Positions 1-64,000 of a stretch of DNA of 64,000 nt are shown one piece after another; within the stretch, counting starts at the first letter, position 1; each line of letters starts with the position of its first letter. The stretch spans positions 930,001 through 994,000 of the forward strand of contig NZ_CP109596.1 in assembly GCF_036327755.1 (NCBI RefSeq). The letters run 5' to 3'. A program made the translations under genes and the position numbers. Source of the DNA: Nocardia sp. NBC_01503 (GTDB lineage Bacteria; Actinomycetota; Actinomycetes; Mycobacteriales; Mycobacteriaceae). The notes below the pieces were generated by a model. The model ran no database searches. It was not told the DNA's origin and saw only the letters and a list, made by a program, of their open reading frames with translations.

Positions 1-101
1 CTTACTGGCAGCATGCCAACAGGACAAATCATCGGGGTAAGGGCTCGGCGCGCGCAAGTCCCACGGTCGGCGCGGCGGTGAGACCGGCCACAACCCAGCA
101 A

Positions 102-117
102 ATCCGACCGGTCGGAT
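102..117. promoter_or_regulatory. Perfect 16-bp palindrome, probable GntR operator
   Basis: ATCCGACCGGTCGGAT is a perfect palindrome ending 7 bases before the first possible start codon of the GntR gene. Position and symmetry suit a dimeric GntR repressor that controls itself and the coupled exporter. Binding is inferred; no experiment or alignment supports it here. Confidence 0.5.
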
Positions 118-124
118 ACCTAGG

Positions 125-775
125 ATGCGACTTGTGTCTATGACGTATTCATCCGCCGAGCGGGCCTACCGCGCGGTCAAGGAACGCATCCTGAGCGGGG
201 AACTCCCCGGGGGCGAGCTGATCAGCGAGGGCGAGATCGCCACCTCGCTCGGCACCTCGCGGACTCCGGTGCGCGAGGCCTTCCTGCGATTGGAGACCGA
301 GGGGTGGATGAAGCTGTACCCCAAGCGGGGTGCGCTGGTGGTGCCGGTGCCCTCGCACGAGGCCGAGCATGTGACACAGGCGCGGTACGTGGTGGAGACG
401 GGCGCGGTCCGAGCCCTCGCCGAGTCCGATCGATCGGCACTCATGATCCGGTTGCGCGCCTGTCTGGAACGCCAGCGCGCGCTCGCCGCCACCGGTGACC
501 TCGATGAATTCGCCGTGGTCGACGCCGACTTCCACCGCGAATACGTGGTAGCCGCGGGCAACCCGCTACTCGCGGGCTTCTACGATTCGCTCCGCGAACG
601 CCAGCGCCGTATGAACAGCGTCGCCCTGCGCCGCGGCGAGATCGAAACCGATCGCATCATCGCCCAGCACGCCCGCCTCGCCGACCTCATCGAATCCGGC
701 GACACCACCGGCTTCGCCACCGCCCTCGCCCAGCACCTGATGGACGTGCACGGCGTGACCCTGAGAGGGCTGTGA
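125..775 (+). CDS. GntR-family (FadR/FCD type) transcriptional regulator
   Basis: A 216-residue regulator. Residues about 6-75 form a GntR winged helix (AYRAVKERILSGEL and SRTPVREAFLRLETEGW are typical). The rest is an all-helical FCD-type effector domain with the usual D-x3-H pair (VDADFHREYV). FCD regulators usually bind a small carboxylate or sugar acid, often with a metal; the ligand here is unknown. The start is uncertain: ATG 125 lacks a good ribosome site and ATG 140 would also preserve the fold. The stop overlaps the GTG of the following MFS gene (GTGA), so the two are translationally coupled and the regulator probably controls that transporter. A perfect palindrome lies just upstream. 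Confidence 0.9.
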   Translation: MRLVSMTYSSAERAYRAVKERILSGELPGGELISEGEIATSLGTSRTPVREAFLRLETEGWMKLYPKRGALVVPVPSHEAEHVTQARYVVETGAVRALAESDRSALMIRLRACLERQRALAATGDLDEFAVVDADFHREYVVAAGNPLLAGFYDSLRERQRRMNSVALRRGEIETDRIIAQHARLADLIESGDTTGFATALAQHLMDVHGVTLRGL

Positions 776-2205
776 TGACGAGCGACTCCCCCTTCAGCCC
801 CAGACCCCCACGCGGCAGCACCCCGAATTCTCCGGGCGCTCCCGCCGATTCGTATCGCGGCCTGCCTGATTCACGTCCGGCGGATTCACGCCGTGGCCTG
901 ACAGATTCACCGCACGAACCAGCGGATTCACGGGGCGGCCCGGCGGATTCACCGGCCGAGCACGAGGTGTCGGGTGGTGGCGCCGCCACCGCCGTTCTCA
1001 CCCGGCCTACCGCGGCCGTGGCTCGCGACCCCCGCGCGTGGTTGAGCGTGGCCACGGCGATCTTCGCGATCGCCTGGGGTGGAAACGAATTCACGCCACT
1101 GCTGGTCATGTACAAACGGGACGGCTTGCCGGTCACCACCGTTGATCTGCTGCTGTTCGAGTACGTGCTGGGGATCGTGCCCGCGCTGTTGATCGGTGGG
1201 CCGCTGTCGGACCGATACGGTCGCCGACCGCTCATGCTCCCCGCGCCGGTGATCGCCGCATCGGGATCACTGCTGCTCGCCTTCGGATCATCTTCCGTGC
1301 CGATGCTATCCGCCGGACGCGTGCTCTGCGGTGCGGCGCTCGGGCTGGCGATGGCGGTCGGCAGCAGCTGGCTCAAGGAGTTGTCGCAGCCGCCATTCGC
1401 GGCCGAAACCGCCTCCGGCACCGGAGCGCGACGCTCGGCCATGAGTCTCACCGGCGGCTTCGGTGTGGGCGCGGGTGTGGCAGGGGTGTTGGCACAGTGG
1501 GGGCCGCTGCCGGACTCCCTCCCCTACCTGATCAATGTCGGGCTGTGCCTGGTTGCCGCCGCATGGATTCTCCGGGCTCCGGAAACCCTGGTGCCCGAGC
1601 CGACTACGAGGCGATTGACCGAGGACCTGAAGATCCCCGCCGTGGCGCATCGCCGCTTCCGACTGGTCGTGCTGCCCGTCGCACTATGGCTGTTCGCCTG
1701 TTCCGCAACGGCTTACGCCATCATGCCCACCCTCATGATGCCGAAGGTGCACGGTGCGCCCATCGCGTTCTCCGCGCTGATCACCGTCACTACGCTGGGC
1801 TGCGGTTTCGCCATTCAATCAGTGGCCCGCCGCCTGGATCGCCCCGGCACCATCCGCCTCCCCGCCCTGGCACTGACCCTCGTCGCCACCGGAATGGGGC
1901 TCGCCGCGGCAGCCTCGGGCCCACTCACGCTCTGGCTCACCATCGCCACCGCCATCGTGCTCGGCCTCGGTTTCGGCATCGGGCTGGTCGCCGGACTTCT
2001 GGAGATCGAACGCATGGCCCGCCCCGATGATCTCGCGGGCCTGACCGCCGTCTTCTACGCGGTCAGCTACCTCGGCTTCGGCCTCCCCGCCCTCATGGCA
2101 ATGCTCCACGACAGCACCGGCATCGGCTATCCGGCCATGTTCACCATGCTGGCGGTAGCCGCGGCGGGTTGCCTCGGACTCGTCGCGCGTTGCCGCCGCA
2201 GCTGA
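772..2205 (+). CDS. MFS transporter with repetitive N-terminal extension
   Basis: A 477-residue major facilitator protein with about twelve hydrophobic segments and the loop motif GGPLSDRYGRRP after the second one. The first helix begins near residue 88 (DPRAWLSVATAIFAIAW). The preceding ~85 residues are hydrophilic and contain three imperfect repeats of the form ADSxRGLxDSP, coded by repeated GATTCAC tracts. Such a cytoplasmic leader is unusual for the family; a later start is possible, but the GTG at 772 overlaps the GntR stop and favours the long form. Substrate unknown; coupling to GntR suggests inducible efflux or uptake. A decayed copy of its C-terminus lies directly downstream. Confidence 0.85.
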   Translation: MMTSDSPFSPRPPRGSTPNSPGAPADSYRGLPDSRPADSRRGLTDSPHEPADSRGGPADSPAEHEVSGGGAATAVLTRPTAAVARDPRAWLSVATAIFAIAWGGNEFTPLLVMYKRDGLPVTTVDLLLFEYVLGIVPALLIGGPLSDRYGRRPLMLPAPVIAASGSLLLAFGSSSVPMLSAGRVLCGAALGLAMAVGSSWLKELSQPPFAAETASGTGARRSAMSLTGGFGVGAGVAGVLAQWGPLPDSLPYLINVGLCLVAAAWILRAPETLVPEPTTRRLTEDLKIPAVAHRRFRLVVLPVALWLFACSATAYAIMPTLMMPKVHGAPIAFSALITVTTLGCGFAIQSVARRLDRPGTIRLPALALTLVATGMGLAAAASGPLTLWLTIATAIVLGLGFGIGLVAGLLEIERMARPDDLAGLTAVFYAVSYLGFGLPALMAMLHDSTGIGYPAMFTMLAVAAAGCLGLVARCRRS

Positions 2206-2223
2206 AACCCGGCCGCCCGAGGA

Positions 2224-2330
2224 GATGATCTCGCGGGTTCGGCGTCCCGGTCGGCCTGGTGACGCCGCACGATGGCGCCGGAATCGGATACCCGGCCATG
2301 TTCACGATCGTGGCGGGCGCGGCCGAGACC
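2224..2330 (+). pseudogene. Remnant of a duplicated MFS C-terminus
   Basis: This stretch repeats the end of the upstream MFS gene. It starts with GATGATCTCGCGGG, identical to a piece at 2027-2040, then after a gap and frameshift reads FGVPVGLVTPHDGAGIGYPA and on into MFTIVAGAA. The intact gene reads FGLPALMAMLHDSTGIGYPA at the matching place. About a dozen codons are missing between the two blocks. It is best explained as the tail of a second MFS copy left after deletion. It has no start and no product is expected. Confidence 0.7.
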
Positions 2331-2433
2331 CGCGCCGGGCGTTCGGAGTCTTTCGGAGATCGCATCGCGGGCCTTACAGTCGTTGCAGATGCGGTGACCG
2401 CGCGCACATCGGCGCGGGAGTGGAGTAGTCGTC

Positions 2434-3336
2434 GTGAACCTGTGGGACCAGATCAATCAGCCCGTGACGTACGCGGTCCCGTTCTTCGTGCTCGCCCTGG
2501 TCGTGGAGATCTTCTCGCTGCGCGCGCACGGCGACGAGCGCACCGGATATGAGCGGACCGATGCCCGCAACAGCCTGATCATGGGCGCGGTCTCGGTATT
2601 CGTCAGCGGTGCGGCGAAATTCGTGGCCTTGCTCGGGTACGCGGTGCTGTACGTGCACGCGCCGTGGCAGGTGGATCCGCGAAATCCGCTCAGCTGGGTC
2701 GCGGTCATGCTGGCGGTGGATGTGCTCTGGTACGTCTACCACCGCACCTCACATCGGGTGCGGGTGGTGTGGGCGGCGCATCAGGTGCACCACAACAGCC
2801 GGTACTTCAACTATGCGACGGCGCTGCGGCAGAAGTGGAATCCGTGGTTCGAACTGCTGGCCTGGATTCCACTGCCGCTGCTGGGCGTCCCGCCGTGGAT
2901 GGTGTTCACGGCGTGGTCGTTCAATCTGATCTACCAGTTCTGGGTGCATACCGAGACCATCGGCCGACTGCCGCGCTGGTTCGAGTTCGTCTTCAATACG
3001 CCCTCGCACCATCGCGTGCACCATGCCAGCGATCCGGAGTATCTGGACCGCAATTACGGCGGCATCTTCATTCTGTGGGACCGCCTGTTCGGCACCTTCC
3101 GCGCCGAAACCTTCCGTCCCACCTACGGTTTGACCAAGAACATCGAGAGCGCCAACGTCTTCACGCTGCAGTACTACGAATTCGGCGCGCTGTGGCGGGA
3201 TCTGCGCTCCAGCAGGCGGATTCGGGACTGGGTCGGTTACGCCTTCGGTCCGCCCGGCTGGTCGCCCGGGGACAGGTGGGTGTCGAAGAAGGCGAAGACG
3301 CGCCGCCAGGCATCGGATGTGGCCTCGGCGTTGTAG
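2434..3336 (+). CDS. Sterol desaturase / fatty-acid hydroxylase family membrane diiron enzyme
   Basis: A 300-residue membrane protein with the histidine boxes of the fatty-acid hydroxylase superfamily: HRTSH (103-107), HQVHH (116-120), H172 and HHRVHH (192-197), set among hydrophobic segments. The family uses a non-haem diiron centre, O2 and an external electron donor to hydroxylate or desaturate lipids or sterols at the membrane. GTG start with GGAG upstream. The family-typical GPPGW segment near the end is present, followed by a ~20-residue tail that runs 100 bases into the convergent dienelactone hydrolase gene. No dedicated ferredoxin or reductase is adjacent. Substrate not deducible. Confidence 0.9.
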   Translation: MNLWDQINQPVTYAVPFFVLALVVEIFSLRAHGDERTGYERTDARNSLIMGAVSVFVSGAAKFVALLGYAVLYVHAPWQVDPRNPLSWVAVMLAVDVLWYVYHRTSHRVRVVWAAHQVHHNSRYFNYATALRQKWNPWFELLAWIPLPLLGVPPWMVFTAWSFNLIYQFWVHTETIGRLPRWFEFVFNTPSHHRVHHASDPEYLDRNYGGIFILWDRLFGTFRAETFRPTYGLTKNIESANVFTLQYYEFGALWRDLRSSRRIRDWVGYAFGPPGWSPGDRWVSKKAKTRRQASDVASAL

Positions 3337-3959
3337 CCCAGGCCCAGGACCTTCAACAGCGGCTGCCCGGGATGGTTGTCGGCGAACGAATGCCCGGATT
3401 TCGGATAGGTCTTCACATCGTGCGGCACCCCGGCCTCGGTCAGGGTGCGCTCGAGCTTCGGCCCGCGTCCGATGTTCTGCGGATCACGCCGACCGTAACT
3501 GGCCACGATCGGGCAGGACCCGCGCAGTATCTCGTCGTAATTGCCGCGGCCCGCCGGATAGAACGGCGCGGCGGCGTCGAATCCCTCGGTGGCGGCGAGC
3601 AGCGCGAACGCACCACCCAAACAGAAGCCCGCCACCGCGACCTTGCCGGTACAGCGCGGATCGTTCATCAACTGCGCGCGGGCGGCGAGAATATCGCGTA
3701 CCGGGGTGCTATCGCGTTTATTGGCCAGGAGATCGCGGATCATCCCCGGCACGCACCGAACCTTGCCGCGCGAGAACAGGTCCGGTGCGATGGCGAGATA
3801 GCCGTGGTCGGCGAGCATGCGGGTGGATCCCTGCACGGCGCTGCCGATTCCGAGCATGTCGTGCAGCACCACCACCCCGGGCCACGGCCCGTCCCCGGAG
3901 GGTGTGGCGAGATAGGCCTCGATGGGCCCGTCGGGCGCGTCCAATTGCATTGAGCTCAT
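3237..3959 (-). CDS. Dienelactone hydrolase family protein
   Basis: A 240-residue alpha/beta hydrolase of the dienelactone hydrolase family. The Cys-Asp-His triad is visible: C113 in GFCLGG, D159 in YGRRDP and H190 in SGHSF. Such cytoplasmic enzymes open lactones or esters, for example in chlorocatechol breakdown, but many members have unknown substrates. The start at 3959 is preferred over longer options because GGAGGGG sits about 8 bases before ATG AGC. The 3' end overlaps the end of the desaturase-like gene tail to tail by 100 bases; both reading frames look real in their conserved parts. Confidence 0.9.
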   Translation of the reverse strand: MSSMQLDAPDGPIEAYLATPSGDGPWPGVVVLHDMLGIGSAVQGSTRMLADHGYLAIAPDLFSRGKVRCVPGMIRDLLANKRDSTPVRDILAARAQLMNDPRCTGKVAVAGFCLGGAFALLAATEGFDAAAPFYPAGRGNYDEILRGSCPIVASYGRRDPQNIGRGPKLERTLTEAGVPHDVKTYPKSGHSFADNHPGQPLLKVLGLGYNAEATSDAWRRVFAFFDTHLSPGDQPGGPKA

Positions 3960-4040
3960 CGACGAGCCCCCTCCGCGGTCTGCGAACACCGAATGATGAC
4001 TGCTGCGGATCCTAGTGCGTCTGGGACGATTTCTCCGGGC

Positions 4041-4364
4041 TTAGCTCTCGATTGGCAACCCCGCCTCGCTCCAATCCTGAATGCCTTCACGGTATTTGCG
4101 GACATTGGTGTAGCCGAGTCGCTCCAGTGCGGTGGCGACGCTCTGGCTGTTGGCGCAGGCGGGATTGGAGCAGTAGGTGACGATGGCGGCGGCCTTGTCG
4201 GGGAGCAGTTGGGGCGCGCGGGCGTCCACTTCGGACTCGATCAACGGGAGCGCGCCCGGCAGATGCGCCTTGTCGTAGTACTCACCGCCGAGGGCGTCCA
4301 GCACCGTCACGGTCCCGGCCTCGATCTCCTTGGCGAGTTCTTCGCGAGTGATCAACGTGGTCAT
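4041..4364 (-). CDS. Rhodanese-like domain protein
   Basis: A 107-residue single-domain rhodanese. A cysteine in YCSNPAC occupies the place of the persulfide-forming active-site residue, followed by the usual ATALERLGY and WSEAGLPIE ending. Such proteins move sulfane sulfur between thiols. The start at 4364 is chosen for the GAAAGGAAAA upstream. It is divergent from a MarR gene with 86 bases between them, containing two copies of a 12-base palindrome. That suggests the MarR protein represses this gene, perhaps in response to a thiol or sulfide stress; the inducer is inferred, not shown. Confidence 0.88.
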   Translation of the reverse strand: MTTLITREELAKEIEAGTVTVLDALGGEYYDKAHLPGALPLIESEVDARAPQLLPDKAAAIVTYCSNPACANSQSVATALERLGYTNVRKYREGIQDWSEAGLPIES

Positions 4365-4393
4365 GGGTTTTCCTTTCCCGAGCACAAAAGTAT

Positions 4394-4429
4394 GTGCGTG
4401 TGCACGCTACTACTTAAGTGCGCGCGCAC
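4394..4429. promoter_or_regulatory. Twin MarR-type operator between rhodanese and marR
   Basis: Two near-identical sites, GTGCGTGTGCAC (4394-4405) and GTGCGCGCGCAC (4418-4429), start exactly 24 bases apart. Each is followed by GC and an A/T, so similarity extends beyond the core. The second is a perfect palindrome. They sit in the divergent intergenic region and would let one MarR dimer pair control both genes. Confidence 0.65.
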
Positions 4430-4450
4430 GCAACCGGTTATGCTGAGCCG

Positions 4451-4918
4451 GTGCCACCGAAATCCCACCCCGCCGTCAATGCCTGGGCCGCCCTGCTCCA
4501 GGTACACGCCAAACTGGTCCCGGAGCTGGACGCCGAACTACGCCGCGCCACCGGCCTACCGCTGAGCTGGTACGACGTCCTGCTGGAACTCGATGGGCCG
4601 CAACGCTTGCGGATGAGCGACCTGGGTGACCGGGTGGTGCTCAGCCGCACCCGGGTGAGCCGCCTGGTCACCGAACTGGAATCGCGGGGACTGGTGCGGC
4701 GTGAATCCAATCCCGATGACGGCCGCTCGGCCTTCGTGAGCATTACCGACCAGGGTCGCGAACGCTTCCGCGAGGCCGCGCCGCATTACCTGGCCGGTAT
4801 CGAGCGGCGGTTCGGCGGGCAACTGGCGCGGGGTGAGTTGGAGACGGTCGCCGCCGCCCTGAACAAGGTGCTTTCCCCCGCTGACCTGCCTGATCCGGCG
4901 CCGGGCAAGACCGACTGA
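4451..4918 (+). CDS. MarR-family transcriptional regulator
   Basis: A 155-residue MarR winged-helix protein (LSRTRVSRLVTELESRGLV recognition region, then the wing SNPDDGRSAFVSIT). An upstream GTG at 4418 would place the start codon inside an operator-like palindrome, so GTG 4451 is the more likely start; no strong ribosome site is visible for either. Divergent from the rhodanese gene, with twin palindromes between them. Probable autorepressor and local regulator. It has no cysteine in the usual OhrR position, so thiol sensing by this protein is not indicated by sequence. Confidence 0.88.
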   Translation: MPPKSHPAVNAWAALLQVHAKLVPELDAELRRATGLPLSWYDVLLELDGPQRLRMSDLGDRVVLSRTRVSRLVTELESRGLVRRESNPDDGRSAFVSITDQGRERFREAAPHYLAGIERRFGGQLARGELETVAAALNKVLSPADLPDPAPGKTD

Positions 4919-4954
4919 GTCGCCGTGACACGCTGACCGACCAAGGCCCGAGAG

Positions 4955-4975
4955 TTCGACGCGTTCAGAGTCGAA
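4955..4975. promoter_or_regulatory. Inverted repeat TTCGAC-N9-GTCGAA upstream of LLM oxidoreductase
   Basis: Six-base perfect arms separated by nine bases lie between the marR stop and the LLM gene. This may be an operator or a weak hairpin; function is inferred from position only. Confidence 0.3.
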
Positions 4976-5044
4976 TAGTTGCCCCGCCGGTGACGACCGG
5001 GAAGGGTGGTCGCGGACCCATCCATTCAGACGGAGGAGACATTC

Positions 5045-6037
5045 GTGCGTTTCGGCATTTTCATCCCGCAGGGCTGGCGGCTGGATCTGGCCGGTATCGA
5101 TCCGGCCGCACAGTGGGGCGTAATGCGCGACCTCGCCCAGCGCATCGACGCCAATCCGGACTGGGAATCGCTGTGGGTCTACGACCATTTCCACACCGTG
5201 CCCCTCCCCACCGAAGAGGCCACCCATGAGGCGTGGACCCTGATGTCCGCCTTCGCCGCGAGCACCTCGCGGGTGCGCCTGGGCCAGATGTGTACCGCCA
5301 TCAGCTACCGCAACCCCGCCTACCTGGCCAAGGTCGCCGCCACCGTGGATCTCGTCTCCGGCGGTCGCGTGGAAATGGGCATCGGCGGCGGCTGGTACGA
5401 ACACGAGTGGCGCGCCTACGGCTACGGCTTCCCCTCCGCCGGTGAGCGTCTCGGCCGTCTCGACGAGGGCGTGCAGATCTTCAAACAGGCCTGGACCACC
5501 GGTTCGGCCACCCTGAATGGTAAGCACTACCAGGTCGACGGCGCGATCGTGCGCCCACTTCCCTTGCAGGAGGGCGGAATTCCGATCTGGATCGCGGGCG
5601 GCGGCGAGAAGGTGACGCTGCGTATCGCGGCGCAGTACGCGCGGTACACCAACTTCTCCGGCGATCCGACGGAGTTCGCGCACAAGTCCGACCTGCTGCG
5701 TGGACACTGCGAGAAGGTCGGCACCGACTTCGAATCCATCACCCGCAGCTCCAATTTCAATACCCTCGTGGGTTCGACCGAGGCCGAGGTGCAACAGCGC
5801 CTCACCGAACTCGAGGCCCGCCTGGCGAAGGTGATCGGCGCGGATCAGGCCAAGGGACACGTGGAGAGCCTCTTCCGCAACAGCCCCGGCGTCGGCACCC
5901 CCGAGCAGATCATCGAGAACATCACCCGCACCAAGGATCTCGGCCTGACGTACAGCATCCACTACTTCCCCGAGATCGCCTACGACACCTCCGGCCTCGA
6001 ACTCTTCGAACGCGAGGTGATCCCCGCCCTGCGCTGA
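5045..6037 (+). CDS. LLM-class F420-dependent oxidoreductase
   Basis: A 330-residue luciferase-like (TIM-barrel) flavin/F420 protein. Typical marks are the N-terminal VRFGIFIPQGW strand, LWVYDHFHTVP, VRLGQMCTAISYRNPAYLAK, and GRVEMGIGGGWYEHEW in the cofactor region. Actinobacterial members mostly use reduced F420 to reduce or oxidise small organic substrates in the cytoplasm. GTG start at 5045, with GGAGGAG 7 bases upstream. It stands alone between marR and a convergent glucosidase gene. Substrate unknown. Confidence 0.9.
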   Translation: MRFGIFIPQGWRLDLAGIDPAAQWGVMRDLAQRIDANPDWESLWVYDHFHTVPLPTEEATHEAWTLMSAFAASTSRVRLGQMCTAISYRNPAYLAKVAATVDLVSGGRVEMGIGGGWYEHEWRAYGYGFPSAGERLGRLDEGVQIFKQAWTTGSATLNGKHYQVDGAIVRPLPLQEGGIPIWIAGGGEKVTLRIAAQYARYTNFSGDPTEFAHKSDLLRGHCEKVGTDFESITRSSNFNTLVGSTEAEVQQRLTELEARLAKVIGADQAKGHVESLFRNSPGVGTPEQIIENITRTKDLGLTYSIHYFPEIAYDTSGLELFEREVIPALR

Positions 6038-6049
6038 ATCGAAGCCCGG

Positions 6050-7360
6050 CTACCGCGGCACCGTCACCGGATCGGCGCAGCTGGCCAGCGCGTCGACGAG
6101 TGAGCACGCCTTGGGGTCGCGGGTCGGGCGGTAGTCGGCCGGGACGCCGTTGCCGGCGGTGATGGCCGTGTACGCGGGGACGGCGTCGGTGGGCTTGCGA
6201 GTGAGCGTGGGGTCGGTCAGCACGTCCACCGTGTAGAGACCGAATCGCGGTGTGTAGGAACCCCATTCGTAGTTGTCGGTGAGGCTCCAGTAGTTGTAGC
6301 CGATGACGTTCATACCGTCGGCGGCGGCGCGCTGGACCCAGTAGACGGTGTCGCGGAGGTCGTCGGCGCGGGTGTAGCCGTCGGCCCGCGGCATACCGTT
6401 CTCGGTCGGCATGCCGTTCTCGACGATGTAGAGCGGCTTGCCCGGGAAAGCGCGCGAATAGTGTTGCAGCGCATAGTAGATGCCGTCGGGCTGCAAGGAG
6501 TTCTGCCACAGTTCGTTCGAGATGGCCCGCATATCGTCGGGTGACATGCCGTAGTAGTAGTCGATGCCGATGTAATCCAGCTTGGCCGCGATCGCGTTCA
6601 TGAGCGGACCGTTGATCGCGTCCTCGGCGGTCGGGACGTAGGCGACATTGCTGGTGACCATCGCGCCGGGCTGCACACCGTGGATATAGTCGTAGATTCC
6701 GTTGTGCGCCTGCGCGATCCGATCCGTCATGGCCGGAATATCCGCGGCCGATATGCCGCCGTGCCGAGTCTCGTTGAGCATGTACATGACCGGCTCGTTG
6801 AAGGTGACCCAGAGCGGGTTGAAGTGCGCGTAGCGATCAACCACCGTGCGCGCGTTGGCAAGCCAGTCCGACACGATGCCCGGATTCCGCCAGCCACCAC
6901 GGTCGACCTCCCAGCCCGGGAACACCCAGTGATCGAGGGTCAGCATCGGCCGCATACCCGCCGCGGTAATGGTGGAGATGACCTCGTCGTAGAACTTCAG
7001 CCCGTTCTCATCCCACACCCCGGGCTGCGGCTGTACGCGCGCCCATTCGATGCCCATGCGGTACACCTTCACGCCCAGGTTCGCGGCGAGCTGGATATCG
7101 GACCGGAAGCGCGAATGGAAGTCGATGGAGTCGCGATACGGGTCCTCGGTCTTGCCCGCCGCCACATACCGCGACCAGTTGCTGTCCGGCGCGTCACCCT
7201 CGGACTGGAACCCGGAGGCGGCCACACCCCACAGGAAGTCACTGCCCAGCGGCGCGAGCTGCGTCGGCGGCGCGGGCCGGGCGGAGGCCGGGGCGTTGCC
7301 CAGCACCAGGGCGGCGGCGACCAGGGCGGCGGGGGCGAAATATCGAGGACGGATACGCAT
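6050..7360 (-). CDS. Secreted GH1 beta-glucosidase-like glycoside hydrolase
   Basis: A 436-residue family 1 glycoside hydrolase with a signal peptide (residues 1-28, ending near SARPA). The acid/base is E189 in VTFNEP and the nucleophile E314 in YIVENGMP. An ENGMP pentapeptide is repeated six residues later (ENGMPTENGMP), a small local duplication next to the active site. GH1 enzymes cleave beta-glucosides or related beta-glycosides; export suggests an extracellular plant or fungal glycoside. The start at 7360 has GAAGGAGA upstream. It is divergent from a TetR gene, with a likely operator between them. Confidence 0.9.
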   Translation of the reverse strand: MRIRPRYFAPAALVAAALVLGNAPASARPAPPTQLAPLGSDFLWGVAASGFQSEGDAPDSNWSRYVAAGKTEDPYRDSIDFHSRFRSDIQLAANLGVKVYRMGIEWARVQPQPGVWDENGLKFYDEVISTITAAGMRPMLTLDHWVFPGWEVDRGGWRNPGIVSDWLANARTVVDRYAHFNPLWVTFNEPVMYMLNETRHGGISAADIPAMTDRIAQAHNGIYDYIHGVQPGAMVTSNVAYVPTAEDAINGPLMNAIAAKLDYIGIDYYYGMSPDDMRAISNELWQNSLQPDGIYYALQHYSRAFPGKPLYIVENGMPTENGMPRADGYTRADDLRDTVYWVQRAAADGMNVIGYNYWSLTDNYEWGSYTPRFGLYTVDVLTDPTLTRKPTDAVPAYTAITAGNGVPADYRPTRDPKACSLVDALASCADPVTVPR

Positions 7361-7405
7361 CGGAACCGGATTCTCCTTCGCTTGTGCGCGGCAATGGCCG
7401 CATTG

Positions 7406-7428
7406 AAAACCGTACATCGCTCGGTTTT
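7406..7428. promoter_or_regulatory. Inverted repeat AAAACCG-N9-CGGTTTT, probable TetR operator
   Basis: Perfect 7-base arms lie between the divergent GH1 and TetR genes. A second perfect stem, GAGCCCC-TCCC-GGGGCTC (7439-7456), follows just before the TetR start and may be a leader hairpin or another site. The regulator-operator pairing is inferred. Confidence 0.5.
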
Positions 7429-7468
7429 GAGTGACAAGGAGCCCCTCCCGGGGCTCTACACTCTCTGC

Positions 7469-8032
7469 GTGGTGAAACGGGGACCCTATGGCAAGGGCAT
7501 CGAACGGCGGGAGCAGATCCTCGACGCCGCGCTGCGCACCATCGCCGAACGCGGCTTCTTCGCCACCTCGGTCGCCGAACTGGCCGAGGCGGTCGGGCTG
7601 AGTCAGGGCGGGCTGCTGCACTACTTCGGCTCCAAGGAGGAGCTGTTCGTAGCTGTGCTGCGCCGACGCGACGAGGCCGATCTATCGGCCGCCGCCGACC
7701 GCACGCCGGAGGCCCTCATCGAGGTGGTCCGGCGCAATGCCCAGGTGCCCGGACTGATCGAACTGTTCACCCATATGCAGGCGGCCGCCGCCGATCCCCG
7801 GCATCCCGCACACTTCTATATGCGGGAGCGGTATCGCATAGGTCTCGAAGGCTTCTCGACCTCGCTGCGCGACATGCGCGATGCCGGAAAGCTACCCGCG
7901 CATGTCGACCCCGATGCCGCCGCCGTAACCCTTTTCGCCCTCGCCGACGGCCTGCAATCGCGCTGGCTCATCGATCCGAGCTTCGATATGGCGGCACATT
8001 TGGAACTGTGCTGGCGCAATCTGATTCGCTGA
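7469..8032 (+). CDS. TetR-family transcriptional regulator
   Basis: A 187-residue TetR protein. The N-terminal helix-turn-helix (REQILDAALRTIAERGF, SQGGLLHYFGSKEELF) is followed by an all-helical ligand domain containing the RYRIGLEGF and FALADGLQSRWL segments common in this subgroup. Two adjacent GTG codons (7469, 7472) are possible starts; the reading frame stays open far upstream but overlaps the divergent glucosidase. It is likely to repress the secreted GH1 gene. Its stop abuts the stop of the convergent YfcC gene with no spacer. Confidence 0.88.
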   Translation: MVKRGPYGKGIERREQILDAALRTIAERGFFATSVAELAEAVGLSQGGLLHYFGSKEELFVAVLRRRDEADLSAAADRTPEALIEVVRRNAQVPGLIELFTHMQAAAADPRHPAHFYMRERYRIGLEGFSTSLRDMRDAGKLPAHVDPDAAAVTLFALADGLQSRWLIDPSFDMAAHLELCWRNLIR

Positions 8033-9559
8033 TCAGCCGATCCAGGCCGCGATGGCCAGGAAGGCGCAGATCAATACGAACAGGATGCCCATGAGCGGGG
8101 CGATGAACTTGACGTAGCGGTCGTAGCGCACCTTGGCCAGGGCGATACCACCGGTGACCACGGCGGTGGTGGGGGTGACCAGGTTCGCCCAGCCGGAGGC
8201 CGACTGCCAGGCCGTAACCACCAGGGACCGTGGGACATTCGCGAAATCGGCGAGTGGGGCCATGATCGGCATGGCGAGGGTGGCGTGGCCCGAGGTCGAT
8301 GGAATCAGGAAGGCCAGGGGCACATTCACCAGGAAGACCGCGACCGCGAAGACCGCGGAGGAGGTGCCGGTGACCACGCCCTCGAGAGCGTGCAGCACGG
8401 TGGCGGTGATCTGGGTGTTGTTCATGATCACGGTGACGCCGCGGGCCAGCACGATCACGATGCCCGCGCCGACGAAATCGCCGAAGCCCTTACCGACCGC
8501 CTCGGACATCCTGCTCTCGCCGAGGCCACCGACCAGGCCGATCACCACCGCGCCGACCAGGAAGAGCGCGGTCAGCTCCGGAAAGTACCAATCCAGTTCC
8601 CAGCCGAAGGATTTCGCGTCCGGACCATTGATGACCGTGGCCCAGGGGATGATCGCGAAGATCATGAAGGCGAAGGTGAGACCGACCAGCCACAGCACCA
8701 GAATCTGGCGCTTGGTCAGCGGATCCGGTTCGTGGTCATCGGCTTTCACCTCCCGATCGCCGGGTTGCCAACCGGACCACGACTTCTCGGGATCGTTCTT
8801 GACCCGGCGCGCGTACCAGAGCACATAGGCGACGGTGACGGCCGTGAGCACCACCAGCATGGCCAGGCGCAGCACAATGCCGTCACCGATGGGCACATCC
8901 GCGGCCGAGGAGGCGGTGCCGGTGGCGAACGGGTTGACCGTCGAACACAGCACGCCGACACCCGCACCGGCGATGATCGCGCCGACGGCGGTCATGCGGT
9001 CATAACCCAATGCCAGGGTCAAGGGCACCAGCAGCGCGTAGAAGCCCAGGGTCTCCTCCGCGAAACCCTCGACCGTGCCCGCGATGGCGAAAACCACCAT
9101 GATGCCGACGATCAGCAGGAACGACCGGCTGCGCAGTTTGTATGCCAGCCGCCCGATTCCGCTGTCCAGCGCACCGGTGGCGAAGGCGACGGTAATGAAC
9201 GCGCCGACCGCGAGCACGAAGAGGAAGACCGCCGCCGCACCGTAGAGCGCGCCGGAGCTGTCGGGTGCGACCTGCCCGTTCTCACCCTGGATCCCATAGA
9301 GCCCATTGATCGGCGCGAGGAACAGATCGCGCATACGCTCGCCGAAATTCTTCGCACCCTCGATGCGGTGATAAGACCCGGCGATGGTGTGGCCCTTATC
9401 GTCCACCTGGTACGCGCCCGGCGGAATCACGAAGGCCGCCAGCCACACCGCCACCGTGACGCCCGCGAGAATCGTGTAGGTGGAGGGGAAGCCGCGCTTC
9501 TTCTTGTGCCGGGCGGGTTCGGTCCCGGATGCCGGACCGGCCACCGTGGTGTCGCTCAT
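8033..9559 (-). CDS. YfcC-family (anaerobic C4-dicarboxylate-type) membrane transporter
   Basis: A 508-residue integral membrane protein with about 12 hydrophobic segments, starting from a basic cytoplasmic leader (KKKRGFPSTYTILAG). The family motifs GTVEGFAEETLGFY, VNPFATG and FLIPSTSGHATLAMPIM are present. YfcC proteins are assigned to the C4-dicarboxylate carrier superfamily, though many sit beside peptidases and may carry peptides or amino acids. Its ATG overlaps the stop of the M20 peptidase by four bases. Transporter and peptidase therefore probably work on the same substrate, for example importing a dipeptide that the peptidase cuts. Confidence 0.88.
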   Translation of the reverse strand: MSDTTVAGPASGTEPARHKKKRGFPSTYTILAGVTVAVWLAAFVIPPGAYQVDDKGHTIAGSYHRIEGAKNFGERMRDLFLAPINGLYGIQGENGQVAPDSSGALYGAAAVFLFVLAVGAFITVAFATGALDSGIGRLAYKLRSRSFLLIVGIMVVFAIAGTVEGFAEETLGFYALLVPLTLALGYDRMTAVGAIIAGAGVGVLCSTVNPFATGTASSAADVPIGDGIVLRLAMLVVLTAVTVAYVLWYARRVKNDPEKSWSGWQPGDREVKADDHEPDPLTKRQILVLWLVGLTFAFMIFAIIPWATVINGPDAKSFGWELDWYFPELTALFLVGAVVIGLVGGLGESRMSEAVGKGFGDFVGAGIVIVLARGVTVIMNNTQITATVLHALEGVVTGTSSAVFAVAVFLVNVPLAFLIPSTSGHATLAMPIMAPLADFANVPRSLVVTAWQSASGWANLVTPTTAVVTGGIALAKVRYDRYVKFIAPLMGILFVLICAFLAIAAWIG

Positions 9560-10905
9560 TTGCGCATCCTGTTCGCGAACAGTTGGAAGAACTCGGCCTC
9601 GGCGAGAGCGGTATTGCTCAACTCGCTCAACAGGACTCGCTCATTGAAGCCGTGCATATTGCATTTGGAGTCCTCCGCGCCGATCATGATCACCTCGGAG
9701 TTCGGATTGGCGGCGGCCATGGAGTTGGTGAGTGGAATCGAACCACCCATGGCCGAGTCCACCACCTCGGTATTCCACGCCTTGCCCATGGCCTCACGCA
9801 TGGCGGCGTAGGCGGGACCGCTTGTGCCGGCGGCGAATCCGGCTCCGACATCGCCGCCGGTGACGGTGAGTTCGATACCGTAGGGCTTGACCTTCCTCAG
9901 GTGTTCGATGACCGCGCGCTGGCCCTCGGCCGGATCCTGTTCGGGATGCACGCGCACGTTCAGATACGCCTTGGCGTACGGAACCACCGCCGACGCGGCG
10001 GTTTTCACCGGCGGTGCGTCCAGTCCGATGACCGTGATGGCGGGTCCGTACCAGATGCGTTCACCGATCGGTCCGGTGCCCAGCAGCGGCATTCCCGGTG
10101 CCATACCGGTGATTTCGGCGAACTCGGCATCGGTGTAGTTCGCGCCGGTCCATTTGTCCCGGCGCAGTCCCTGGACCGCCACATTGCCATCGGCATCGTG
10201 CAGGGTCGCGAGCCCGGCCACGAGCGCGAGCAGGGCATCCGGGGCCGCACCGCCGAACTGACCGGAGTGCACCGGAGCCGCGAGTGTGCGCACCTCGACG
10301 AAAACGTCTGCGACACCGCGCAATGCGGTGACCAGGGTGGGTGTGCCCGCCCGAATATTGCCCGCGTCGCAGATGAGCAGGGCGTCGGCCTGGAAGAGAT
10401 CCGGCTTCTCACCCGGATAGTCGTCGAAGCAGGAGCCGTACTCCTCCTGCCCCTCGATGACAATGGTGACGCCGACCGGTGGCTTACCGCCGTAGGCCCG
10501 CAGTGCGCCGATATGCGCGACCACGTTGGCCTTGCAGTCCGCGGCGCCGCGCCCGTAGATCGCGCCGTCCTTCTCGGTGGGTGTGAATGGTGGTGTGTTC
10601 CAGAGGCTTTCATCACCCGAGGGTTGAACGTCGTAGTGCCCGTACAGCAGTACGGTCGGCGCACCGGGCGGTGCCGGAATGCGGCCGTAGATAACCGGGG
10701 AGGTGTCCGGCAGGTTCAGTACCGAAATATCATCGACACCGGACTTCCGCAATTCTTCCGCTACGAGATCGTGCGCCCGCCGCACATTCTCTTTCGGATA
10801 CTCCGGGAAGGCAATGGAGGGGATTGCGACGAGCTGCTCGAGCAGAGATTTCAGCTCGGGCATGAGGTCGCCGACAGTGCCACGCAGGTCCTGACGCAGA
10901 TCCAT
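9556..10905 (-). CDS. M20-family dipeptidase / metallopeptidase
   Basis: A 449-residue M20 zinc peptidase. Metal ligands and the general base are seen in LLYGHYDVQP, GRGAADCKAN, EGQEEYGS, LICDAGN and KCNMHGFNER; the dimerisation domain begins around VHSGQFGG. Members hydrolyse dipeptides or amidated amino acids in the cytoplasm. An in-frame ATG at 10926 would add seven residues; 10905 gives the normal MDLRQDL start. First gene of a two-gene operon with the YfcC transporter. An esterase pseudogene begins just upstream on the other strand. Confidence 0.9.
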   Translation of the reverse strand: MDLRQDLRGTVGDLMPELKSLLEQLVAIPSIAFPEYPKENVRRAHDLVAEELRKSGVDDISVLNLPDTSPVIYGRIPAPPGAPTVLLYGHYDVQPSGDESLWNTPPFTPTEKDGAIYGRGAADCKANVVAHIGALRAYGGKPPVGVTIVIEGQEEYGSCFDDYPGEKPDLFQADALLICDAGNIRAGTPTLVTALRGVADVFVEVRTLAAPVHSGQFGGAAPDALLALVAGLATLHDADGNVAVQGLRRDKWTGANYTDAEFAEITGMAPGMPLLGTGPIGERIWYGPAITVIGLDAPPVKTAASAVVPYAKAYLNVRVHPEQDPAEGQRAVIEHLRKVKPYGIELTVTGGDVGAGFAAGTSGPAYAAMREAMGKAWNTEVVDSAMGGSIPLTNSMAAANPNSEVIMIGAEDSKCNMHGFNERVLLSELSNTALAEAEFFQLFANRMRK

Positions 10906-10946
10906 TACGCTATAAAACCATCCCACATTGCCGGATCAGCGAATTT

Positions 10947-12084
10947 GTGGCGATCTTTGCTCAATGGAGACTTCGTGTCGCGGCAGGGCGCTACCGCCCG
11001 CCCCAACCGACCGCGGGCACCGGTCAGACGCCCGCTCGAATCGCGCGCAACGGCACGGCGGCACAGACCACCACCTACGGCCCGGTGAAAGGCGTCCGGC
11101 GCGATACCGGACTGGATCGCGGCGCTCACCTGGGTGCGCGACAATATCGCGGCCTTCGGCGGCGATCCGGCCAAGGCCACCGTGGCGGGACAGTCCGCCG
11201 GTGGCGGTGCGGTATGGACCCTCATGGCCGCACCATCGGCGAAAGGTCTTCTCCGCGCGGACATTTCGGCCTCGGGCGCGGTATCGCAGCCCAATGACCG
11301 GGCCACCGCGATGGCGCTCACCGAACTGTTCACCAAGCGCACCGGCCTGCCCGCCACCGCCGCCGCGCTGAAGGACCTGTCCGGCAACCAGATTCAGGAT
11401 CTGGAGGACAAGTTGCGCGAGATCGGCCCGGACAGCGGCTCAGCCCTGGCCCTGGCGCCCTTCGCCGATGGCAGCACCATTCCGCTCGCCACCCCGGAGC
11501 TTTTGAAATCCGGTGGAGCAACCGATGTTCCACTGCTGCTGGGCTTCACCCGCGACGAATTCAACGCCATGACCCAGGATCAGCCGGTCGCCGATGCCGC
11601 CCTGCCCGCCGCGTTCGCCGCAATGGGCTTGCCGCCCAGCGATATCGCCGCCTTCCGCACCGCGTACCCGACCGACAATGCCGCCCAGCTGCTCGGCCAG
11701 GCACAGAGCGATCTACTACTGCGCGCGCCCTCGTTCAAGCTCGCGGAGGATCGCGCGAATCGCGATCAGCCGACCTGGCTCTACGAATTCACCTGGGCCT
11801 CGGATGCGCCGAGGTTCAAGGGCGCCTCCTTCCACCGCCTGGATGTGCCGTTCGCCTTCGACTGCCTCGAGGCACCGGGCGTGACCGCGGTCGCGGGTGA
11901 CAATCCACCCCAGTCGCTGGCGGATGCCGTGCACGAATCGTGGGTGTCCTTCATCACCAATGGCGATCCGGGCAATGCCTGGCCGCGCTACACCACCGAG
12001 CAGCGGCAAACCATGATCTGGTCCGAATCGCCGCGGGTCCAGGCCGACCCCTTCGCCGCTCAGCGCGCCCTTTGGCTACGCTGA
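10947..12084 (+). pseudogene. Type-B carboxylesterase, internally deleted and frameshifted
   Basis: The 3' part (11134-12084) encodes two thirds of a type-B carboxylesterase: DNIAAFGGDPAKATVAGQSA with the nucleophile serine, a TRDEF acidic site, and FHRLDVPFAF near the expected histidine. The usual family start, TTTYGPVKGVRRDT, is present at about 11068-11110 but in a different frame and fused directly to LDWIAALTWVRDN. Roughly 100 residues that normally lie between (the oxyanion region and first strands) are missing. Deletion plus frame change indicate a dead gene; an internal start at 11134 could at most give an unfoldable fragment. Confidence 0.78.
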
Positions 12085-12255
12085 GCGGTCATCGGCGGCC
12101 GGGATAACCGGCCACCAGCCCAACCCCCGCCCACGACGAATATCCACCGGCGAGCGTTACCGGTCCGCACACCGGGTATGCCACCGTTCGTGTACGGCAA
12201 TGGCAAACTGATGGCAACTCCGAATCGGGGTGTCGAGACGGATGGGTGGTTCCAT

Positions 12256-12954
12256 ATGCTCGGATTTCGCCGGTGGGCCGTGCCCGCCGTGGTCGTGGCC
12301 ACGCTGGGGATGTCCGCCGCACAGGCGCAGGCGGATCCGGGTGACACCCGGGCGGCGCTCGGCGGCGGATCCGGGATTGTGCTGGGGCGGGCCACCAAAT
12401 GCAGTCTCACGACCATCGGTCACGATGCGGCCGGGCGATTGGTCGGTTTCACCGCGGGACACTGCGCCGAGGCCGGAACCCCGGTCCGCGGTGAACTCTT
12501 TCCCGATGCCGGAGTGCTCGGTGTCGTGCGTACCTCCGATGCGGAGTTGGACTACGCCGTGATCGAATTCGATCCGGCAATGGTGAGCCCGCTGCGCACG
12601 GTCGGCGCGACCACCATCACCGGTATCGGTGAACTGCCCGCGACCTGGGATGTGGCCTGCCAGAACGGTCGCACCAGCGGATTCGCCTGCGGCACAGTGT
12701 GGTCGGCGGGTCCGGGCGGGTTCATCGATCAGGCGTGTTCCAGTTACGGCGATTCGGGCGGGCCACTGACCATCGGCGATCAACTGGTCGGGCTGGTCTC
12801 CGGACCGCTCATCAACGACACCGTCGGTCTGCGGTTCAGCTGCACCAATCCCGGGAATCCCCTGCACTCCCCGGTGATCGCGGTCTCCTTCGACTCGGTG
12901 CGGGCCGCCGTGGACGCCGGTAAGGGCATCGGCTCGGGCTTCCAGCCGATCTGA
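12256..12954 (+). CDS. Secreted trypsin-like (S1) serine protease
   Basis: A 232-residue exported protease. The start at ATG 12256 gives a clean signal peptide (MLGFRRWAVPAVVVATLG, cleavage after AQA), whereas the upstream ATG at 12178 would add a hydrophilic leader. The catalytic triad is H69 (TAGHC), D99 (ELDYAVI) and S167 (YGDSGGP). Cysteines at C50/C70, C135/C145 and C161/C181 suit disulfides. Small S1 proteases of this type are common in the actinobacterial secretome. No propeptide long enough for the alpha-lytic type is seen. Confidence 0.88.
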   Translation: MLGFRRWAVPAVVVATLGMSAAQAQADPGDTRAALGGGSGIVLGRATKCSLTTIGHDAAGRLVGFTAGHCAEAGTPVRGELFPDAGVLGVVRTSDAELDYAVIEFDPAMVSPLRTVGATTITGIGELPATWDVACQNGRTSGFACGTVWSAGPGGFIDQACSSYGDSGGPLTIGDQLVGLVSGPLINDTVGLRFSCTNPGNPLHSPVIAVSFDSVRAAVDAGKGIGSGFQPI

Positions 12955-12986
12955 CGGACTCGCGAAAGTCGGTTGCTTCTCGAAAG

Positions 12987-14045
12987 TCAGTGTCCGGTCA
13001 GCACATTCAGCGTCCGATCGATATCGGCCTCGGTGTTGTAGAGATGACAGCCCAGGCGCAACCGACCGGCGCGGACGGCCCCGATCACCCGTGCCGCCCG
13101 TAGCCGATCCAGGGTCTCGGGCGTGACCTCCAGCGAGACGACGGCCGAATTGCCCACGGGCAGACCGAGTCCCGTGCGCAGTCGATCGGCGAGCGCGACA
13201 TTGTGCCGGTGGATGTTCTCGATACCGGCCGACAGCACCAGTTCCAGGGCCGGGAGTTGGCCGAGCCAGGCGGGCCACACCGGCGATACATCGAAGCGGC
13301 GGGCGTCCTCGGCCAACCGCAGTGGCGCGTCATAGACGGTCTCCCACGGCTTGTCACCGGCGTACCAGCCCGCGGCGAGTGGGCGCAGGGTATCGAGCGC
13401 GGCCTCGGTCCCGGCCAGGAAGGCAGTGCCTTTGGGACCGAGCAGCCATTTGAAACCCACACTCACCACCCAATCGGCCCCGGTGTCATGCACCGGAACC
13501 CAGCCCGCCGCCTGGCTCAGATCCAACAGCACCCGCGCACCGTTCGCATGCGCCGCGGCCACCACGGCCTGTGCGTCCCCCACATAGCCGTCGGCGGATT
13601 GGACCAGGGCCACCGCGACGACATCATCGTCGGGGCGTACCGAGGCGGCCAGCTCGGCGATCGGCACGATCCGCACCCGCAGATCCCCTCGCGCGAGGAA
13701 AGGCCAACTGACGGAGGTGAATTCGTGCTCCGCGAGCAGGACCCGCGCACCCGCCGGAAGACTCGCGGCCACCAAGCCGACGAACGGCGAGACCTGACTG
13801 CCGATCGCCACCTGATTGGCCGGAACCCCGGCGATCCGGCCGAAGGCGGTACGGCAGTCCAGTACCGTCCGATCGATATCGGGTATCTCGAATTCGCCGC
13901 TCACCCGGCCGCGTTCGGCCGCCTCGACCGCCGCGAGGGCGGCCTTGGGCATCAGTCCGTAGCTGGCGGCATTGAGGTAGGTGACCGTCGGCGCGAAAGC
14001 GTCCCGGACGGTGGCGGGGAGCACGGGGGCGGGCGCGGTAGTCAT
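12987..14045 (-). CDS. Class V aminotransferase / cysteine desulfurase-fold PLP enzyme
   Basis: A 352-residue PLP-dependent fold-type I enzyme of the class V group. YLNAASYGLMP is the usual N-terminal entry, GARVLLDLSQAAGW carries the PLP-binding aspartate region, and VSVGFKWLLGPKG holds the Schiff-base lysine. It lacks the extended cysteine loop of true IscS-type desulfurases, so a role in selenocysteine lyase-like or isopenicillin epimerase-like chemistry is possible but not demonstrated. The start at 14045 is chosen because upstream codons enter non-conserved sequence. Monocistronic as far as can be seen. Confidence 0.85.
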   Translation of the reverse strand: MTTAPAPVLPATVRDAFAPTVTYLNAASYGLMPKAALAAVEAAERGRVSGEFEIPDIDRTVLDCRTAFGRIAGVPANQVAIGSQVSPFVGLVAASLPAGARVLLAEHEFTSVSWPFLARGDLRVRIVPIAELAASVRPDDDVVAVALVQSADGYVGDAQAVVAAAHANGARVLLDLSQAAGWVPVHDTGADWVVSVGFKWLLGPKGTAFLAGTEAALDTLRPLAAGWYAGDKPWETVYDAPLRLAEDARRFDVSPVWPAWLGQLPALELVLSAGIENIHRHNVALADRLRTGLGLPVGNSAVVSLEVTPETLDRLRAARVIGAVRAGRLRLGCHLYNTEADIDRTLNVLTGH

Positions 14046-14221
14046 CTTCCCAGTCTGGGCGCACCGCGCCCGGTGCGAAATATCCACCGGTGCCGGAACT
14101 GGCATGGTTTCGGTTCAGGGACTTCCGGATCCGGATCTGCCGAACAGGCCGGCCGCAGGCGCGGAGATCGGCGTCCGAACAGTGGAAACGAGCGGCTTGA
14201 CAGCGCGCGATCAACTCCTCG

Positions 14222-14461
14222 GTGGCGCGATCGTCGCCGATACCGCCCACCGCCCTGTTCACCGGCACGCGGGATATTGTCAATGTCGACGCACACCACT
14301 TCCGCACGCGCGCAACCGAACTCGGGCTCACACTGTCCTGGCATGAATACCCCGGCATGCCGCACGTCTGGCCGCTTTTCCCCATTCCGGAGGCTCGTCG
14401 CGCCATCGCGGAGATCGCGGACCTCCTCACCGGTGTGGAGCAGGCGACGCCGGCTGGTTGA
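14222..14461 (+). pseudogene. C-terminal fragment of an alpha/beta-hydrolase (lipase/esterase, HSL-like)
   Basis: Only the last ~75 residues of an alpha/beta-hydrolase remain: TALFTGTRDIVNVDAHHF with the catalytic aspartate, then WHEYPGMPHVWPLFPIPEAR with the catalytic histidine. The nucleophile elbow and cap are absent and no matching sequence is visible in the 180 bases upstream. It is a truncated relic whose 3' end overlaps the end of the convergent PntA-like gene by 35 bases. It is unlikely to be functional. Confidence 0.7.
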
Positions 14462-15416
14462 GATCCTGTGCGAGGCGCAGGATTTCGGTGGCGGTAGCCG
14501 CACCGTAGGCGCGACTGGCCGCGTGGGGGCGGTCTGCCGGGTAGTTGGAGCGGTGCGCGATGGTGATGCCGGTCGGCAGCCGCACGGTGGAATTCGCCAC
14601 GGTGGCAATGCAATTGCCGCCTGCCTTGGCGGTGAGGTCCACGACCACGGTACCGGCGGTGAGAGCGTTCAGGGCTGAGTCGTCGAGCAGGATCGGGGCT
14701 TGGTTGCCGCGATGGCCCGCGGCGCAGATGATCAGTTCCGGATCATCGGCCGTGAGGTGGCCGACAATGGCGCGCGGAGTCGGTGACATGAGGAAATGCG
14801 CTGCGCCACAGGCTATTGCGGATTCCCGCTGTTCGGCGCGAATACCGATCGCGGTCGGACGCTCGTCACCGCATTGCACCGCCGCGGCTATGGCGGCCAA
14901 CCCGGCGCGGCCGCAGCCGATCACGAGCGTCCTGATGGGGCGGGCCTGGACACGGGCGGGTAGCAACGCACGGCCGGTACGGTAGGCGACATCGCCCGCG
15001 ATCATGCTCATTGCGGAGAGCGGATCCGGTTGCGCGGCAGTATGTTCGGCGGATATCCGCTCGAAGGCCACCGAATGCACACCACGCGCCTCGAGCGAGC
15101 GGATACGCGCCTCGCGGTGGACCGGATCCTGGAAACCGAGCAGGGATTGACCGGGATGCAGCGGCATGGCGTCCAGATCGTATACCGGAGGCTTCACCCA
15201 CGCTATGACGTCGGCGTCGGCGAATACCTCCCTGCGGTGTGCGACGAGCGTGGCTCCGGCCTCGACATAGGCACGGTCGGTGAAGTCGGCCCGCCAGCCC
15301 GCGCCCTGCTGGACGCGCACCCGAACATCACTGCCCCGCAGCCGCGCGACATCTGCCGGGGTGAGTGCCACCCGCCGCTCCTGGGCGGCGGTTTCTCGCG
15401 GCACACCGACGATCAT
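14427..15416 (-). CDS. Orphan alanine dehydrogenase / PNT-family protein (PntA-like)
   Basis: A 329-residue protein of the alanine dehydrogenase/pyridine nucleotide transhydrogenase family. MIVGVPRETAAQERRVALTP is the standard start, VIGCGRAGLAAIAA the dinucleotide-binding loop, and VVDLTAKAGGNC strongly resembles the transhydrogenase alpha subunit. No PntB or membrane subunit gene is nearby, so proton-pumping transhydrogenase is unlikely; a stand-alone dehydrogenase acting on an amino or opine-type substrate is an alternative. The start at 15416 fits the conserved N-terminus. It lies 106 bases downstream of the aminotransferase gene on the same strand and probably belongs to the same operon. 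Confidence 0.82.
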   Translation of the reverse strand: MIVGVPRETAAQERRVALTPADVARLRGSDVRVRVQQGAGWRADFTDRAYVEAGATLVAHRREVFADADVIAWVKPPVYDLDAMPLHPGQSLLGFQDPVHREARIRSLEARGVHSVAFERISAEHTAAQPDPLSAMSMIAGDVAYRTGRALLPARVQARPIRTLVIGCGRAGLAAIAAAVQCGDERPTAIGIRAEQRESAIACGAAHFLMSPTPRAIVGHLTADDPELIICAAGHRGNQAPILLDDSALNALTAGTVVVDLTAKAGGNCIATVANSTVRLPTGITIAHRSNYPADRPHAASRAYGAATATEILRLAQDLNQPASPAPHR

Positions 15417-15522
15417 GGCGCACACCCACCGCTCCGCGCGGGTTCGGTAGCGGCCGCACGCCCACGCCCCCCGAGTCCAGCCGCCGTGGCGTACGCGCGC
15501 GCACCGGACCCGAGCTCCGCGG

Positions 15523-16944
15523 TCATGACGCGATGGCGGGAATCCGCCGCTCCGACAGGGCATCTCCGTAGGTCATACCACCGCGCAGCCGGTGCAGGAG
15601 GCATTCCATGCGATCGAAGAGCTCGTGCAGGAGCTCGACCGCACCGTCCTCCTGACCTGCCCCGTAGCGGGGTGCCGCCACATTGAGCCGGACACCGAGA
15701 CGGTGAGATCCGGTACGCCCCAAGGCCACACTGTCGATCCCGGCCATGGTGAGGAGCAGATCCTCCAATTCCGGACTGGTCCGGACGCCGGCGCTCGTCA
15801 GCAGATCGGTATCGAATTCGACGGTCATGAACATGCCCTGCCGACTGCCGAGCGGTCGCAGTACCTGCGCACCGATCCGGTCATTGATCCCGGCCAGCAG
15901 CGCACCGGCGGTCTCGACCTGTGCGCGCAGCAGACTTCGATTGTGCGCCAGCTGATCCCAACCGGTGTGCTCGATGGTGGCGCGGGCCAGATGCGTGGTC
16001 TCGCGCTGGAAGGAGACGCAGAGTCGCGCTCGGATCTCCTCCAGCCACACGGTATTGCCGGTACAGGCCGCGCCGATCTTGTTCGGACCGAAAGCGTTGT
16101 ATGCCTTCGAATTTCCGGTGATGCTCAATACCCGATCGTAAAGCCGCACCGGCCCGTCCGGGGACGGCACGGTGAGCGCGGCGATCGGCAGATGATCGTC
16201 GACGAGCAGATCGAAGGACATATCGCAGATGACGGGCACCCGCGCGGCCACCAGCACCCGGCCGATCTCGGTCAGCTCCGCCACGGTGTACTCCGCGACC
16301 ACCGGATTACCGGGCAGCGTCAACATGACTCCGCACAGATTCCCCTGTGCGGCATGGTGTTCCAGCGTGCGCGCCAACTCGACCGGATCGATTTTGAACT
16401 CGCGGTCCGGCGTCGCCCTACTGGAGACCATGCGCAGCCCGTACTTGGCGATATGCACGCTGGCGCTCTTGTAGTACCCCTCCGGGCACACCAGCACCCC
16501 GCCCGGTCGCGCGATGGTGGCGATGGCCTCCTCCAGCAGCACCGTGCTGGAGTATGGACATACCAGCACCTCGCCGGGATCGACCCGCACCCCGGCCACC
16601 TCCGGCACCGGCGCGTGCAGGCGCTGAAACAGCCGCTGCGCCGCCAACTCTCGCAGCACCAGGGGTTGCTTCTTGTCGTACAGCCGCCCATCGCGGTACT
16701 CGTCGGGTTGGGTGCGGGTCATCACCTCGCGCCAGGCGGTATTGAGGGCGTCGACCGTGACGTCATCCATATGCAGCCCGGTCTCGCCGTGATAGGCGTC
16801 GATGATCCCGCGATAGGCCCGGTCCCGCGTCCCGGGGAACCAGGGATCGGGGCCGAGGTAGGCGCGTGCGGCCTGCTTGCGCTCATCGGAGCGATTGGTG
16901 AGGCGCACCGGGTCCGGGCACAGCACTGCCGTGCGTTCGGTCAC
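15523..16944 (-). CDS. PLP-dependent class I/II aminotransferase
   Basis: A 473-residue fold-type I PLP enzyme. The N-terminal PLP-site region reads VLVCPYSSTVLLEEAIATIA, the substrate-side segment LTLPGNPVVAEYT, and the Schiff-base lysine lies in SITGNSKAYNAFGPNKIG. It is longer than most class I aminotransferases because of a ~90-residue N-terminal portion. Its first codon overlaps the stop of the XRE gene by four bases, showing coupling. With the PntA-like protein downstream it may interconvert an amino acid and its keto acid. The substrate cannot be assigned from sequence. Confidence 0.82.
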   Translation of the reverse strand: MTERTAVLCPDPVRLTNRSDERKQAARAYLGPDPWFPGTRDRAYRGIIDAYHGETGLHMDDVTVDALNTAWREVMTRTQPDEYRDGRLYDKKQPLVLRELAAQRLFQRLHAPVPEVAGVRVDPGEVLVCPYSSTVLLEEAIATIARPGGVLVCPEGYYKSASVHIAKYGLRMVSSRATPDREFKIDPVELARTLEHHAAQGNLCGVMLTLPGNPVVAEYTVAELTEIGRVLVAARVPVICDMSFDLLVDDHLPIAALTVPSPDGPVRLYDRVLSITGNSKAYNAFGPNKIGAACTGNTVWLEEIRARLCVSFQRETTHLARATIEHTGWDQLAHNRSLLRAQVETAGALLAGINDRIGAQVLRPLGSRQGMFMTVEFDTDLLTSAGVRTSPELEDLLLTMAGIDSVALGRTGSHRLGVRLNVAAPRYGAGQEDGAVELLHELFDRMECLLHRLRGGMTYGDALSERRIPAIAS

Positions 16945-17963
16945 CGGTACCCGCCTTCCCCACTCGTGCCGGGGCCGTCGGCCCAGGTCTGCGCGAGTGC
17001 GGTGCGGAACAGCGCACGGCTGTCATCCGGACCGAGTCGCGGAAGCCGCGCCAGCGTCGGCCGCGCCATGATTTCGTTGACCACGAGGGCCATTCCGGCA
17101 CTCCTGAGTTCGTAGAGTTTGTCGAACCTGCTCTGCGCGAACTGAACGTCGTGTTTGAGCGCGGAGAAGCGGGTAGCGACGCGTTCGCGCCGCGCGTAAT
17201 CGTATTCGCCTGTCGTCACATAGCTCTCGTCAACTATGAGCATGCTCTGCGCGTTGCTGGCGTGTAGGCGGTCCACCAGCACCGTTTCGACGCCCGCGCG
17301 CACCTGTTGCCAGATCTTGTCCTCGTACGGCACCACATCGGATATCTCGTCGATGACGTAGAGTCGTCGCACCGAGACCCCGGCGCGGGCCAGCCGCAGA
17401 ATCTCCAGGTGGTACTCATCGCCCAGATCTCCGCCGATGGCGCCGAGGTCGGCGGTGTGAATGGCGCAGATCGCCCGAGAGGCGTTGCCCAGCACCGTCA
17501 ACCAGTCATTGATGGTGTTCCACTCCCACACCGTGGCACTACCCGATGGGATCTGGGTCAAAAGTTCTTCGGCGCGTTCGAGCTGACGTTTGGCGATGAA
17601 GCCGAGCGGTTTCACCTCACCGCGCGCCGCGCCGACGTCGATCAGGCTCTGCGCGATGGCCAGCACGCGCGCCACCGCATCGGGATCCTTGCCGAGCAGG
17701 ATATTGAACTGCATGCGCAGATCACTGCTGACCAGGTCGGCGGCGGTCTCGGTCCCGACCACCGGCATCCGTTCGCCCAGTACCGAACTCAGCCGTTCGC
17801 GCAGCGCGAGCGGCGGTATCCGAGTGCCGTTCTCGATCTGCTGGATCAGGCTGCGCGAACAACCGACCTGTTCGGCCAGTTGCAACTGCGTGAGATCGCG
17901 TTCCTTGCGGAGTCGGCGGACCAGGTCGCCGACCTGCTCGCCGTCCGCGGCTGAGCGAGACAT
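16941..17963 (-). CDS. XRE-family regulator with large C-terminal sensor-like domain
   Basis: A 340-residue protein. Residues about 10-60 are a Cro/CI-type helix-turn-helix (LRKERDLTQLQLAEQVGCSR, SLIQQIENGTRIPP). The remaining ~270 residues form one domain with SRAICAIHTADLGAIGG and VSVRRLYVIDEI; a phospholipase-D-like fold with a degenerate active-site segment (LHASNAQSMLIVDESY) is one possible reading, as in other DNA-binding sensors, but this is uncertain. GGGAGAGG precedes ATG 17963. It is the first gene of an operon with the aminotransferase and PntA-like protein, and is presumably their regulator. Confidence 0.82.
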   Translation of the reverse strand: MSRSAADGEQVGDLVRRLRKERDLTQLQLAEQVGCSRSLIQQIENGTRIPPLALRERLSSVLGERMPVVGTETAADLVSSDLRMQFNILLGKDPDAVARVLAIAQSLIDVGAARGEVKPLGFIAKRQLERAEELLTQIPSGSATVWEWNTINDWLTVLGNASRAICAIHTADLGAIGGDLGDEYHLEILRLARAGVSVRRLYVIDEISDVVPYEDKIWQQVRAGVETVLVDRLHASNAQSMLIVDESYVTTGEYDYARRERVATRFSALKHDVQFAQSRFDKLYELRSAGMALVVNEIMARPTLARLPRLGPDDSRALFRTALAQTWADGPGTSGEGGYR

Positions 17964-18370
17964 GCTGCCTCTCCCATCAGAGTTCCGTTGCCGTGCCACC
18001 CACGTGCCATGCGGCACCCATAGTAAGCACGATGTGTCATGTGTGCCATACAGGCTCGGGGAGTTTTCGATTTGCAAGATTGCAGCCGCCGAAATCGCCT
18101 TCAACAGCGACTACTCGGAGCGTGCCGGGTAATCACAGATGCTCCGAGACAGGCCGATTCGCCTCGGATTTCAAGCGATCAGGCGTAATTCGGCGCAGAT
18201 TCAGGACACCAATTCACCATGATGCTTACTTGATATCCAGCTCGGATCTATTTCAACTTCCAGCACCACAAGATCTCGCTTTTTGCCATGAGTGACATCA
18301 CATATCCTTTATGGCACAGGCACTTTCAGCCGCGAGAGTGCCTGCAGCTCCCGAGGAGGTGTTCGCACCC
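17964..18370. other. Intergenic region upstream of the XRE operon and the unknown gene pair
   Basis: About 400 bases with no convincing gene. It is less GC-rich than its surroundings in the middle. It contains GTGCC-ATGC-GGCAC (18004-18017), an inverted pair GTAAGCACGATG (18023-18034) and CATGATGCTTAC (18218-18229) matching at 11 of 12 positions, and AGGAGGT at 18354-18360 serving the gene at 18371. It probably holds divergent promoters and XRE sites. Confidence 0.5.
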
Positions 18371-18823
18371 ATGGCCCTCGCATTCACCACGTGGTTGATC
18401 ACCAGTGACGTGACGCCCGAAATAGCGCTCCGCTCAACCACTTCCGAGCACGAATGGGAATTGAGCTGGCTGCCGGACCGGAAGTTGACCTTCGAGCAGG
18501 CCGTCAGCGGCATGGTGCTGGACGAGATCCTGAGCGATCCCGCCCCCGCCGACGGCGATATCGCCCTGGAGCTGGCCGCCATCCGCGCCGGCGAGCTGGG
18601 TACCACCCTCCGGGAAGTCGTTGTGCGCCTGTCGATTCGGGTGGCACAGCGGGACACGCTCCGCAGTCAGGAGAAGCTGTGTATTCCGACGCCACACTCA
18701 GATGTCACCGGTGCGGCTGGACCAGCCGCGGCAATGCCAAGCTTTGCCGCGGCTGCGCACAGCCACTGCCACGGATCGCGGCAGTGCCACTGCCGACCTC
18801 CGGCTACCGCCGGTCGAGCCTGA
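18371..18823 (+). CDS. Unknown small protein
   Basis: An unrecognised protein of up to 150 residues. The first ~105 residues look genuine: a hydrophobic start (MALAFTTWLITSDVTPEIAL), an acidic middle and a helical end (IRAGELGTTLREVVVRL). The final ~45 residues are Ala/His-rich and lie over the start of the next gene in another frame, so they may be read-through of a gene that lost its original stop, or the two frames may belong to one frameshifted gene. AGGAGGT lies 10 bases before ATG 18371. Divergent from the XRE operon. No function is proposed. Confidence 0.55.
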   Translation: MALAFTTWLITSDVTPEIALRSTTSEHEWELSWLPDRKLTFEQAVSGMVLDEILSDPAPADGDIALELAAIRAGELGTTLREVVVRLSIRVAQRDTLRSQEKLCIPTPHSDVTGAAGPAAAMPSFAAAAHSHCHGSRQCHCRPPATAGRA

Positions 18824-19320
18824 TCGGCACCGTCACGGCCGATCCGCGGCCGATGGAAATGCCGGTACTGCAACCCTTCTGGTTCCTGCTCGCCGCCGTC
18901 ACACTGCTGCTGGAGGGGCTGCGGCCGCTGTCCCGGGAGGTCATGGCCGGCACGCTCGGCGCGGTCGCGGCGACGGCACTGCTGGTCCACGTGCTGGCGA
19001 CCGCACACATCGGGGCCATGTCGCGCGCGGCACGGGCATTCGCGCCTATTCGGTGGCGTACGGGCATGCGGCTGGGCATCACCGATGATGCCGGCGCACA
19101 GTGGACACTGCATTTCCTGCCCTGGTTCGGCACCGATCTACACCTCGGCGATCCGGCCTTCGCCGAGGGGCATGAGAGCCGGTCCGGGGAGTTCCGGGCC
19201 TCCACCGTCACCAATATCCGCACCGGCAGTAGACATATCAGCCGCTGGGCCCTGTCCTCCATGACCGCCGCGACCTGCCTGGTCCTGGTGGCGCTGTTGA
19301 TCGGCACCACCACAGGCTGA
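18679..19320 (+). CDS. Membrane protein with N-terminal zinc-ribbon-like motif
   Basis: A 213-residue protein starting at GTG 18679, preceded by AGGAGA. Its first 25 residues hold two C-x2-C pairs (CHRCGWTSRGNAKLCRGC), a compact zinc-ribbon-like module. Two hydrophobic helices follow (PFWFLLAAVTLLLEGL and AGTLGAVAATALLVHVLA), then a soluble stretch, and a last membrane segment (MTAATCLVLVALLIG). Not recognised as a named family. It overlaps the previous gene by 145 bases in a different frame, which is unusual. The upstream part of this frame (from 18454) is the shadow of that gene. Confidence 0.6.
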   Translation: MYSDATLRCHRCGWTSRGNAKLCRGCAQPLPRIAAVPLPTSGYRRSSLIGTVTADPRPMEMPVLQPFWFLLAAVTLLLEGLRPLSREVMAGTLGAVAATALLVHVLATAHIGAMSRAARAFAPIRWRTGMRLGITDDAGAQWTLHFLPWFGTDLHLGDPAFAEGHESRSGEFRASTVTNIRTGSRHISRWALSSMTAATCLVLVALLIGTTTG

Positions 19321-19415
19321 TCGCCGGTCGATGGCGGCGTGGAGGGGACATCGCCATCGACCGGCGGTCGGGCTATTGATCGGCGCGGCCTGGACCCGCA
19401 GCTACCGGATTACGT

Positions 19416-20918
19416 TCAGGCGGAGAGGGTTTCCGCCCCGGCAGGCTCTGCCTTGCGGGCCCCGCGCCCGAAGCGCAGGATGCCGTCCTCGATCGCGCCC
19501 TTGCGCAGCATGGTGCGATCGCGGAAGTAGTTGTTGATCACCAGCCACGGACCGCGCGTGCCCTGACGCGGCATGACGCTGTCACCGCGCTGGATGTATC
19601 CGGAGGTGAGCGCACCACCCATGAGCGAAGCCTCGGAACGATCGCCCTCCTGCGGCACCGCGACGACCTCGGTATAACCCTTGGCCTTCATATGGTTCAG
19701 CAGGCGGCAGAAGTACTCCGCGGCCAGATCCGCCTTGAGCGTCCACGAGGCATTGGTGTAGCCGAGGATAATCATCAGGTTGGGCACGTTGCTCAGCAGA
19801 GCGCCCTTGTACGCCACCAGATCTCGCGTCGCGAGCTGCTCACCGTCCACCTCGAGGCTGGCACCGCCCAGCATCTGCACGTTCAGACCCGTCGCACTGA
19901 CCACGATATCGGCCTCGAGCTCCTCGCCCGAGCGCAGTCGAATACCGTTCTCGGTGAAGGTCTCGATGTGATCGGTTGCGATGGAGGCTTTTCCGCTGCG
20001 CAGCGTCTTGAACAGATCACCGTTGGGCACCACGCACAGCCGCTGATCCCACGGGTTGTACGACGGGGTGAAGTGCCGCATATCGATACCGGATCCGACC
20101 TGCGCCCGCACCGCCGCCAGCATCAGCTTGGCGGACAGCTTCGGATTGGTCCGCGACAGTTGGTAACTCGCGCGCTGCAGGGCGATATTGCGCGCCCGCC
20201 CCGCCTTGTAGGCAATGGTCGCGGGCACCTTCGCGAACTTCAGCCCGACCGCGACCGGATCATCGGCGGGCAACGCGGCGATGTAGGTGGGCGAGCGCTG
20301 CAGCATGGTGACGTGCGCGGCCTTATCGCTCATCGCCGGAATCAGCGTGATGGCGGTCGCGCCACTGCCGATGACCACCACGCGCTTACCGGTGTAATCC
20401 AGATCCTGCGGCCAGTGCTGCGGATGCACGATCTGCCCGGTGAAGTTCTCCTCGCCCGGGAACTCCGGACGGAAGCCCTTGTCGTAGTCGTAGTAGCCGG
20501 TGCAGCCGACCAGGAAGTTACTGGTGTAGATCTCGGTCTCACCGGTGCGCTCGTCCAGGGCCTCGACGGTCCAGACCCCGGCCGCGCTGTCCCAGCGGGC
20601 CGTGGTCATCTTGCGGCCGAAGCGAATGCGGTCGGTGACGCCGTATTCGGCGGCGGTGTCCTCCACGTACTGGCGGATGTGCGGGCCGTCGGCGAGCACC
20701 TTGGTGCCGATCCACGGGCGGAAGCCGTAGCCGAAGGTGTACATATCGGAGTCCGAGCGGATGCCCGGGTAGCGGAACAGGTCCCAGGTGCCGCCGATGG
20801 CGGTGCGACGCTCCAGGATCAGATAGCTGCGCCCGGTATTTTCCCTGGTCAGATGGCAGGCCATGCCGATACCGGAGAGGCCCGCGCCGATGATCAGTAC
20901 GTCGACATGCCGCGTCAT
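19416..20918 (-). CDS. EthA-like Baeyer-Villiger monooxygenase
   Basis: A 500-residue FAD/NADPH monooxygenase. It has the FAD motif GAGLSG, the EthA-type block FRYPGIRSDSDMYTFGYGF, the Baeyer-Villiger fingerprint F-x-G-x3-H-x3-W-P (FTGQIVHPQHWP) and the NADPH motif VVIGSGATA. Relatives in mycobacteria oxidise ketones and activate ethionamide; mycolate or hydroxylipid roles have been proposed for some. It follows the AurF-like diiron gene on the same strand with 84 bases between, and probably shares its promoter and the PadR control. It differs from the second BVMO of this window (53731-55299). Confidence 0.9.
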   Translation of the reverse strand: MTRHVDVLIIGAGLSGIGMACHLTRENTGRSYLILERRTAIGGTWDLFRYPGIRSDSDMYTFGYGFRPWIGTKVLADGPHIRQYVEDTAAEYGVTDRIRFGRKMTTARWDSAAGVWTVEALDERTGETEIYTSNFLVGCTGYYDYDKGFRPEFPGEENFTGQIVHPQHWPQDLDYTGKRVVVIGSGATAITLIPAMSDKAAHVTMLQRSPTYIAALPADDPVAVGLKFAKVPATIAYKAGRARNIALQRASYQLSRTNPKLSAKLMLAAVRAQVGSGIDMRHFTPSYNPWDQRLCVVPNGDLFKTLRSGKASIATDHIETFTENGIRLRSGEELEADIVVSATGLNVQMLGGASLEVDGEQLATRDLVAYKGALLSNVPNLMIILGYTNASWTLKADLAAEYFCRLLNHMKAKGYTEVVAVPQEGDRSEASLMGGALTSGYIQRGDSVMPRQGTRGPWLVINNYFRDRTMLRKGAIEDGILRFGRGARKAEPAGAETLSA

Positions 20919-21002
20919 TGGGGTACTCGCTTCGTCTGTTCGCGCCCGGGCTCCGTCGTCCGGGTTCGCCGAATATTATCTGTTATTCGCGGTAACGTCT
21001 AC

Positions 21003-22013
21003 TCACGCTGCCTTACGCTGCGGCTCCGAGCGGTAACGAGTGGCCGGGCCGTCGATACCCAACACCTTCCAGACGGTCTTGGCGATCGGATTCATCAGAC
21101 CGATGCGCTTGGCCAGGGTCCGCACATCGGCGTAGTACCCGGCGAAGGTCTCCTTGGAGTCGGGCAGACCGAAGAAGACGTCCTTGCGCACCCGGTCCGG
21201 AATATCGAACTCCCGGAAGAACGCGCGCGGCGGAATGATGATGGCCCGCCCGCCGATCCACATGACGATCGGGAAGGCCAGCGACAGCACGAACTTGTTC
21301 AGCGGATTCGCCTGCGGGACATGGTGTTCCAAGAACTCGTGGGCGAAGGAGATATGCCGGGCCTCCTCGGCGATATGAATCGCCATGACACCGCGCATGA
21401 TCGGATGCACCTGCTCCCCGGCGCGCAGGATCGACTTCTGGATGTGGTCGATCGGCTCCTCCCCCGAGAGCACGGCGATGAAGAACAGATTCGGGAAGAC
21501 CGCGGCCAGCGGTGGCACCACATAGGTGAGCTTCTTCAGAATCGGCCCCATACCGGGCACATCGCGCCCGATGCGGTTCACCATCTCCTGGAACATGAGG
21601 GTGTGATTGCACTCCTCGATCACCTCGTGGGTGCAGTACCGGAACTCCGGATCACCATTGGCCAGTCTGAAGGTGTGCTGCACCATGCCGCCGATGAGCA
21701 GGGTCTCGAACTGCAGGCCCACCTTGGCGATATTGGCCTGCCGCCACAGCCCGATCTCGATCTTGCGGGCCTCGGAAAGCGCCTGGTACCAAGGGTGCCG
21801 GGCGAACATATCGCCCGCCTTGGGCAGAATCCAGCGCCTATCGCGCGGGTCGACCTGGAAATCCGGGTGGTCCCAATCGATATCGGCGAAAGGATCGAAA
21901 TGCCTGTCGACCGAGCCCTGCGAGAGCAGCAGGAGCTTCTCGGCGTACCGCTGGGCGAGCGCGAACTCCGGATCGGGCTGGGCCGATGTCGTCGTAATGG
22001 ATGCTGACGCCAT
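21003..22013 (-). CDS. AurF-like diiron oxygenase
   Basis: A 336-residue helical protein with carboxylate/histidine motifs of the AurF (p-aminobenzoate N-oxygenase) family: FETLLIGG, EVIEECNHTLMFQE and IAEEARHISFAHE. The family uses a non-haem diiron cluster and O2 for N-oxygenation or related chemistry; most actinobacterial members are uncharacterised and were once labelled metal-dependent hydrolases. ATG 22013 is taken as the start. It heads an operon with the EthA-like BVMO, so two oxygenases may act in succession on one substrate. No ferredoxin gene is adjacent. Confidence 0.85.
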   Translation of the reverse strand: MASASITTTSAQPDPEFALAQRYAEKLLLLSQGSVDRHFDPFADIDWDHPDFQVDPRDRRWILPKAGDMFARHPWYQALSEARKIEIGLWRQANIAKVGLQFETLLIGGMVQHTFRLANGDPEFRYCTHEVIEECNHTLMFQEMVNRIGRDVPGMGPILKKLTYVVPPLAAVFPNLFFIAVLSGEEPIDHIQKSILRAGEQVHPIMRGVMAIHIAEEARHISFAHEFLEHHVPQANPLNKFVLSLAFPIVMWIGGRAIIIPPRAFFREFDIPDRVRKDVFFGLPDSKETFAGYYADVRTLAKRIGLMNPIAKTVWKVLGIDGPATRYRSEPQRKAA

Positions 22014-22046
22014 TGTCAGAGCCTCTCGAGGAGTGACCAAAATAAC

Positions 22047-22063
22047 TGTACCTCATGGTTACA
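22047..22063. promoter_or_regulatory. Imperfect palindrome between the AurF operon and padR
   Basis: TGTACC-TCAT-GGTTACA is a near-palindrome with one extra base on the right arm, 34 bases upstream of the AurF-like start. PadR proteins often bind TGTA-type half sites, so this is a reasonable autoregulatory operator; it is unverified. Confidence 0.35.
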
Positions 22064-22149
22064 CCTAAATTGGCAACCCGTCAACAGCAATCCCGCTGTG
22101 CCCCACCGGCAATCGCGGGCATAGCTGCGCCAGCACATATGCTGAGGGC

Positions 22150-22710
22150 ATGCTGGACCATCTCATCCTCGGCCTGCTGGCACTGCGCCCGCTGTCGGGC
22201 TACGACCTGGGCAAGTGGATGGACGGGCCGGGACGATTCATCGGCTACCGGGTCTCACTGCCGCAGGTGTATCGCACGCTCGGCAAATTGGTCGAGCGCG
22301 GACTGGTGGAGTTCGATGTGGACGCCCGCGCGGGCAAACCCGACGCCAAGGTGTATCGACTGACGGCGGACGGTCGCGCGGCCCACGCGGCCTGGGCGGC
22401 AACACCGTACGAACCCGCACCGCGACCGCTGGATCCGGACTTCATGCTGCGCTTCCTGTTCGCGGGCATGCTGGGCCGCGACCACGCCATCGCCATACTG
22501 CGCACCGAACTCGACTATCGGCGCGCGCAGGTGCGCACGCCGACCCGGGTGGACGCGCTGACCGGTGCGCTCGCACCCATTGACGGAATCGATCCGCAAT
22601 GGGCCGGACAGGTCATGCGCGCGGCCCACGAACACGGCCGCTCCTCCACCGCCGCCTATATCGGCTGGCTCGAGGTCACCCTGGCCGATTTCGAGAATCG
22701 GCCGGAGTGA
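22150..22710 (+). CDS. PadR-family transcriptional regulator
   Basis: A 186-residue PadR protein. The winged helix is at residues 1-85 (LDHLILGLLALRPLSGYDLG, LPQVYRTLGKLVERGLV, YRLTADGRAA) and a C-terminal dimerisation helix domain follows. PadR repressors often respond to phenolic or aromatic compounds. It is divergent from the AurF-like/BVMO operon with 136 bases between, which makes it the likely local repressor. Its end is 2 bases from the end of the convergent Tat ORF. Confidence 0.88.
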   Translation: MLDHLILGLLALRPLSGYDLGKWMDGPGRFIGYRVSLPQVYRTLGKLVERGLVEFDVDARAGKPDAKVYRLTADGRAAHAAWAATPYEPAPRPLDPDFMLRFLFAGMLGRDHAIAILRTELDYRRAQVRTPTRVDALTGALAPIDGIDPQWAGQVMRAAHEHGRSSTAAYIGWLEVTLADFENRPE

Positions 22711-22712
22711 AC

Positions 22713-22907
22713 TCAGGCTCGGAGAACGGTCTCCGAGTAGGGCGGCAACTCGACCGAGCCGGAAACCGCTGTGCGCGTTTCGGATACGGTATCGCCGGGG
22801 ACGAAGGCGGGCGCGCTGGTCGGCGGTGCGGTGCGCGCCGACGAGTACAGCGCACCCGCTCCCAATGCGCCCAGGGCGAAGGCCCGCCTGCTGATCTTCT
22901 TGCGCAT
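22713..22907 (-). CDS. Tiny Tat-signal protein, probably a collapsed secreted glycosidase
   Basis: A 64-residue ORF with a GGAAG site upstream. Residues 1-25 are a twin-arginine signal (ISRRAFALGALGAGA). The last ~20 residues (SGSVELPPYSETVLRA) resemble the final strands that close the beta-sandwich of many secreted glycoside hydrolases, where phrases like LPPYSVTVL are frequent. Nothing catalytic lies between. The simplest reading is an in-frame deletion that joined signal and tail; a real small exported protein is the alternative. It lies 3 bases after the esterase gene. Confidence 0.5.
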   Translation of the reverse strand: MRKKISRRAFALGALGAGALYSSARTAPPTSAPAFVPGDTVSETRTAVSGSVELPPYSETVLRA

Positions 22908-22910
22908 GAA

Positions 22911-23723
22911 CTACTTCCGGTCCTCGTTCGGAGTGCAGCGAACGGTGGGATGCCGATCCGGGTCGAGGGCATGCAGCACCAGATCGACGGTTCGGGGATC
23001 GGTGGATTCGGCCAGATGGCCCGCGTGATCCTGCGGGCAGCCGTCCTGGAGAACGATATTGGTGACACCGGGAGCATCGATGAAGGCCGAGGTGTACGGG
23101 GTCACGATCTGATCGTCGCGGCTGCCGATCATGGTGTAGCGCACGCCGGGCGCGACCATGGGACCGCTGTTGAGCTTCGCGAGATACGGGGAGCCCGCCA
23201 TCAGGTCCAGCAGGGCCGAGGTGCCCGGCGGCACCGCCGCGGCGAGCGGCGCGAGATTGATTCCGGCCGGTTCGACACCGTAGTGCGGACCGCTGATCGC
23301 GACCACGGATCGCATGGGATTGGCTCGGCCGGTGAATTCCAGGCTCGCCGCGCGGGCGATCAACGCGCCCTGGGACTTTCCGACCACATCGATGGCGTCC
23401 ACCGCGTTGAGTTCGGCAATCCGCTCGGCCGAGGCGGCGAAGTAGGCCGCCGAGGCGGCGACCGATCCGCGGGAGTCGTAGTCGAGGCCGTAGACGCAAC
23501 GGCCGTCGTCGAGCAGCGCCTGGCGCACCGGGCCCAGGCTCGCCTCGACGGTGGCATTGGTGCCGTGGATCAGCAGCACCGGTGGATCGGCACGGGTCTG
23601 CGCGGAGCACGCGGTCAGGGTGTCGAGCGGAGTGGGCGGCGTGGGCGCGGCGGTCGCGCTCCCCGGCCCGGATACCGCGCCGACGATCGCCAGGGCTGCG
23701 GTCGCTGCGGCGAGAGTGCGCAC
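22911..23723 (-). CDS. Secreted class 2 lipase/esterase
   Basis: A 270-residue exported alpha/beta hydrolase (signal peptide 1-26, ending GSATAAP). The nucleophile is S117 in VVGKSQGA; PPVLLIHGTN supplies the oxyanion loop, and the acid and base are likely in GSRDD and DHAGHL. This matches the secreted EstA/LipB group in actinobacteria that hydrolyses lipid esters outside the cell. The upstream region to 23833 is AT-rich by local standards and carries its promoter. A short Tat ORF follows immediately. Confidence 0.87.
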   Translation of the reverse strand: MRTLAAATAALAIVGAVSGPGSATAAPTPPTPLDTLTACSAQTRADPPVLLIHGTNATVEASLGPVRQALLDDGRCVYGLDYDSRGSVAASAAYFAASAERIAELNAVDAIDVVGKSQGALIARAASLEFTGRANPMRSVVAISGPHYGVEPAGINLAPLAAAVPPGTSALLDLMAGSPYLAKLNSGPMVAPGVRYTMIGSRDDQIVTPYTSAFIDAPGVTNIVLQDGCPQDHAGHLAESTDPRTVDLVLHALDPDRHPTVRCTPNEDRK

Positions 23724-23833
23724 AAAATCCTCCTGGGAATGTGTCTATAGGCACATATGTATTTACGCCTTCTTGGCGAAGATACCCGAAGAGCCCAAGT
23801 AAACAATATGTACGTTGACACATATCCCAAAGG

Positions 23834-25231
23834 CTAGGTCCAGAAGACCGGGCGCAACCCCCAGGCCGCGAACTCCCGCGCCACGCATTCACGCAGGGAG
23901 TCGCGGGTCGGGAAGCGGTCGGGATCCGCGCCGGTGGCCGCGAGGGTGACGGTTGCACCATCACTGGACCAGGAGAGGTTCAGGCCGACCTCCACTCGGC
24001 GGAACAGCTCGGTGTCATTGACGCAGACGACCGGGCGCATCAGCACCGAGCGCGCACGGACGCCCGCGAAGGAGGCCACCGACTGGCCGGTTTCTCCGAG
24101 GTTGGTGCACAGGCATTCGGGAGCCTTGGCGGTCCGGGAGAAGCGGTCCAGGACGAAGCGGGGCAGCATCATCTGGACCGGTTGCAGGTGTTGCAGAGCG
24201 GGGGTGGTGGCCGGATCGGCGTAGGCGCGGGCCGCTGTTTTGATGGCGGCGCGGACCCGGGCGAGGTCGGTGAGTTCACCGGCGCGGTAGGGGACGGCGA
24301 TGGGCAGGCCGGTGGTGGCATTGCCGCGCGGGTCGTCGGGGACTCGCATGGAGTGCGGGATATCGACGCGGACTTCGGAGCCGTCGGCGATTCGACCGGA
24401 GCGGCCCAGAATGCCCACCGCCACCCCGACCATGAGGCCGTTGGCGGTGCCCCGGTGCGCGGCGGCTACCGAATTCCATTCGACCAGTCCGACCTCCACG
24501 ACCAGGCTGGCGGCGGTGTGCCGATCCGGCAGTACCAGCGCGGGTTCGGCCGGTCGGGGATTCCGGGCGGGCTCCTGTACGGAGCGGGCGGCGACGGCCG
24601 CACGGATACCCGATGCGGCGGAGCGCAATTGACCCAGCGCATCGGCGAAATGCCTGCGGTACAACCCGGTTCGGGGCGTATTCCCCACCAGGCGACCGGA
24701 ACTGGTGGCGGTATCCACCGGCGCACCGGTCTCCAACCGGTCCAGCGCGTCGCCGACCGCGTACAGCACCGCTCCCCCGTCCGCGCCGACATGCGAGGTG
24801 ACCAGGGACAGCAGCATGCCACCGGCGGCGGTCGGTGCGGCGGAGAGTCGCCATACCCGCCCGACGGCGGGATCGAACTCCACCCGGCTCTGGTCGAAGA
24901 ACCAGTCCAGCACACCATCCTCCGCGACCGGCTCGGATCCGATGTCCAGGGGAATCGACCGGGCGGCGGGCACCCACCACGGCCGGGCGAACGGGACGGC
25001 GGTGGTCCGCACCCGCCGAGACAGGAAGCCGTGCGCCAGATGCGCGTGAAAGCGTTCCAGCACAACGGCATCCACCGGCTCGTCGAAACGCCAGGCCAGC
25101 TGATTGACCAGGGCGTTGCCGTACAGCGAATGCAGTTTGAGGAACAGGTCGTCATCGGCGGTCAGGCGGTTCAACCGGACCGGGGTGGGCGAGGCGAAAC
25201 GGATCGGGCGAGCGGTTGCGGTGCTGGACAT
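23834..25231 (-). CDS. Condensation-fold acyltransferase (PapA/WES-like)
   Basis: A 465-residue CoA-dependent acyltransferase-fold protein. The active-site HxxxDG motif appears as SHVGADGGAVL; DIPHSMRVPDDPRGNATTG is the second landmark usual for wax-ester/PapA-type enzymes, with its conserved NATTG. These enzymes move an acyl group from CoA or a carrier to a hydroxyl of a lipid or sugar. It is the last gene of the glycolipid-like operon, 15 bases after the ABC permease. The start at 25231 is preferred to 25246. Acceptor and donor are unknown. Confidence 0.82.
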   Translation of the reverse strand: MSSTATARPIRFASPTPVRLNRLTADDDLFLKLHSLYGNALVNQLAWRFDEPVDAVVLERFHAHLAHGFLSRRVRTTAVPFARPWWVPAARSIPLDIGSEPVAEDGVLDWFFDQSRVEFDPAVGRVWRLSAAPTAAGGMLLSLVTSHVGADGGAVLYAVGDALDRLETGAPVDTATSSGRLVGNTPRTGLYRRHFADALGQLRSAASGIRAAVAARSVQEPARNPRPAEPALVLPDRHTAASLVVEVGLVEWNSVAAAHRGTANGLMVGVAVGILGRSGRIADGSEVRVDIPHSMRVPDDPRGNATTGLPIAVPYRAGELTDLARVRAAIKTAARAYADPATTPALQHLQPVQMMLPRFVLDRFSRTAKAPECLCTNLGETGQSVASFAGVRARSVLMRPVVCVNDTELFRRVEVGLNLSWSSDGATVTLAATGADPDRFPTRDSLRECVAREFAAWGLRPVFWT

Positions 25232-25246
25232 GGCCGGTCCTTCCAA

Positions 25247-26080
25247 TCAGCGATTGCGCAGGGTACGAACGGTCAAGGGGGCGAACACGATCGCGACGAG
25301 CAGTGCGGCCGCCAGCGACCAGACCAGATCGCTGCCCGCGCGGCCCTCATCGGCGAGGGTGCGCACGGCGGCCACCAGATGCGAGACCGGGTTGTAGTCC
25401 GAGACGTGCCGAAGCCAGGTGGGCATGGCCTCGACCGGAACCAGGGCGTTCGAGGCGAAGCTCAGGAAGGTCAGCACCAGCATGGACATACCCTGCACCG
25501 CCGCCGGACGGGCCACCGTGACACCGATGAAGGCGAAGATCCAGCTCATGGCGGTGGTGGCGAGTACCACCAACAGTGCGCCGAGCACGAGACCGCCGGG
25601 ATGCTCAGGGCGGTAACCCATCCCGAATCCGACCAGCAGCACCATGAGCGCGGCGATCACATATCTGGTCGCGCCGGAGACCAGCGCACCGGTGACCGGT
25701 GCGGACCGGGCTATCGGCATGGCGACGAAGCGATCGAAGACACCGGACCGGATGTCCTCGGAGAGTTGCACCCCCGTCGCCACCGACGAGGTGAGCACGA
25801 TCTGCACCAGCACACCCGGCACCAGGGTCGGCAGATACGCGTGCAGGCTCCCCGCGATGGCGGTGCCGAACACGTTGCCGAACAGCAGTGGGCCGATGAT
25901 CGGCAAAAGCACCGCGTCATAGAGCAATTGCGGACTGTGCCGGAAAGTCAGCATGCCGCGCTTGGCCATGGTGAGCGATTGCCGCAGCGCCGCACCGGGT
26001 CCGATGTGATGAACGGTGGGCTTGCGCTCGATACGCGGTCGCGATTCGGTGACCACGGAGGTCTCGACGAGGACGGTCAT
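25247..26080 (-). CDS. ABC-2 type exporter permease (DrrB-like)
   Basis: A 277-residue ABC-2 permease with six hydrophobic segments after a ~45-residue cytoplasmic leader. The stretch TSSVATGVQLSEDIRSGVFD is the characteristic DrrB/ABC-2 loop. Its ATG overlaps the stop of the ATPase gene by four bases (ATGA). In mycobacteria DrrABC helps move PDIM-type lipids outward; by analogy this pair likely exports the product of the surrounding glycosyl- and acyltransferases. Confidence 0.88.
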   Translation of the reverse strand: MTVLVETSVVTESRPRIERKPTVHHIGPGAALRQSLTMAKRGMLTFRHSPQLLYDAVLLPIIGPLLFGNVFGTAIAGSLHAYLPTLVPGVLVQIVLTSSVATGVQLSEDIRSGVFDRFVAMPIARSAPVTGALVSGATRYVIAALMVLLVGFGMGYRPEHPGGLVLGALLVVLATTAMSWIFAFIGVTVARPAAVQGMSMLVLTFLSFASNALVPVEAMPTWLRHVSDYNPVSHLVAAVRTLADEGRAGSDLVWSLAAALLVAIVFAPLTVRTLRNR

Positions 26081-27036
26081 GCCGATACCTTTCGGTCCAC
26101 GGAGTGCTGGGTGAGGGCGAGGAAGACCGAGTTCAGGTCGGGCCGATCGACCGCGAAGCCGCGCAGGCGAATTCCGCTGGTGCGGCAGGCGGTGATGACA
26201 TCGGCGGCACTGTCCATGTCCCGCAGCGGGACCGTGAGGGTCGTGGGCGTATCGCCGTGCAGCGGAGTGACTCCCACGATGCGTTCGACCGCCGCGTCGG
26301 CGAGCGGGCGCTGGGCCGGATCGATGAGGTCGATGCGGAGCATCTCCTCGCCGAGAGATGACTTCAACTCGGCCGCTGTGCCTTCGGCGACCACGCTGCC
26401 GTGATCGATGACGGCGATGCGGTCCGCGAGCGCGTCGGCCTCCTCCAGATACTGGGTGGTGAGCAGGATGGTCGCGCCTCGATCGACGAGTTCGCGGACC
26501 ACCGACCACATGCGTTCGCGGGTATGCGGGTCCAGCCCAGTGGTCGGCTCATCCAGAAAGATCAAGGGCGGCAGAGTTATCAGCGTCGCCGCCAGGTCGA
26601 GGCGACGGCGCATACCGCCGGAGAAGGACCCGACTCGGCGGCGAGCGGCGGCGGTCAGCTCGAACTGTTCGAGCAGTTCGTCCGCCCGCTGGGCGGCGGC
26701 GCGGCGGGTCAGGCCGAGTAGCTGACCGAAGAGGCGCAGGTTCTCCACGGCGGTGAGGTTCTCGTCCACCGCGGCGTACTGGCCGGTGAGCCCGATCATG
26801 GAGCGGACGGCGGTCGCCTCGCGTGCCACATCGTGGCCGAAGACGGTGGCGTGGCCGGAGTCCGGGCGCAGCAGGGTGGCGAGCATGCGCACGATGGTGG
26901 TCTTACCCGCACCGTTCGGGCCGAGCAGCCCGAAGACGGTGCCCGCGGTGACCCGCAGATCGACCGTGTCAACGGCGGTGAGTGCGCCGAAAGTCTTTCC
27001 CAGCGACTCTGTTTCGATAGCCAGCTCGGTACTCAT
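26077..27036 (-). CDS. ABC exporter ATPase (DrrA-like)
   Basis: A 319-residue ABC ATPase of the daunorubicin-resistance family: Walker A GPNGAGKTT, signature SGGMRRRLDLA, Walker B LIFLDEPTTGLDP, and the ~90-residue C-terminal extension usual for DrrA. It is the energising partner of the adjacent permease. It overlaps the glycosyltransferase stop and the permease start by four bases each, so the three are made in step. Probable substrate is a lipid or glycolipid, from context. Confidence 0.92.
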   Translation of the reverse strand: MSTELAIETESLGKTFGALTAVDTVDLRVTAGTVFGLLGPNGAGKTTIVRMLATLLRPDSGHATVFGHDVAREATAVRSMIGLTGQYAAVDENLTAVENLRLFGQLLGLTRRAAAQRADELLEQFELTAAARRRVGSFSGGMRRRLDLAATLITLPPLIFLDEPTTGLDPHTRERMWSVVRELVDRGATILLTTQYLEEADALADRIAVIDHGSVVAEGTAAELKSSLGEEMLRIDLIDPAQRPLADAAVERIVGVTPLHGDTPTTLTVPLRDMDSAADVITACRTSGIRLRGFAVDRPDLNSVFLALTQHSVDRKVSA

Positions 27037-28469
27037 CGAGTACCTCCGATCCTGAGGGTCGCCACACCCGTCGGCAGCTCTGCCGAGACGGTCGTAGACG
27101 ATGCTGAATTCGCCTGTGGTGCATCGGAATCGATTTCCGGTGCCGCGTTCAGGGACTCGATGACATCGGCGGCTCGAGCGACGCCGTCATCGCGGAAGCG
27201 CATACCGTAGGCGGATGCCCGCAGCATGACGGTGGGCTCGGTGGCGCGAATCAGGGCCTGCTCCAAGCGATCCGCGGACAACTGCGTGAACGGGAGTGTG
27301 GCCCCGAGTCCGAGCGTCTCCAGTTGGCGTCCCCAGAACGGTTGGTCGGCCTGGACCGAGCAGATCACCGAGGGCACTCCGGCCCGCAGCGCCGCCGCGG
27401 TGGTACCCGCCCCGCCATGGTGGATGGCCACCGCACAGCGCGGCAGTACCGCCCGGTGATCGACCTGCGGCAGCACCGCCGCTCTCGGTCCGATCTCGTC
27501 CGGGAACATGGTGCCGGTCAACAGCACTCGGCGGCCCTGGCTGCGGCATACCTCGCGCACCATGCGCTCCACCGCGACCGGATCGGCGACGGGCATGGAC
27601 CCGAATCCGGCGTACACGGGCGGATCCCCGGCACGCAGCCACTCCGCCAGCAGGCGCGGGATGGCGTCGGTCGAGCCGTGCGAGGACATCGCCGAACCCG
27701 CGCCGGAAACGACCGGGAAACCTGTCACCGGCGAACCGGACAACTCCTCCGCCAGACCCGGGAACAGCTCGATGTCGTACGCCTGCAGAGCGATCCGAGC
27801 CGGTGACCCCGGGCGGATGCTCCCCGATTCGACACCAACCGTTTCGCCTCGGCCGACCGCATCGGCACGGTAGGCGGTGTCGGTCGCCTCGCCGCGGCGT
27901 ACCTCAGCGCCCTTGTCGATGGTCCGGCGGAGCGCGGCGATCTCGGGTGTCAGCGAGCGCGCTCGCGCCCTGCCGAGCAGCTGCCAGCCCAGCTGATTCA
28001 CCGTGCCCGGCAGACGATTCCCCGCTGGGGTGGGAACCACCGGCACGGAGCGATTCGGTTGAATCGGGAAGAAGTGCATGGCCGCCAGGGGAATCCCACG
28101 GGAGCGGGCGATCTCGGCGGCGAGCTCCTCGCAGGCCATGCCGGTGACGAGCACATCCGCGTCCTCGGCGATGGCACGCAAATCCCGTGCCGCCTCGGCG
28201 AATCCGCGACGTTGCAGATCCACCAGGGCGCGCATCCGCTGTACCGGATTCCAGCTGGAGAATCGGCGGTCCTTTTGCTGCGCGCGCAGCAGCTCGCCGG
28301 TGTCGAGCCCGCATGGCACGCCCGAAACCCCGTACCCGGCAGCGAATTCCACCAGATTCGGCGAGACCGCTACCGTCACCCGATGCCCGCGAGCGGCCAG
28401 CTCCCGGCCCAGCAGCGTTCCGGGCTGTGCATCACCCCGGCTGCCCGCGAAGGCCAATAGCACCTTCAC
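27033..28469 (-). CDS. GT1-family glycosyltransferase (lipid/natural-product type)
   Basis: A 478-residue glycosyltransferase of the UGT/MGT type. The N-terminal AFAGSRGDAQPGTLLGRELA is the acceptor-side start, and VAIHHGGAGTTAAALRAGVP is the nucleotide-sugar motif near the C-terminus. Close relatives glycosylate glycopeptidolipids, sterols and macrolides. GTG start, 3 bases after the stop of the PapA-like gene. It is probably the enzyme that builds the sugar part of the exported lipid here. The ~40-residue C-terminal tail after the catalytic fold is low complexity. Confidence 0.88.
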   Translation of the reverse strand: MKVLLAFAGSRGDAQPGTLLGRELAARGHRVTVAVSPNLVEFAAGYGVSGVPCGLDTGELLRAQQKDRRFSSWNPVQRMRALVDLQRRGFAEAARDLRAIAEDADVLVTGMACEELAAEIARSRGIPLAAMHFFPIQPNRSVPVVPTPAGNRLPGTVNQLGWQLLGRARARSLTPEIAALRRTIDKGAEVRRGEATDTAYRADAVGRGETVGVESGSIRPGSPARIALQAYDIELFPGLAEELSGSPVTGFPVVSGAGSAMSSHGSTDAIPRLLAEWLRAGDPPVYAGFGSMPVADPVAVERMVREVCRSQGRRVLLTGTMFPDEIGPRAAVLPQVDHRAVLPRCAVAIHHGGAGTTAAALRAGVPSVICSVQADQPFWGRQLETLGLGATLPFTQLSADRLEQALIRATEPTVMLRASAYGMRFRDDGVARAADVIESLNAAPEIDSDAPQANSASSTTVSAELPTGVATLRIGGTR

Positions 28470-28472
28470 GGC

Positions 28473-30143
28473 TCAGCCCCGCGCCGATACCGGAACCCGT
28501 TGCGAGGCCGCGTTATCAGCGGCGGACGCGACGGCTTCGGCGGGCACCACCGCACACTCCGGCCCTTCCATCGGCGTTCGACCGCTGGCGACCGGTACCA
28601 CTTCGCCGGCGGGCCGCCCCGCCGACCGCTGCCCGGAGACAGCGGGTGCCTGTTCACGCGCCGCCACAGCCGAGGCGAGGACAGGTGCGGCGGGCATCGG
28701 GTCGGGTAGCGCTCTGGACCCGGCGGAGCTGACCTCGCCAACCTCCTCCGATACCGCATCGACGGCGGTCTCCGATTGGGCGAATTCGCGCATGGCGCGG
28801 GTGAATTCGGTGAGGAAGCGGTCCATTTCGTGAGCCGGGAACGCGGCCGGGAAACGGGTGGACAGGCGCAGTCCGTCGGCGGCGCGGACGATCCAGAAGA
28901 AGACCTCGTCACCGGAGTAGGACTCGGCGCGCAGGGTGTGGCCGCGCAGGGATTCGACCAGTTCGTAGTCGGGCAGGACCCGGATATCCAGGAAAGAGAT
29001 GCCGAAGCGCGGGTGGTCGCCGCAGTTCAACAGCTCCAGGGCGCGAGTCCAGGTGGCGTCGTTGGCGACTCGGGAGCGGCGCAGGGTCTTGCGGGTGGAC
29101 TCCAATGCGTTGTCGAGGTTCAGATCCGGGTCCAGGGTGATGTCGATGGGGACGACATTGACGAACCAGCCCATGGATTCGAGCCACTTCAGGTCAGGAC
29201 GGGTGGCGATGGGCATGATCGCCCGCATGGAGATGTATCCGTAAGCCCGCCGGTAGGCAATCGCCAGTGCGGTGAAGACCGCCACCGAGAGGCGATGCCC
29301 GCGCGCGGTGACCATGGTCTCGATCTGCTCGAGTTCATTGAGCGGCAGCAATTTTCGCGAAACGCTGGTCTGCGGCAGCGCCGACGGCGTCCCGCTGCCC
29401 TTGGTAATGGCGGGTTCGAAACGCGGGAGCATGCCGCCGGAGCCGTCCAGGAAGTTCTGCCACAGTCGCACGGCTTCGCAGCCCGGGGTGAGCGTGGCGG
29501 CGGCATCGCGCTCTCGAACCGCGAAATCCGCCGCACTGCCGAATGTTTCGGACTCCCGTACGGGTTCGCCGTTCACGATCGAGCGGTAGAGGGTGCGCAG
29601 CTCCAGAATCACGATCGCCTGCGAATAGGCATCCATGACGGAGTGATCGGCGGCGATCAGCACGGTGAAATCGGGGGTCGCGTGTTCGACCGTGGCGAGC
29701 AGGCAGTGCGGCCACACCAGCGCGGAGAGCCGCTGTTCCAAGGTGTCGCAGAGGTATTCGCTGATCGCTCCGGAGTCGGTGATGCCCGGCACCGGCTCGT
29801 CGGCCACGTCCACCGCCTCCGGAGCGCAGCTCATCCGGCGCGGTTCCGGTCCGCTCGCGGTGTCGAGTGTGGTGCGCAGTCCCTCGTGCCGGGCATGCCA
29901 GCGGCGTACGGTTTCACGCCAATGTTCGGCCTGGAAGGGCGCATCCATTTCGAAGATGGTGCCGATCCAGCGCCCGCGACCGGGGCGAGGATCGTCCGGG
30001 TCGGTGTCCAGGCAATGCCGGACCTGCACGCTGGTGAAGGGTCGTTCGTCGGCGGTCCAATCGTGGTCCGCGCCGAGCTCGGGCCGCCACAGCGTCAATG
30101 TTCCCGGGCGCAGGGCGAATTCGGATAGGTGCGTGTATTCCAT
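28473..30143 (-). CDS. PapA-like condensation-domain acyltransferase with disordered tail
   Basis: A 556-residue protein. Residues about 1-450 form a condensation/PapA fold; the active site reads AADHSVMDAYS, so the catalytic His and Asp are kept but the first His of HHxxxDG is an Asp and the final Gly an Ala. PapA1/PapA3-type proteins add acyl chains to trehalose-based lipids. Residues ~455-556 are Ala/Pro/Val/Ser-rich and look disordered, unlike known relatives. First gene of the five-gene operon; GAGGAC lies before the ATG at 30143. Confidence 0.82.
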   Translation of the reverse strand: MEYTHLSEFALRPGTLTLWRPELGADHDWTADERPFTSVQVRHCLDTDPDDPRPGRGRWIGTIFEMDAPFQAEHWRETVRRWHARHEGLRTTLDTASGPEPRRMSCAPEAVDVADEPVPGITDSGAISEYLCDTLEQRLSALVWPHCLLATVEHATPDFTVLIAADHSVMDAYSQAIVILELRTLYRSIVNGEPVRESETFGSAADFAVRERDAAATLTPGCEAVRLWQNFLDGSGGMLPRFEPAITKGSGTPSALPQTSVSRKLLPLNELEQIETMVTARGHRLSVAVFTALAIAYRRAYGYISMRAIMPIATRPDLKWLESMGWFVNVVPIDITLDPDLNLDNALESTRKTLRRSRVANDATWTRALELLNCGDHPRFGISFLDIRVLPDYELVESLRGHTLRAESYSGDEVFFWIVRAADGLRLSTRFPAAFPAHEMDRFLTEFTRAMREFAQSETAVDAVSEEVGEVSSAGSRALPDPMPAAPVLASAVAAREQAPAVSGQRSAGRPAGEVVPVASGRTPMEGPECAVVPAEAVASAADNAASQRVPVSARG

Positions 30144-30245
30144 ATCGATGTCCTCATCGAATTAGATGCTCAATGGTCGGGGCGTACGGATTTCGTAAAG
30201 ATCCACAACCCTTCTATTCACCTCGAGCGAATTGGAAGCTAATGG

Positions 30246-30650
30246 CTAGTTCGCACCGGAGGAGCCGGCGCCTGCGGCGGCACTGCCCGATCCGAGTGCC
30301 TGTGCGAGCGTGCCGCCCGCCTGCGCGGAACCACTGGCCGCGCCACTTCCGGTGCCGAGCAGCCCGAGAATCGAGCCCGGTCCGGGAACGAGTCCGGCCA
30401 GCGATCCCGCGGCCGAACTGCCGGTGCCGAGTGCGCCCAGCACACCCGCGCCGGTCGCGCTACCGGTGCCGACAGCGGCGGAACCGGTACCGAGCTGCGG
30501 CAACAGGGACTGAGCGCCAGATTTGCCCGCATCGGCGGGAGACGAGGCGCCGTCTCCCGCCGGTGCGGCGGTAGCCAGGGCAGGCGCGATGAATGTCAGT
30601 GCGGCGCCGGTGCATACGGCGGCAACCCGGGTGACGAAACGTGCGTTCAT
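30246..30650 (-). CDS. Small secreted Gly/Ser/Ala-repeat protein
   Basis: A 134-residue protein with a signal peptide (residues 1-29, ending ATAAPAG). The mature part is almost wholly Gly, Ala, Ser, Thr and Leu and repeats LGTGSAA-like heptads (QLGTGSAAVGTGSATG, ALGTGSSAAG, LLGTGSGAASG, ALGSGSAAAG). No catalytic motif. AAAGGAA precedes the ATG. It is followed at 102 bases by the acyltransferase operon on the same strand and could be co-transcribed. Possibly a cell-surface or wall-associated structural peptide; function unknown. Confidence 0.7.
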   Translation of the reverse strand: MNARFVTRVAAVCTGAALTFIAPALATAAPAGDGASSPADAGKSGAQSLLPQLGTGSAAVGTGSATGAGVLGALGTGSSAAGSLAGLVPGPGSILGLLGTGSGAASGSAQAGGTLAQALGSGSAAAGAGSSGAN

Positions 30651-31088
30651 TGCCTGAATTCCTTTCGAACCTTCATCAGTTTGAAGCGGTGCGCCGAAAC
30701 GGCGGCTCGGCTGACGAGCAGTTTGAGAGAGCGGCGGCGACGCTGCCGGGAATGGCGCCGATTCGGGCGCGAACCAAGAACATCACCGTTTCGCGTACTC
30801 CGCAATACAAGTGCTCGCAAACAAATGGTTAACGGAATGTTCCGCGCCATTTCACTGTGCGCCAGGCCACTGCAAAACAAAATTGGCCCGTCATTCACTT
30901 TCACCGGATTTCAGCGCGCGGAATTCGGTGCGGGCGCGCACAATCCGCGCCGCACCGGCACCGGGGTCCGATGCGCGTGCACGCTGGCGACTCGAGTCAT
31001 TGTGCTGTGCGCCACTCTTCGCTAGCCTCCTCTGAGACCAGCTGGTTTCACTCATTCGGCTGGGGCAGGGAATGGAAGGACCTCGACG
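30651..31088. other. Intergenic region with promoter for the secreted hydrolase
   Basis: About 440 bases without a convincing gene, relatively AT-rich around 30780-30900. On the + strand TTGTGC (31000-31005), 17 bases, then TAGCCT (31023-31028) make a plausible housekeeping promoter, and GGAAGGA near 31075 is the ribosome site of the gene at 31089. The left end must carry the promoter of the minus-strand repeat protein. Confidence 0.5.
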
Positions 31089-32099
31089 ATGAGGGTTATG
31101 GCACCGCGGCGCGCCGTCGCGGCGGCACTGGCGGCGGCGACCATGCTCGCCGGATCCTGGACCGCGGTGGCGGCGGCCGATGAACCCGCGCCCGCCGCCA
31201 CCGCGCAGACCGTCTTCGGTGGTGACGGGCCACATCCGGTGTCGACGTCGGTGCGCACCAATCCCTGCCAGGACTCGGTGTACGGGATGATCCAGCACAT
31301 CGCCGTGCACCTGCTCGGCAATCGCGACGATCTGACCTGTACGCAGGCGTTCCCCAATGGCCTGGAGTCCCCGGCGGGCGTGAACACCTACTATCCGGCC
31401 GATATCGCCGACCTCGGCAGTGCGCCGCTGATCGTGCTCACCGGTGGATTCGACTCCAATCCGGGCCAGTACGACCGGCTGGCGCGGCAGTGGGTCAGCA
31501 ACGGGTTCGTGGTGGTGATCGCCTACGAGTGGTTCAACTCGCTGGCATATGTGCCCGCGGCGGCCTTGGCCGTGGCCATGACGACCGATCGCGATCCGGC
31601 CTCTCCGCTGTATCGGCGAATCGATTTGTCGCACACCGTATTCGCGGGCCACTCCGGTGGCGGGCAGGCATCGCTGCAAATCGCCACGCTGCTCCCGCCG
31701 GTGGAGAAGTCCGTCGATCCCGAACTGCATGTGACCGGTGTACTGGCCATTCAGCCCGGTCCGCTGGCGGTGGGCGCGCTCATCAATGTGCCGACGCTAT
31801 TCCTCACCGGCTACAACGATTTCGTGGTGCCGGACTTCGCGTGGGTGCGGTGGTGGCAGTACAACCTGACCTTCAACGCACCCGCCTGGATCGCGAACGC
31901 GCGTGGGGTGAGCCACTTCTCGGTGGTCGACGGGATCGACAACTATCTCTCTGCGGGTACTGCGGTGGCCTGGCTGCGCTATCTGGGATTCGGCGATGAG
32001 ACCGCCAAGAGCTACTTCGTCGGGCCCGACTGGCAGTTGCCCGCCGACCAGACCTACTTCAGTGTCGAGCGCAATGCGCTGGCCAACGAGGTCCGCTGA
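31089..32099 (+). CDS. Secreted alpha/beta hydrolase
   Basis: A 336-residue exported hydrolase (signal peptide ending near VAAADEP). PLIVLTGGFDSNPGQYDRLA is the oxyanion loop region; the nucleophile is in FAGHSGGGQAS; VPTLFLTGYNDFVVPD and GVSHFSVVDG probably supply acid and base. Architecture resembles chlorophyllase/PET-hydrolase-like esterases. ATG 31098 is an alternative start. Only 36 bases separate it from the next secreted hydrolase, so they likely form an operon. Confidence 0.83.
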   Translation: MRVMAPRRAVAAALAAATMLAGSWTAVAAADEPAPAATAQTVFGGDGPHPVSTSVRTNPCQDSVYGMIQHIAVHLLGNRDDLTCTQAFPNGLESPAGVNTYYPADIADLGSAPLIVLTGGFDSNPGQYDRLARQWVSNGFVVVIAYEWFNSLAYVPAAALAVAMTTDRDPASPLYRRIDLSHTVFAGHSGGGQASLQIATLLPPVEKSVDPELHVTGVLAIQPGPLAVGALINVPTLFLTGYNDFVVPDFAWVRWWQYNLTFNAPAWIANARGVSHFSVVDGIDNYLSAGTAVAWLRYLGFGDETAKSYFVGPDWQLPADQTYFSVERNALANEVR

Positions 32100-32135
32100 A
32101 TCATGTTCTCGACGAATACCTTTCGAAGGAAGACC

Positions 32136-33545
32136 GTGAAAATTCGACATTGGCGGCATGGCTTCGGCGCGGCACTGACCAGCACCGCGCTGGCCGCCAC
32201 CTGTACGCTGCTGTCGCCCGTACTACCCACCGCCGCAGCGGATCCCGCCGAATGCGCCGAACCCGCCGGGTCGACTCCTTTCCAGCGTTCGGAGGCCGCC
32301 GATGCCGGATTCGATCCCGCGGTGCTGAACGACGCGCTCGATTTCGGCTCCGGCAAGGGCGCATACGCCATACAGGTGTACCGGCACGGTTGCCTGGTCG
32401 GCGACCGCACCAAAACCGGCAATCTCCCGGCGCCGCTGGCCAGCGCCTCCAAAGGCGTCGCCTCGGTGGCCATCGGGCGGGCGATCACCATGGGCTACTT
32501 CAGCCTCGATGATCCGCTGGGTCGATTCTTTCCTCGGGCCGATCCCGAACACGCCGCGCTGACGGTCCGCCAGGTGCTGAACCAGACCACCGGACTGCAC
32601 TTCAGCTGGGCCGCGGATATCGCCGGTATCGCCACCGATGAGGTACTGCAAACCCTATCCGCTCCTTTGGATTTCGCGCCCGGAACCACCTTCCAGTACA
32701 GCCAGGCCGTGCTCGTCCTGCTCCCCCGGATCGTGGAGATCACCACCGGTCTGGACTTCCAGGACTTCGTCCAGCGAGAACTCATGTCCCCCTTGGGAAT
32801 CGATCGCGGCAACTGGATCTGGCTGCGCGACCGCAGCGGCCATACCGCCGTCAACGGCGGCATGGCCATGCGCGCCGACGATCTCGCGCGGCTGGGCCAG
32901 CTCATGCTCGACAACGGCCGCTGGGGTGATCGGCAACTGATCGACCCCGACTACATTCGCCAGGCCACCGAACCGACCTCCGCCAATGGCGGTTACGGCT
33001 TCCTGTTCTGGCTCAATGCGGGCGACTCCTACAAAACCGCGACGGTCCCCACCGCGAAGGTATTCGACCACGCGATGTTCCCCGGCGCGCCCCGTGACCT
33101 CTACTCCTTCGTAGGCGCACTGGGTCAATTCGTGGCCGTAATCCCCAGCCGAGATATGGTGATCGTCCGCCTGGGCGTCCCCTCGGGTATCGACCCGAAC
33201 AATATCCAGACCTCCCTCGCCGCCGAATCCAATCCGGACAACAAGGAATTCCTCCGCCGGGTAACCGCGGCGGTCTCCGACCAACCGGCCGAACCCTACG
33301 ACGACCCGTACCGCTACGCCGACAACTTCGGCCCGGTAATCGGCTCCCTGGACGACCTGGCCTTCTGGACCGACCCCGCCCAGGTCGCCCAAATCCTTTT
33401 GGGCACAGGCCCATACGCCTCGACCGACTGCAATATCCTGTGGTGCAACGGCAAACTCGTCCCCCAGGACATCTTCGCCGCCACCATCGACACCGCCGGC
33501 CAGCTCGCCGGAGTGCTGTCCGCGCTCGGCAAAGGTCAGCGCTGA
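32136..33545 (+). CDS. Secreted beta-lactamase-fold serine hydrolase
   Basis: A 469-residue protein with an N-terminal signal (ending near PTAAADP) and a class C beta-lactamase/esterase fold. The SxxK motif is SASKG and the second motif YSQ (in place of YxN). Domain ends with DMVIVRLG followed by a ~110-residue tail containing a DCNILWC cysteine pair. Such proteins are esterases, amidases or DD-peptidase-like. GTG 32136 is chosen because GAAGGAAG lies just before it; ATG 32103 would add 11 residues ahead of the signal. Confidence 0.83.
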   Translation: MKIRHWRHGFGAALTSTALAATCTLLSPVLPTAAADPAECAEPAGSTPFQRSEAADAGFDPAVLNDALDFGSGKGAYAIQVYRHGCLVGDRTKTGNLPAPLASASKGVASVAIGRAITMGYFSLDDPLGRFFPRADPEHAALTVRQVLNQTTGLHFSWAADIAGIATDEVLQTLSAPLDFAPGTTFQYSQAVLVLLPRIVEITTGLDFQDFVQRELMSPLGIDRGNWIWLRDRSGHTAVNGGMAMRADDLARLGQLMLDNGRWGDRQLIDPDYIRQATEPTSANGGYGFLFWLNAGDSYKTATVPTAKVFDHAMFPGAPRDLYSFVGALGQFVAVIPSRDMVIVRLGVPSGIDPNNIQTSLAAESNPDNKEFLRRVTAAVSDQPAEPYDDPYRYADNFGPVIGSLDDLAFWTDPAQVAQILLGTGPYASTDCNILWCNGKLVPQDIFAATIDTAGQLAGVLSALGKGQR

Positions 33546-33581
33546 CCGGTCTCGATACCACGAGGTGGGTGAGCGCCTGAC

Positions 33582-33619
33582 TTGACCTTGCCCCCGGGGG
33601 CAGCGTTTACATTCGGTTG
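33582..33619 (+). promoter_or_regulatory. MerR-type promoter with long spacer and central palindrome
   Basis: TTGACC (-35, 33582-33587) and TACATT (-10, 33608-33613) are 20 bases apart. The spacer contains the perfect palindrome TGCCCCCGGGGGCA (33589-33602). A long spacer filled by a dyad is the hallmark of MerR-activated promoters. The expected transcription start coincides with the ATG at 33620, implying a leaderless message. Confidence 0.7.
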
Positions 33620-34564
33620 ATGAGGATTGGTCAACTCGCACAACTGGCCGCGGTGAGCCCGAAGGCGATTCGGCGGTATGAGGCGCTGGGGTTGGTCACA
33701 CCCGCGCGCCATCCCAACGGCTATCGCGAATATGACGACGAGTCCGTTCGGCTGGTCCGCGAAATCCGGGCCTTGAACCGTCTGGGTATCGCGGTGGAGG
33801 AGACGCGGCCCTTCCTCGAGTGCCTGTCATCGGGTGGCGAATTCGTGGATGACTGCCCGGCATCATTGGCCGAATACCGCAGGGCCATAGCCGATTTGAC
33901 CGATCAGATCGCGACGCTGACGGAGCGCAGGGACGAACTTGTTCGTCGGCTGCGTGATGCCGCGCATCGCAATACCGCAGCTCCGACAGTCACATCCACG
34001 CCGAATCTATCGACACTACCCAGCGATATGCCGGAGCCCCAGGATGACGGAGCGGCCGCACATCTGCCCGGGCTGCGAATGCCCGAGCTGACGATGTCCG
34101 ATAGTGCCCGCGCGAGAATCGATCTCGCAACGCTCGGGGGGCGGCGAACCGTCCTCTACCTGTATCCGCTGACCGGTCGGCCCGACACCGATCTCCCCGA
34201 CGGATGGGATGCCCTCCCGGGGGCTCGAGGGTGCACGGCGGAGGCGTGCGGTTTCCGCGACCATCACACGGATCTGATCGCCGCGGGCGCGGATAACGTA
34301 TTCGGCCTCTCGAGTCAATCTTCCGACTATCAAAGCGAAGTCGTCAATCGACTGCGTCTGCCCTTCACCATGCTGTCCGACCCCGAACTGCGCCTCGCAA
34401 ACGCATTATCCCTGCCGACATTCGAGGTCGACGGAACCCGCCTGTACACGCGCCTGACCCTGATCATCCGAAACAACGCGATAGAGCACGTCTTCTACCC
34501 CGCATTCCCCCCGAATCAGCATGCCGAGCAAGTGCTTTCCTGGTTGAAAGAGAACCCGCTGTGA
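33620..34564 (+). CDS. MerR regulator fused to BCP/PrxQ-type peroxiredoxin
   Basis: A 314-residue two-part protein. Residues 1-70 are a MerR winged helix (RIGQLAQLAAVSPKAIRRYE, YREYDDESVRLVREIRALN), 80-115 a coiled coil, about 120-150 a linker, and 150-314 a peroxiredoxin with ARGCTAEACGFRD. C205 is the likely peroxidatic and C210 the resolving cysteine, spaced as in bacterioferritin comigratory proteins. The enzyme may act as its own peroxide sensor. It overlaps the thioredoxin start (GTGA), its probable reductant. The frame has a TTG at 33617 but ATG 33620 is preferred. Confidence 0.88.
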   Translation: MRIGQLAQLAAVSPKAIRRYEALGLVTPARHPNGYREYDDESVRLVREIRALNRLGIAVEETRPFLECLSSGGEFVDDCPASLAEYRRAIADLTDQIATLTERRDELVRRLRDAAHRNTAAPTVTSTPNLSTLPSDMPEPQDDGAAAHLPGLRMPELTMSDSARARIDLATLGGRRTVLYLYPLTGRPDTDLPDGWDALPGARGCTAEACGFRDHHTDLIAAGADNVFGLSSQSSDYQSEVVNRLRLPFTMLSDPELRLANALSLPTFEVDGTRLYTRLTLIIRNNAIEHVFYPAFPPNQHAEQVLSWLKENPL

Positions 34565-34896
34565 GTATCACCGCCGTCACCGACGAAACCTTCGAACACG
34601 AGGTCCTCACCCATGAAGGCGCTGTCCTGGTGGACTTCTGGGCAGAATGGTGCCCACCCTGCCGAATGATCGCCCCCGTCCTGGATGCCATCGCCGCAGA
34701 GCGGCACGGACTCCTCACCATCCGAAAGCTGAACACCGACGAGAATCCCAGCACCGCTAGGGATTACCACATCATGTCGGCACCAACCCTGATCCTGTTC
34801 CGCAACGGCGAGCCCGTCCGAACCATGGTCGGAGCCCGATCCAAAGCGAAGCTGCTCGCCGAACTCGACGAGATACTGAGCGCGAGCCACGAATAG
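34561..34896 (+). CDS. Thioredoxin (WCPPC type)
   Basis: A 111-residue thioredoxin with active site WCPPC (C31, C34) in place of the usual WCGPC, followed by the cis-proline region MSAPTLILFRNGE. A proline in the middle of the motif usually makes the disulfide more or less reducing than the standard protein, so a dedicated partner is likely. GTG start overlapping the MerR-peroxiredoxin stop by four bases; the pair most probably forms a peroxide-reduction unit. Confidence 0.92.
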   Translation: MSITAVTDETFEHEVLTHEGAVLVDFWAEWCPPCRMIAPVLDAIAAERHGLLTIRKLNTDENPSTARDYHIMSAPTLILFRNGEPVRTMVGARSKAKLLAELDEILSASHE

Positions 34897-34942
34897 TCGA
34901 AAGTCCAATCCAGCGAAAGGCGATCGCTTCTGAATATTCTTG

Positions 34943-34990
34943 TATCACAATAGAATTAGCCTTTCCCGGCCTGTTCTATCACGGTAGAAT
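34943..34990 (+). promoter_or_regulatory. Duplicated TATCAC-N2-TAGAAT promoter/operator of the DUF222 gene
   Basis: TATCACAATAGAAT (34943-34956) and TATCACGGTAGAAT (34977-34990) are identical at 12 of 14 positions, 34 bases apart. The second lies in the inverted repeat TTCTA-TCACGG-TAGAA and its TAGAAT fits a -10 box 6 bases before the ATG, predicting a leaderless transcript. Confidence 0.55.
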
Positions 34991-34996
34991 AAAGGC

Positions 34997-36955
34997 ATGA
35001 ATTCGGGAGGGACCACCGCACTCGTGAGCAGCGCTTCGGCGCTGCTCGCCGCGGTGGACGGCCTCCTGGACGCGTCCCTGACTCCGCATTCCGATGAGGA
35101 ATTCATCGAGGTAATGCGGGTGGTGGAAACGGCGATCCGCGCACTGGAGGCGGTCAAACATCGTTTCACGGTCGAGACCGGTACCCGCTGCCTGGCCGCG
35201 CGTGCGGGTGTGTCGACCCCGGTCAAGTTCCTGGAACAAACCCTGCGCCTGTCCCATGCCGAGGCCACCGGGCGCTGGAACACCGCGAAGCTGGTGTCGC
35301 CCCGGGTGTTTCCCACCGGCGAGCTCGACCCGATACTGCCCTTGGTTGCCGAGGCTCAGCGTGCGGGTGCGATCTCGGCTGATCACACCCGGCACATCGT
35401 GGCCGCGCTGCACAAACTCCCCGACACCCTCCCGGATGAGAGGAAGGAGACCGCCGAACGGATCCTGACCGACTACGCGCGCGCGGGTTTGCCCGATGCC
35501 CTGCCGCGGTTGGGGAACGAGATCCTGATCCGGGTGCACCCCGACGGGGAGTTGGCCGCCGAGCGTGATCGTCAACGTTTGCGTGGGTTGAGTATCGGGC
35601 ATCAGCGGGTGAACGGTATGTCCCCGGTGTCGGGGGAGATCACTCCGGCGTTGCGTGCGGTGTTGGATCCGATGCTGGCCAAGTGGGCGCGCCCGGGCGT
35701 GTGTAACCCCGAGGACACCGACAGCCCTCGTAGCACCGCCGATGCCGCCGACCGTGGGGTGTTGGCGGCGGCGGCCAAGCGTGATGGCCGCACCGCCGCG
35801 CAACGCAATCATGATGCGCTGCTGGGTTTCCTGCGTTTCGGAGTGGACCCGGCCATGCTCGGCAACCATCGTGGCCTGCCGGTCGCGGCGGTGTTGAGTA
35901 TGTCGGTGGCCGATGTGGAGCGTGGTGCCGGTATCGCGACCACCGCGACCGGGGGCACCCTGTCGGTGTCCGAGGCCCTGAAATTGGCTGCCACCGCCAG
36001 CGATTCGAGTACTTTCGTGGCGGTGCTGGACAAGGCCGGGGCCCCGATCCACCTGGCCCGCGTCCGTCGCTCATCCGCTGGGTCTCGTGGGAAGGCTGCC
36101 CGCGCCAGCGGTGCCACACCTGACAGTGCCGGAGTCGGCAATGCGGGAGTTGGCGGTGCCGGAGTTGGCGGTGCGGGAAAGGCCGGAGTTGGCAGTGTGG
36201 CGTGCGGTGGTGCCGTGCTCGGCGCATCTCGCGGCAGGGCGTCATGCACCATCGGTGCCATGCCTGGCAGTGCTGGAAATGGCAGTACTGCAAATGGCAG
36301 TGTCGCATCGGGCGGCACCCTGGGCGGCAGTACCCTGTCCGGCTGTGCTGGATCTGGCGGCGGTGCCCTGACCGGCACTGCCATATCCAGCAGCGCCGCA
36401 TCCGGCACGGCCTGTGGCGCGACACCGGTCACCACTCGTGGTGCCGCGTCTGCTGCGACCGGTGCCGTATCGGCCAGTCCCGCACCCGGTTTCACCGTCA
36501 CCGACCTGCCCCTGCACCTGGGTGAGAACGAGCGCCTGGCCACCGGAGCCCAACGGTTGGCGTTGATCGCCGCCGAGAAAGGCTGCACCCGACCGGGATG
36601 CACCGCGCCCGCCTCGCTGTCGGCGGTGCATCACATCACCGAATGGGTCAAGGGCGGACCGACCGATATCGAGAACCTGACACTGGCGTGCGATGCCTGC
36701 CACGGCCTGGTCCACGACGGCCCCGGCGGATGGAAAACCGTGGTCATGGGCCCGGACACCGACTACCCCGGCCACACGGGGTGGATCGCACCCCCGCACA
36801 TCGACCCCACCGGCACACCCCAAGTGAATCACCGGCACCATCCGGGAGAGTTGACGGCCGCGACCCTGGCCCGTATCCACGCCCGTGACGAACGCGAGCG
36901 GGCACGGCTCGAGGAATGGCTCAACACCCGCAACACCTCCCACACCCGGCGATAG
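34997..36955 (+). CDS. DUF222 / HNH endonuclease domain protein (13E12-repeat type) with low-complexity insert
   Basis: A 652-residue protein. Residues ~10-355 are the DUF222 helical domain, and ~505-600 the HNH nuclease region: CTRPGCTAPASLSAVHHITEW, then the N and H of NLTLACDACHGLVHDG. Between them, residues ~360-495 are a Gly/Ala/Ser/Thr-rich insert with GVGGAG-type repeats. The phrase normally joining the two domains occurs twice, as APIHLARVRR before and LPLHLGENERLATGAQR after the insert, so it arose by duplication. The family is multi-copy in actinobacteria and of unknown function; a nuclease or homing role is suspected. Confidence 0.88.
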   Translation: MNSGGTTALVSSASALLAAVDGLLDASLTPHSDEEFIEVMRVVETAIRALEAVKHRFTVETGTRCLAARAGVSTPVKFLEQTLRLSHAEATGRWNTAKLVSPRVFPTGELDPILPLVAEAQRAGAISADHTRHIVAALHKLPDTLPDERKETAERILTDYARAGLPDALPRLGNEILIRVHPDGELAAERDRQRLRGLSIGHQRVNGMSPVSGEITPALRAVLDPMLAKWARPGVCNPEDTDSPRSTADAADRGVLAAAAKRDGRTAAQRNHDALLGFLRFGVDPAMLGNHRGLPVAAVLSMSVADVERGAGIATTATGGTLSVSEALKLAATASDSSTFVAVLDKAGAPIHLARVRRSSAGSRGKAARASGATPDSAGVGNAGVGGAGVGGAGKAGVGSVACGGAVLGASRGRASCTIGAMPGSAGNGSTANGSVASGGTLGGSTLSGCAGSGGGALTGTAISSSAASGTACGATPVTTRGAASAATGAVSASPAPGFTVTDLPLHLGENERLATGAQRLALIAAEKGCTRPGCTAPASLSAVHHITEWVKGGPTDIENLTLACDACHGLVHDGPGGWKTVVMGPDTDYPGHTGWIAPPHIDPTGTPQVNHRHHPGELTAATLARIHARDERERARLEEWLNTRNTSHTRR

Positions 36956-36968
36956 CGACGCTGAGCAG

Positions 36969-37008
36969 CCTGTACCACCGACAGGGAACCACCCGCCGGT
37001 GCTACAGG
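36969..37008 (+). terminator. Possible terminator hairpin after the DUF222 gene
   Basis: CCTGTACCACC (36969-36979) pairs with GGTGCTACAGG (36998-37008) at 10 of 11 positions across an 18-base loop, starting 13 bases after the stop codon. There is no T-run, so it would be a weak or non-canonical terminator. Confidence 0.4.
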
Positions 37009-37553
37009 CGTGTTGTGCGGTGCGGCCCTGACCTATTCGCCCTGCGCCTACGCCCAACCCCGCACCTGCACCTGCACCCAGCCTCCGTGATCCAGACGCT
37101 GATCATTCCCGCGAGTGCCACCGCATGACCCGACACTTCCACACTGGCTGCCGAGGGCGAGAATCGCGCATACGAGGAAACCGTCAGAGCATCATCTGCC
37201 GGTGCAACCGGGTCTGCTGGTGCGGCTATGTGCCTTTCGCGGCTCGGGTGCTCACCCGTGGGTCGTGGTCCATCGCAAGACCAGTGGGCTACCACCCGGG
37301 GACTTCGTAGCACACTCGCCCGAATCACCCGCGGTCCCAGCGGGGTTCGGGAGGACACGCAAAACAAACGCGGCAGTGCTGGTGGCGTCGCCTGCCGTAC
37401 CCCACTGTCGCTCCCCCCATCGAGCGCGAATACTCGCGACCCAGCCGGGCTGGATGGCCGTGGGAACCTTCAGAACCACAACCCGAAAAGACAAGAGCGA
37501 ACAAAGACCCCACCCCATGACGCCCAGACGAGAAGAACCACCACCCTCGAGGC

Positions 37554-37637
37554 CCTGGACGTGCGATCAGGGGGGCGCTCATGCAGGGGACACGCCGGAG
37601 ATCGCCGCACCAGTGCCCCCCTGATCGCGTGTCCAGG
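37554..37637. repeat. Inner 23-bp inverted repeat
   Basis: 37554-37576 and 37615-37637 are complementary at 21 of 23 positions (CCTGGAC, CGATCAGGGGGGC and complements), with a 38-base loop. It lies inside the larger inverted repeat but is not centred on it, so it is a separate hairpin or the ends of a tiny element. Confidence 0.65.
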
Positions 37638-37944
37638 GGGATTCGGGCGTCGAGCAGGAACTGATGTACGCGACACGCCGGGGTTCGGTGCGTGAGTTCC
37701 TGGTGAGCGAACGGTCCAGGTCGTCGGAGGCTCCGAACGGGATGTGACGGAGTGCTTCGGGGTCCTGAAAGTGTTGTGGTGGCGGGGTTTCGGGCCCTTG
37801 GGCCCGTCTTTCTTCTTGTCCTGGCGTCTTTTGTCTTGGTTCTTGTCGTTTTGTTCTTGGTTTTTGGGGTTGTGGTTCTGAAGGTTCCCACGGCCACCCG
37901 GCCAGGCTGGGTCGTGAGGGTGCGGCTCCCGATGGGGGAGCGAA

Positions 37945-39359
37945 GGTCAAGTCCAAATGCGTGGTGTAACTCGGTGGTCACCGCAGGATCCGAATTGTCG
38001 TGTCAGGCGGTGAGTTCGGTGGGTGCTGGTTCCTCCTGTTCGTCGGTGGGTGCCAGCCCGCGTGAGCGGGCGAGCACCTCGAGGCCGAGGTAGCGTTTGG
38101 CTTCGATCCATTCGTCGTGTTGCTCGGCCAGGACCGCCCCGACCAGGCGGATGATCGAGCCGCGGTCCGGGAAGATGCCGACCACGTCGGTGCGGCGGCG
38201 GATCTCCTTGTTCAACCGTTCTTGGGGATTGTTGGACCAGATCTGGCGCCAGATCTGTTTGGGAAACGCGGTGAACGACAGCAGATCCGCGCGGGCCCCA
38301 TCGAGGTGATCGGCGACTTTCGGGAGCTTGCCGGCGAGCGCGTCGAGCATCCGATCATACTGGGCGGCAACCGATTCGGTGTCGGCCTGATCGAATACCG
38401 AGTGCAACAACGTGCGAACCCACGGCCACGACGATTTCGGGCAAACCGACATGAGATTGACCGTGTAGTGGGTGCGGCAACGCTGCCAGGACGCGCCGGG
38501 CAGGGTCGCCCCGATCGCGGCCACGAGGCCGGTATGGGCATCGGAGGTCACCAAGGCAACCCCGCTCAGCCCGCGCGCGACCAGGTCACGGAAGAACGCC
38601 AGCCAGCCGGCCTTGTTTTCCCCGGAAACCACCTGCAGCCCCAGGATTTCGCGGTGCCCGTCGGCATTGACGCCGGTCGCGACCAGGGCGTGAACGTTGA
38701 CCACCCGCCCGTTCTCACGCACTTTGAGTACCAGGGCGTCCGCGGCGACGAACGTGTAGGGACCGGCATCGAGGGGGCGGGTGCGGAATGCTTCGACCTG
38801 GGCGTCCAGATCACGGGCCATGATCGAGACCTGTGACTTGGAAAGTGTTGTGACCCCGAGGGATTCGACGAGCTTCTCCATCCGGCGCGTGGACACGCCG
38901 AGTAGGTAGCAGGTGGCGACCACGCTGGTGAGGGCACGCTCTGCGCGTTTGCGGCGCTCGAGGAGCCAGTCGGGAAAGTAGTTGCCCGAGCGCAGTTTCG
39001 GGATCGCGACATCGACGGTGCCCAGGCGGGTGTCGAAGTCGCGGTGGCGGTAGCCGTTGCGCTGGTTGACGCGCTCGTCGCTGCGTTGCCCGTAGTCGGC
39101 GCCGCAGAGCGCGTCGGCCTCGGCACTCATCAAGGACTGGATGAACGTGGACAACAACCCGCGCAGCAGGTCCGGTTGCTCGGACAGTACGGCGGTCGGG
39201 TCGATAGGCTGGATATCGGTCATCGCGTGAGTTCTCCTTCGAGAGACTGTGAGAGGTCCTTCGAGGATCACGCGGTGACCACCTTGCTGTCCGGGGATTA
39301 CGCCAGACTCGGCGGCAGATCAGGCCGCCAGCTCGTACACCATTCTGCTGGACTCAACC
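37945..39359 (-). mobile_element. Complete IS256-family insertion sequence
   Basis: A 1415-base element. Its ends read inward as GGTCAAGTCCA...TGGTGTA (left) and GGTTGAGTCCA...TGGTGTA (right). It is flanked by the 9-base direct repeat GGGAGCGAA (37936-37944 and 39360-39368), the size expected for IS256 target duplication. A second inverted pair (GGTGGTCACCGC core, 37973-37991 and 39265-39283) lies inside the ends. One transposase gene on the minus strand fills the element. The intact duplication suggests a recent insertion. Confidence 0.88.
38003..39223 (-). CDS. IS256-family (mutator) transposase
   Basis: A 406-residue transposase. YGQRSDERVNQRNGYRHRDF, IPKLRSGNYFP and GVSTRRMEKLVESLG are mutator-family landmarks. 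The catalytic acidic residues are likely in FVAADALVLKV, LVTSDAHTGLVAA and NNPQERLNKEIRRRT. It inserts the element by a DDE mechanism. GAAGGAGAA lies before ATG 39223. Length and ends look intact, so the element may still be active. Confidence 0.95.
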   Translation of the reverse strand: MTDIQPIDPTAVLSEQPDLLRGLLSTFIQSLMSAEADALCGADYGQRSDERVNQRNGYRHRDFDTRLGTVDVAIPKLRSGNYFPDWLLERRKRAERALTSVVATCYLLGVSTRRMEKLVESLGVTTLSKSQVSIMARDLDAQVEAFRTRPLDAGPYTFVAADALVLKVRENGRVVNVHALVATGVNADGHREILGLQVVSGENKAGWLAFFRDLVARGLSGVALVTSDAHTGLVAAIGATLPGASWQRCRTHYTVNLMSVCPKSSWPWVRTLLHSVFDQADTESVAAQYDRMLDALAGKLPKVADHLDGARADLLSFTAFPKQIWRQIWSNNPQERLNKEIRRRTDVVGIFPDRGSIIRLVGAVLAEQHDEWIEAKRYLGLEVLARSRGLAPTDEQEEPAPTELTA

Positions 39360-39503
39360 GGGAGCGAAAGCCGGGTACGGCAGGCGAGGCAACCACACTG
39401 CCCGTTCCGCTTTGCAGCCCGGTTGAGCAAAGGCAACACCATCCCGCGAACCGACCACACACATGGGTCGGCCACCCCTGTCCAGTACGCCGACAGGGCA
39501 AGA

Positions 39504-41306
39504 TCAGGAGTAGATAGCGGCTACTTCGGTGGCGTACTTCTCCAGGACCACCGCACGCTTGAGAGAGAGCTTGGGAGTCAGCTCGCCTGTTTCCTGAGTC
39601 CAGTCGGCGGCGAGGATGCGGGTTCGCTTGACGGACTCGGCTTTCGAGACCTTCTTGTTCGACTCCGCCACTGCCGCATCGATTTCGGCCACCAGCGCGG
39701 GGTTGGTGACCAGGTCTTCGATGCTGACGTCGGCGGGGATGTTGTTGCGGTCGCGCCAGCCCGGGAGGGCGTCGCGGTCGAGGGTGATGAGGACGCCGAC
39801 GAAGGGCTTGTTATCGCCGACGATCATGCACTGGCCGATCAGCGGGTGAGCGCGCAAGGTGTCTTCCATCGGCGCGGGTGAGACGTTCTTGCCCGCGGCG
39901 GTGACGATGATTTCCTTCTTGCGGCCGGTGATGGAGAGGTAGCCGTCGGTGTCCAGGGCACCGAGATCGCCGGTGTGGAACCAGCCGTCGGTGAGGGCTT
40001 CGGCATTGGCGGCTTCGTTCTTCCAGTAACCATTGAAGACCACATTGCCTTTGAGGAGGACTTCGCCGTCCTCCGCGATACGGACCGCATTGCCTTCCAG
40101 CGGGAGACCCACGGTGCCGACTCGCATATGGGACACCGTGTTCACGGTGATGGCCGCACTGGTTTCGGTGAGCCCGTAGCCCTCGAACACCGGCACGCCG
40201 ATACCGCGGAAGAAGTGGCCGAGGCGCGCACCGAGCGGGCCACCGCCGGAGACCGCACCGGAGCACCGACCACCAAGGGCCGCACGCAGTTTCGAGTAGA
40301 CGAGCTTGTCGAAAACGGCATGCTTGGCGCGCAGGAGCAGGCCCGCGCCGCCGGACTGCTGCGCTGCACTCCAGGCGATGGCGGTATCGGCGGCCAGATC
40401 GAAGATCTTGCCCTTACCGCTGTCGTGCGCCTGCTGCTTCGCGCCGTTGTAGACCTTCTCGAAGACGCGCGGTACGGCCAGGATGAAATCCGGCTTGTAC
40501 GAGGCGAATTGGGTGGTCAGCGTGGTCCAGTCCGACGAGTGCGCGACGGTCACCTTGGCCGCGAGCGAGCCGACCGCGATGGCGCGGGCGAAGACGTGCG
40601 CCAGCGGCAGGAACATCAGCGTGGTCTTGCCCTCGGCGAGCAGATGCCGCAGCGCCAGCTTGCCGGAGAGTGATTCGGCGAGCAGGTTCTCGTGGGTGAG
40701 GACGACACCCTTGGGTCGTCCGGTGGTACCGGAGGTGTAGATGAGAGTGGCGGGGGTGGCGGCACCGACCTCGGCGCGCCGCTCGGCCAGCACCGAATCG
40801 GCTACCGCGAGACCGCGCGAGATCAACGACTCCACCGCATCCTCGTCCAGGCGAAGTGTCTCGACCAGATCCGGCGTCTCGATCTCGGCGACGGTGACCG
40901 CGTGCCGCTCGTTCTCGACAATGAGCAGCTTGGTCCCGGAGTCCTCGAGAATCCAGCGCGCCTGATCGGTGGCGGAGGAGTCGTAGATGGCGACCGTGCA
41001 CGCGCCCGCGGTCCAGATGGCGTAGTCGATGAGCGTCCACTCGTAGCGGGTGGCGGACATCAATGCGACCCGGTCCCCCGCCTGTACGCCGGAGGCGATG
41101 AGCCCCTTGGCAATCGCGCGCACCTGCGCCGCGAATTCGGCGGCGGTCACATCGGCCCAGCCGCCGTCCACCGGCCGCCGGAAGGCCACGAACTCGGGAG
41201 AGGTCCGGTCCAGACCGTCGACGATATCGGTGAGCGAGGCGCCCTCGGCGATGACGTATGACGCCTTCGCCTCGACCTCACGTCCGGCAACCGCGGTAGA
41301 TCCCAT
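39504..41306 (-). CDS. Long-chain acyl-CoA synthetase (FadD15-like)
   Basis: A 600-residue AMP-forming ligase. P-loop IYTSGTTGRPKGVVLTH, FEGYGLTETSAAI and WFHTGDLGALDTDGY are the adenylation motifs; the C-terminus has ITGRKKEIIVTAAGKNVSP and ends in the usual LSLKRAVVLEKY. It activates long-chain fatty acids with ATP and CoA in the cytoplasm. AGGAGAGAGG is upstream of ATG 41306. It is transcribed in the same direction as the next operon but 175 bases apart, so probably separate. Its 3' end is 144 bases from the IS element and is not damaged. Confidence 0.92.
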   Translation of the reverse strand: MGSTAVAGREVEAKASYVIAEGASLTDIVDGLDRTSPEFVAFRRPVDGGWADVTAAEFAAQVRAIAKGLIASGVQAGDRVALMSATRYEWTLIDYAIWTAGACTVAIYDSSATDQARWILEDSGTKLLIVENERHAVTVAEIETPDLVETLRLDEDAVESLISRGLAVADSVLAERRAEVGAATPATLIYTSGTTGRPKGVVLTHENLLAESLSGKLALRHLLAEGKTTLMFLPLAHVFARAIAVGSLAAKVTVAHSSDWTTLTTQFASYKPDFILAVPRVFEKVYNGAKQQAHDSGKGKIFDLAADTAIAWSAAQQSGGAGLLLRAKHAVFDKLVYSKLRAALGGRCSGAVSGGGPLGARLGHFFRGIGVPVFEGYGLTETSAAITVNTVSHMRVGTVGLPLEGNAVRIAEDGEVLLKGNVVFNGYWKNEAANAEALTDGWFHTGDLGALDTDGYLSITGRKKEIIVTAAGKNVSPAPMEDTLRAHPLIGQCMIVGDNKPFVGVLITLDRDALPGWRDRNNIPADVSIEDLVTNPALVAEIDAAVAESNKKVSKAESVKRTRILAADWTQETGELTPKLSLKRAVVLEKYATEVAAIYS

Positions 41307-41481
41307 CTGCGCTACGACCTCTCTCCTGACGCTGCCCGGACCTCGATGTCCGGTATGCGGGCACACTCTCGCACGACCCGCGAAGCAGGGCCAATTCACA
41401 ATGCTGGAGCGCTGCGCCGTGGATCACAATGTGCGAGCGAACATCGCGCACACCCGCAGAGTGTGCCGGAGACCATTCCGG

Positions 41482-41994
41482 TCAACGGATGCGGGCGGCC
41501 GCCACCATGGCTTCGAGGCGGGTACCCAAGGCATTGACCCGGTCCCGCAGCGCCTCGATATCGGCGAGCGGCAGCCCGACCGATTCGAGGACCGCGTGGA
41601 TCATGCGCTGCGCCGCGGGCTGCAATCGAGCGCTGGCGGCGGTCGCGTGCAGCACCACCGCCCGCCCGTCGGTCGCACTGCGCACACTCTCGACGAGACC
41701 GTTCGCGGTCAACCGCTGTACCAGCGGAGACAGTGTTCCGTAGTCGAGGTGGACGTGTTCGCCCAGCTCTTTCATGGTGATTCCCGGTCGCTCCCACAGG
41801 GTCAGCAGCACCAGGTACTGCGGATAGGTGAGATTCATTTCTTCGAGAAAGGGACGGTAGGCAGCGGTCATGGACCGCGACGTGGAGTACAGCGCGAAAC
41901 ACAGCTGAGCGTTCAGCGACAGAAGCGCGTAGTCGATCTCCTCGTCCGCTCCGGCCCGGTGCCCATCGGGTGCGGAAGGCGGATTTTCTGACAT
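41482..41994 (-). CDS. OhrR-like MarR regulator with single sensing cysteine
   Basis: A 170-residue MarR protein most like the OhrR group: the helix NAQLCFALYSTSRSMTAAYR carries C32 at the position of the peroxide-sensing cysteine, and LTYPQYLVLLTLWE follows as in OhrR. No other cysteine exists, so it would be a one-Cys type. No ohr gene is adjacent; instead its start codon overlaps the stop of the aminotransferase by one base (TAATG), making it the last gene of a biosynthesis-like operon. It may tie that pathway to peroxide or electrophile stress. Confidence 0.87.
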   Translation of the reverse strand: MSENPPSAPDGHRAGADEEIDYALLSLNAQLCFALYSTSRSMTAAYRPFLEEMNLTYPQYLVLLTLWERPGITMKELGEHVHLDYGTLSPLVQRLTANGLVESVRSATDGRAVVLHATAASARLQPAAQRMIHAVLESVGLPLADIEALRDRVNALGTRLEAMVAAARIR

Positions 41995-42998
41995 TACTGC
42001 ACTGTACTGCGCACGGTGGTCAGCACGGCGTCGGTGGCGTCCCCATCACCGACGGTGATGCGGATACCCGTCGGATAGCGTTTGACGTGGATATCCGCCC
42101 CCGCCAGCCCCGCCGCCACCCGATCGATATCAGGTTCGGGCAGCGTCAGATACGAGAAGTTGGCGTAGCTGTCCGGTACCGACAGACCGAGCTCCCGCAG
42201 TCCGGCGGTGAGGCGATGCCGATGCCCGGCGATCATCTCCACCCGGGCCTCGATCTCGGCCTCGGCGGCATAGCAGGCGCGCACCGCGACCTCGGCGAGC
42301 GCGTTCATCCCGAAGGGCAACTGCCAGCGCGCGATTCGATCGATCAGCCCGGGTGCGCCGACCGCGTACCCGACCCGCAGCGCCGCGAGCCCGTACGCCT
42401 TCGAGAAGGTCCGCAGCACAAGCAGATTCGAATGATGTTCGACCAATGCCAATGCCTCGATACGGTCTTCGCCGGCGACGAAATCCACATACGCCTCATC
42501 GAGGACTACGGTGACGGTGGTCGGCACCCGATGCAGAAACTTCTCGAATTCCCTTGGCGCGATCAGTGTTCCGGTCGGATTGTGTGGACTGCAGAGCACC
42601 ACCAGCCGGGTGCCCGGATCGATCGCCTCGGCCAGCGCGTCCAGATCCTGCCGCCCGTCCGGGGTGAGCGGAACCGTCACCGGCCGTCCACCGGCCATGC
42701 TGGTCAGAATCGGATACCCGTCGAAGGTGGGCATCGCCATGACGACACCAGCTCCCCCGGAACCGAATTCCTGCACGATATGCATGATCACGCCGGTGGC
42801 CCCGGCCCCGACCACAATGTGGTCGGCGCCCACCCCGAGTCGTTCGGCGATCAACCGGGGCAGCCGCCGCGGCAGGAACTCCGGATAGCGATTGGCCGAC
42901 GAGAGCGCCTGCGACAGCGCCTCCCGCACCGAAGGCGGTGGACCGTACGGGTTCTCATTGAGCTGTAACTGATGCCCGAGACGGGCCAGAGGTGACAT
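41994..42998 (-). CDS. Histidinol-phosphate / aromatic aminotransferase-like PLP enzyme
   Basis: A 334-residue class II aminotransferase of the HisC/Pat type. LQLNENPYGPPPSV at the N-terminus, SPHNPTGTLI, VVLDEAYVDF and the lysine motif RTFSKAYGLAALRVGY are all present. Not in a his operon: it lies between a KAS III-like gene (9 bases upstream) and the OhrR-like regulator. A role in aminating a keto intermediate of that pathway is therefore more likely than histidine synthesis, though aromatic aminotransferase activity is possible. Confidence 0.87.
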   Translation of the reverse strand: MSPLARLGHQLQLNENPYGPPPSVREALSQALSSANRYPEFLPRRLPRLIAERLGVGADHIVVGAGATGVIMHIVQEFGSGGAGVVMAMPTFDGYPILTSMAGGRPVTVPLTPDGRQDLDALAEAIDPGTRLVVLCSPHNPTGTLIAPREFEKFLHRVPTTVTVVLDEAYVDFVAGEDRIEALALVEHHSNLLVLRTFSKAYGLAALRVGYAVGAPGLIDRIARWQLPFGMNALAEVAVRACYAAEAEIEARVEMIAGHRHRLTAGLRELGLSVPDSYANFSYLTLPEPDIDRVAAGLAGADIHVKRYPTGIRITVGDGDATDAVLTTVRSTVQ

Positions 42999-43007
42999 CT
43001 GCTCGCC

Positions 43008-44018
43008 TCAGCGCCCGCCCCAGCGCACCGCGGCGGCGGCCGCGAAGTCGCCCGCGTGCGCGAATCCGGCGAACATCACCAGTGATCCGGCCGAGACGCG
43101 GCCCTCATCGATCGCCCGGTCGAAGGTGACGGGAATCCCCGCGCCGAACAGGTTTCCGCATTCGTCGAAGGTGTCCGGATGCTTCTCCGGCGGCAACTGC
43201 AGGGCGTCACGCCAATTGCGCAGGAAGGCGCGATTGGGCTGATTGGTGACCAGCAGATCCAGTTCGGTGGAGGCGACGCCGAGCCGCTTGCACACCTGCG
43301 AGGCCACCTCCGGCACGATCCGATTGCCGCGCCCGAGCACCTTGGCGATCTTGGATTCGGTGAAGCCGACATGCATCTGGCCCGGCCCGGCCTCCCAGTA
43401 CTTGCGGGGCGGATCGGCGAGCACGGTCATCTGCCCGGCGAACTCGGGCAGATGCCGGGTCTCGATATCCAGGATCGGCGAGATATCGGATTTCACCAGC
43501 AGTCCCGCGCCGGCACCGTCACCGGGTATGGCGGCCTGTGGTTTTCCGCGCACCTGCTCCTGGGTGAAGACCTGTCCGGCGGCATTCTGAATATTCACGA
43601 TGAGCGCGGATTTGGCATCGGTGCTGATCAGAATCTGCCGGGCCAGCTTCATGGCGTGCACGAACGCCGCGCAGCCGCCATTGTGCAGATCGATGAGCCA
43701 CTCCGGATTGATGCCCAGTCGCGCGGCGACCTCACCGCCATTGCCGACGATGGCGGTCTCCGGCAGCTGGGTGTGCACGATCAGAATATCGATATCGCGC
43801 AATACATCTCGCCCGTGCCGGTCCAGCAGCGGGGCCACCGCGCGCTCGGCCATATCGGCCGCCGATTCCCCCGGCGCGATGTGATGCCGGAACTTGGGCG
43901 ACTTGAACATGATGTTCGAGGTGATGTCCTCCGCATCCGCGTACTGCGCGAAATAGTCTGCGGGAACAATGGTTTCGGGTAGGTACCCGGCGACGTCGAG
44001 CAGGCTGACGGTGCTCAT
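43008..44018 (-). CDS. KAS III-like ketoacyl synthase with His-to-Asn change
   Basis: A 336-residue thiolase-fold protein of the 3-oxoacyl-ACP synthase III family. The nucleophile is C116 (LHNGGCAAF). The active-site histidine of the usual H-Q-x-N motif is replaced by Asn (N259 in VTNQPNRAF), while the final Asn is kept (N289 in DECGNLFGAG). Loss of the His suggests it does not perform normal malonyl-ACP decarboxylating condensation; acyl transfer or another condensation is possible. The start at 44018 is 2 bases after the SRPBCC stop. Middle gene of a five-gene operon. Confidence 0.85.
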   Translation of the reverse strand: MSTVSLLDVAGYLPETIVPADYFAQYADAEDITSNIMFKSPKFRHHIAPGESAADMAERAVAPLLDRHGRDVLRDIDILIVHTQLPETAIVGNGGEVAARLGINPEWLIDLHNGGCAAFVHAMKLARQILISTDAKSALIVNIQNAAGQVFTQEQVRGKPQAAIPGDGAGAGLLVKSDISPILDIETRHLPEFAGQMTVLADPPRKYWEAGPGQMHVGFTESKIAKVLGRGNRIVPEVASQVCKRLGVASTELDLLVTNQPNRAFLRNWRDALQLPPEKHPDTFDECGNLFGAGIPVTFDRAIDEGRVSAGSLVMFAGFAHAGDFAAAAAVRWGGR

Positions 44019-44020
44019 AT

Positions 44021-44680
44021 TCAGTCCATCCATTCGGGCTTGATCGGCAGGCCGTTGGCGTGCCGGTGTTCGCAAATGGCCTTGAGATTGCGCAGTTCCA
44101 GCAGGTGCCCGGCGGCGAAGAGATGCCAGAAGTCACCGACCCACACCGGACGGCCCTCCGGCGCGGCTTCGGGGTAGGCGTTCTCGTCGTAGAAGGGGTG
44201 GTGGCAGTTCGTCCACAGCACCACCGACCCGGGCTTGTTCAGCACCCGCTGCGCGTCGACGACCCGCATGAGGTAGATCATCCACAGGTGTTCGCCCTGA
44301 TCCCAGGCGCAGTGGTAGTCGACGGTGCGGGTCGCACGGCTCGATTCGGTGCGGGTGTAGATACGGGTATTCGAGCCGATCCGATCGTCGGAGACCCACA
44401 GGTCCGGGGTGTCGGTGCGCTCGAAACCCCGCATGCTGTAGGTCCATTCGCACAGGCTGCGGGTATCGGAGAGGTAGTCGAACACCTCGTCCGGCGGTGC
44501 GTCGATGTACTCGTTGACGGTGCAGTACTCACCGAAGATCTCGTCGTGCGGGTACACCGCGCGGGTCATGTCCAGCACCATGGGCATGCCCTCCTTGAGG
44601 GTCATGGTCTCGATGCGGTACACGCCCGGGACATCGAGATGGGGTACCTCGACCGGTTCGGCTTTGACGGTGTCGGTCAT
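44021..44680 (-). CDS. SRPBCC-family (cyclase/aromatase-like) protein
   Basis: A 219-residue START/SRPBCC-fold protein; VNEYIDAPPDEVFDYLSDTR is the typical entry strand and helix. It also carries NCHHPFYDEN and WHLFAAGHLLELRNLKAICE. Members bind hydrophobic ligands in a cavity and some cyclise or aromatise polyketides. Its ATG overlaps the ThDP enzyme stop by four bases and its own stop is 2 bases before the KAS III start, so it likely handles an intermediate passed between these two enzymes. Confidence 0.75.
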   Translation of the reverse strand: MTDTVKAEPVEVPHLDVPGVYRIETMTLKEGMPMVLDMTRAVYPHDEIFGEYCTVNEYIDAPPDEVFDYLSDTRSLCEWTYSMRGFERTDTPDLWVSDDRIGSNTRIYTRTESSRATRTVDYHCAWDQGEHLWMIYLMRVVDAQRVLNKPGSVVLWTNCHHPFYDENAYPEAAPEGRPVWVGDFWHLFAAGHLLELRNLKAICEHRHANGLPIKPEWMD

Positions 44681-46371
44681 GCGAGGGGCTCCTTCAGGAA
44701 GGGGGCGAAAGGCGGGAGTTCATCTGGGTCGCAGAGGATTTCGATGAAGACCGGACCCGCGTCATCGCGGGTCTTGTCCAGGGCGTTCTCGAGTTCGTCG
44801 AGGGTGGCCGCGGTGTAGGCGGGCAGCTGCGGGAACATGGCAGCCACGCCCGCGCCGATCCGCGCGGGACGGAAGCGGTTGTAGCTGTAATCGCCCGTGT
44901 AATAGAGCTGTTCGCGGGTGACGCACATGGCGTGCGCATTGTTGTTGAAGATGACGAAGGTGACCGGGGCCTGATACTCGACCGCCGTGTGCACCTCGTG
45001 ACCGTGCATGAAATACGCACCGTCCCCGGCGATGACGAAGGTGCGGCGGCCGCGGCCGAGCGCGCTGCCGATACCCGCGCCGAACGAGTAACCCATACCG
45101 CCCATACCGAGGGCGATGAGGAAGCGGCCACCATCGGGAACGGGAAGATGGTGTACGACAGCGGCGCCGGTATTGCCCGCATCGGCGACCACATCCGTAC
45201 CGGGCTCCAGGCGAGCCGAAACAGCCCGCACCGCATCGCGATAACGGATGCCGGGGCCATGCGCCGGTGGTGGTTGCAGCTCCGGCAGCGGCTGCCGGTT
45301 CGACTGCGCCGCCCCGAATCCAGGCCGCGTGGCACGCGCCGACAGCTCCAGCAAGCGCCGCCGCAGCGAGCCGGGCACGCGTACCCGGACGGGCACGAAG
45401 GGCTCATCCGTACCCAGGTGCAGTACGCGAGGGCAGGCGGCCAGCGCGGTATCGAGCCCGGCCCGCGCGGTCATGGTCAGCGGCGTTCCGGCGAGTACAC
45501 ACACCGCTGCCGTGGCGATCAGGTCCGGCGCGTGCGGATGCCCCATGATGCCGGTGACTCCGGCGAAACGCGGATGCCGGTTCGGGAAGGCGTCTTTCGC
45601 ATCGGGGGTGACCAGGACCGTGGCGTCCAGCGCCACGGCCAGGGCCGCGAGCTCGGCGCGCGCGTCGGCGCGGGCGATCTCGGGTCCGGCGATGATCACC
45701 GCGGGCCCCTGTCCGGCCGCGGCGGCGACCAGTTCGGCGGCCTCGGCGAGTTGACCGGCCGCGCGCACATCGACCTGCCACGGCATCGGGACGGGATCGG
45801 CTTCGCGGTGCACGGGCCAGGAGCCGCCCGGCGCGATGGCCGCCTGAATATCCTTGGGCAGCAACAGCACCGCCGGTCCACCGCCGAGGGCGGCCTCGAC
45901 GGCTCGCTCTATTTCGGCGTGAATATGCTGCGGCCGAGCCACTTTCACGCAGTACCGGCTGACCGCGCCGAAGATCTGCCGAGCGTCGAGTCGGCCCATG
46001 CCACCGCTGGTGTCCTGGAACGCGCCGCGCCCCTCCAGTCCGGTCGGCGCCTGGCCGACCAGCGCCAGCACCGGAACCCGGGAATCGTACGATTCCGTCA
46101 GCGCCGCAAGCAGATTCATCGCCCCGCCGCCGGAGGTCGCCGCCACCACGCCGAGCCGATTGGTGGCGCGGGCGTATCCGTCCGCCATGGTGGCGGCACC
46201 GAATTCGTGTTTGGCGACAATGCCGGTGAGTAGATCCGGGCGGCGCTGCACCGCATCGTAAAGGTCTTCGATATTCGCCCCGCCCACGCCGAAGACGTGA
46301 TCGGTGTAGGCGCCGAGGCGCGTGACGATGACGTCCGCGACGGTGTGGCCGACTACTCCGCGTTCGCTCAC
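44677..46371 (-). CDS. ThDP-dependent enzyme, acetolactate synthase-like
   Basis: A 564-residue thiamine-diphosphate enzyme. The N-terminal Pyr domain has the activating glutamate in IVAKHEFGAATMADGYAR; the C-terminal PP domain has the ThDP/Mg motif GDGAYFMHGHEVHTA followed by FVIFNNN. It belongs to the large decarboxylase/carboligase group (acetolactate synthase, benzaldehyde lyase, PigD-like). Isolation from ilv genes argues against branched-chain amino acid synthesis. GTG 46371 with GGGGGA upstream; first gene of the operon, behind a cluster of ATACAT operator-like sites. Confidence 0.88.
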   Translation of the reverse strand: MSERGVVGHTVADVIVTRLGAYTDHVFGVGGANIEDLYDAVQRRPDLLTGIVAKHEFGAATMADGYARATNRLGVVAATSGGGAMNLLAALTESYDSRVPVLALVGQAPTGLEGRGAFQDTSGGMGRLDARQIFGAVSRYCVKVARPQHIHAEIERAVEAALGGGPAVLLLPKDIQAAIAPGGSWPVHREADPVPMPWQVDVRAAGQLAEAAELVAAAAGQGPAVIIAGPEIARADARAELAALAVALDATVLVTPDAKDAFPNRHPRFAGVTGIMGHPHAPDLIATAAVCVLAGTPLTMTARAGLDTALAACPRVLHLGTDEPFVPVRVRVPGSLRRRLLELSARATRPGFGAAQSNRQPLPELQPPPAHGPGIRYRDAVRAVSARLEPGTDVVADAGNTGAAVVHHLPVPDGGRFLIALGMGGMGYSFGAGIGSALGRGRRTFVIAGDGAYFMHGHEVHTAVEYQAPVTFVIFNNNAHAMCVTREQLYYTGDYSYNRFRPARIGAGVAAMFPQLPAYTAATLDELENALDKTRDDAGPVFIEILCDPDELPPFAPFLKEPLA

Positions 46372-46387
46372 GATCCCCCGTTTCGAA

Positions 46388-46422
46388 ATACATTGCCCGC
46401 GATACATCGCCCACAATGTATC
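46388..46422. promoter_or_regulatory. Triple ATACAT operator upstream of the ThDP operon
   Basis: ATACAT at 46388 and 46402 and its complement ATGTAT at 46416 start exactly 14 bases apart. The last two form GATACAT-N8-ATGTATC, a perfect 7-base-arm palindrome; the outer pair AATACATTG/CAATGTATC matches at 8 of 9. A good candidate for the operon's own MarR protein, which is inferred. Confidence 0.6.
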
Positions 46423-46507
46423 TAGGGCGACCCGTCCCAGACAACGTGGTACAGATCACATGATTGCCCGAAAAGTACTGCTACGCAGCGATTTTGGCCG
46501 CGACAGG

Positions 46508-46533
46508 GCCCCGCCGGGCGGACCCGGCGGGGC
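46508..46533. terminator. Strong GC hairpin, possible terminator
   Basis: GCCCCGCCGGG and CCCGGCGGGGC form a perfect 11-pair stem with the loop CGGA. It lies 211 bases downstream of the Lrp/AsnC stop and 136 bases upstream of the ThDP gene start. No T-run follows on either strand. Confidence 0.45.
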
Positions 46534-46744
46534 TCCGAATCGAACGCGGCGACCGCCGCATCGGCAGCCGGCCCGCAAACCGGATCGCGATCAACTCATC
46601 AGGTTCAACGATGCGGGCGGCACCGGGGTTCAATCGAAGATCCGATCTCCCCGATCTGGAGCCTGGAGCGGATCGGCCGCGACGCGACTGTGCATTGCGC
46701 CAACAGCGCGCGACGAGCCCTGGGCCCCCGCACATCGACACGCG

Positions 46745-47830
46745 CTATGCGACCGGCGTGGCCCAAACACCGAAGGGGATATGCCCCACCGCCGATCCAT
46801 TCGGTGCCAGCAGTCTGCCCATACGTTTGAGGGCACGCAGGGTTAACTGGCGCTCGGTAATGTGCAGATTCGGAAAACTTTGCAGCAGACGGTTTTCCAG
46901 GAGGATGCATTCGTGCTGCGAGCGCAGCCAGGCGATGACCAGCACATTACTGGCACCGGTAGCGGCGGCGCAGAGCCGGATCTCGGGCCATTGCGCGAGT
47001 TCGGCGGCGAACGCGCCGAGTTCACCGGCGGACAGCCGGATCCAGTAGTTGATATTGATCGACCAGCCCGCGGACTGCTGCGCGAAGTCACAGCGAATCT
47101 GCAGACGCCCGGATCTCGTCATATCGGCGAGACGGCGGCGCACGGTTGTCTCACTGAGTCCGGTGTCCTGGGCCAGATCGGCGACGCTGCGCCGGCCGTC
47201 CGGCCCGAGCGCGACCATCAACTCGAGATCCCCCGCGCGCGGCCGGAACGGCACCGGCGGGGTACGGCGCTGATCCTCGGCGAGCAGGGTGCGCTGCGCC
47301 GGATCGAGGGCACCCGGCCGCCAATGCCCGCCCTCGATATAGATCCGCGTACCCACCGCGATATCGATCTCGCGCACCCCCGGCAGCGCGCCGAGTACAC
47401 GCACCGCCAGATCATCCAGTGCGGCAGCGTCTTCGGCGGCCACCGACAGATTCAGTTGACAGTGCCCGCCGGTGCGCTCCACAGAGAAGACGCACTCCAT
47501 GGCGCAGACCCGTTCGGAGATCACCGCCAGCGCATCCGCCCGGCAGTGCAGGCGCAGGTACCCGATGACCGCGAGTCCGGGCGGATACGCGGTGATCCAC
47601 GCCAGCCCGGCGTCGGTGAGCCGCTGCCAGCGTCGCGCCGCCGTGGTGGCGTCCACGCCGAGCGAGGCCCCGATCCTGGTCCACGACGCGCGCGGATCGA
47701 TCTGCAGCGCGTTCACCAGATCCAGATCGAGCTCACCGAATCCCGCCGTCGCGGCGGCGGAATCCGGCATGAGTCCATTCGATATGGCGATATCCAGCGA
47801 TTTCGCCATATTCTCGGTCATGGGGGCCAT
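46745..47830 (-). CDS. Two-domain Lrp/AsnC-family regulator
   Basis: A 361-residue protein with two AsnC-type helix-turn-helices (about residues 35-80, LVNALQIDPRASWTRIGASL; and 205-250, LIVAL-like start with SVADLAQDTGLSETTVRRRL). Each is followed by a ligand-type alpha/beta domain. Such tandem AsnC proteins are frequent in actinobacteria and often control amino acid or amide use. Starts at 47830, 47821 and further inside are possible. Divergent from an MFS/amidohydrolase operon with only 41 bases between, so likely its regulator. Confidence 0.85.
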   Translation of the reverse strand: MAPMTENMAKSLDIAISNGLMPDSAAATAGFGELDLDLVNALQIDPRASWTRIGASLGVDATTAARRWQRLTDAGLAWITAYPPGLAVIGYLRLHCRADALAVISERVCAMECVFSVERTGGHCQLNLSVAAEDAAALDDLAVRVLGALPGVREIDIAVGTRIYIEGGHWRPGALDPAQRTLLAEDQRRTPPVPFRPRAGDLELMVALGPDGRRSVADLAQDTGLSETTVRRRLADMTRSGRLQIRCDFAQQSAGWSININYWIRLSAGELGAFAAELAQWPEIRLCAAATGASNVLVIAWLRSQHECILLENRLLQSFPNLHITERQLTLRALKRMGRLLAPNGSAVGHIPFGVWATPVA

Positions 47831-47831
47831 T

Positions 47832-47846
47832 GTGGCATTTCGCCAC
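47832..47846. promoter_or_regulatory. Inverted repeat GTGGC-N5-GCCAC, probable Lrp/AsnC operator
   Basis: A perfect 5-base-arm palindrome immediately upstream of the AsnC start and 26 bases from the MFS start, filling a third of the 41-base divergent spacer. Position strongly suggests control of both genes. Confidence 0.5.
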
Positions 47847-47871
47847 GCCTCCACGTTGTGAAGGGGCAGGA

Positions 47872-49110
47872 ATGCCACGCACCACCCGGATAACCGTCAT
47901 GCTGTTGTTCGCGGCCTGGGTCGTCGATTACATCGACCGGACCGTGATCAACTTCGCGCTGCCCGATATCGGCAGCGATCTGGGGCTGGACCATACCCAG
48001 CAGGGCCTGCTCATCTCGGTGTTCTTCCTGGCGTACGCGATCGTGCAGGTGCCGGGCGGGCTGCTGGCGGACCGCTACGGTGCGCTGAAGGTCGGCACCA
48101 TCGGTCTGATCGCCTGGTCGGTCTTCACCGGCTTGACCGCTGTCGCATGGTCTTTCACGGTGCTGCTGGGTGTGCGCTTCCTGTTCGGACTGGTGCAGGG
48201 CGTCTTCCCGGCGGCCGCCATCAAAGCGCTCTCCGAGCGCTCGGAGCCGGAGCAGCGCACCACCGCGACCGGCTGGACCAACTCCTCCAACGCGGTCGGC
48301 ATTCTGGCGGCCGCGATCATCTCCGGAATCCTGCTGCCGACGGTGGGCTGGCGCGTCATGTTCGCGCTCATCTCGGTTCTCGGCGTGGCGGTGATCTTCG
48401 CGTGGCGGCGGTGGATGCCCGAGCCGCTGCCGCAGGATATGACGCTCGTCGATGAAAAGGCGGAGGCGGCCGATCGGCGCGCGGTGCTGTTCTCCCCTGC
48501 CCTGCTCGGCTATGCCGCGATCTTCTTCGGCTACGACGTGCTGGTGTGGGGTGTGACCGCGTGGACGCCGACCTTCCTGCACGAGGAGCGCGGGTTGTCG
48601 CTGACGCTGGTCGCCATAGCGGCGGTACCGTCGACCCTGGCCGCGGCGGCCGGGGTGGTGCTGGGCGCGCGCTTGTCCGATCGCCTGGGCGGGCGGCCAC
48701 GGGTCATCGTGGTCCCGGCCATGACCTTCACCGCGATCATGCTGTTCGTACTGCCGCGGATGCAGCCGTTTCCGCTCTTCGTCCTGGTCGGCACCGTCAT
48801 GAGCTTGGCCGCCGGGATGGCCTTCATGCCCGCGTTCTCGGTACCGCTGCGCGCGTTGCACAGCGCCTATATGGGCGCGGCCAGTGGTGTGATCATCTTC
48901 GGCGGTCAACTGGCCGGTGTGCTCAGTCCACTGATCTTCGGTGTGGTGACCGATCATGTGTCGTACACAACGGCTTTCGAAACCATGGCCGTCGGCCCGC
49001 TACTGAGCATTGTGGCGGCGCTGCTGGTCCCGCAGACCGCACCGGAGTTCCGGGCGAAGGTGGCCCGGCGGGCCGGTGCGGCCGTACCCACGAAGGAGAG
49101 TCTCACGTGA
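47872..49110 (+). CDS. MFS transporter, anion:cation symporter (ACS) type
   Basis: A 412-residue permease with twelve hydrophobic segments. YIDRTVINFALPDIGSDLGL at helix 1, GGLLADRYGALKV after helix 2 and the helix 4 to 5 stretch FGLVQGVFPAAAIKALSERS are typical of ACS carriers of organic anions. AGGGGCAGGA precedes ATG 47872. The stop overlaps the GTG of the amidohydrolase, so import and hydrolysis are coupled: a conjugated (N-acyl) carboxylate is the most natural substrate. Inferred from context. Confidence 0.88.
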   Translation: MPRTTRITVMLLFAAWVVDYIDRTVINFALPDIGSDLGLDHTQQGLLISVFFLAYAIVQVPGGLLADRYGALKVGTIGLIAWSVFTGLTAVAWSFTVLLGVRFLFGLVQGVFPAAAIKALSERSEPEQRTTATGWTNSSNAVGILAAAIISGILLPTVGWRVMFALISVLGVAVIFAWRRWMPEPLPQDMTLVDEKAEAADRRAVLFSPALLGYAAIFFGYDVLVWGVTAWTPTFLHEERGLSLTLVAIAAVPSTLAAAAGVVLGARLSDRLGGRPRVIVVPAMTFTAIMLFVLPRMQPFPLFVLVGTVMSLAAGMAFMPAFSVPLRALHSAYMGAASGVIIFGGQLAGVLSPLIFGVVTDHVSYTTAFETMAVGPLLSIVAALLVPQTAPEFRAKVARRAGAAVPTKESLT

Positions 49111-50345
49111 CCACCACCGATACCGCTGCGGCGCAGTCGATGACCGAGCACTGGCAGCAGGTCTACCGGCAGCTGCATATGCATCCGGAGCTCTCCGGCC
49201 AGGAGGTCGGCACCGCGAGCCTGGTGGCCGAGGAGCTGCGCGCACTGGAGGGCTGGGAGGTGACCACGGAAGTCGGTGGGACCGGCGTGGTCGGCGTACT
49301 CCAGGGCGGGCCCGGACCGGTGATCTGGCTGCGCGCGGATATGGACGGATTGCCGGTGCAGGAGGACACCGGACTCGAATACGCCTCGCGCACAGCGGGA
49401 GTCATGCACGCCTGTGGGCACGATACGCATGTCGCGGCACTGCTCGGGGCCTGTGCGCAGCTCTCGGCCGATCGGCCCGCCGGGACCGTGGTGGCGATCT
49501 TCCAGCCCGCCGAGGAGACCGGTGCGGGCGCGCAGCGCATGCTGGATGACCGTCTGCTGGAACGCTTTCCAAAGCCCACGATCGTGCTGGGCCAGCATGT
49601 GGCGCCGCTGCCCGCCGGGCTCGCGATCAGCAAGAGCGGGCCGATCATGGCGGCCTCGGACTCGATTCGGGTGAAGTTCACCGGACGCGGCGGGCACGGT
49701 TCGCAGCCGCATCTGGCGGTGGATCCACTGCTGATGGCGGCCTCGTTCGTGGTGCGTATGCAGTCGCTGACCTCCCGGCAGGCGGCGGTGCCATCCGGGC
49801 CGGTGCTGGTGGCGGGATCGCTGCACGCCGGGACGCGGCCGAATATCATTGCCGATACCTCCGAATTGCTGCTCACCCTGCGGACATTCAGTGATTCCTC
49901 GCGGGATGCGATGCTCGCCGATATTCAGCGCCTGGCGCAGACCGAGGCCGAGGCGGCGGGTGCGCCGGTACCGCCGGAGGTCGCGCCGTACGACCATTTC
50001 CCGGTGACGGTGAATACCGACGGTGATACCGAGCGGATCATGGCCACGCTCACCGAGGCCGGGGTTCCGGTCCTGCCGCTCACCCATCCCCTCACCGGCA
50101 GTGAGGATTTCGGAACCTTCGGTACGGCGGCGGGGTGTCCGTCGGTGTTCTGGCATATCGGCGGGATCGATCCGACCCGGTTCACCGAGGCGGATCAGGC
50201 GCTCATGCTCGCCGAACACACGATTCCGCCGCGGTTCCCGTCCAACCATTCCCCGCGTTTCGCACCGGACCCGGCGCAGACGCTCCCGGCGATGATCACG
50301 GCCATGGTGACCGCGGCCCGCGCGGAGCTCGCGCGGACCAGCTAG
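49107..50345 (+). CDS. M20D amidohydrolase (hippurate/N-acyl amino acid hydrolase type)
   Basis: A 412-residue M20D metallohydrolase. MHACGHDTHVAALLG, FQPAEETGAGAQRML and GRGGHGSQPHLAVDP carry the metal ligands and substrate histidine; SEDFGTFG is the C-terminal ligand region. The family cleaves N-acyl or N-benzoyl amino acids or auxin-type conjugates. GTG 49107 overlaps the MFS stop by four bases; GAAGGAGAG lies upstream. Probably hydrolyses what the MFS protein imports, under Lrp/AsnC control. Confidence 0.9.
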   Translation: MTTTDTAAAQSMTEHWQQVYRQLHMHPELSGQEVGTASLVAEELRALEGWEVTTEVGGTGVVGVLQGGPGPVIWLRADMDGLPVQEDTGLEYASRTAGVMHACGHDTHVAALLGACAQLSADRPAGTVVAIFQPAEETGAGAQRMLDDRLLERFPKPTIVLGQHVAPLPAGLAISKSGPIMAASDSIRVKFTGRGGHGSQPHLAVDPLLMAASFVVRMQSLTSRQAAVPSGPVLVAGSLHAGTRPNIIADTSELLLTLRTFSDSSRDAMLADIQRLAQTEAEAAGAPVPPEVAPYDHFPVTVNTDGDTERIMATLTEAGVPVLPLTHPLTGSEDFGTFGTAAGCPSVFWHIGGIDPTRFTEADQALMLAEHTIPPRFPSNHSPRFAPDPAQTLPAMITAMVTAARAELARTS

Positions 50346-50367
50346 TCAGATGGATCGAAGCGACCTT

Positions 50368-50458
50368 CGTCATCCCGGTGCGCTTTTGGCCGGGATCCAC
50401 GGAGATAGGTTGCCGCGCTGAGGATATGGATCCCGGCCAAAAGCATGCCGGGATGACG
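50368..50458. repeat. Long hairpin repeat, MITE/REP-like, between convergent genes
   Basis: 50368-50399 and 50427-50458 are inverted copies matching at 30 of 32 positions (TCATCCCGG, GCTTTTGGCCGGGATCC and complements) with a 27-base loop. The A/T tract at the arm centre and the perfect outer ends look like a dispersed palindromic element rather than an ordinary terminator, though it would also stop transcription of the convergent genes on either side. Confidence 0.7.
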
Positions 50459-50541
50459 GGGAAGGCGTGCTCAGCGGGACCGGGTTCCGCGGGTCGTCCT
50501 ACCCGGTCCTGTCTTTCCGCGCGCGCCGAGGCTGCGGCGGA

Positions 50542-51762
50542 TCAGGCTGCGCGAGTGGCTTTTTCGCCGCGCTGTGCGGTGGAAGCCGCCCGAACGACCG
50601 AGGGCAGCAGCAGGGACATGAGGGTCATGTCCAAGGGTAGTCGGACCAGGTCGAGGCGGTTGTGGACGAAGCCGACCGAGAGGCCGGAGTCGGGATCGGC
50701 CCAGCCGCCGGAGCCGCCCAGGCCCATATGACCGAGGGCGCGGGGTGCTCCGACCGTCGGGAACGGGTGATAGCCCAGATGCCAGAAGGTGAGGCGGTTC
50801 GGGTCGGGGCTGGTGTTGGTGGAGCGGATGAGGGCCCGCGTGGTGCCCGGGGAGAGCAGGCGGGTGTCGCCGCGACAGCCGTCATCGGCGAGAACGGAGT
50901 AGACGCTCGCAATGGCATCGGCGGTGAATACACCGGTGGCGGCGCCGTTCTCGGAGTAGGAGAGCTCCGGAATCGGCCCGCTCAACGCTCGTTCACCGTC
51001 GGTGAAGTGCATGGAGCTGATTATCTTGCCCACGATGGGAACTCGGACGGCCGCGGCGGTAATCGGTTTGCCCAGCCGGGTTCCGGTGAGATCGAGGCTC
51101 GGGCCGACCAGCTCGGCGACCCGGGCGTCATCGGCGGGACGGCCGAGGCTCAGTCCGGTAATGCCCAGTGGTTCAGCGAGTTCGGTGCGATAGAGCTCGG
51201 CCATACTCTGCCCGGTGACCGCACGGCAGAGCCCGCCGAGCAGCCAGCCGAAGGTCACCGCGTGATAGACCGGCAGGCCGCGCGTCCAGTCCGGCGTCGC
51301 CGCGGCCATCCGCTGCTCCATCAGCACATGGTCGAGGACATCGCCGGGCTGCTCGAGCACCCGGCGCAGATCGGAGAGTCCGGCACGGTGTGCGAGCAGA
51401 TCGCGCACGGTGATGGAGTGCTTTCCCCCGGCGGCGAATTCGGGCCAGTACTCCGCGACCGGGGTGTCGTAGTCGAGCAGCCCGCGATCGGCCAGGCGGT
51501 GTACGACCAGCGAGGTGATGCCCTTGGTGGTGGAGAAGGTGAGCGCGCTGGTGTCCTCCTGCCACGGGACCTCGCCCGCCGCATCGGCGGTTCCGGTCCA
51601 GATCCGCACCACCGGTTCACCTCGCAGCCGCACCGAGAGCGCGCCGCCGGTGCGGACATAGCGGGCGAACAGGCGGGCGAAGGCACGGACGGGGGCGGTG
51701 AAGCGCGGGTCCGCGGAACCGCGGATTCCTTCGGGCAGAGTGAGCATGGCGGGCAACCTCAT
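50542..51762 (-). CDS. Beta-lactamase-fold esterase (EstB/LipE-like)
   Basis: A 406-residue cytoplasmic serine hydrolase of the class C beta-lactamase/esterase type: SxxK is STTKG in LTFSTTKGITSL, the second motif lies around YHAVTFGWLLGG, and GHMGLGGSGGWADP is the C-terminal glycine-rich element. Related actinobacterial proteins are carboxylesterases. ATG 51747 is an alternative start. It lies 20 bases after the reductase gene in the same operon and could hydrolyse the ester made by the upstream BVMO. Confidence 0.85.
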   Translation of the reverse strand: MRLPAMLTLPEGIRGSADPRFTAPVRAFARLFARYVRTGGALSVRLRGEPVVRIWTGTADAAGEVPWQEDTSALTFSTTKGITSLVVHRLADRGLLDYDTPVAEYWPEFAAGGKHSITVRDLLAHRAGLSDLRRVLEQPGDVLDHVLMEQRMAAATPDWTRGLPVYHAVTFGWLLGGLCRAVTGQSMAELYRTELAEPLGITGLSLGRPADDARVAELVGPSLDLTGTRLGKPITAAAVRVPIVGKIISSMHFTDGERALSGPIPELSYSENGAATGVFTADAIASVYSVLADDGCRGDTRLLSPGTTRALIRSTNTSPDPNRLTFWHLGYHPFPTVGAPRALGHMGLGGSGGWADPDSGLSVGFVHNRLDLVRLPLDMTLMSLLLPSVVRAASTAQRGEKATRAA

Positions 51763-51782
51763 TGTCGGGCCGGTTCGGGCGG

Positions 51783-52832
51783 TTACTGATCGAAGGTGAT
51801 GTGCAGTTCGTCGGATTCGGGCAGGGTCTGGCAGGCCAGGGTGAGTCCCAGGTCGAGCTCCTCGTCGATGAGGGCCTCATTCATCAGCATGCGCGTTCGA
51901 CCCCGTTCCACGCGACAAACACATGTCCCGCAGGCGGATTCCCGGCAGACGTACGGTGCGTCGATACCGTGTTCGAGCAGGAGGTCCAACAGCTTCTTCC
52001 CGCGCGGCCACGGCAGCTGATGGGTCCGTCCCTCGATCTCGACCCGCACACTGGCGATATCCCCGGCGGGCCGAACGGTGGTCGTGACCACCGGTGCGGG
52101 TGCGGGCTGCTCGAACGGGTTCTCCGTCAGTGAGCGGTACTCCTCCTGGCGGATATCGCGCGCGGATATCCGTGATTGTGCCAGGGCCTGTTTGGTGACC
52201 AGGGCGAAACCGGTTGGCCCGCAGAGGTACACCTCGTAGCCGCGATACGGTTTGACCAGGCCCGCGAGCCCGCGCGCGCTCGGTATACCGCGTTCGGACT
52301 CCAACCAGTGCAGCACGGTGAGCCGCCGCGGATCGCGCCGCACCAGCTCCCGCAACTGGCGGGCGAAGATGATCGATCCCCGGTCGCGATTGGCGTACAG
52401 CAGCACGATTCTCGACCGGCCCATACTCAATGCCGATTTGAGAATGGAGATGACCGGGGTGATACCGCTGCCCGCCGCACAGAGCAGCAGATCGCGATTC
52501 CAGGTGCGCGGCACGAAGTTTCCCGCGGGTTCGAGCACCGTGAGAATCGATCCGGCCTCGATGTTGTCGCAGATCCAGTTGGAGGCGTATCCACCGGGGG
52601 TGCGCTTGACCGTCACGGTGGGCCGGTCATCACAGTGCGGGCTGCTGGAGAGCGAATAGCAGCGCGCCACGGATCCGGTGCGGGTGCTGGGCACCTGCAC
52701 GGTGAGGAATTGTCCAGGGGCGTAGGCGAATCGGCGGGTGAGGTCCTCCGGAATATCGAAGACCAGCGAGACCGCCTCGGCGGTCTCGCTGACAACCTCG
52801 CGCACCTTGATCCGGTGGGCGCGTGCGTTCAT
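51783..52832 (-). CDS. KshB/HmpX-like ferredoxin-NADPH reductase with 2Fe-2S domain
   Basis: A 349-residue flavoprotein reductase. FAD binding is at RCYSLSSSP, NAD(P) at CAAGSGITPVISIL, and the C-terminal plant-type ferredoxin has YVCRESACGTCVCRV and the last cysteine in LACQT. Enzymes of this build pass electrons from NAD(P)H to an oxygenase such as 3-ketosteroid 9-alpha-hydroxylase. No Rieske oxygenase is nearby, but two PF10118 proteins are in the operon and may be its partners. ATG overlaps the SDR stop by four bases (ATGA). Confidence 0.9.
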   Translation of the reverse strand: MNARAHRIKVREVVSETAEAVSLVFDIPEDLTRRFAYAPGQFLTVQVPSTRTGSVARCYSLSSSPHCDDRPTVTVKRTPGGYASNWICDNIEAGSILTVLEPAGNFVPRTWNRDLLLCAAGSGITPVISILKSALSMGRSRIVLLYANRDRGSIIFARQLRELVRRDPRRLTVLHWLESERGIPSARGLAGLVKPYRGYEVYLCGPTGFALVTKQALAQSRISARDIRQEEYRSLTENPFEQPAPAPVVTTTVRPAGDIASVRVEIEGRTHQLPWPRGKKLLDLLLEHGIDAPYVCRESACGTCVCRVERGRTRMLMNEALIDEELDLGLTLACQTLPESDELHITFDQ

Positions 52833-53734
52833 CCGGCTCTCCCCGCGTAGCCGGCCTGCCGCAGCAGCCACGCGCCGCCTGCCTCGATACGCTCCATCGA
52901 AATCGGCTGGGCGATACGGCGATTGACCCCGGGCGCGATTCGCAGCAGGAAGTACCCCAGCCACGCCTCGGTGCGCACCGGCACCACCGCCAGATCGAAG
53001 CGCACCGCGCGCACCACGGCCCGCGCCACCAGATCCGGGCTCATCGGCGAGAACGGCAGGCGTTCCGCGAAATCCTGTACCTGCCTGGCGATCTCCTTAC
53101 CGCGCTCGACCAGCGCCGGATCGACGCCGACGGTGGTGGCGTGGTCGCCGATATTGGTATTGATCACGCCGGGGCAGATGGCGCTCACCCCCACGCCCTT
53201 CGGTGCGAGTTCGAGCCGCAGACATTCGGTGAGCATCTTCACCCCGGCCTTGGAGACCGAGTAGGCCGACATGACCGGTGTCGGCGTGAAGGCCGCAGCG
53301 GAGGCGATATTGACAATGTGACCGCGTTTGCCCTCCTCGATCAGCTGCCGTCCGAAGGCCCGGCAGCCGTAGACCACACCCAGCAGATTGACCCCGAGCT
53401 GATGCTCCCAGTCCTGCGGTTCGAGATCCAAAAACGCGCCGCTGACCAGGATTCCGGCATTGTTGACCAGTACATCCGGCACTCCGAGATCGGCGTGCAC
53501 ATCACGGGCGAAGGATTCCCAGGCCGCCGGATCGGTCACGTCCAGCTGCATGGCCACGGCCCGGTGACCCTGCGCCTGAATCTTCGCGACCGTTGCGAGG
53601 GCGGCGTCCTTGTCGATATCGGAGACCACCACTTGGGCTCCCCCGCGGGCGAAGCGCAGCGCGACCGCACGCCCGATCCCACTGCCGGCACCGGTGACCA
53701 CGACCAGGCTCGGCCGAATGTCATTGATCTTCAC
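52829..53734 (-). CDS. Short-chain dehydrogenase/reductase
   Basis: A 301-residue SDR. The cofactor loop is TGAGSGIG, NNAG follows, and the catalytic pair is Y and K in AYSVSKAG; VSDIDKD after strand 2 suggests NAD(H). A ~50-residue C-terminal extension may associate with the membrane. GTG start overlaps the BVMO stop (GTGA) with GGAGGT upstream. It most likely oxidises a secondary alcohol to the ketone used by the BVMO. Confidence 0.9.
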   Translation of the reverse strand: MKINDIRPSLVVVTGAGSGIGRAVALRFARGGAQVVVSDIDKDAALATVAKIQAQGHRAVAMQLDVTDPAAWESFARDVHADLGVPDVLVNNAGILVSGAFLDLEPQDWEHQLGVNLLGVVYGCRAFGRQLIEEGKRGHIVNIASAAAFTPTPVMSAYSVSKAGVKMLTECLRLELAPKGVGVSAICPGVINTNIGDHATTVGVDPALVERGKEIARQVQDFAERLPFSPMSPDLVARAVVRAVRFDLAVVPVRTEAWLGYFLLRIAPGVNRRIAQPISMERIEAGGAWLLRQAGYAGRAG

Positions 53735-55299
53735 GAGACCTCCTCGGACAGGACGTCCACCTCGCGGGGAAGCGGAGCACCCACGGTGTACCGGTACACG
53801 TCGAGATCGAAATGCCGGTTCTGCCAATACATCTCGCCGTGCGTGGACGGCCGGAACGGGGAATCACCCTTATCGTCGATGTAGTAGGTGTTCGAGCCCG
53901 CGCAGACCGGGGTGAACAGGAAGTTCTTCTCCTGCCGTTTCAGGCATTTCTCGAAGTACTCGTCGTGCACCCGCTGCCGGATCTCGATCTCCGTTGCGCC
54001 CCGGCGATTCGCCTCCGCGATGGCGCGGCTCAGATGCGCGGCGGTGGCCTCGATCATCCAGATGTAGGAGCCCAGCACGAATCCGTAGGGTCCGGTGATC
54101 GTGAAGGCGTTCGGGAATCCGGGTACCGACACGCCCTGATACGACTGGTAGCGATGCTCGTCCCAGAACCGCTCCAGATCGAGTCCGCCGCGACCGCGCA
54201 CCGGGAACGGTGGGATCGCGCCCTTGTCCCAGAGCTTGAATCCGGTGGCGCAGATGAGGATATCGATCTCGTGCTCGGTGCCGTCCGCGGTGACCACACC
54301 GCGCTCGGTGACGCGCTCGATCGAATCGGTGACCAGGCTGACATCATCGCGATTGAATGTCTTCAGATAGTCATTGGACATGGACGGCCGTTTGCAGCCG
54401 AGTCCGTACCGGGGCGTGAGCTTGTCCCGCAGCACCGGATCGTCGATCTGCGAGCGCATCCACCGCCGGATCGGACCCTCGGCCAGGCGTCGGCCCGATT
54501 CGGTGAGCCAGGGCGGCCCCACCACCATCCCGCTCATGGCGACCTCGGTGCCGAGGTTTCCGGCGACGCGCAGGGCGGAGCGAATCCGTCTGCGGCCCAG
54601 TACCTGCCGGCCCAGCCAGCCCACCTCGGCATCATTCTTCGGGAACACCCAGATCGGGGTGCGCTGGAAGACGGTCAGATGCGCCGTCTCCTCGACAATG
54701 GCCGGAATCAATTGCAGGGCGGTCGCACCGGTGCCGATGACCGCCACGCGCTTACCGGCGAGGGAGACATCGTGATCCCACATGGCGGTGTGCACCAGGG
54801 CGCCGCCGAAATCGTTCAGCCCCTCGATATCGGGCATCTTGGGCCGTTCGAGGCCACCGATGGCCAGCACGATATGGCGTGCGGTGAGCTGGTGCCCACC
54901 GTCGGTGCGCAACCGCCACAGACTGTTTCGATCATCGAATGCCGCCGCCACAATGGTGGTGTTCATTCGGAGTTTGTCGCGCAGCCCGTACTTGTCGACC
55001 ATGCTCTCGGCATAGTCGCGAAGTTCGCTGCCGGGCGCGAAGATTCGCGACCAGTCACCGCGCTGCTCATAGGAGAAGCTGTAGATGAACGAGGGGATGT
55101 CCACCGCCACACCGGGATAGGTGTTGGCATGCCAGGTACCGCCGACCCGATCCCATTTGTCGACGATGATGAAGTTGTGAATACCTTTGCGCTGTAGCGC
55201 GATACCGGTGCCTATTCCGCCGAAACCGGCCCCGACCACGATGACCTCGTGATCGGGACGGGCTTCGTCCGGCGCACCGCGGTCGCCGAGACTGTTCAC
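53731..55299 (-). CDS. Baeyer-Villiger monooxygenase
   Basis: A 522-residue FAD/NADPH monooxygenase. FAD motif VVGAGFGGIGTG; Baeyer-Villiger fingerprint F-x-G-x3-H-x3-W-D (FGGALVHTAMWD); NADPH motif VIGTGATALQ; and ICATGFKLWDKG near the C-terminal FAD contact. Inserts oxygen next to a ketone to give an ester or lactone. GTG 55299 with GAGGAGC upstream, 9 bases after the second PF10118 gene. Less than half the sequence blocks are shared with the EthA-like protein at 19416-20918, so it is a different subfamily. Confidence 0.9.
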   Translation of the reverse strand: MNSLGDRGAPDEARPDHEVIVVGAGFGGIGTGIALQRKGIHNFIIVDKWDRVGGTWHANTYPGVAVDIPSFIYSFSYEQRGDWSRIFAPGSELRDYAESMVDKYGLRDKLRMNTTIVAAAFDDRNSLWRLRTDGGHQLTARHIVLAIGGLERPKMPDIEGLNDFGGALVHTAMWDHDVSLAGKRVAVIGTGATALQLIPAIVEETAHLTVFQRTPIWVFPKNDAEVGWLGRQVLGRRRIRSALRVAGNLGTEVAMSGMVVGPPWLTESGRRLAEGPIRRWMRSQIDDPVLRDKLTPRYGLGCKRPSMSNDYLKTFNRDDVSLVTDSIERVTERGVVTADGTEHEIDILICATGFKLWDKGAIPPFPVRGRGGLDLERFWDEHRYQSYQGVSVPGFPNAFTITGPYGFVLGSYIWMIEATAAHLSRAIAEANRRGATEIEIRQRVHDEYFEKCLKRQEKNFLFTPVCAGSNTYYIDDKGDSPFRPSTHGEMYWQNRHFDLDVYRYTVGAPLPREVDVLSEEVS

Positions 55300-55308
55300 C
55301 TGTGCTCC

Positions 55309-56187
55309 TCAGCCGATGCGATCTACGAGTTCGCCCTGAGCGCCGAACAATTCGACCCGCCAGCGCTCGAGCAGCTCGGAGGTGTCGATATCGTCCGGAT
55401 GGAAACCGGGCCGCATATACGGCCGCATCTCCTCGAGCAGGCCCTTCACAATCGGGCCGCGCACCAGTCGAACCGACTGCCGGGCCACCTTGATCGGCCG
55501 CCAGCTGCGCGGATCACTCAGGATCGAGACGAGTACCCCGAGTCCCACCACCGGAATGGTGAGGGCGTAACTGCCCGCCATGAGCCCGATGCGAACCGCC
55601 TCGGAACCACCGCTGGCGCGATAGACGTCGAAGGCGACGGACTTATGCTCGAGCTCCTCGAAGGCGTGCCAGTTGAGCAGGTTCAGCACCTCGGGATCGC
55701 CGGGGAGAGACTGGATCTCGGGTGTGCTGAGCACCCGCTTCGCCAGCGTCGCGGTGTAGTGCTCGGCCAGTGCGGTGACGGCCAGGTGCACCTGGCGCGG
55801 CACCATGTTCTCCACGGCGACCAGTGCGCGTTCGCGCAGTGCGCCGGGTTCGAAGGTGAAGATCCGCACGATCGGGAAGCCCAGCGCGATCAGCTGATCA
55901 TTGAGCACACGATGCTGCTGCCCGTGGACGGCCTCCTGGCCGATGAATCCGGCGACCCGCTTCTTGAGTACGGGATCGGTGATCTCACCGGAGAATTTGC
56001 GCACCGAGCGGATGAAGGATTCCTCGCCGGGCGGGAACGCGCCGGACAGTACGGCGATCAGATGGGTGAGCGGAATATCGCCCTCGGCGAAGATATGCGT
56101 CATGGGTTCGGGCTGCCCGAACCGGAATCGCATACGCCGGACCTTGGGGTAGGGGGTGAGGGACTTGACGTCCTGACCGATCGTCAT
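55309..56187 (-). CDS. PF10118 (predicted metal-dependent hydrolase) family protein, copy 2
   Basis: A 292-residue mostly helical protein. Conserved carboxylates and histidines occur as GEESFIRSVRK, IGQEAVHGQQHR, LAEHYTATL and WHAFEELEHKSVAFDV, a pattern like ferritin-type dimetal centres. The family is named a hydrolase but has no established activity; an oxygen-activating diiron role is a reasonable alternative. It is a tandem paralogue of the gene just upstream, 27 bases away, and shares its motif order throughout. Confidence 0.82.
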   Translation of the reverse strand: MTIGQDVKSLTPYPKVRRMRFRFGQPEPMTHIFAEGDIPLTHLIAVLSGAFPPGEESFIRSVRKFSGEITDPVLKKRVAGFIGQEAVHGQQHRVLNDQLIALGFPIVRIFTFEPGALRERALVAVENMVPRQVHLAVTALAEHYTATLAKRVLSTPEIQSLPGDPEVLNLLNWHAFEELEHKSVAFDVYRASGGSEAVRIGLMAGSYALTIPVVGLGVLVSILSDPRSWRPIKVARQSVRLVRGPIVKGLLEEMRPYMRPGFHPDDIDTSELLERWRVELFGAQGELVDRIG

Positions 56188-56214
56188 TGGTCGGTCCTTT
56201 CTCGATGGAGTTGT

Positions 56215-57075
56215 TTACTTCAGGTGGTCGACCAGGGCACCGTCATCGCCGAAAAGTTCACGCTGCCAACGGTTCAGCAGGGCGGTGGTGTCGATATCGT
56301 CGGGATGGAAGCCGGGGCGCAGATACTTGGCCAGCTCCACCATCAGGCCGCGGAAGATGGGTCCGCGGAACAGGTCGTACGCCTCGCGCGCCACCCGTGC
56401 CGGCTGCTGCCGGGCGACGGGATCGCGGGCCAGCGCGACCGCGAGACTGCCGAAGGTGAACGGCAGCGTCAAGGCGTACATACCCACCATGACCCCGATC
56501 CGCACCGGTTCGGTGCCGCCGACCGCACGGAAGACGTCGAAGGCGACGGACTTGTGTTCCAGCTCTTCGAGAGCGTGCCAGTTCAGCAGATTCCAGAACT
56601 CGGGTGCGGCCGGGATGGACTGGATTTCGGCACTGGAGAGCACGCGTTCGGCCAGTACCGCGGTGTAGTGCTCGGCGGCCGCGGTGGCGGCCAGGTGCAC
56701 CAGCGGCGAGAGCCGGGTCTCGATGCCGAGCATGCGCTCATGCGCGCGCTCGGTGTCGATCCACGCTATGGGATAACCCATTTCGATGAGTTTGTCATTG
56801 AGTTTGCGGTGCTCCTGGCCGTGCGTGGCCTCCTGGCCGACGAAACCGGTGACCCGCTTCTTGAGCAGTGGATCGGTGACACGCTCGGCCACTCGGCGCA
56901 CCGAGCGGATGAAGGATTCCTCACCGGGCGGGAATCCGCCGGAGAGTCCGGCGACGAAATGGCTGAAGACCATATCGCCGTCGACGAAGTACTTGTCGTT
57001 CGAATCGTGTTGGTCGAAGCGGAATCTGATCCGTCTGGCCTTCGGATAGGTACTGACCGCTGGGGCAATTGTCAT
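56215..57075 (-). CDS. PF10118 (predicted metal-dependent hydrolase) family protein, copy 1
   Basis: A 286-residue paralogue of the following gene: GEESFIRSVRR, VGQEATHGQEHR, AAEHYTAVL, WHALEELEHKSVAFDVF and the ending MVELAKYLRPGFHPDDIDTT. The start at 57075 (MTIAP) aligns with the start of the paralogue; ATG 57084 would add three residues. First gene of the six-gene operon; two palindromes lie directly upstream towards the divergent TetR gene. The metal centre and reaction are inferred. Confidence 0.82.
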   Translation of the reverse strand: MTIAPAVSTYPKARRIRFRFDQHDSNDKYFVDGDMVFSHFVAGLSGGFPPGEESFIRSVRRVAERVTDPLLKKRVTGFVGQEATHGQEHRKLNDKLIEMGYPIAWIDTERAHERMLGIETRLSPLVHLAATAAAEHYTAVLAERVLSSAEIQSIPAAPEFWNLLNWHALEELEHKSVAFDVFRAVGGTEPVRIGVMVGMYALTLPFTFGSLAVALARDPVARQQPARVAREAYDLFRGPIFRGLMVELAKYLRPGFHPDDIDTTALLNRWQRELFGDDGALVDHLK

Positions 57076-57086
57076 CTTGGCCATCC

Positions 57087-57113
57087 TTGGTGCAACACCA
57101 AGTACCTAGTACT
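57087..57113. promoter_or_regulatory. Adjacent palindromes, probable TetR operators
   Basis: TTGGTG-CAA-CACCAA (57087-57101) and AGTAC-CTA-GTACT (57101-57113) are both perfect and share one base. They lie between the divergent TetR and PF10118 genes, close to the latter's start. Either or both may bind the TetR protein. Confidence 0.55.
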
Positions 57114-57198
57114 GAGTGTTCGATGTGAAGCCAGTGTAGGATTGTCTCAGACAGCAAGCAAGGGGTGCGCCGTAACGGATCGAATTACAATCTGCCGC

Positions 57199-57903
57199 AT
57201 GGCCTCCCCACCGCGCGATCCACTGCCGGAGGTACGGCAGACCGCGGCGGCGCTCAAAGGCGATGCGCGCCATGATCGCTGGCACTCCCATCGTGCGCTG
57301 GTGCGGGCCGAGCTCATCGAGGCAACCATTCGCGCCATCGACGCGCACGGGCCGGATCTGTCGATCGATGATGTGGTCAAGACCGCCGGTATCCCGCGCC
57401 CCAAGCTGTACCGATTCTTCGGTGACAAGGTGGAGCTGCTGGCCGCGGTGAGCGGGCGGGTACAGGAGTTGATCGTGGAGCGGGTGACGCCGCTCTTCGA
57501 TCCGGCGGCGTCGGCCCGCGAGGCGATTCACACCGCGCTCTCGGCCTATATCGACCTGGTCTCCGAGCGACCCAACCTGTTTCGATTCATTGTCAGCTCA
57601 CATGTGGTGGCGGCCTTCGGGGCGGCACGGCTGATCGAGGATGGGCGGCCGCTCTCGGATTCGGTGGCCGAATTCTTCTCCGCGGTGCTCCGCATGCGCG
57701 GCGCGGACGGTGAGCACACCCAATTCGTGGTGGACGCGCTGCTCGGCGCGGTCGGTCTGGGCGTACTGCGCTGGTTGAACGATCCGGTCATCGACGGCAA
57801 GGAGTTGGCCGAACAGCTCACCCACTTCGCTTGGGGCGCACTGTCTTCCACCGCGGAATCGCGCGGATTGGCCCTCGATCCGGACGCACCGCTGCTCGGC
57901 TGA
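57199..57903 (+). CDS. TetR-family transcriptional regulator
   Basis: A 234-residue TetR protein. The helix-turn-helix spans residues ~33-80 (IEATIRAIDAHGPDLSIDDV, PRPKLYRFFGDKVELLAAV); the rest is a helical ligand domain with ERPNLFRFIVSSH. It has a 30-residue N-terminal extension. Divergent from the PF10118/BVMO operon and so its probable repressor, presumably relieved by the pathway substrate. The frame is open far upstream but that part only shadows minus-strand genes. Convergent with choD. Confidence 0.87.
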   Translation: MASPPRDPLPEVRQTAAALKGDARHDRWHSHRALVRAELIEATIRAIDAHGPDLSIDDVVKTAGIPRPKLYRFFGDKVELLAAVSGRVQELIVERVTPLFDPAASAREAIHTALSAYIDLVSERPNLFRFIVSSHVVAAFGAARLIEDGRPLSDSVAEFFSAVLRMRGADGEHTQFVVDALLGAVGLGVLRWLNDPVIDGKELAEQLTHFAWGALSSTAESRGLALDPDAPLLG

Positions 57904-57942
57904 TCGGCTCACCAGCCGACGAATCGCTCCACCGTGCGCCGC

Positions 57943-59643
57943 TCACTCGTTGATGGCGATGATCGGCAGGCGCAGCGCCGCCGGAGCGGTCGCCGGTACA
58001 GCGGGATTCGCCGGTGCGATCGGAACGATTCTCCGGTAGGCGGAGCCCGGCTCCGGACGAGCGTCGGGCTCACCTTTGTTCGGCCACAACGAGATCGCCC
58101 GTTCGGCCTGGGCGGTGATGGTCAGGGACGGGTTCACGCCCAGGTTGGCGGAGATGGTGGAGCCGTCGATCACGTGCAGACCGGGGTGGCCGTAGAGGCG
58201 ATGGTAGGGGTCCACCACACCGGTTTCGGGGGAATCGCCGATGGCACAGCCGCCCAGGAAGTGGCCGGTCATGGGGATATTGAAGATACTGCTGGTGAAG
58301 GATCCGGTGGGGATGCCATTGATCTTCCCGGCGACCCGCTCGGCCACCTCGTGACCGGCGGGCACCCAGGTCGGATTGGGCTGACCCTCACCCTGGGTGG
58401 TGGTCATGCGGCGGCCGAAGAGGCCCTTCTTGGTGACCGTCGTGATCGAGTTGTCCACCGACTGCATGACCAGCAGGCCGATCATCTCCTGCGACCAGCG
58501 CCGGGGATTGTGCATTCTCACGAGATCGCGTCTATTGCTCACCAATTCGCGGAGCCAACGGCGGGCGCGCGGTGGTTCACCGCTCACCATGGCGGTGGTC
58601 ATCAGGGCCAGGACATTGCTGCCCTTGCCGTAGCGAACCGGCTCGATATGGGTGTCCGCGTCGGGGTGAATGGAGGAGGTGATGGCCACGCCCTTGGTGA
58701 AGTCGGTTCCCCTGTCTCGACTTCGAACCGCGAGCAGCTCTTCGGAATTGGTGCGCGAGAGGTAGCCGAGCCGGTCGGAGATGTTCGGGAGCGAACCGCG
58801 ATCACGCAGTCGATGCAGTAGCCGCTGAGTGCCGAGTGAGGCCGCCGCGAAGACAACCTGTTCGGCGGTGAACTCACGACGCCGCTTGCGAATCCAGCGC
58901 CCGGTGCGCACGGTCCCGACGGCGTACCCACCACCGGAGAGCGGCCGCACATCGGTCACGGTGGTGAGCGGATGCACTGTGGCACCGGCCTTTTCGGCCA
59001 AATACAGGTAGTTCTTCACCAGCGTGTTCTTGGCATTGTGACGGCAGCCGGTCATACATTCACCGCAGTGCGTACAGCTGCGGCGCTCGGGCCCCGCGCC
59101 GCCGAAGAACGGATCCGGGACATCCTCCCCCGGCCTGCGACCGGGACCGCCGAAGAAGACCCCGACCGGTGTACTCCGATAGGAGTCACCGATTCCCATC
59201 TCGTCGGCGACCTCGCGCAGCACCCGATCGGCGGGTGTGGTGGCCGGATTGGTGGTCACCCCCAGCATGCGGGCGGCCTGGTCGTAATGCGGTGCGAGCT
59301 CGGCCTTCCAATCGGTGATATGCCCCCACTGCCGGTCGGCGTAGAACCGGTCCGGCGGCTGATAGAGCGTATTGGCGTATACCAGCGATCCGCCGCCCAC
59401 GCCCGCACCGCTCATGACGAAGGTGTCCCGCAACAGCGTCAGTCGCTGAATTCCGAAGCAGCCCAGCGCCGGAGCCCAGAGGAACTGCCGTGCCCGCCAC
59501 GACGTCTTGGCGAACTCATGGTCCTCGAACCGGCGGCCCGCCTCCAGCACGCCCACCCGGTACCCCTTCTCGGTCAGACGCAGGGCGCTCACACTGCCGC
59601 CGAACCCCGAACCGATGACCAGGACGTCATAGTCGAATCGCAT
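57943..59643 (-). CDS. choD: ChoD-like GMC oxidoreductase (sterol oxidase family)
   Basis: A 566-residue FAD oxidoreductase. VIGSGFGGSVSALRL is the FAD motif, VMSGAGVGGGSLVYANTLYQ the second GMC block, and the C-terminus has HFLGGCAIGDSPETGVVDPY and GSTISANLGVNPSLTITAQAE with the catalytic His/Asn. It also holds a cysteine cluster (CTHCGECMTGC) seen in the mycobacterial ChoD group. Named a cholesterol oxidase, though activity of some family members on cholesterol is disputed. ATG 59643 is the natural start. The lipase gene lies 221 bases upstream on the same strand. Confidence 0.85.
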   Translation of the reverse strand: MRFDYDVLVIGSGFGGSVSALRLTEKGYRVGVLEAGRRFEDHEFAKTSWRARQFLWAPALGCFGIQRLTLLRDTFVMSGAGVGGGSLVYANTLYQPPDRFYADRQWGHITDWKAELAPHYDQAARMLGVTTNPATTPADRVLREVADEMGIGDSYRSTPVGVFFGGPGRRPGEDVPDPFFGGAGPERRSCTHCGECMTGCRHNAKNTLVKNYLYLAEKAGATVHPLTTVTDVRPLSGGGYAVGTVRTGRWIRKRRREFTAEQVVFAAASLGTQRLLHRLRDRGSLPNISDRLGYLSRTNSEELLAVRSRDRGTDFTKGVAITSSIHPDADTHIEPVRYGKGSNVLALMTTAMVSGEPPRARRWLRELVSNRRDLVRMHNPRRWSQEMIGLLVMQSVDNSITTVTKKGLFGRRMTTTQGEGQPNPTWVPAGHEVAERVAGKINGIPTGSFTSSIFNIPMTGHFLGGCAIGDSPETGVVDPYHRLYGHPGLHVIDGSTISANLGVNPSLTITAQAERAISLWPNKGEPDARPEPGSAYRRIVPIAPANPAVPATAPAALRLPIIAINE

Positions 59644-59864
59644 GCCGGTCACGCTACGACCCGCACGGATGCGCGCGAGAAGGAGCGGCGGCCAGAAAAT
59701 CCACACTTTCGGACATTCGATCAGCGCGATTTCAACCATGGTTCGCTGCCGCTCCCGGCCCCATGCGGCCACCGGTGGTGGCCGTACTGTCTGGCGACGG
59801 TCGCGGTGGTGTCACTCGGCTTGGTGCTGTTCACCTCTCGCGTACTGCACTGGAGCGTCGGGGT

Positions 59865-61031
59865 CTAGGCGCCGCGGCGCAGGGCGACCCGGCCGGACTC
59901 GGCGAACCGATCCGCCAGGAAGCCCAGCGCCGGACGCGCGAAAGACAGTGCGCCGGTGATGTGTTCGCGGCGCGGCATGGAGTGCATGGTCACGTCGACA
60001 CCCAACGCGCGCCAGCTCTCCGCGAGCCGGACGGCCTGCGGATACGGAATGATCTGCTCGGCCGTTCCACCCGCGACCAGCACCGGCGCGGCCGGCGCGA
60101 TATGCCCGAGTTTGTTCTCCCGCAGGCGATCCCGGACCTCCGGCACCTCGAACGGCATCCGATGGCAGTAGCTGGAGACCTGCTTGGGCACGAACGCCCC
60201 CAGGCCGATGCCGACCAGCGCGGCGGGCAGCGCGTGCGTCCGGCGGAAGATCGCGGCCAGCGCCCGGCCATGCGGCTTGAGGTGTTGCATCACATCGAGT
60301 TCCGGATACGCCGCATGCAATCCGACGACACCGTAGAAGAGCAGGAAGGCGTACGGGCTGCCGTCCAGGAAGGCGATCATATCCTCGAGATCGGCGGGCG
60401 CGGAGCCGACCACGCCACCGGCGAGCGGCAGATCCGGGGCGTAGCCGGGCTGCAATTGCAGCGCCCAGCCCGCGGCGCAACCACCCTCGGAGTACCCGTA
60501 GATGCCGAGCGGACCGTTCGGGTCCAGGCCCGCGGCGGACAGGCGGCGGGCGGCGCGAATGCTGTCCAGTACGGCCGGGCCGAGCGAACGCCCCATGACG
60601 TACGGGTGCGTACCCGAATTACCCAGTCCCGGATAGTCGGTGATGGCCAGCGCCCAGCCGCGGCGCAGCGCCGCGGTGATGAAGACCGATTCGTACTCGA
60701 GTCCGAAGCGCAGCTGCCAGGAGGCGGCGGCGACCTTGTCAGCCAGCCCCTGGGTGCCGACGGCGTATCCGATGAGCGGTCGCGAGCCCTCGCCCCGCCA
60801 TGGTTCGCGCGGGACCAGCACCGTACCGGTGACCCGCGTCGGCTGACCCGAGCCGGTGGTCGTGGTGTAGCTGATCCGCCAGGCGCGGGCGGGCAGTTTC
60901 ACCCCGGGCAGCAGGTACGCCGTCATCGGCTCCGCCGCCAGCAGTCGACCGGGACCGAGCCCGCCGAATGCCGCCGTGGAGTCTCCGGCACCGACCGCCG
61001 CCTCGTCGAAGCGGTTGGTGAACGCAGTCAT
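59865..61031 (-). CDS. Secretory-lipase-family (PF03583-like) hydrolase
   Basis: A 388-residue alpha/beta hydrolase. YGYSEGGCAAGWALQ contains the nucleophile serine; AGYAPDLPLAGG-type text and the ending with PRREHITGALS give the probable acid-base partners. Family members are triacylglycerol lipases, mostly exported; here no signal peptide is seen from ATG 61031 (AGGGCAGG upstream), so it may be cytoplasmic or leave by another route. Longer starts run into non-conserved sequence. Adjacent to the sterol oxidase gene. Confidence 0.82.
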   Translation of the reverse strand: MTAFTNRFDEAAVGAGDSTAAFGGLGPGRLLAAEPMTAYLLPGVKLPARAWRISYTTTTGSGQPTRVTGTVLVPREPWRGEGSRPLIGYAVGTQGLADKVAAASWQLRFGLEYESVFITAALRRGWALAITDYPGLGNSGTHPYVMGRSLGPAVLDSIRAARRLSAAGLDPNGPLGIYGYSEGGCAAGWALQLQPGYAPDLPLAGGVVGSAPADLEDMIAFLDGSPYAFLLFYGVVGLHAAYPELDVMQHLKPHGRALAAIFRRTHALPAALVGIGLGAFVPKQVSSYCHRMPFEVPEVRDRLRENKLGHIAPAAPVLVAGGTAEQIIPYPQAVRLAESWRALGVDVTMHSMPRREHITGALSFARPALGFLADRFAESGRVALRRGA

Positions 61032-61237
61032 CGTCGCCTGCCCTTCTCGCACAAACATCGCTATGCAGTTGTCGCACAATCGAATCCGAACGTTAACACT
61101 GTCCGGGACAGTGCGGCATCCCGCCAACGATACCGAAAATGAGAGAAAGTGCCAGGTTAAGTCGCGGCAGCTCCCACTCGGTGGGACTGCGATCTTCGAT
61201 GCGAAATACCCGCCCGCCGCGGCGCGTTCCCCGCAGG

Positions 61238-61783
61238 GTGACCACACCCCTGCGCATTCTGCTGATCTCGGGCAGCACCCGGGACAGCTCCACCAATACC
61301 GCCGCACTGCGCACCATCGCCGCGGAGGCGCCGGCCGATCTCACCGCGACGCTCTACGCCGGATTGGTCGAGCTGCCGCAGTTCGTCCCCGGTCTCGAAC
61401 CCGAACCCGCGAATGTCGAGGCGCTGCACAAGCAGTTGGCCGATTCCGACGCGGTGCTCATCTGCACACCGGAGTACGCGGGCATGATTCCGGGGAGCCT
61501 GAAGAATCTGCTCGAATGGACGGTCGGCACCGGGGATCTGATGGACAAGCCGGTGGCGTGGATCAATGTGGCGTACCCGGGGCGCGGGGACGCCGCCGTC
61601 GAAACCCTCAGCACGGTGTTGGGTTACGTCAGCGCCGATATCGTCGAGGTCGCGTGCGGGCGCATCACCGTGCTACGCGAACAGGTCGGCGCGGACGGAC
61701 TGGTCGAGGATGACCAGGCGCGGCAGCGGCTGAGCCTGGTATTGCCCGCGATTGCCGCGCATGTGCGCGAGAAGGCCGCCTGA
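61238..61783 (+). CDS. NADPH-dependent FMN reductase
   Basis: A 181-residue flavodoxin-fold protein. ISGSTRDSSTN is the FMN phosphate loop and CTPEYAGMIPGSLKNLLEW the second FMN site, both typical of the SsuE/ArsH-like reductases. Uses NAD(P)H to reduce FMN or quinone-like compounds. The GTG 61238 start matches the family N-terminus; ATG 61199 would add 13 residues. A hairpin terminator follows before the exporter gene. Confidence 0.87.
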   Translation: MTTPLRILLISGSTRDSSTNTAALRTIAAEAPADLTATLYAGLVELPQFVPGLEPEPANVEALHKQLADSDAVLICTPEYAGMIPGSLKNLLEWTVGTGDLMDKPVAWINVAYPGRGDAAVETLSTVLGYVSADIVEVACGRITVLREQVGADGLVEDDQARQRLSLVLPAIAAHVREKAA

Positions 61784-61818
61784 GCGGCCGAAACCTACCC
61801 TCCCACAGCGGGAAACAG

Positions 61819-61852
61819 CGCGGCCGCCGATAATCGGGCGGCCGCGTTCTTC
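61819..61852 (+). terminator. Hairpin terminator after the FMN reductase
   Basis: CGCGGCCGCC and GGCGGCCGCG form a perfect 10-pair stem with an 8-base loop, followed by TTCTTC. It separates the FMN reductase from the exporter's operator region. Confidence 0.6.
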
Positions 61853-61931
61853 ATACCCCCCACGGGTATGAAATGAATCACTGTCCACAACCTTTCTTCT
61901 GGATACCCCCCATGGGTATACAAGTACCCAT
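61853..61931 (+). promoter_or_regulatory. Two CsoR/RicR-like operators upstream of the exporter
   Basis: ATACCC-CCCAC-GGGTAT (61853-61869) and ATACCC-CCCAT-GGGTAT (61903-61919) differ by one base and start 50 bases apart. Both fit TACCC-N5-GGGTA, the kind of site bound by CsoR-family copper or persulfide sensors. The second is followed by an inverted ATGGGTA/TACCCAT pair (61912-61931). No csoR gene is in the window. Confidence 0.7.
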
Positions 61932-61955
61932 CGACTTTCCAGAAGGAGTGAGACC

Positions 61956-63383
61956 GTGTCCATCGATACCCAGGCGCCACCGTCCTCGCGACGGTGGACC
62001 GCCCTCGCACTCATTGCACTCGCCCAGTTCATGGTCATCATGGACACCTCGATCATCGGGGTCGCACTGCCGAAAATGCAGGGCGCACTGGGGTTCTCGC
62101 AGGAGAACCTGAGCTGGGTCTTCAACGCCTACGTGGTGGTCTTCGGCGGACTGCTACTGCTCGGCGGCAAGCTCTCCGACATCCTCGGGGCGCGGCGGAT
62201 ATTCCAGACCGGATGGGCGATCCTCGGGATCGGCTCACTGGTCGCGGGAATCGCCTCCTCCGCCACCGTCGAATTGATCGGCCGCGGCGTACAGGGAGCC
62301 GGGGCGGCGCTCATCGCACCCTCCGCGCTGACACTGCTCATGATGCTGTTCGGCTCGAACCCGCGTGAGCTGACCAAGGCGTTCGCGGTGTACGGCGCGG
62401 CTGCCCCCGCGGGCGGTACCGCCGGTGTATTCCTCGGCGGACTGATCACCGAATACGCCTCGTGGCCTTGGGTTTTCTATATCAATATCCCGCTTGCCAT
62501 CCTGGCGCTGATCGCCGCGCCCGCACTGGTGCCCGGCGGCGCGCTCGCCCCGCACGGTTCGGTCGATCTACTCGGCGCGCTCACCGCCACCCTCGGCCTG
62601 GGCGCCGCGGTCTTCGCCGTGGTGCGCGCACCGGAGGCGGGCTGGCTCTCCGGATCCACCTGGGGCACACTCGCTTTGGCTGCGGGGCTGCTGATCGCGT
62701 TCCTGGTCGTCCAGATTCGCCGCCGGGAACCGCTCATGCCGCTGTCGGTCTTCCGGTCACCGAATCTGGGCGCCGCCAACCTCTCCCAATTGCTGCTGGG
62801 TGCGGCCTGGGTGCCGATGTGGTTCTTCTTGAACCTTTACCTACAGCAGGTTCTCGGCTACTCGGCGTTCCCATCCGGTGCGGCACTGCTGCCCATGACC
62901 GCGCTCATCATGGCGGGCATGGTGGCACTGTCACCGAAGCTGTTCGCGCGCTTCGGCGCTCGGACCATGATCATCGCCGGGCTGCTCATCCTGGCCGCCG
63001 GACTGGTGTGGCTGTCGTTCATCCGCGCCGACGGCAATTTCTGGGTGGACGTGCTGCCCGGCTCACTGGTCGCGGCGCTGGGCATGTCCCTGGCCTTCGT
63101 TCCGTCGCTCCAGACCGCCATCTCGGCGGCGCCGCCGGAGGAGGGCGGCCTGGCCTCCGGCATCGTGAACACCGGCTACCAGATCGGCTCGGCCCTGGGC
63201 CTGGCCGCGGTCACCGCCATCGCCTCCGCGGCCGGAGCCGAAAAGCTCGGTGACACACTGGCTCTCACGGACGGCTTCAGCGCGGCATTCCGGGCCGCCG
63301 CCGGTATCGCCGCCGTAGCCGCCGTGGTGGCGGTAGCGACCTTCCGGAGGCAGGGGTCAGCCGCGGAGTTGATCGTGCCCTAG
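61956..63383 (+). CDS. DHA2 (EmrB/QacA) family MFS exporter
   Basis: A 475-residue drug:H+ antiporter with 14 predicted membrane segments. LAQFMVIMDTSIIGVALPKM at helix 1 holds the motif D1 region, GGKLSDILGARRIF motif A, and GGTAGVFLGGLITEYASWPW motif C. GTG 61956 with AGAAGGAG upstream. The twin CsoR/RicR-like operators suggest induction by copper or reactive sulfur rather than by the drug itself. Its stop shares the tetranucleotide CTAG with the convergent methyltransferase stop. Confidence 0.9.
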   Translation: MSIDTQAPPSSRRWTALALIALAQFMVIMDTSIIGVALPKMQGALGFSQENLSWVFNAYVVVFGGLLLLGGKLSDILGARRIFQTGWAILGIGSLVAGIASSATVELIGRGVQGAGAALIAPSALTLLMMLFGSNPRELTKAFAVYGAAAPAGGTAGVFLGGLITEYASWPWVFYINIPLAILALIAAPALVPGGALAPHGSVDLLGALTATLGLGAAVFAVVRAPEAGWLSGSTWGTLALAAGLLIAFLVVQIRRREPLMPLSVFRSPNLGAANLSQLLLGAAWVPMWFFLNLYLQQVLGYSAFPSGAALLPMTALIMAGMVALSPKLFARFGARTMIIAGLLILAAGLVWLSFIRADGNFWVDVLPGSLVAALGMSLAFVPSLQTAISAAPPEEGGLASGIVNTGYQIGSALGLAAVTAIASAAGAEKLGDTLALTDGFSAAFRAAAGIAAVAAVVAVATFRRQGSAAELIVP

Positions 63384-64000
63384 TCCTTGCGGGCGAGGCC
63401 GCCGTACGCACCCGAACGCTCGGGCGCTTCGACGACCTCGTCCGGATTCTCCGGACGCCACAGCGGCAGCTGGACCAGGCCCGGCTCCAGCAGGGTCCAA
63501 TCACCGAAGTAGGCGGCGATCTCATCGTGCCCGCGCAGCACGATCTCGGTGGAGGTGCGGCCCGAAAGCTTCTGCGCCTCCAGAACTTCCGCCGGTTGAC
63601 CATCCGCGGTGGCATGGGTGATGGCCACATAGCTGCCCGGCGCGCACACCTCGAGCAGCTTGGCCACCGCACCGGCGGGATCGGCCTCATCGGGTACGAA
63701 ATGCAGTACACCCAAGAGCAATACGGCGATCGGGCGCTCGAAATCGAGCAGCCGCTTCACCTCCGGATCGTTCAGGATCGAATCCGGCTGTGCCATATCG
63801 GCGTGAACGACCGTCGCGAGCGGGTTGCCGTCCAGAATGGCCTGGCTATGCGCCACCGCCACCGGATCGATATCCACGTAAACCACCCGGGCCCGCGGAT
63901 TCCGGGCCTGCGCCACCTCGTGCACATTGCCGACGGTGGGGATACCCGAGCCCAGATCCAGGAACTGGTCGATACCGGCGTCGGTCAGCACCCGGACGCA
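63380..64000 (-). CDS. SAM-dependent methyltransferase (PF04672 type), truncated at window edge
   Basis: The C-terminal ~205 residues of an S-adenosylmethionine methyltransferase of the actinobacterial PF04672 family. The SAM motif FLDLGSGIPTVGNVHEVAQ is present, followed by VVYVDIDPVAVAHS and ALIVL-like strand IAVLLLGVLHFVPDE. The N-terminal part lies beyond the window. Substrates of this family are mostly unknown. Shares CTAG with the exporter's stop. Confidence 0.85.
   Translation of the reverse strand, partial: CVRVLTDAGIDQFLDLGSGIPTVGNVHEVAQARNPRARVVYVDIDPVAVAHSQAILDGNPLATVVHADMAQPDSILNDPEVKRLLDFERPIAVLLLGVLHFVPDEADPAGAVAKLLEVCAPGSYVAITHATADGQPAEVLEAQKLSGRTSTEIVLRGHDEIAAYFGDWTLLEPGLVQLPLWRPENPDEVVEAPERSGAYGGLARKD

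Follow-up and report, generated by a model that had tools for sequence, protein, structure and literature searches.

A six-gene operon and its divergent TetR gene

The window, meaning the whole stretch of 64,000 nucleotides that was analysed, carries six tightly coupled genes on the minus strand between positions 50542 and 57084, in the order PF10118-PF10118-BVMO-SDR-reductase-EstB-type esterase. Gene identities and coupling were read from the sequence. All six genes lie at the position and on the strand given by the first-pass annotation, Pfam profiles and motifs agree with the families that it named, and a TetR regulator is divergent. The leading gene, PFa (56215..57084), encodes a PF10118 protein that is a probable subunit of a ferritin-like diiron oxygenase; the second ATG (57075), with AAGG upstream of it, is the probable start codon. 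The following gene, PFb (55309..56187), encodes a second PF10118 protein.

The Baeyer-Villiger monooxygenase (BVMO; FAD/NADPH; 53731..55299) contains the type I fingerprint FxGxxxHxxxW(P/D), present here as FGGALVHTAMWD, and the Rossmann motif GAGFGG, and phmmer matched it to cyclohexanone and phenylacetone monooxygenases with a best E-value of about 1e-74. It overlaps the SDR dehydrogenase gene (52829..53734) through a GTGA junction, which refines the SDR start to about 53734, and an ATGA overlap similarly refines the start of the reductase to 52832. The SDR showed the motifs TGAGSGIG and YSVSK and scored 188 bits against PF00106; it resembled the C-terminal half of PRK05855 (EphD-type) fusions, with 340 bits against NF004514, a score under the cut-off of that model. 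The NAD(P)H:[2Fe-2S] reductase (51783..52832) is PaaE/KshB/VanB-like and contains the FAD, NAD and plant-type [2Fe-2S] domains (FAD_binding_6, NAD_binding_1 and Fer2) of FNR-[2Fe-2S] oxygenase reductases, with the FNR motif RCYS and a CX4CX2CX29C-like cluster motif. Its best NCBIfam match was PaaE, at 211 bits against a cut-off of 421; no equivalog cut-off was reached and the assignment is at the family level. The last gene (50542..51762) encodes an EstB/LipL-like serine esterase of the class C beta-lactamase fold (PF00144, 199 bits) with an SxxK motif, STTK. Its best NCBIfam match, EstB/LipL (NF052353), scored 396 bits, below the LipL equivalog cut-off of 650, and is likewise read at the family level; AcmB was a weak match.

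The TetR gene lies on the plus strand at about 57199..57903 (TetR_N and TetR_C_46) and its product has a FasR-like C-terminal domain, with a FasR NCBIfam match of 53 bits that is under the cut-off. Between this gene and PFa, immediately upstream of PFa, we found a 27-bp imperfect palindrome, AACACTCAGTAC-TAG-GTACTTGGTGTT (57094..57120), which is a candidate operator through which a dedicated TetR may control the operon. It was the sole site in the 8.5-Mb genome when up to 3 mismatches were allowed, and a shared regulon signal was rejected because there was no second genomic site. The shorter pattern AGTAC-N0-9-GTACT occurred in 31 of 69 upstream regions of orthologues, compared with 0.5% of random 200-mers.

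The PF10118 proteins and their predicted diiron site

Both proteins matched the PF10118 (Metal_hydrol) profile far above its curated cut-off of 33.2 bits (PFa, 230 bits; PFb, 221 bits), and they share 57% identity. A PDB sequence search with PFa gave no match, and we found no functional work, including any reported PF10118 activity, in the papers searched for PF10118, COG3687 and this operon. The AF2 models of both proteins were helical bundles of high confidence (pLDDT 92.6 for PFa and 92.5 for PFb; pTM 0.89). In particular, the predicted PFa helices 38-64, 72-101, 127-150 and 161-176 bear E55, E85xxH88, E138 and E174xxH177, respectively, with H177 just beyond the end of the last helix. This four-helix core, with E, ExxH, E and ExxH on successive helices, is the arrangement that defines the ferritin-like diiron superfamily. 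The first-pass annotation had suggested that a dimetal site might be built from the E/H motifs; in these models, the four core helices between them carry every residue of a diiron-type ligand set.

The residues E55, QE85xxH88, E138 and HxxEE174xxH177 (PFa numbering) were invariant across the family, in a varied set of 46 actinobacterial and proteobacterial PF10118 sequences, one truncated sequence excepted. The predicted site would comprise E55, E85, H88, E138, H170, E174 and H177, with Q84 and E173 in the second sphere. We rejected the idea that one of the two copies is a catalytically dead partner, because each retains the full ligand set and the PFb copies group in a well-supported clade of their own, which spans Nocardia and Mycobacterium.

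Foldseek searches of the PDB with PFa returned R2lox as the best match (probability 1.00), followed by ADO, R2, acyl-ACP desaturase and AurF, while the PFb list was headed by R2-like proteins, AurF and R2lox and also included acyl-ACP desaturases. These matches indicate a fold class. The E-values were weak (best 0.019), TM values reached about 0.47 with PFa and lay in the range 0.3-0.4 with PFb, and some of the PFb matches were non-diiron proteins. The database name implies a metal-dependent hydrolase, which is hardly credible: the name alone speaks for it, the fold matches and ligand set are typical of diiron oxygenases, and a reductase partner would go unexplained. We accordingly rejected it.

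A different role for PF10118 as a ferritin-like dimetal protein, such as that of an R2lox-like oxidase, an N-oxygenase or a protein of peroxide or iron handling, in an operon whose chain starts from an outside alcohol or ketone, is also improbable. R2lox is the nearest fold to PFa, relatives of AurF act as N-oxygenases or hydroxylamine oxidases (PMC9478400), and the proteobacterial PF10118 copies that we examined in plasmid records stand alone, without a reductase; against this role, pairing in operons with an oxygenase-type reductase and with BVMO/SDR genes recurs in two separate PF10118 clades.

Conservation of the cassette and pairing with the reductase

Among 70 non-redundant PFa-type loci, we found a BVMO gene on the same strand within 6.5 kb downstream in 48, an SDR gene in 51 and a reductase gene in 31, and this conservation excludes a chance grouping of the genes. 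The order PFa-BVMO-SDR was kept across Nocardia and Mycobacterium. PF10118, reductase, BVMO and SDR genes occur together widely in relatives, contrary to the refuting case of the first-pass annotation, in which they would never do so. The description of the operon as complete needs qualifying: the EstB-type esterase occurs in close relatives only, and in many mycobacterial copies of the cassette no reductase of this family lies nearby. In one Mycolicibacterium locus, an alpha/beta hydrolase gene lies between the SDR and reductase genes, and its product perhaps takes the role of the esterase.

The link between PF10118 and the reductase in the genome itself is real: there are 10 reductase-family genes, and four of the five PF10118 loci adjoin one. 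Pairs were also present at 12 of 20 sampled actinobacterial loci. The reductase is nevertheless not a universal partner, given the mycobacterial copies without one nearby and the lone proteobacterial copies. Between 44.7 and 62 kb, the only oxygenase recognised, by Pfam for the tested genes and by eye for the rest, was the BVMO, which is self-sufficient. The fold, ligands and co-occurrence support PF10118 as the oxygen-activating component, as had been suggested, but the substrate and exact chemistry lie beyond this evidence.

Hydroxylation, the first step originally proposed, remains the most likely one, and epoxidation is a serious alternative because in relatives the PF10118-reductase pair stands beside EphD-like or limonene-epoxide-hydrolase (LEH)-like genes. 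An EphD-like fusion adjoins the pair at a second locus of the same genome (L087), at a Mycobacteriaceae locus (L049) and on a Dietzia plasmid (EphD-like-PF10118-PDR/VanB), and a Rhodococcus fascians plasmid carries an LEH-like gene directly after the reductase (PF10118-PDR/VanB-LEH). Additionally, PaaE, the nearest NCBIfam family to the window reductase, is the reductase of a diiron epoxidase. PF10118 and the reductase could then make an epoxide from an alkene, the ketone would arise from the epoxide or diol, and these neighbours would reflect the original chemistry; only step one would differ from the preferred explanation. We consider this unlikely, as the window operon has no epoxide hydrolase, a BVMO-SDR pair without a hydrolase fusion better suits a secondary alcohol, and the EphD-like fusion might carry an esterase as its alpha/beta half. 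The SDR half of these EphD/PRK05855 alpha/beta hydrolase-SDR fusions is the part that matches the window SDR, which lacks the hydrolase domain that the fusions carry.

The same resemblance bears on an anabolic reading, because EphD-type proteins have been studied as mycolic-acid enzymes. The PF10118 pair might oxidise or desaturate an acyl-ACP, an acyl-CoA or a long envelope lipid, which the SDR and BVMO would modify, for example with a keto or ester group, and the hydrolase would edit. The FasR-like TetR, the acyl-ACP desaturases among the fold matches of both proteins and the occurrence of the cassette mainly in mycolate-bearing genera are consistent with such a function. However, the combination with a hydrolytic enzyme, be it the esterase or an alpha/beta hydrolase, and with a repressor of a single operon suits catabolism, a Rhodococcus plasmid copy (PF10118-PDR/VanB-BVMO-SDR) stands after ALDH and acyl-CoA ligase genes, and the PF10118 family is also present in proteobacteria and cyanobacteria, a picture that for non-actinobacteria was drawn from plasmid records. 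We judge an anabolic operon to be unlikely.

Proposed route and comparison with known systems

We estimate a probability of roughly 0.6 that PFa and PFb are ferritin-like non-heme diiron oxygenase subunits that have an AurF/CylC-like site, are fed by the reductase and start the oxidation of a lipid or hydrocarbon. The reductase would pass electrons from NAD(P)H to the PF10118 diiron site, which with O2 would oxidise an unactivated carbon of the substrate. The SDR would turn the secondary alcohol so formed into a ketone, from which the BVMO would make an ester by oxygen insertion, and cleavage by the esterase would release an alcohol and an acid for beta-oxidation. The SDR and BVMO could also use a ketone or alcohol from another source. 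The operon most likely represents an uncharacterised ferritin-like diiron oxygenase family that feeds subterminal (ketone/ester) oxidation of a lipid or hydrocarbon. On a narrow balance, we favour the wider view that PF10118 is a misnamed family of diiron C-H/C=C oxygenases with a 3-His/4-Glu site which, in Mycobacteriales, is served by an FNR-[2Fe-2S] reductase of its own and takes a tandem two-copy form that opens subterminal oxidation without a P450, AlkB, Rieske or soluble multicomponent diiron monooxygenase. The earlier notion of an undescribed oxygenase class holds insofar as the family is uncharacterised; its probable place is within the known ferritin-like diiron oxygenases, with an AurF/CylC-like site.

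If correct, this would make a hydrolase-annotated Pfam family one of diiron oxygenases, whose redox partner is named and whose ligands are predicted. Nocardia, Mycobacterium, Rhodococcus and Dietzia would gain an oxygenase for the opening step in the breakdown of lipids or hydrocarbons. The family would also offer a new comparison point for how an AurF/CylC-type site chooses among N-oxygenation, chlorination and C-H hydroxylation.

Propane, acetone and ketone operons of the acmAB and mekAB type contain a BVMO and an esterase and take an alcohol through a ketone and an ester to fragments, the same logic as in the window operon; those routes begin with known first-step oxygenases or ketones, not with PF10118. 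R2lox shares the E...ExxH...E...ExxH pattern and the GEE motif at the first ligand with PF10118. Unlike PF10118, however, it has just two histidines in its site, and it is not known to have a reductase partner or a well-defined physiological substrate. Neither PFa nor PFb matched the Ribonuc_red_sm (PF00268) profile, and hhalign to R2lox gave 0.4-0.7%.

The dimetal halogenases CylC and NocO have the motifs QExxH and HxxDExxH (PMC12101540); by published motif rather than by sequence, QExxH is common to PF10118, which has HxxEExxH in place of the second. These halogenases attack unactivated sp3 C-H bonds (PMC12101540). The substrates of CylC, an enzyme of natural-product clusters, are acyl chains bound to an ACP, and one of its carboxylate positions is predicted to be open for chloride.

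Another close parallel is the AurF family (PF11583), in which AurF, CmlI and DnfA have a 3-His/4-carboxylate diiron site (PMC9478400). PF10118 is likewise a helical bundle with E...ExxH...E...HxxxExxH, giving three His and four Glu of the same type and spacing, and H170xxxE174xxH177, the AurF-type HxxxExxH motif, is invariant. Alignment of PF10118 with actinobacterial AurF proteins by hhalign put all seven ligands in register, with spacings of 30/53/36 versus 31/51/32 in AurF, in weak matches (3-18%, p 0.0013-0.013) that are non-significant alone; AurF has D135 at the position of PF10118 Q84. The PF11583 profile did not match PFa or PFb, whose Pfam matches were to PF10118 only, and on these profile results direct membership in the AurF, R2lox or desaturase families was ruled out. 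Judged from sequence, PF10118 is like AurF in its predicted workings and is not an AurF family member. DnfA, a diiron oxidase of the AurF family, is encoded together with an FNR-[2Fe-2S] reductase, DnfB (PMC9478400). The AurF family, a separate Pfam family, comprises N-oxygenases and oxidases, whereas the neighbours of PF10118 suggest the oxidation of carbon, not nitrogen.

Gene order and a candidate operator

Six consecutive minus-strand genes encode two PF10118 proteins (PFa, 56215-57084; PFb, 55309-56187), a Baeyer-Villiger monooxygenase (BVMO, 53731-55299), a dehydrogenase (SDR, 52829-53734), an NAD(P)H:[2Fe-2S] reductase (51783-52832) and an EstB-type esterase (50542-51762). PFa and PFb are separated by 27 bp, PFb and BVMO by 9 bp, and reductase and esterase by 20 bp; the BVMO and SDR genes share a GTGA overlap and the SDR and reductase genes an ATGA overlap. 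This coupled set, with a TetR gene divergent from PFa, is present as the first-pass annotation described it, and the family motifs were checked directly in the sequences: the BVMO fingerprint, TGxxxGxG and YxxxK (SDR), RxYS and a CX4CX2C...C cluster motif (reductase), and SxxK (esterase). The best relative found was Nocardia acidivorans, whose PFa is 94% identical.

Upstream of PFa, the imperfect palindrome AACACTCAGTAC-TAG-GTACTTGGTGTT (57094-57120) was the single site in the 8.5-Mb genome when up to three mismatches were allowed, and its reversed control gave 0 sites in that genome at the same threshold. The core AGTAC-N0-9-GTACT was found in 31 of 69 distinct orthologous upstream regions, compared with 0.5% of random 200-mers drawn from the same loci. 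Uniqueness and core enrichment together support a putative dedicated operator, presumably bound by the neighbouring TetR. Beyond TetR, minus-strand genes at 57943-61307 encode a cholesterol-oxidase-like GMC protein (626 bits to CholsOx, under the cut-off of 850) and a LIP-family secretory lipase; their recurrence near the cassette in several Nocardia suggests a lipid-use island.

Recurrence of the gene set and its reductase

In Nocardia, Mycobacterium and close genera, we counted same-strand genes up to 6.5 kb downstream at 70 non-redundant loci. The proposed chain was well represented in its BVMO (48/70) and SDR (51/70), as was a second PF10118 copy (54/70), and patchier in its reductase (31/70) and esterase (5/70); the EstB-type esterase is therefore peculiar to close relatives of the window. 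In a Mycolicibacterium locus an alpha/beta hydrolase sits between SDR and reductase, and other PF10118-reductase operons carry a hydrolase fused to an SDR (EphD-like), so that a hydrolase beside the SDR is recurrent, though not universal. The anticipated co-occurrence of PF10118, reductase, BVMO and SDR recurs in relatives. It is seen in two separate deep PF10118 clades, one of the window type and one of the L001/L116 type, and would be difficult to account for if the gene products did not work together.

The reductase is closest to PaaE, which is the reductase partner of a diiron epoxidase. Only ten genes of its family occur in the genome, and a reductase adjoins PF10118, or shares its gene string, at four of the five PF10118 loci (six genes); by our own estimate (about ten targets in 8.5 Mb), a chance neighbour within a few kilobases has a probability of about 1% or less per locus. 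PF10118 was uncommon among sampled actinobacterial genomes (13 of 247), and in this sample a reductase lay nearby at 12 of 20 PF10118 loci outside the window's genome. Plasmid records showed PF10118-PDR/VanB-BVMO-SDR (Rhodococcus), EphD-like-PF10118-PDR/VanB-TetR (Dietzia) and PF10118-PDR/VanB-limonene-epoxide-hydrolase-like (R. fascians). Many mycobacterial cassettes have no nearby reductase of this family, which would have to come from elsewhere. A published precedent is DnfA-DnfB, in which the gene for an FNR-[2Fe-2S] reductase accompanies that for an AurF-type enzyme (PMC9478400).

Other arrangements were also observed. Mycobacterium sp. IS-3022 carries a rearranged duplicate, BVMO-SDR-PF10118-SDR-BVMO plus a PF10118 fragment (L020, 98-6393), about 4 kb upstream of its full cassette. 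On M. avium plasmid pP2-4a (L118, 8001-15169), a BtrH_N/DUF4872 protein, an acyl-CoA ligase and an R2-like ligand-binding oxidase (R2lox) are encoded in the vicinity of PF10118. An Acinetobacter plasmid likewise has a BtrH_N gene near PF10118, and a P450-ferredoxin-reductase set lies close by. In A. baumannii, two tandem PF10118 genes without a reductase directly follow rpsL-rpsG-fusA-tuf (L114, 7995-9988), and on a plasmid PF10118 ends the MSMEG_0567-0572/Nit6803 nitrogen-starvation cluster (L117, 1644-8876). A second diiron/flavin pairing in the window (19419-22040, minus strand) consists of an AurF-family gene (PF11583, 333 bits) followed immediately downstream by a same-strand gene for a BVMO/FMO-like flavoprotein, and a weak AurF-like gene adjoins BVMO genes on M. 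chubuense plasmid pMYCCH.01.

A possible oxidative route

Electrons would pass from NAD(P)H through the reductase to a diiron PF10118 protein, which would activate O2 and oxidise an unactivated carbon; the SDR would then yield a ketone, the BVMO an ester, and the esterase an alcohol and an acid. Ligand conservation, a predicted ferritin-like fold and the reductase link favour the proposal that PF10118 is the oxygen-activating component. As to its reaction, epoxidation deserves serious consideration as an alternative first step because epoxide-hydrolase-type neighbours occur at PF10118 loci elsewhere. An anabolic role for the operon, in lipid modification, is a less likely possibility. The pathway logic from the ketone onwards is already known; the new part of the oxidative route, if true, is the family of its first enzyme. 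According to one paper, BVMOs had always taken part wherever bacteria degraded alkanes subterminally to ketones (PMC4192553). A literature search, with most subscription journals outside its reach, found no functional paper on PF10118.

Predicted fold and ligand set of PF10118

The AF2 models of PFa and PFb were confident and all helical (pLDDT 92.6 and 92.5; pTM 0.89). The top 45 PDB matches of PFa in Foldseek were ferritin-like proteins, nearly all dimetal, led by R2lox (probability 1.00, E 0.019, TM 0.47) and followed by ADO, R2, acyl-ACP desaturases and AurF. R2-like proteins, AurF and R2lox headed the PFb matches, for which TM was lower and which included some unrelated proteins. These predicted folds indicate superfamily-level likeness with no close match, and conservation is the stronger evidence for the identity of PF10118. 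A putative dimetal site, as sought in the models, is suggested by helical fold and E/H pattern.

The 46 PF10118 sequences compared were diverse, with Acinetobacter, Burkholderia and Indioceanicola represented as well as several deep paralogues from the same genome. Across them, E55, Q84, E85, H88, H92, E138, W169, H170, E173, E174, E176 and H177 (PFa numbering) were invariant, one truncated sequence excepted, giving the pattern E...QExxH...E...HxxEExxH. On the best reading, PF10118 belongs among the ferritin-like diiron oxygenases as a family yet to be characterised. The ligands of AurF, CmlI and DnfA are Glu, Glu-xx-His, Glu and His-xxx-Glu-xx-His (in DnfA, E88, E123, H126, E182, H209, E213 and H216; PMC9478400). 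Alignment of PF10118 with actinobacterial AurF proteins by hhalign was weak (p 0.0013 to 0.013) with the seven ligands in register, and no comparable match to acyl-ACP desaturases was obtained (p 0.34). Since profile alignments are partly driven by ligand columns, the ligand spacing offers the more independent comparison: 30/53/36 in PF10118 versus 31/51/32 in AurF. The CylC/NocO halogenases share QExxH with PF10118 but have HxxDExxH in place of HxxEExxH; in NocO, activity was lost when any of the nine proposed active-site residues was replaced by alanine, and the variants at the six proposed ligands showed reduced iron binding (PMC12101540).
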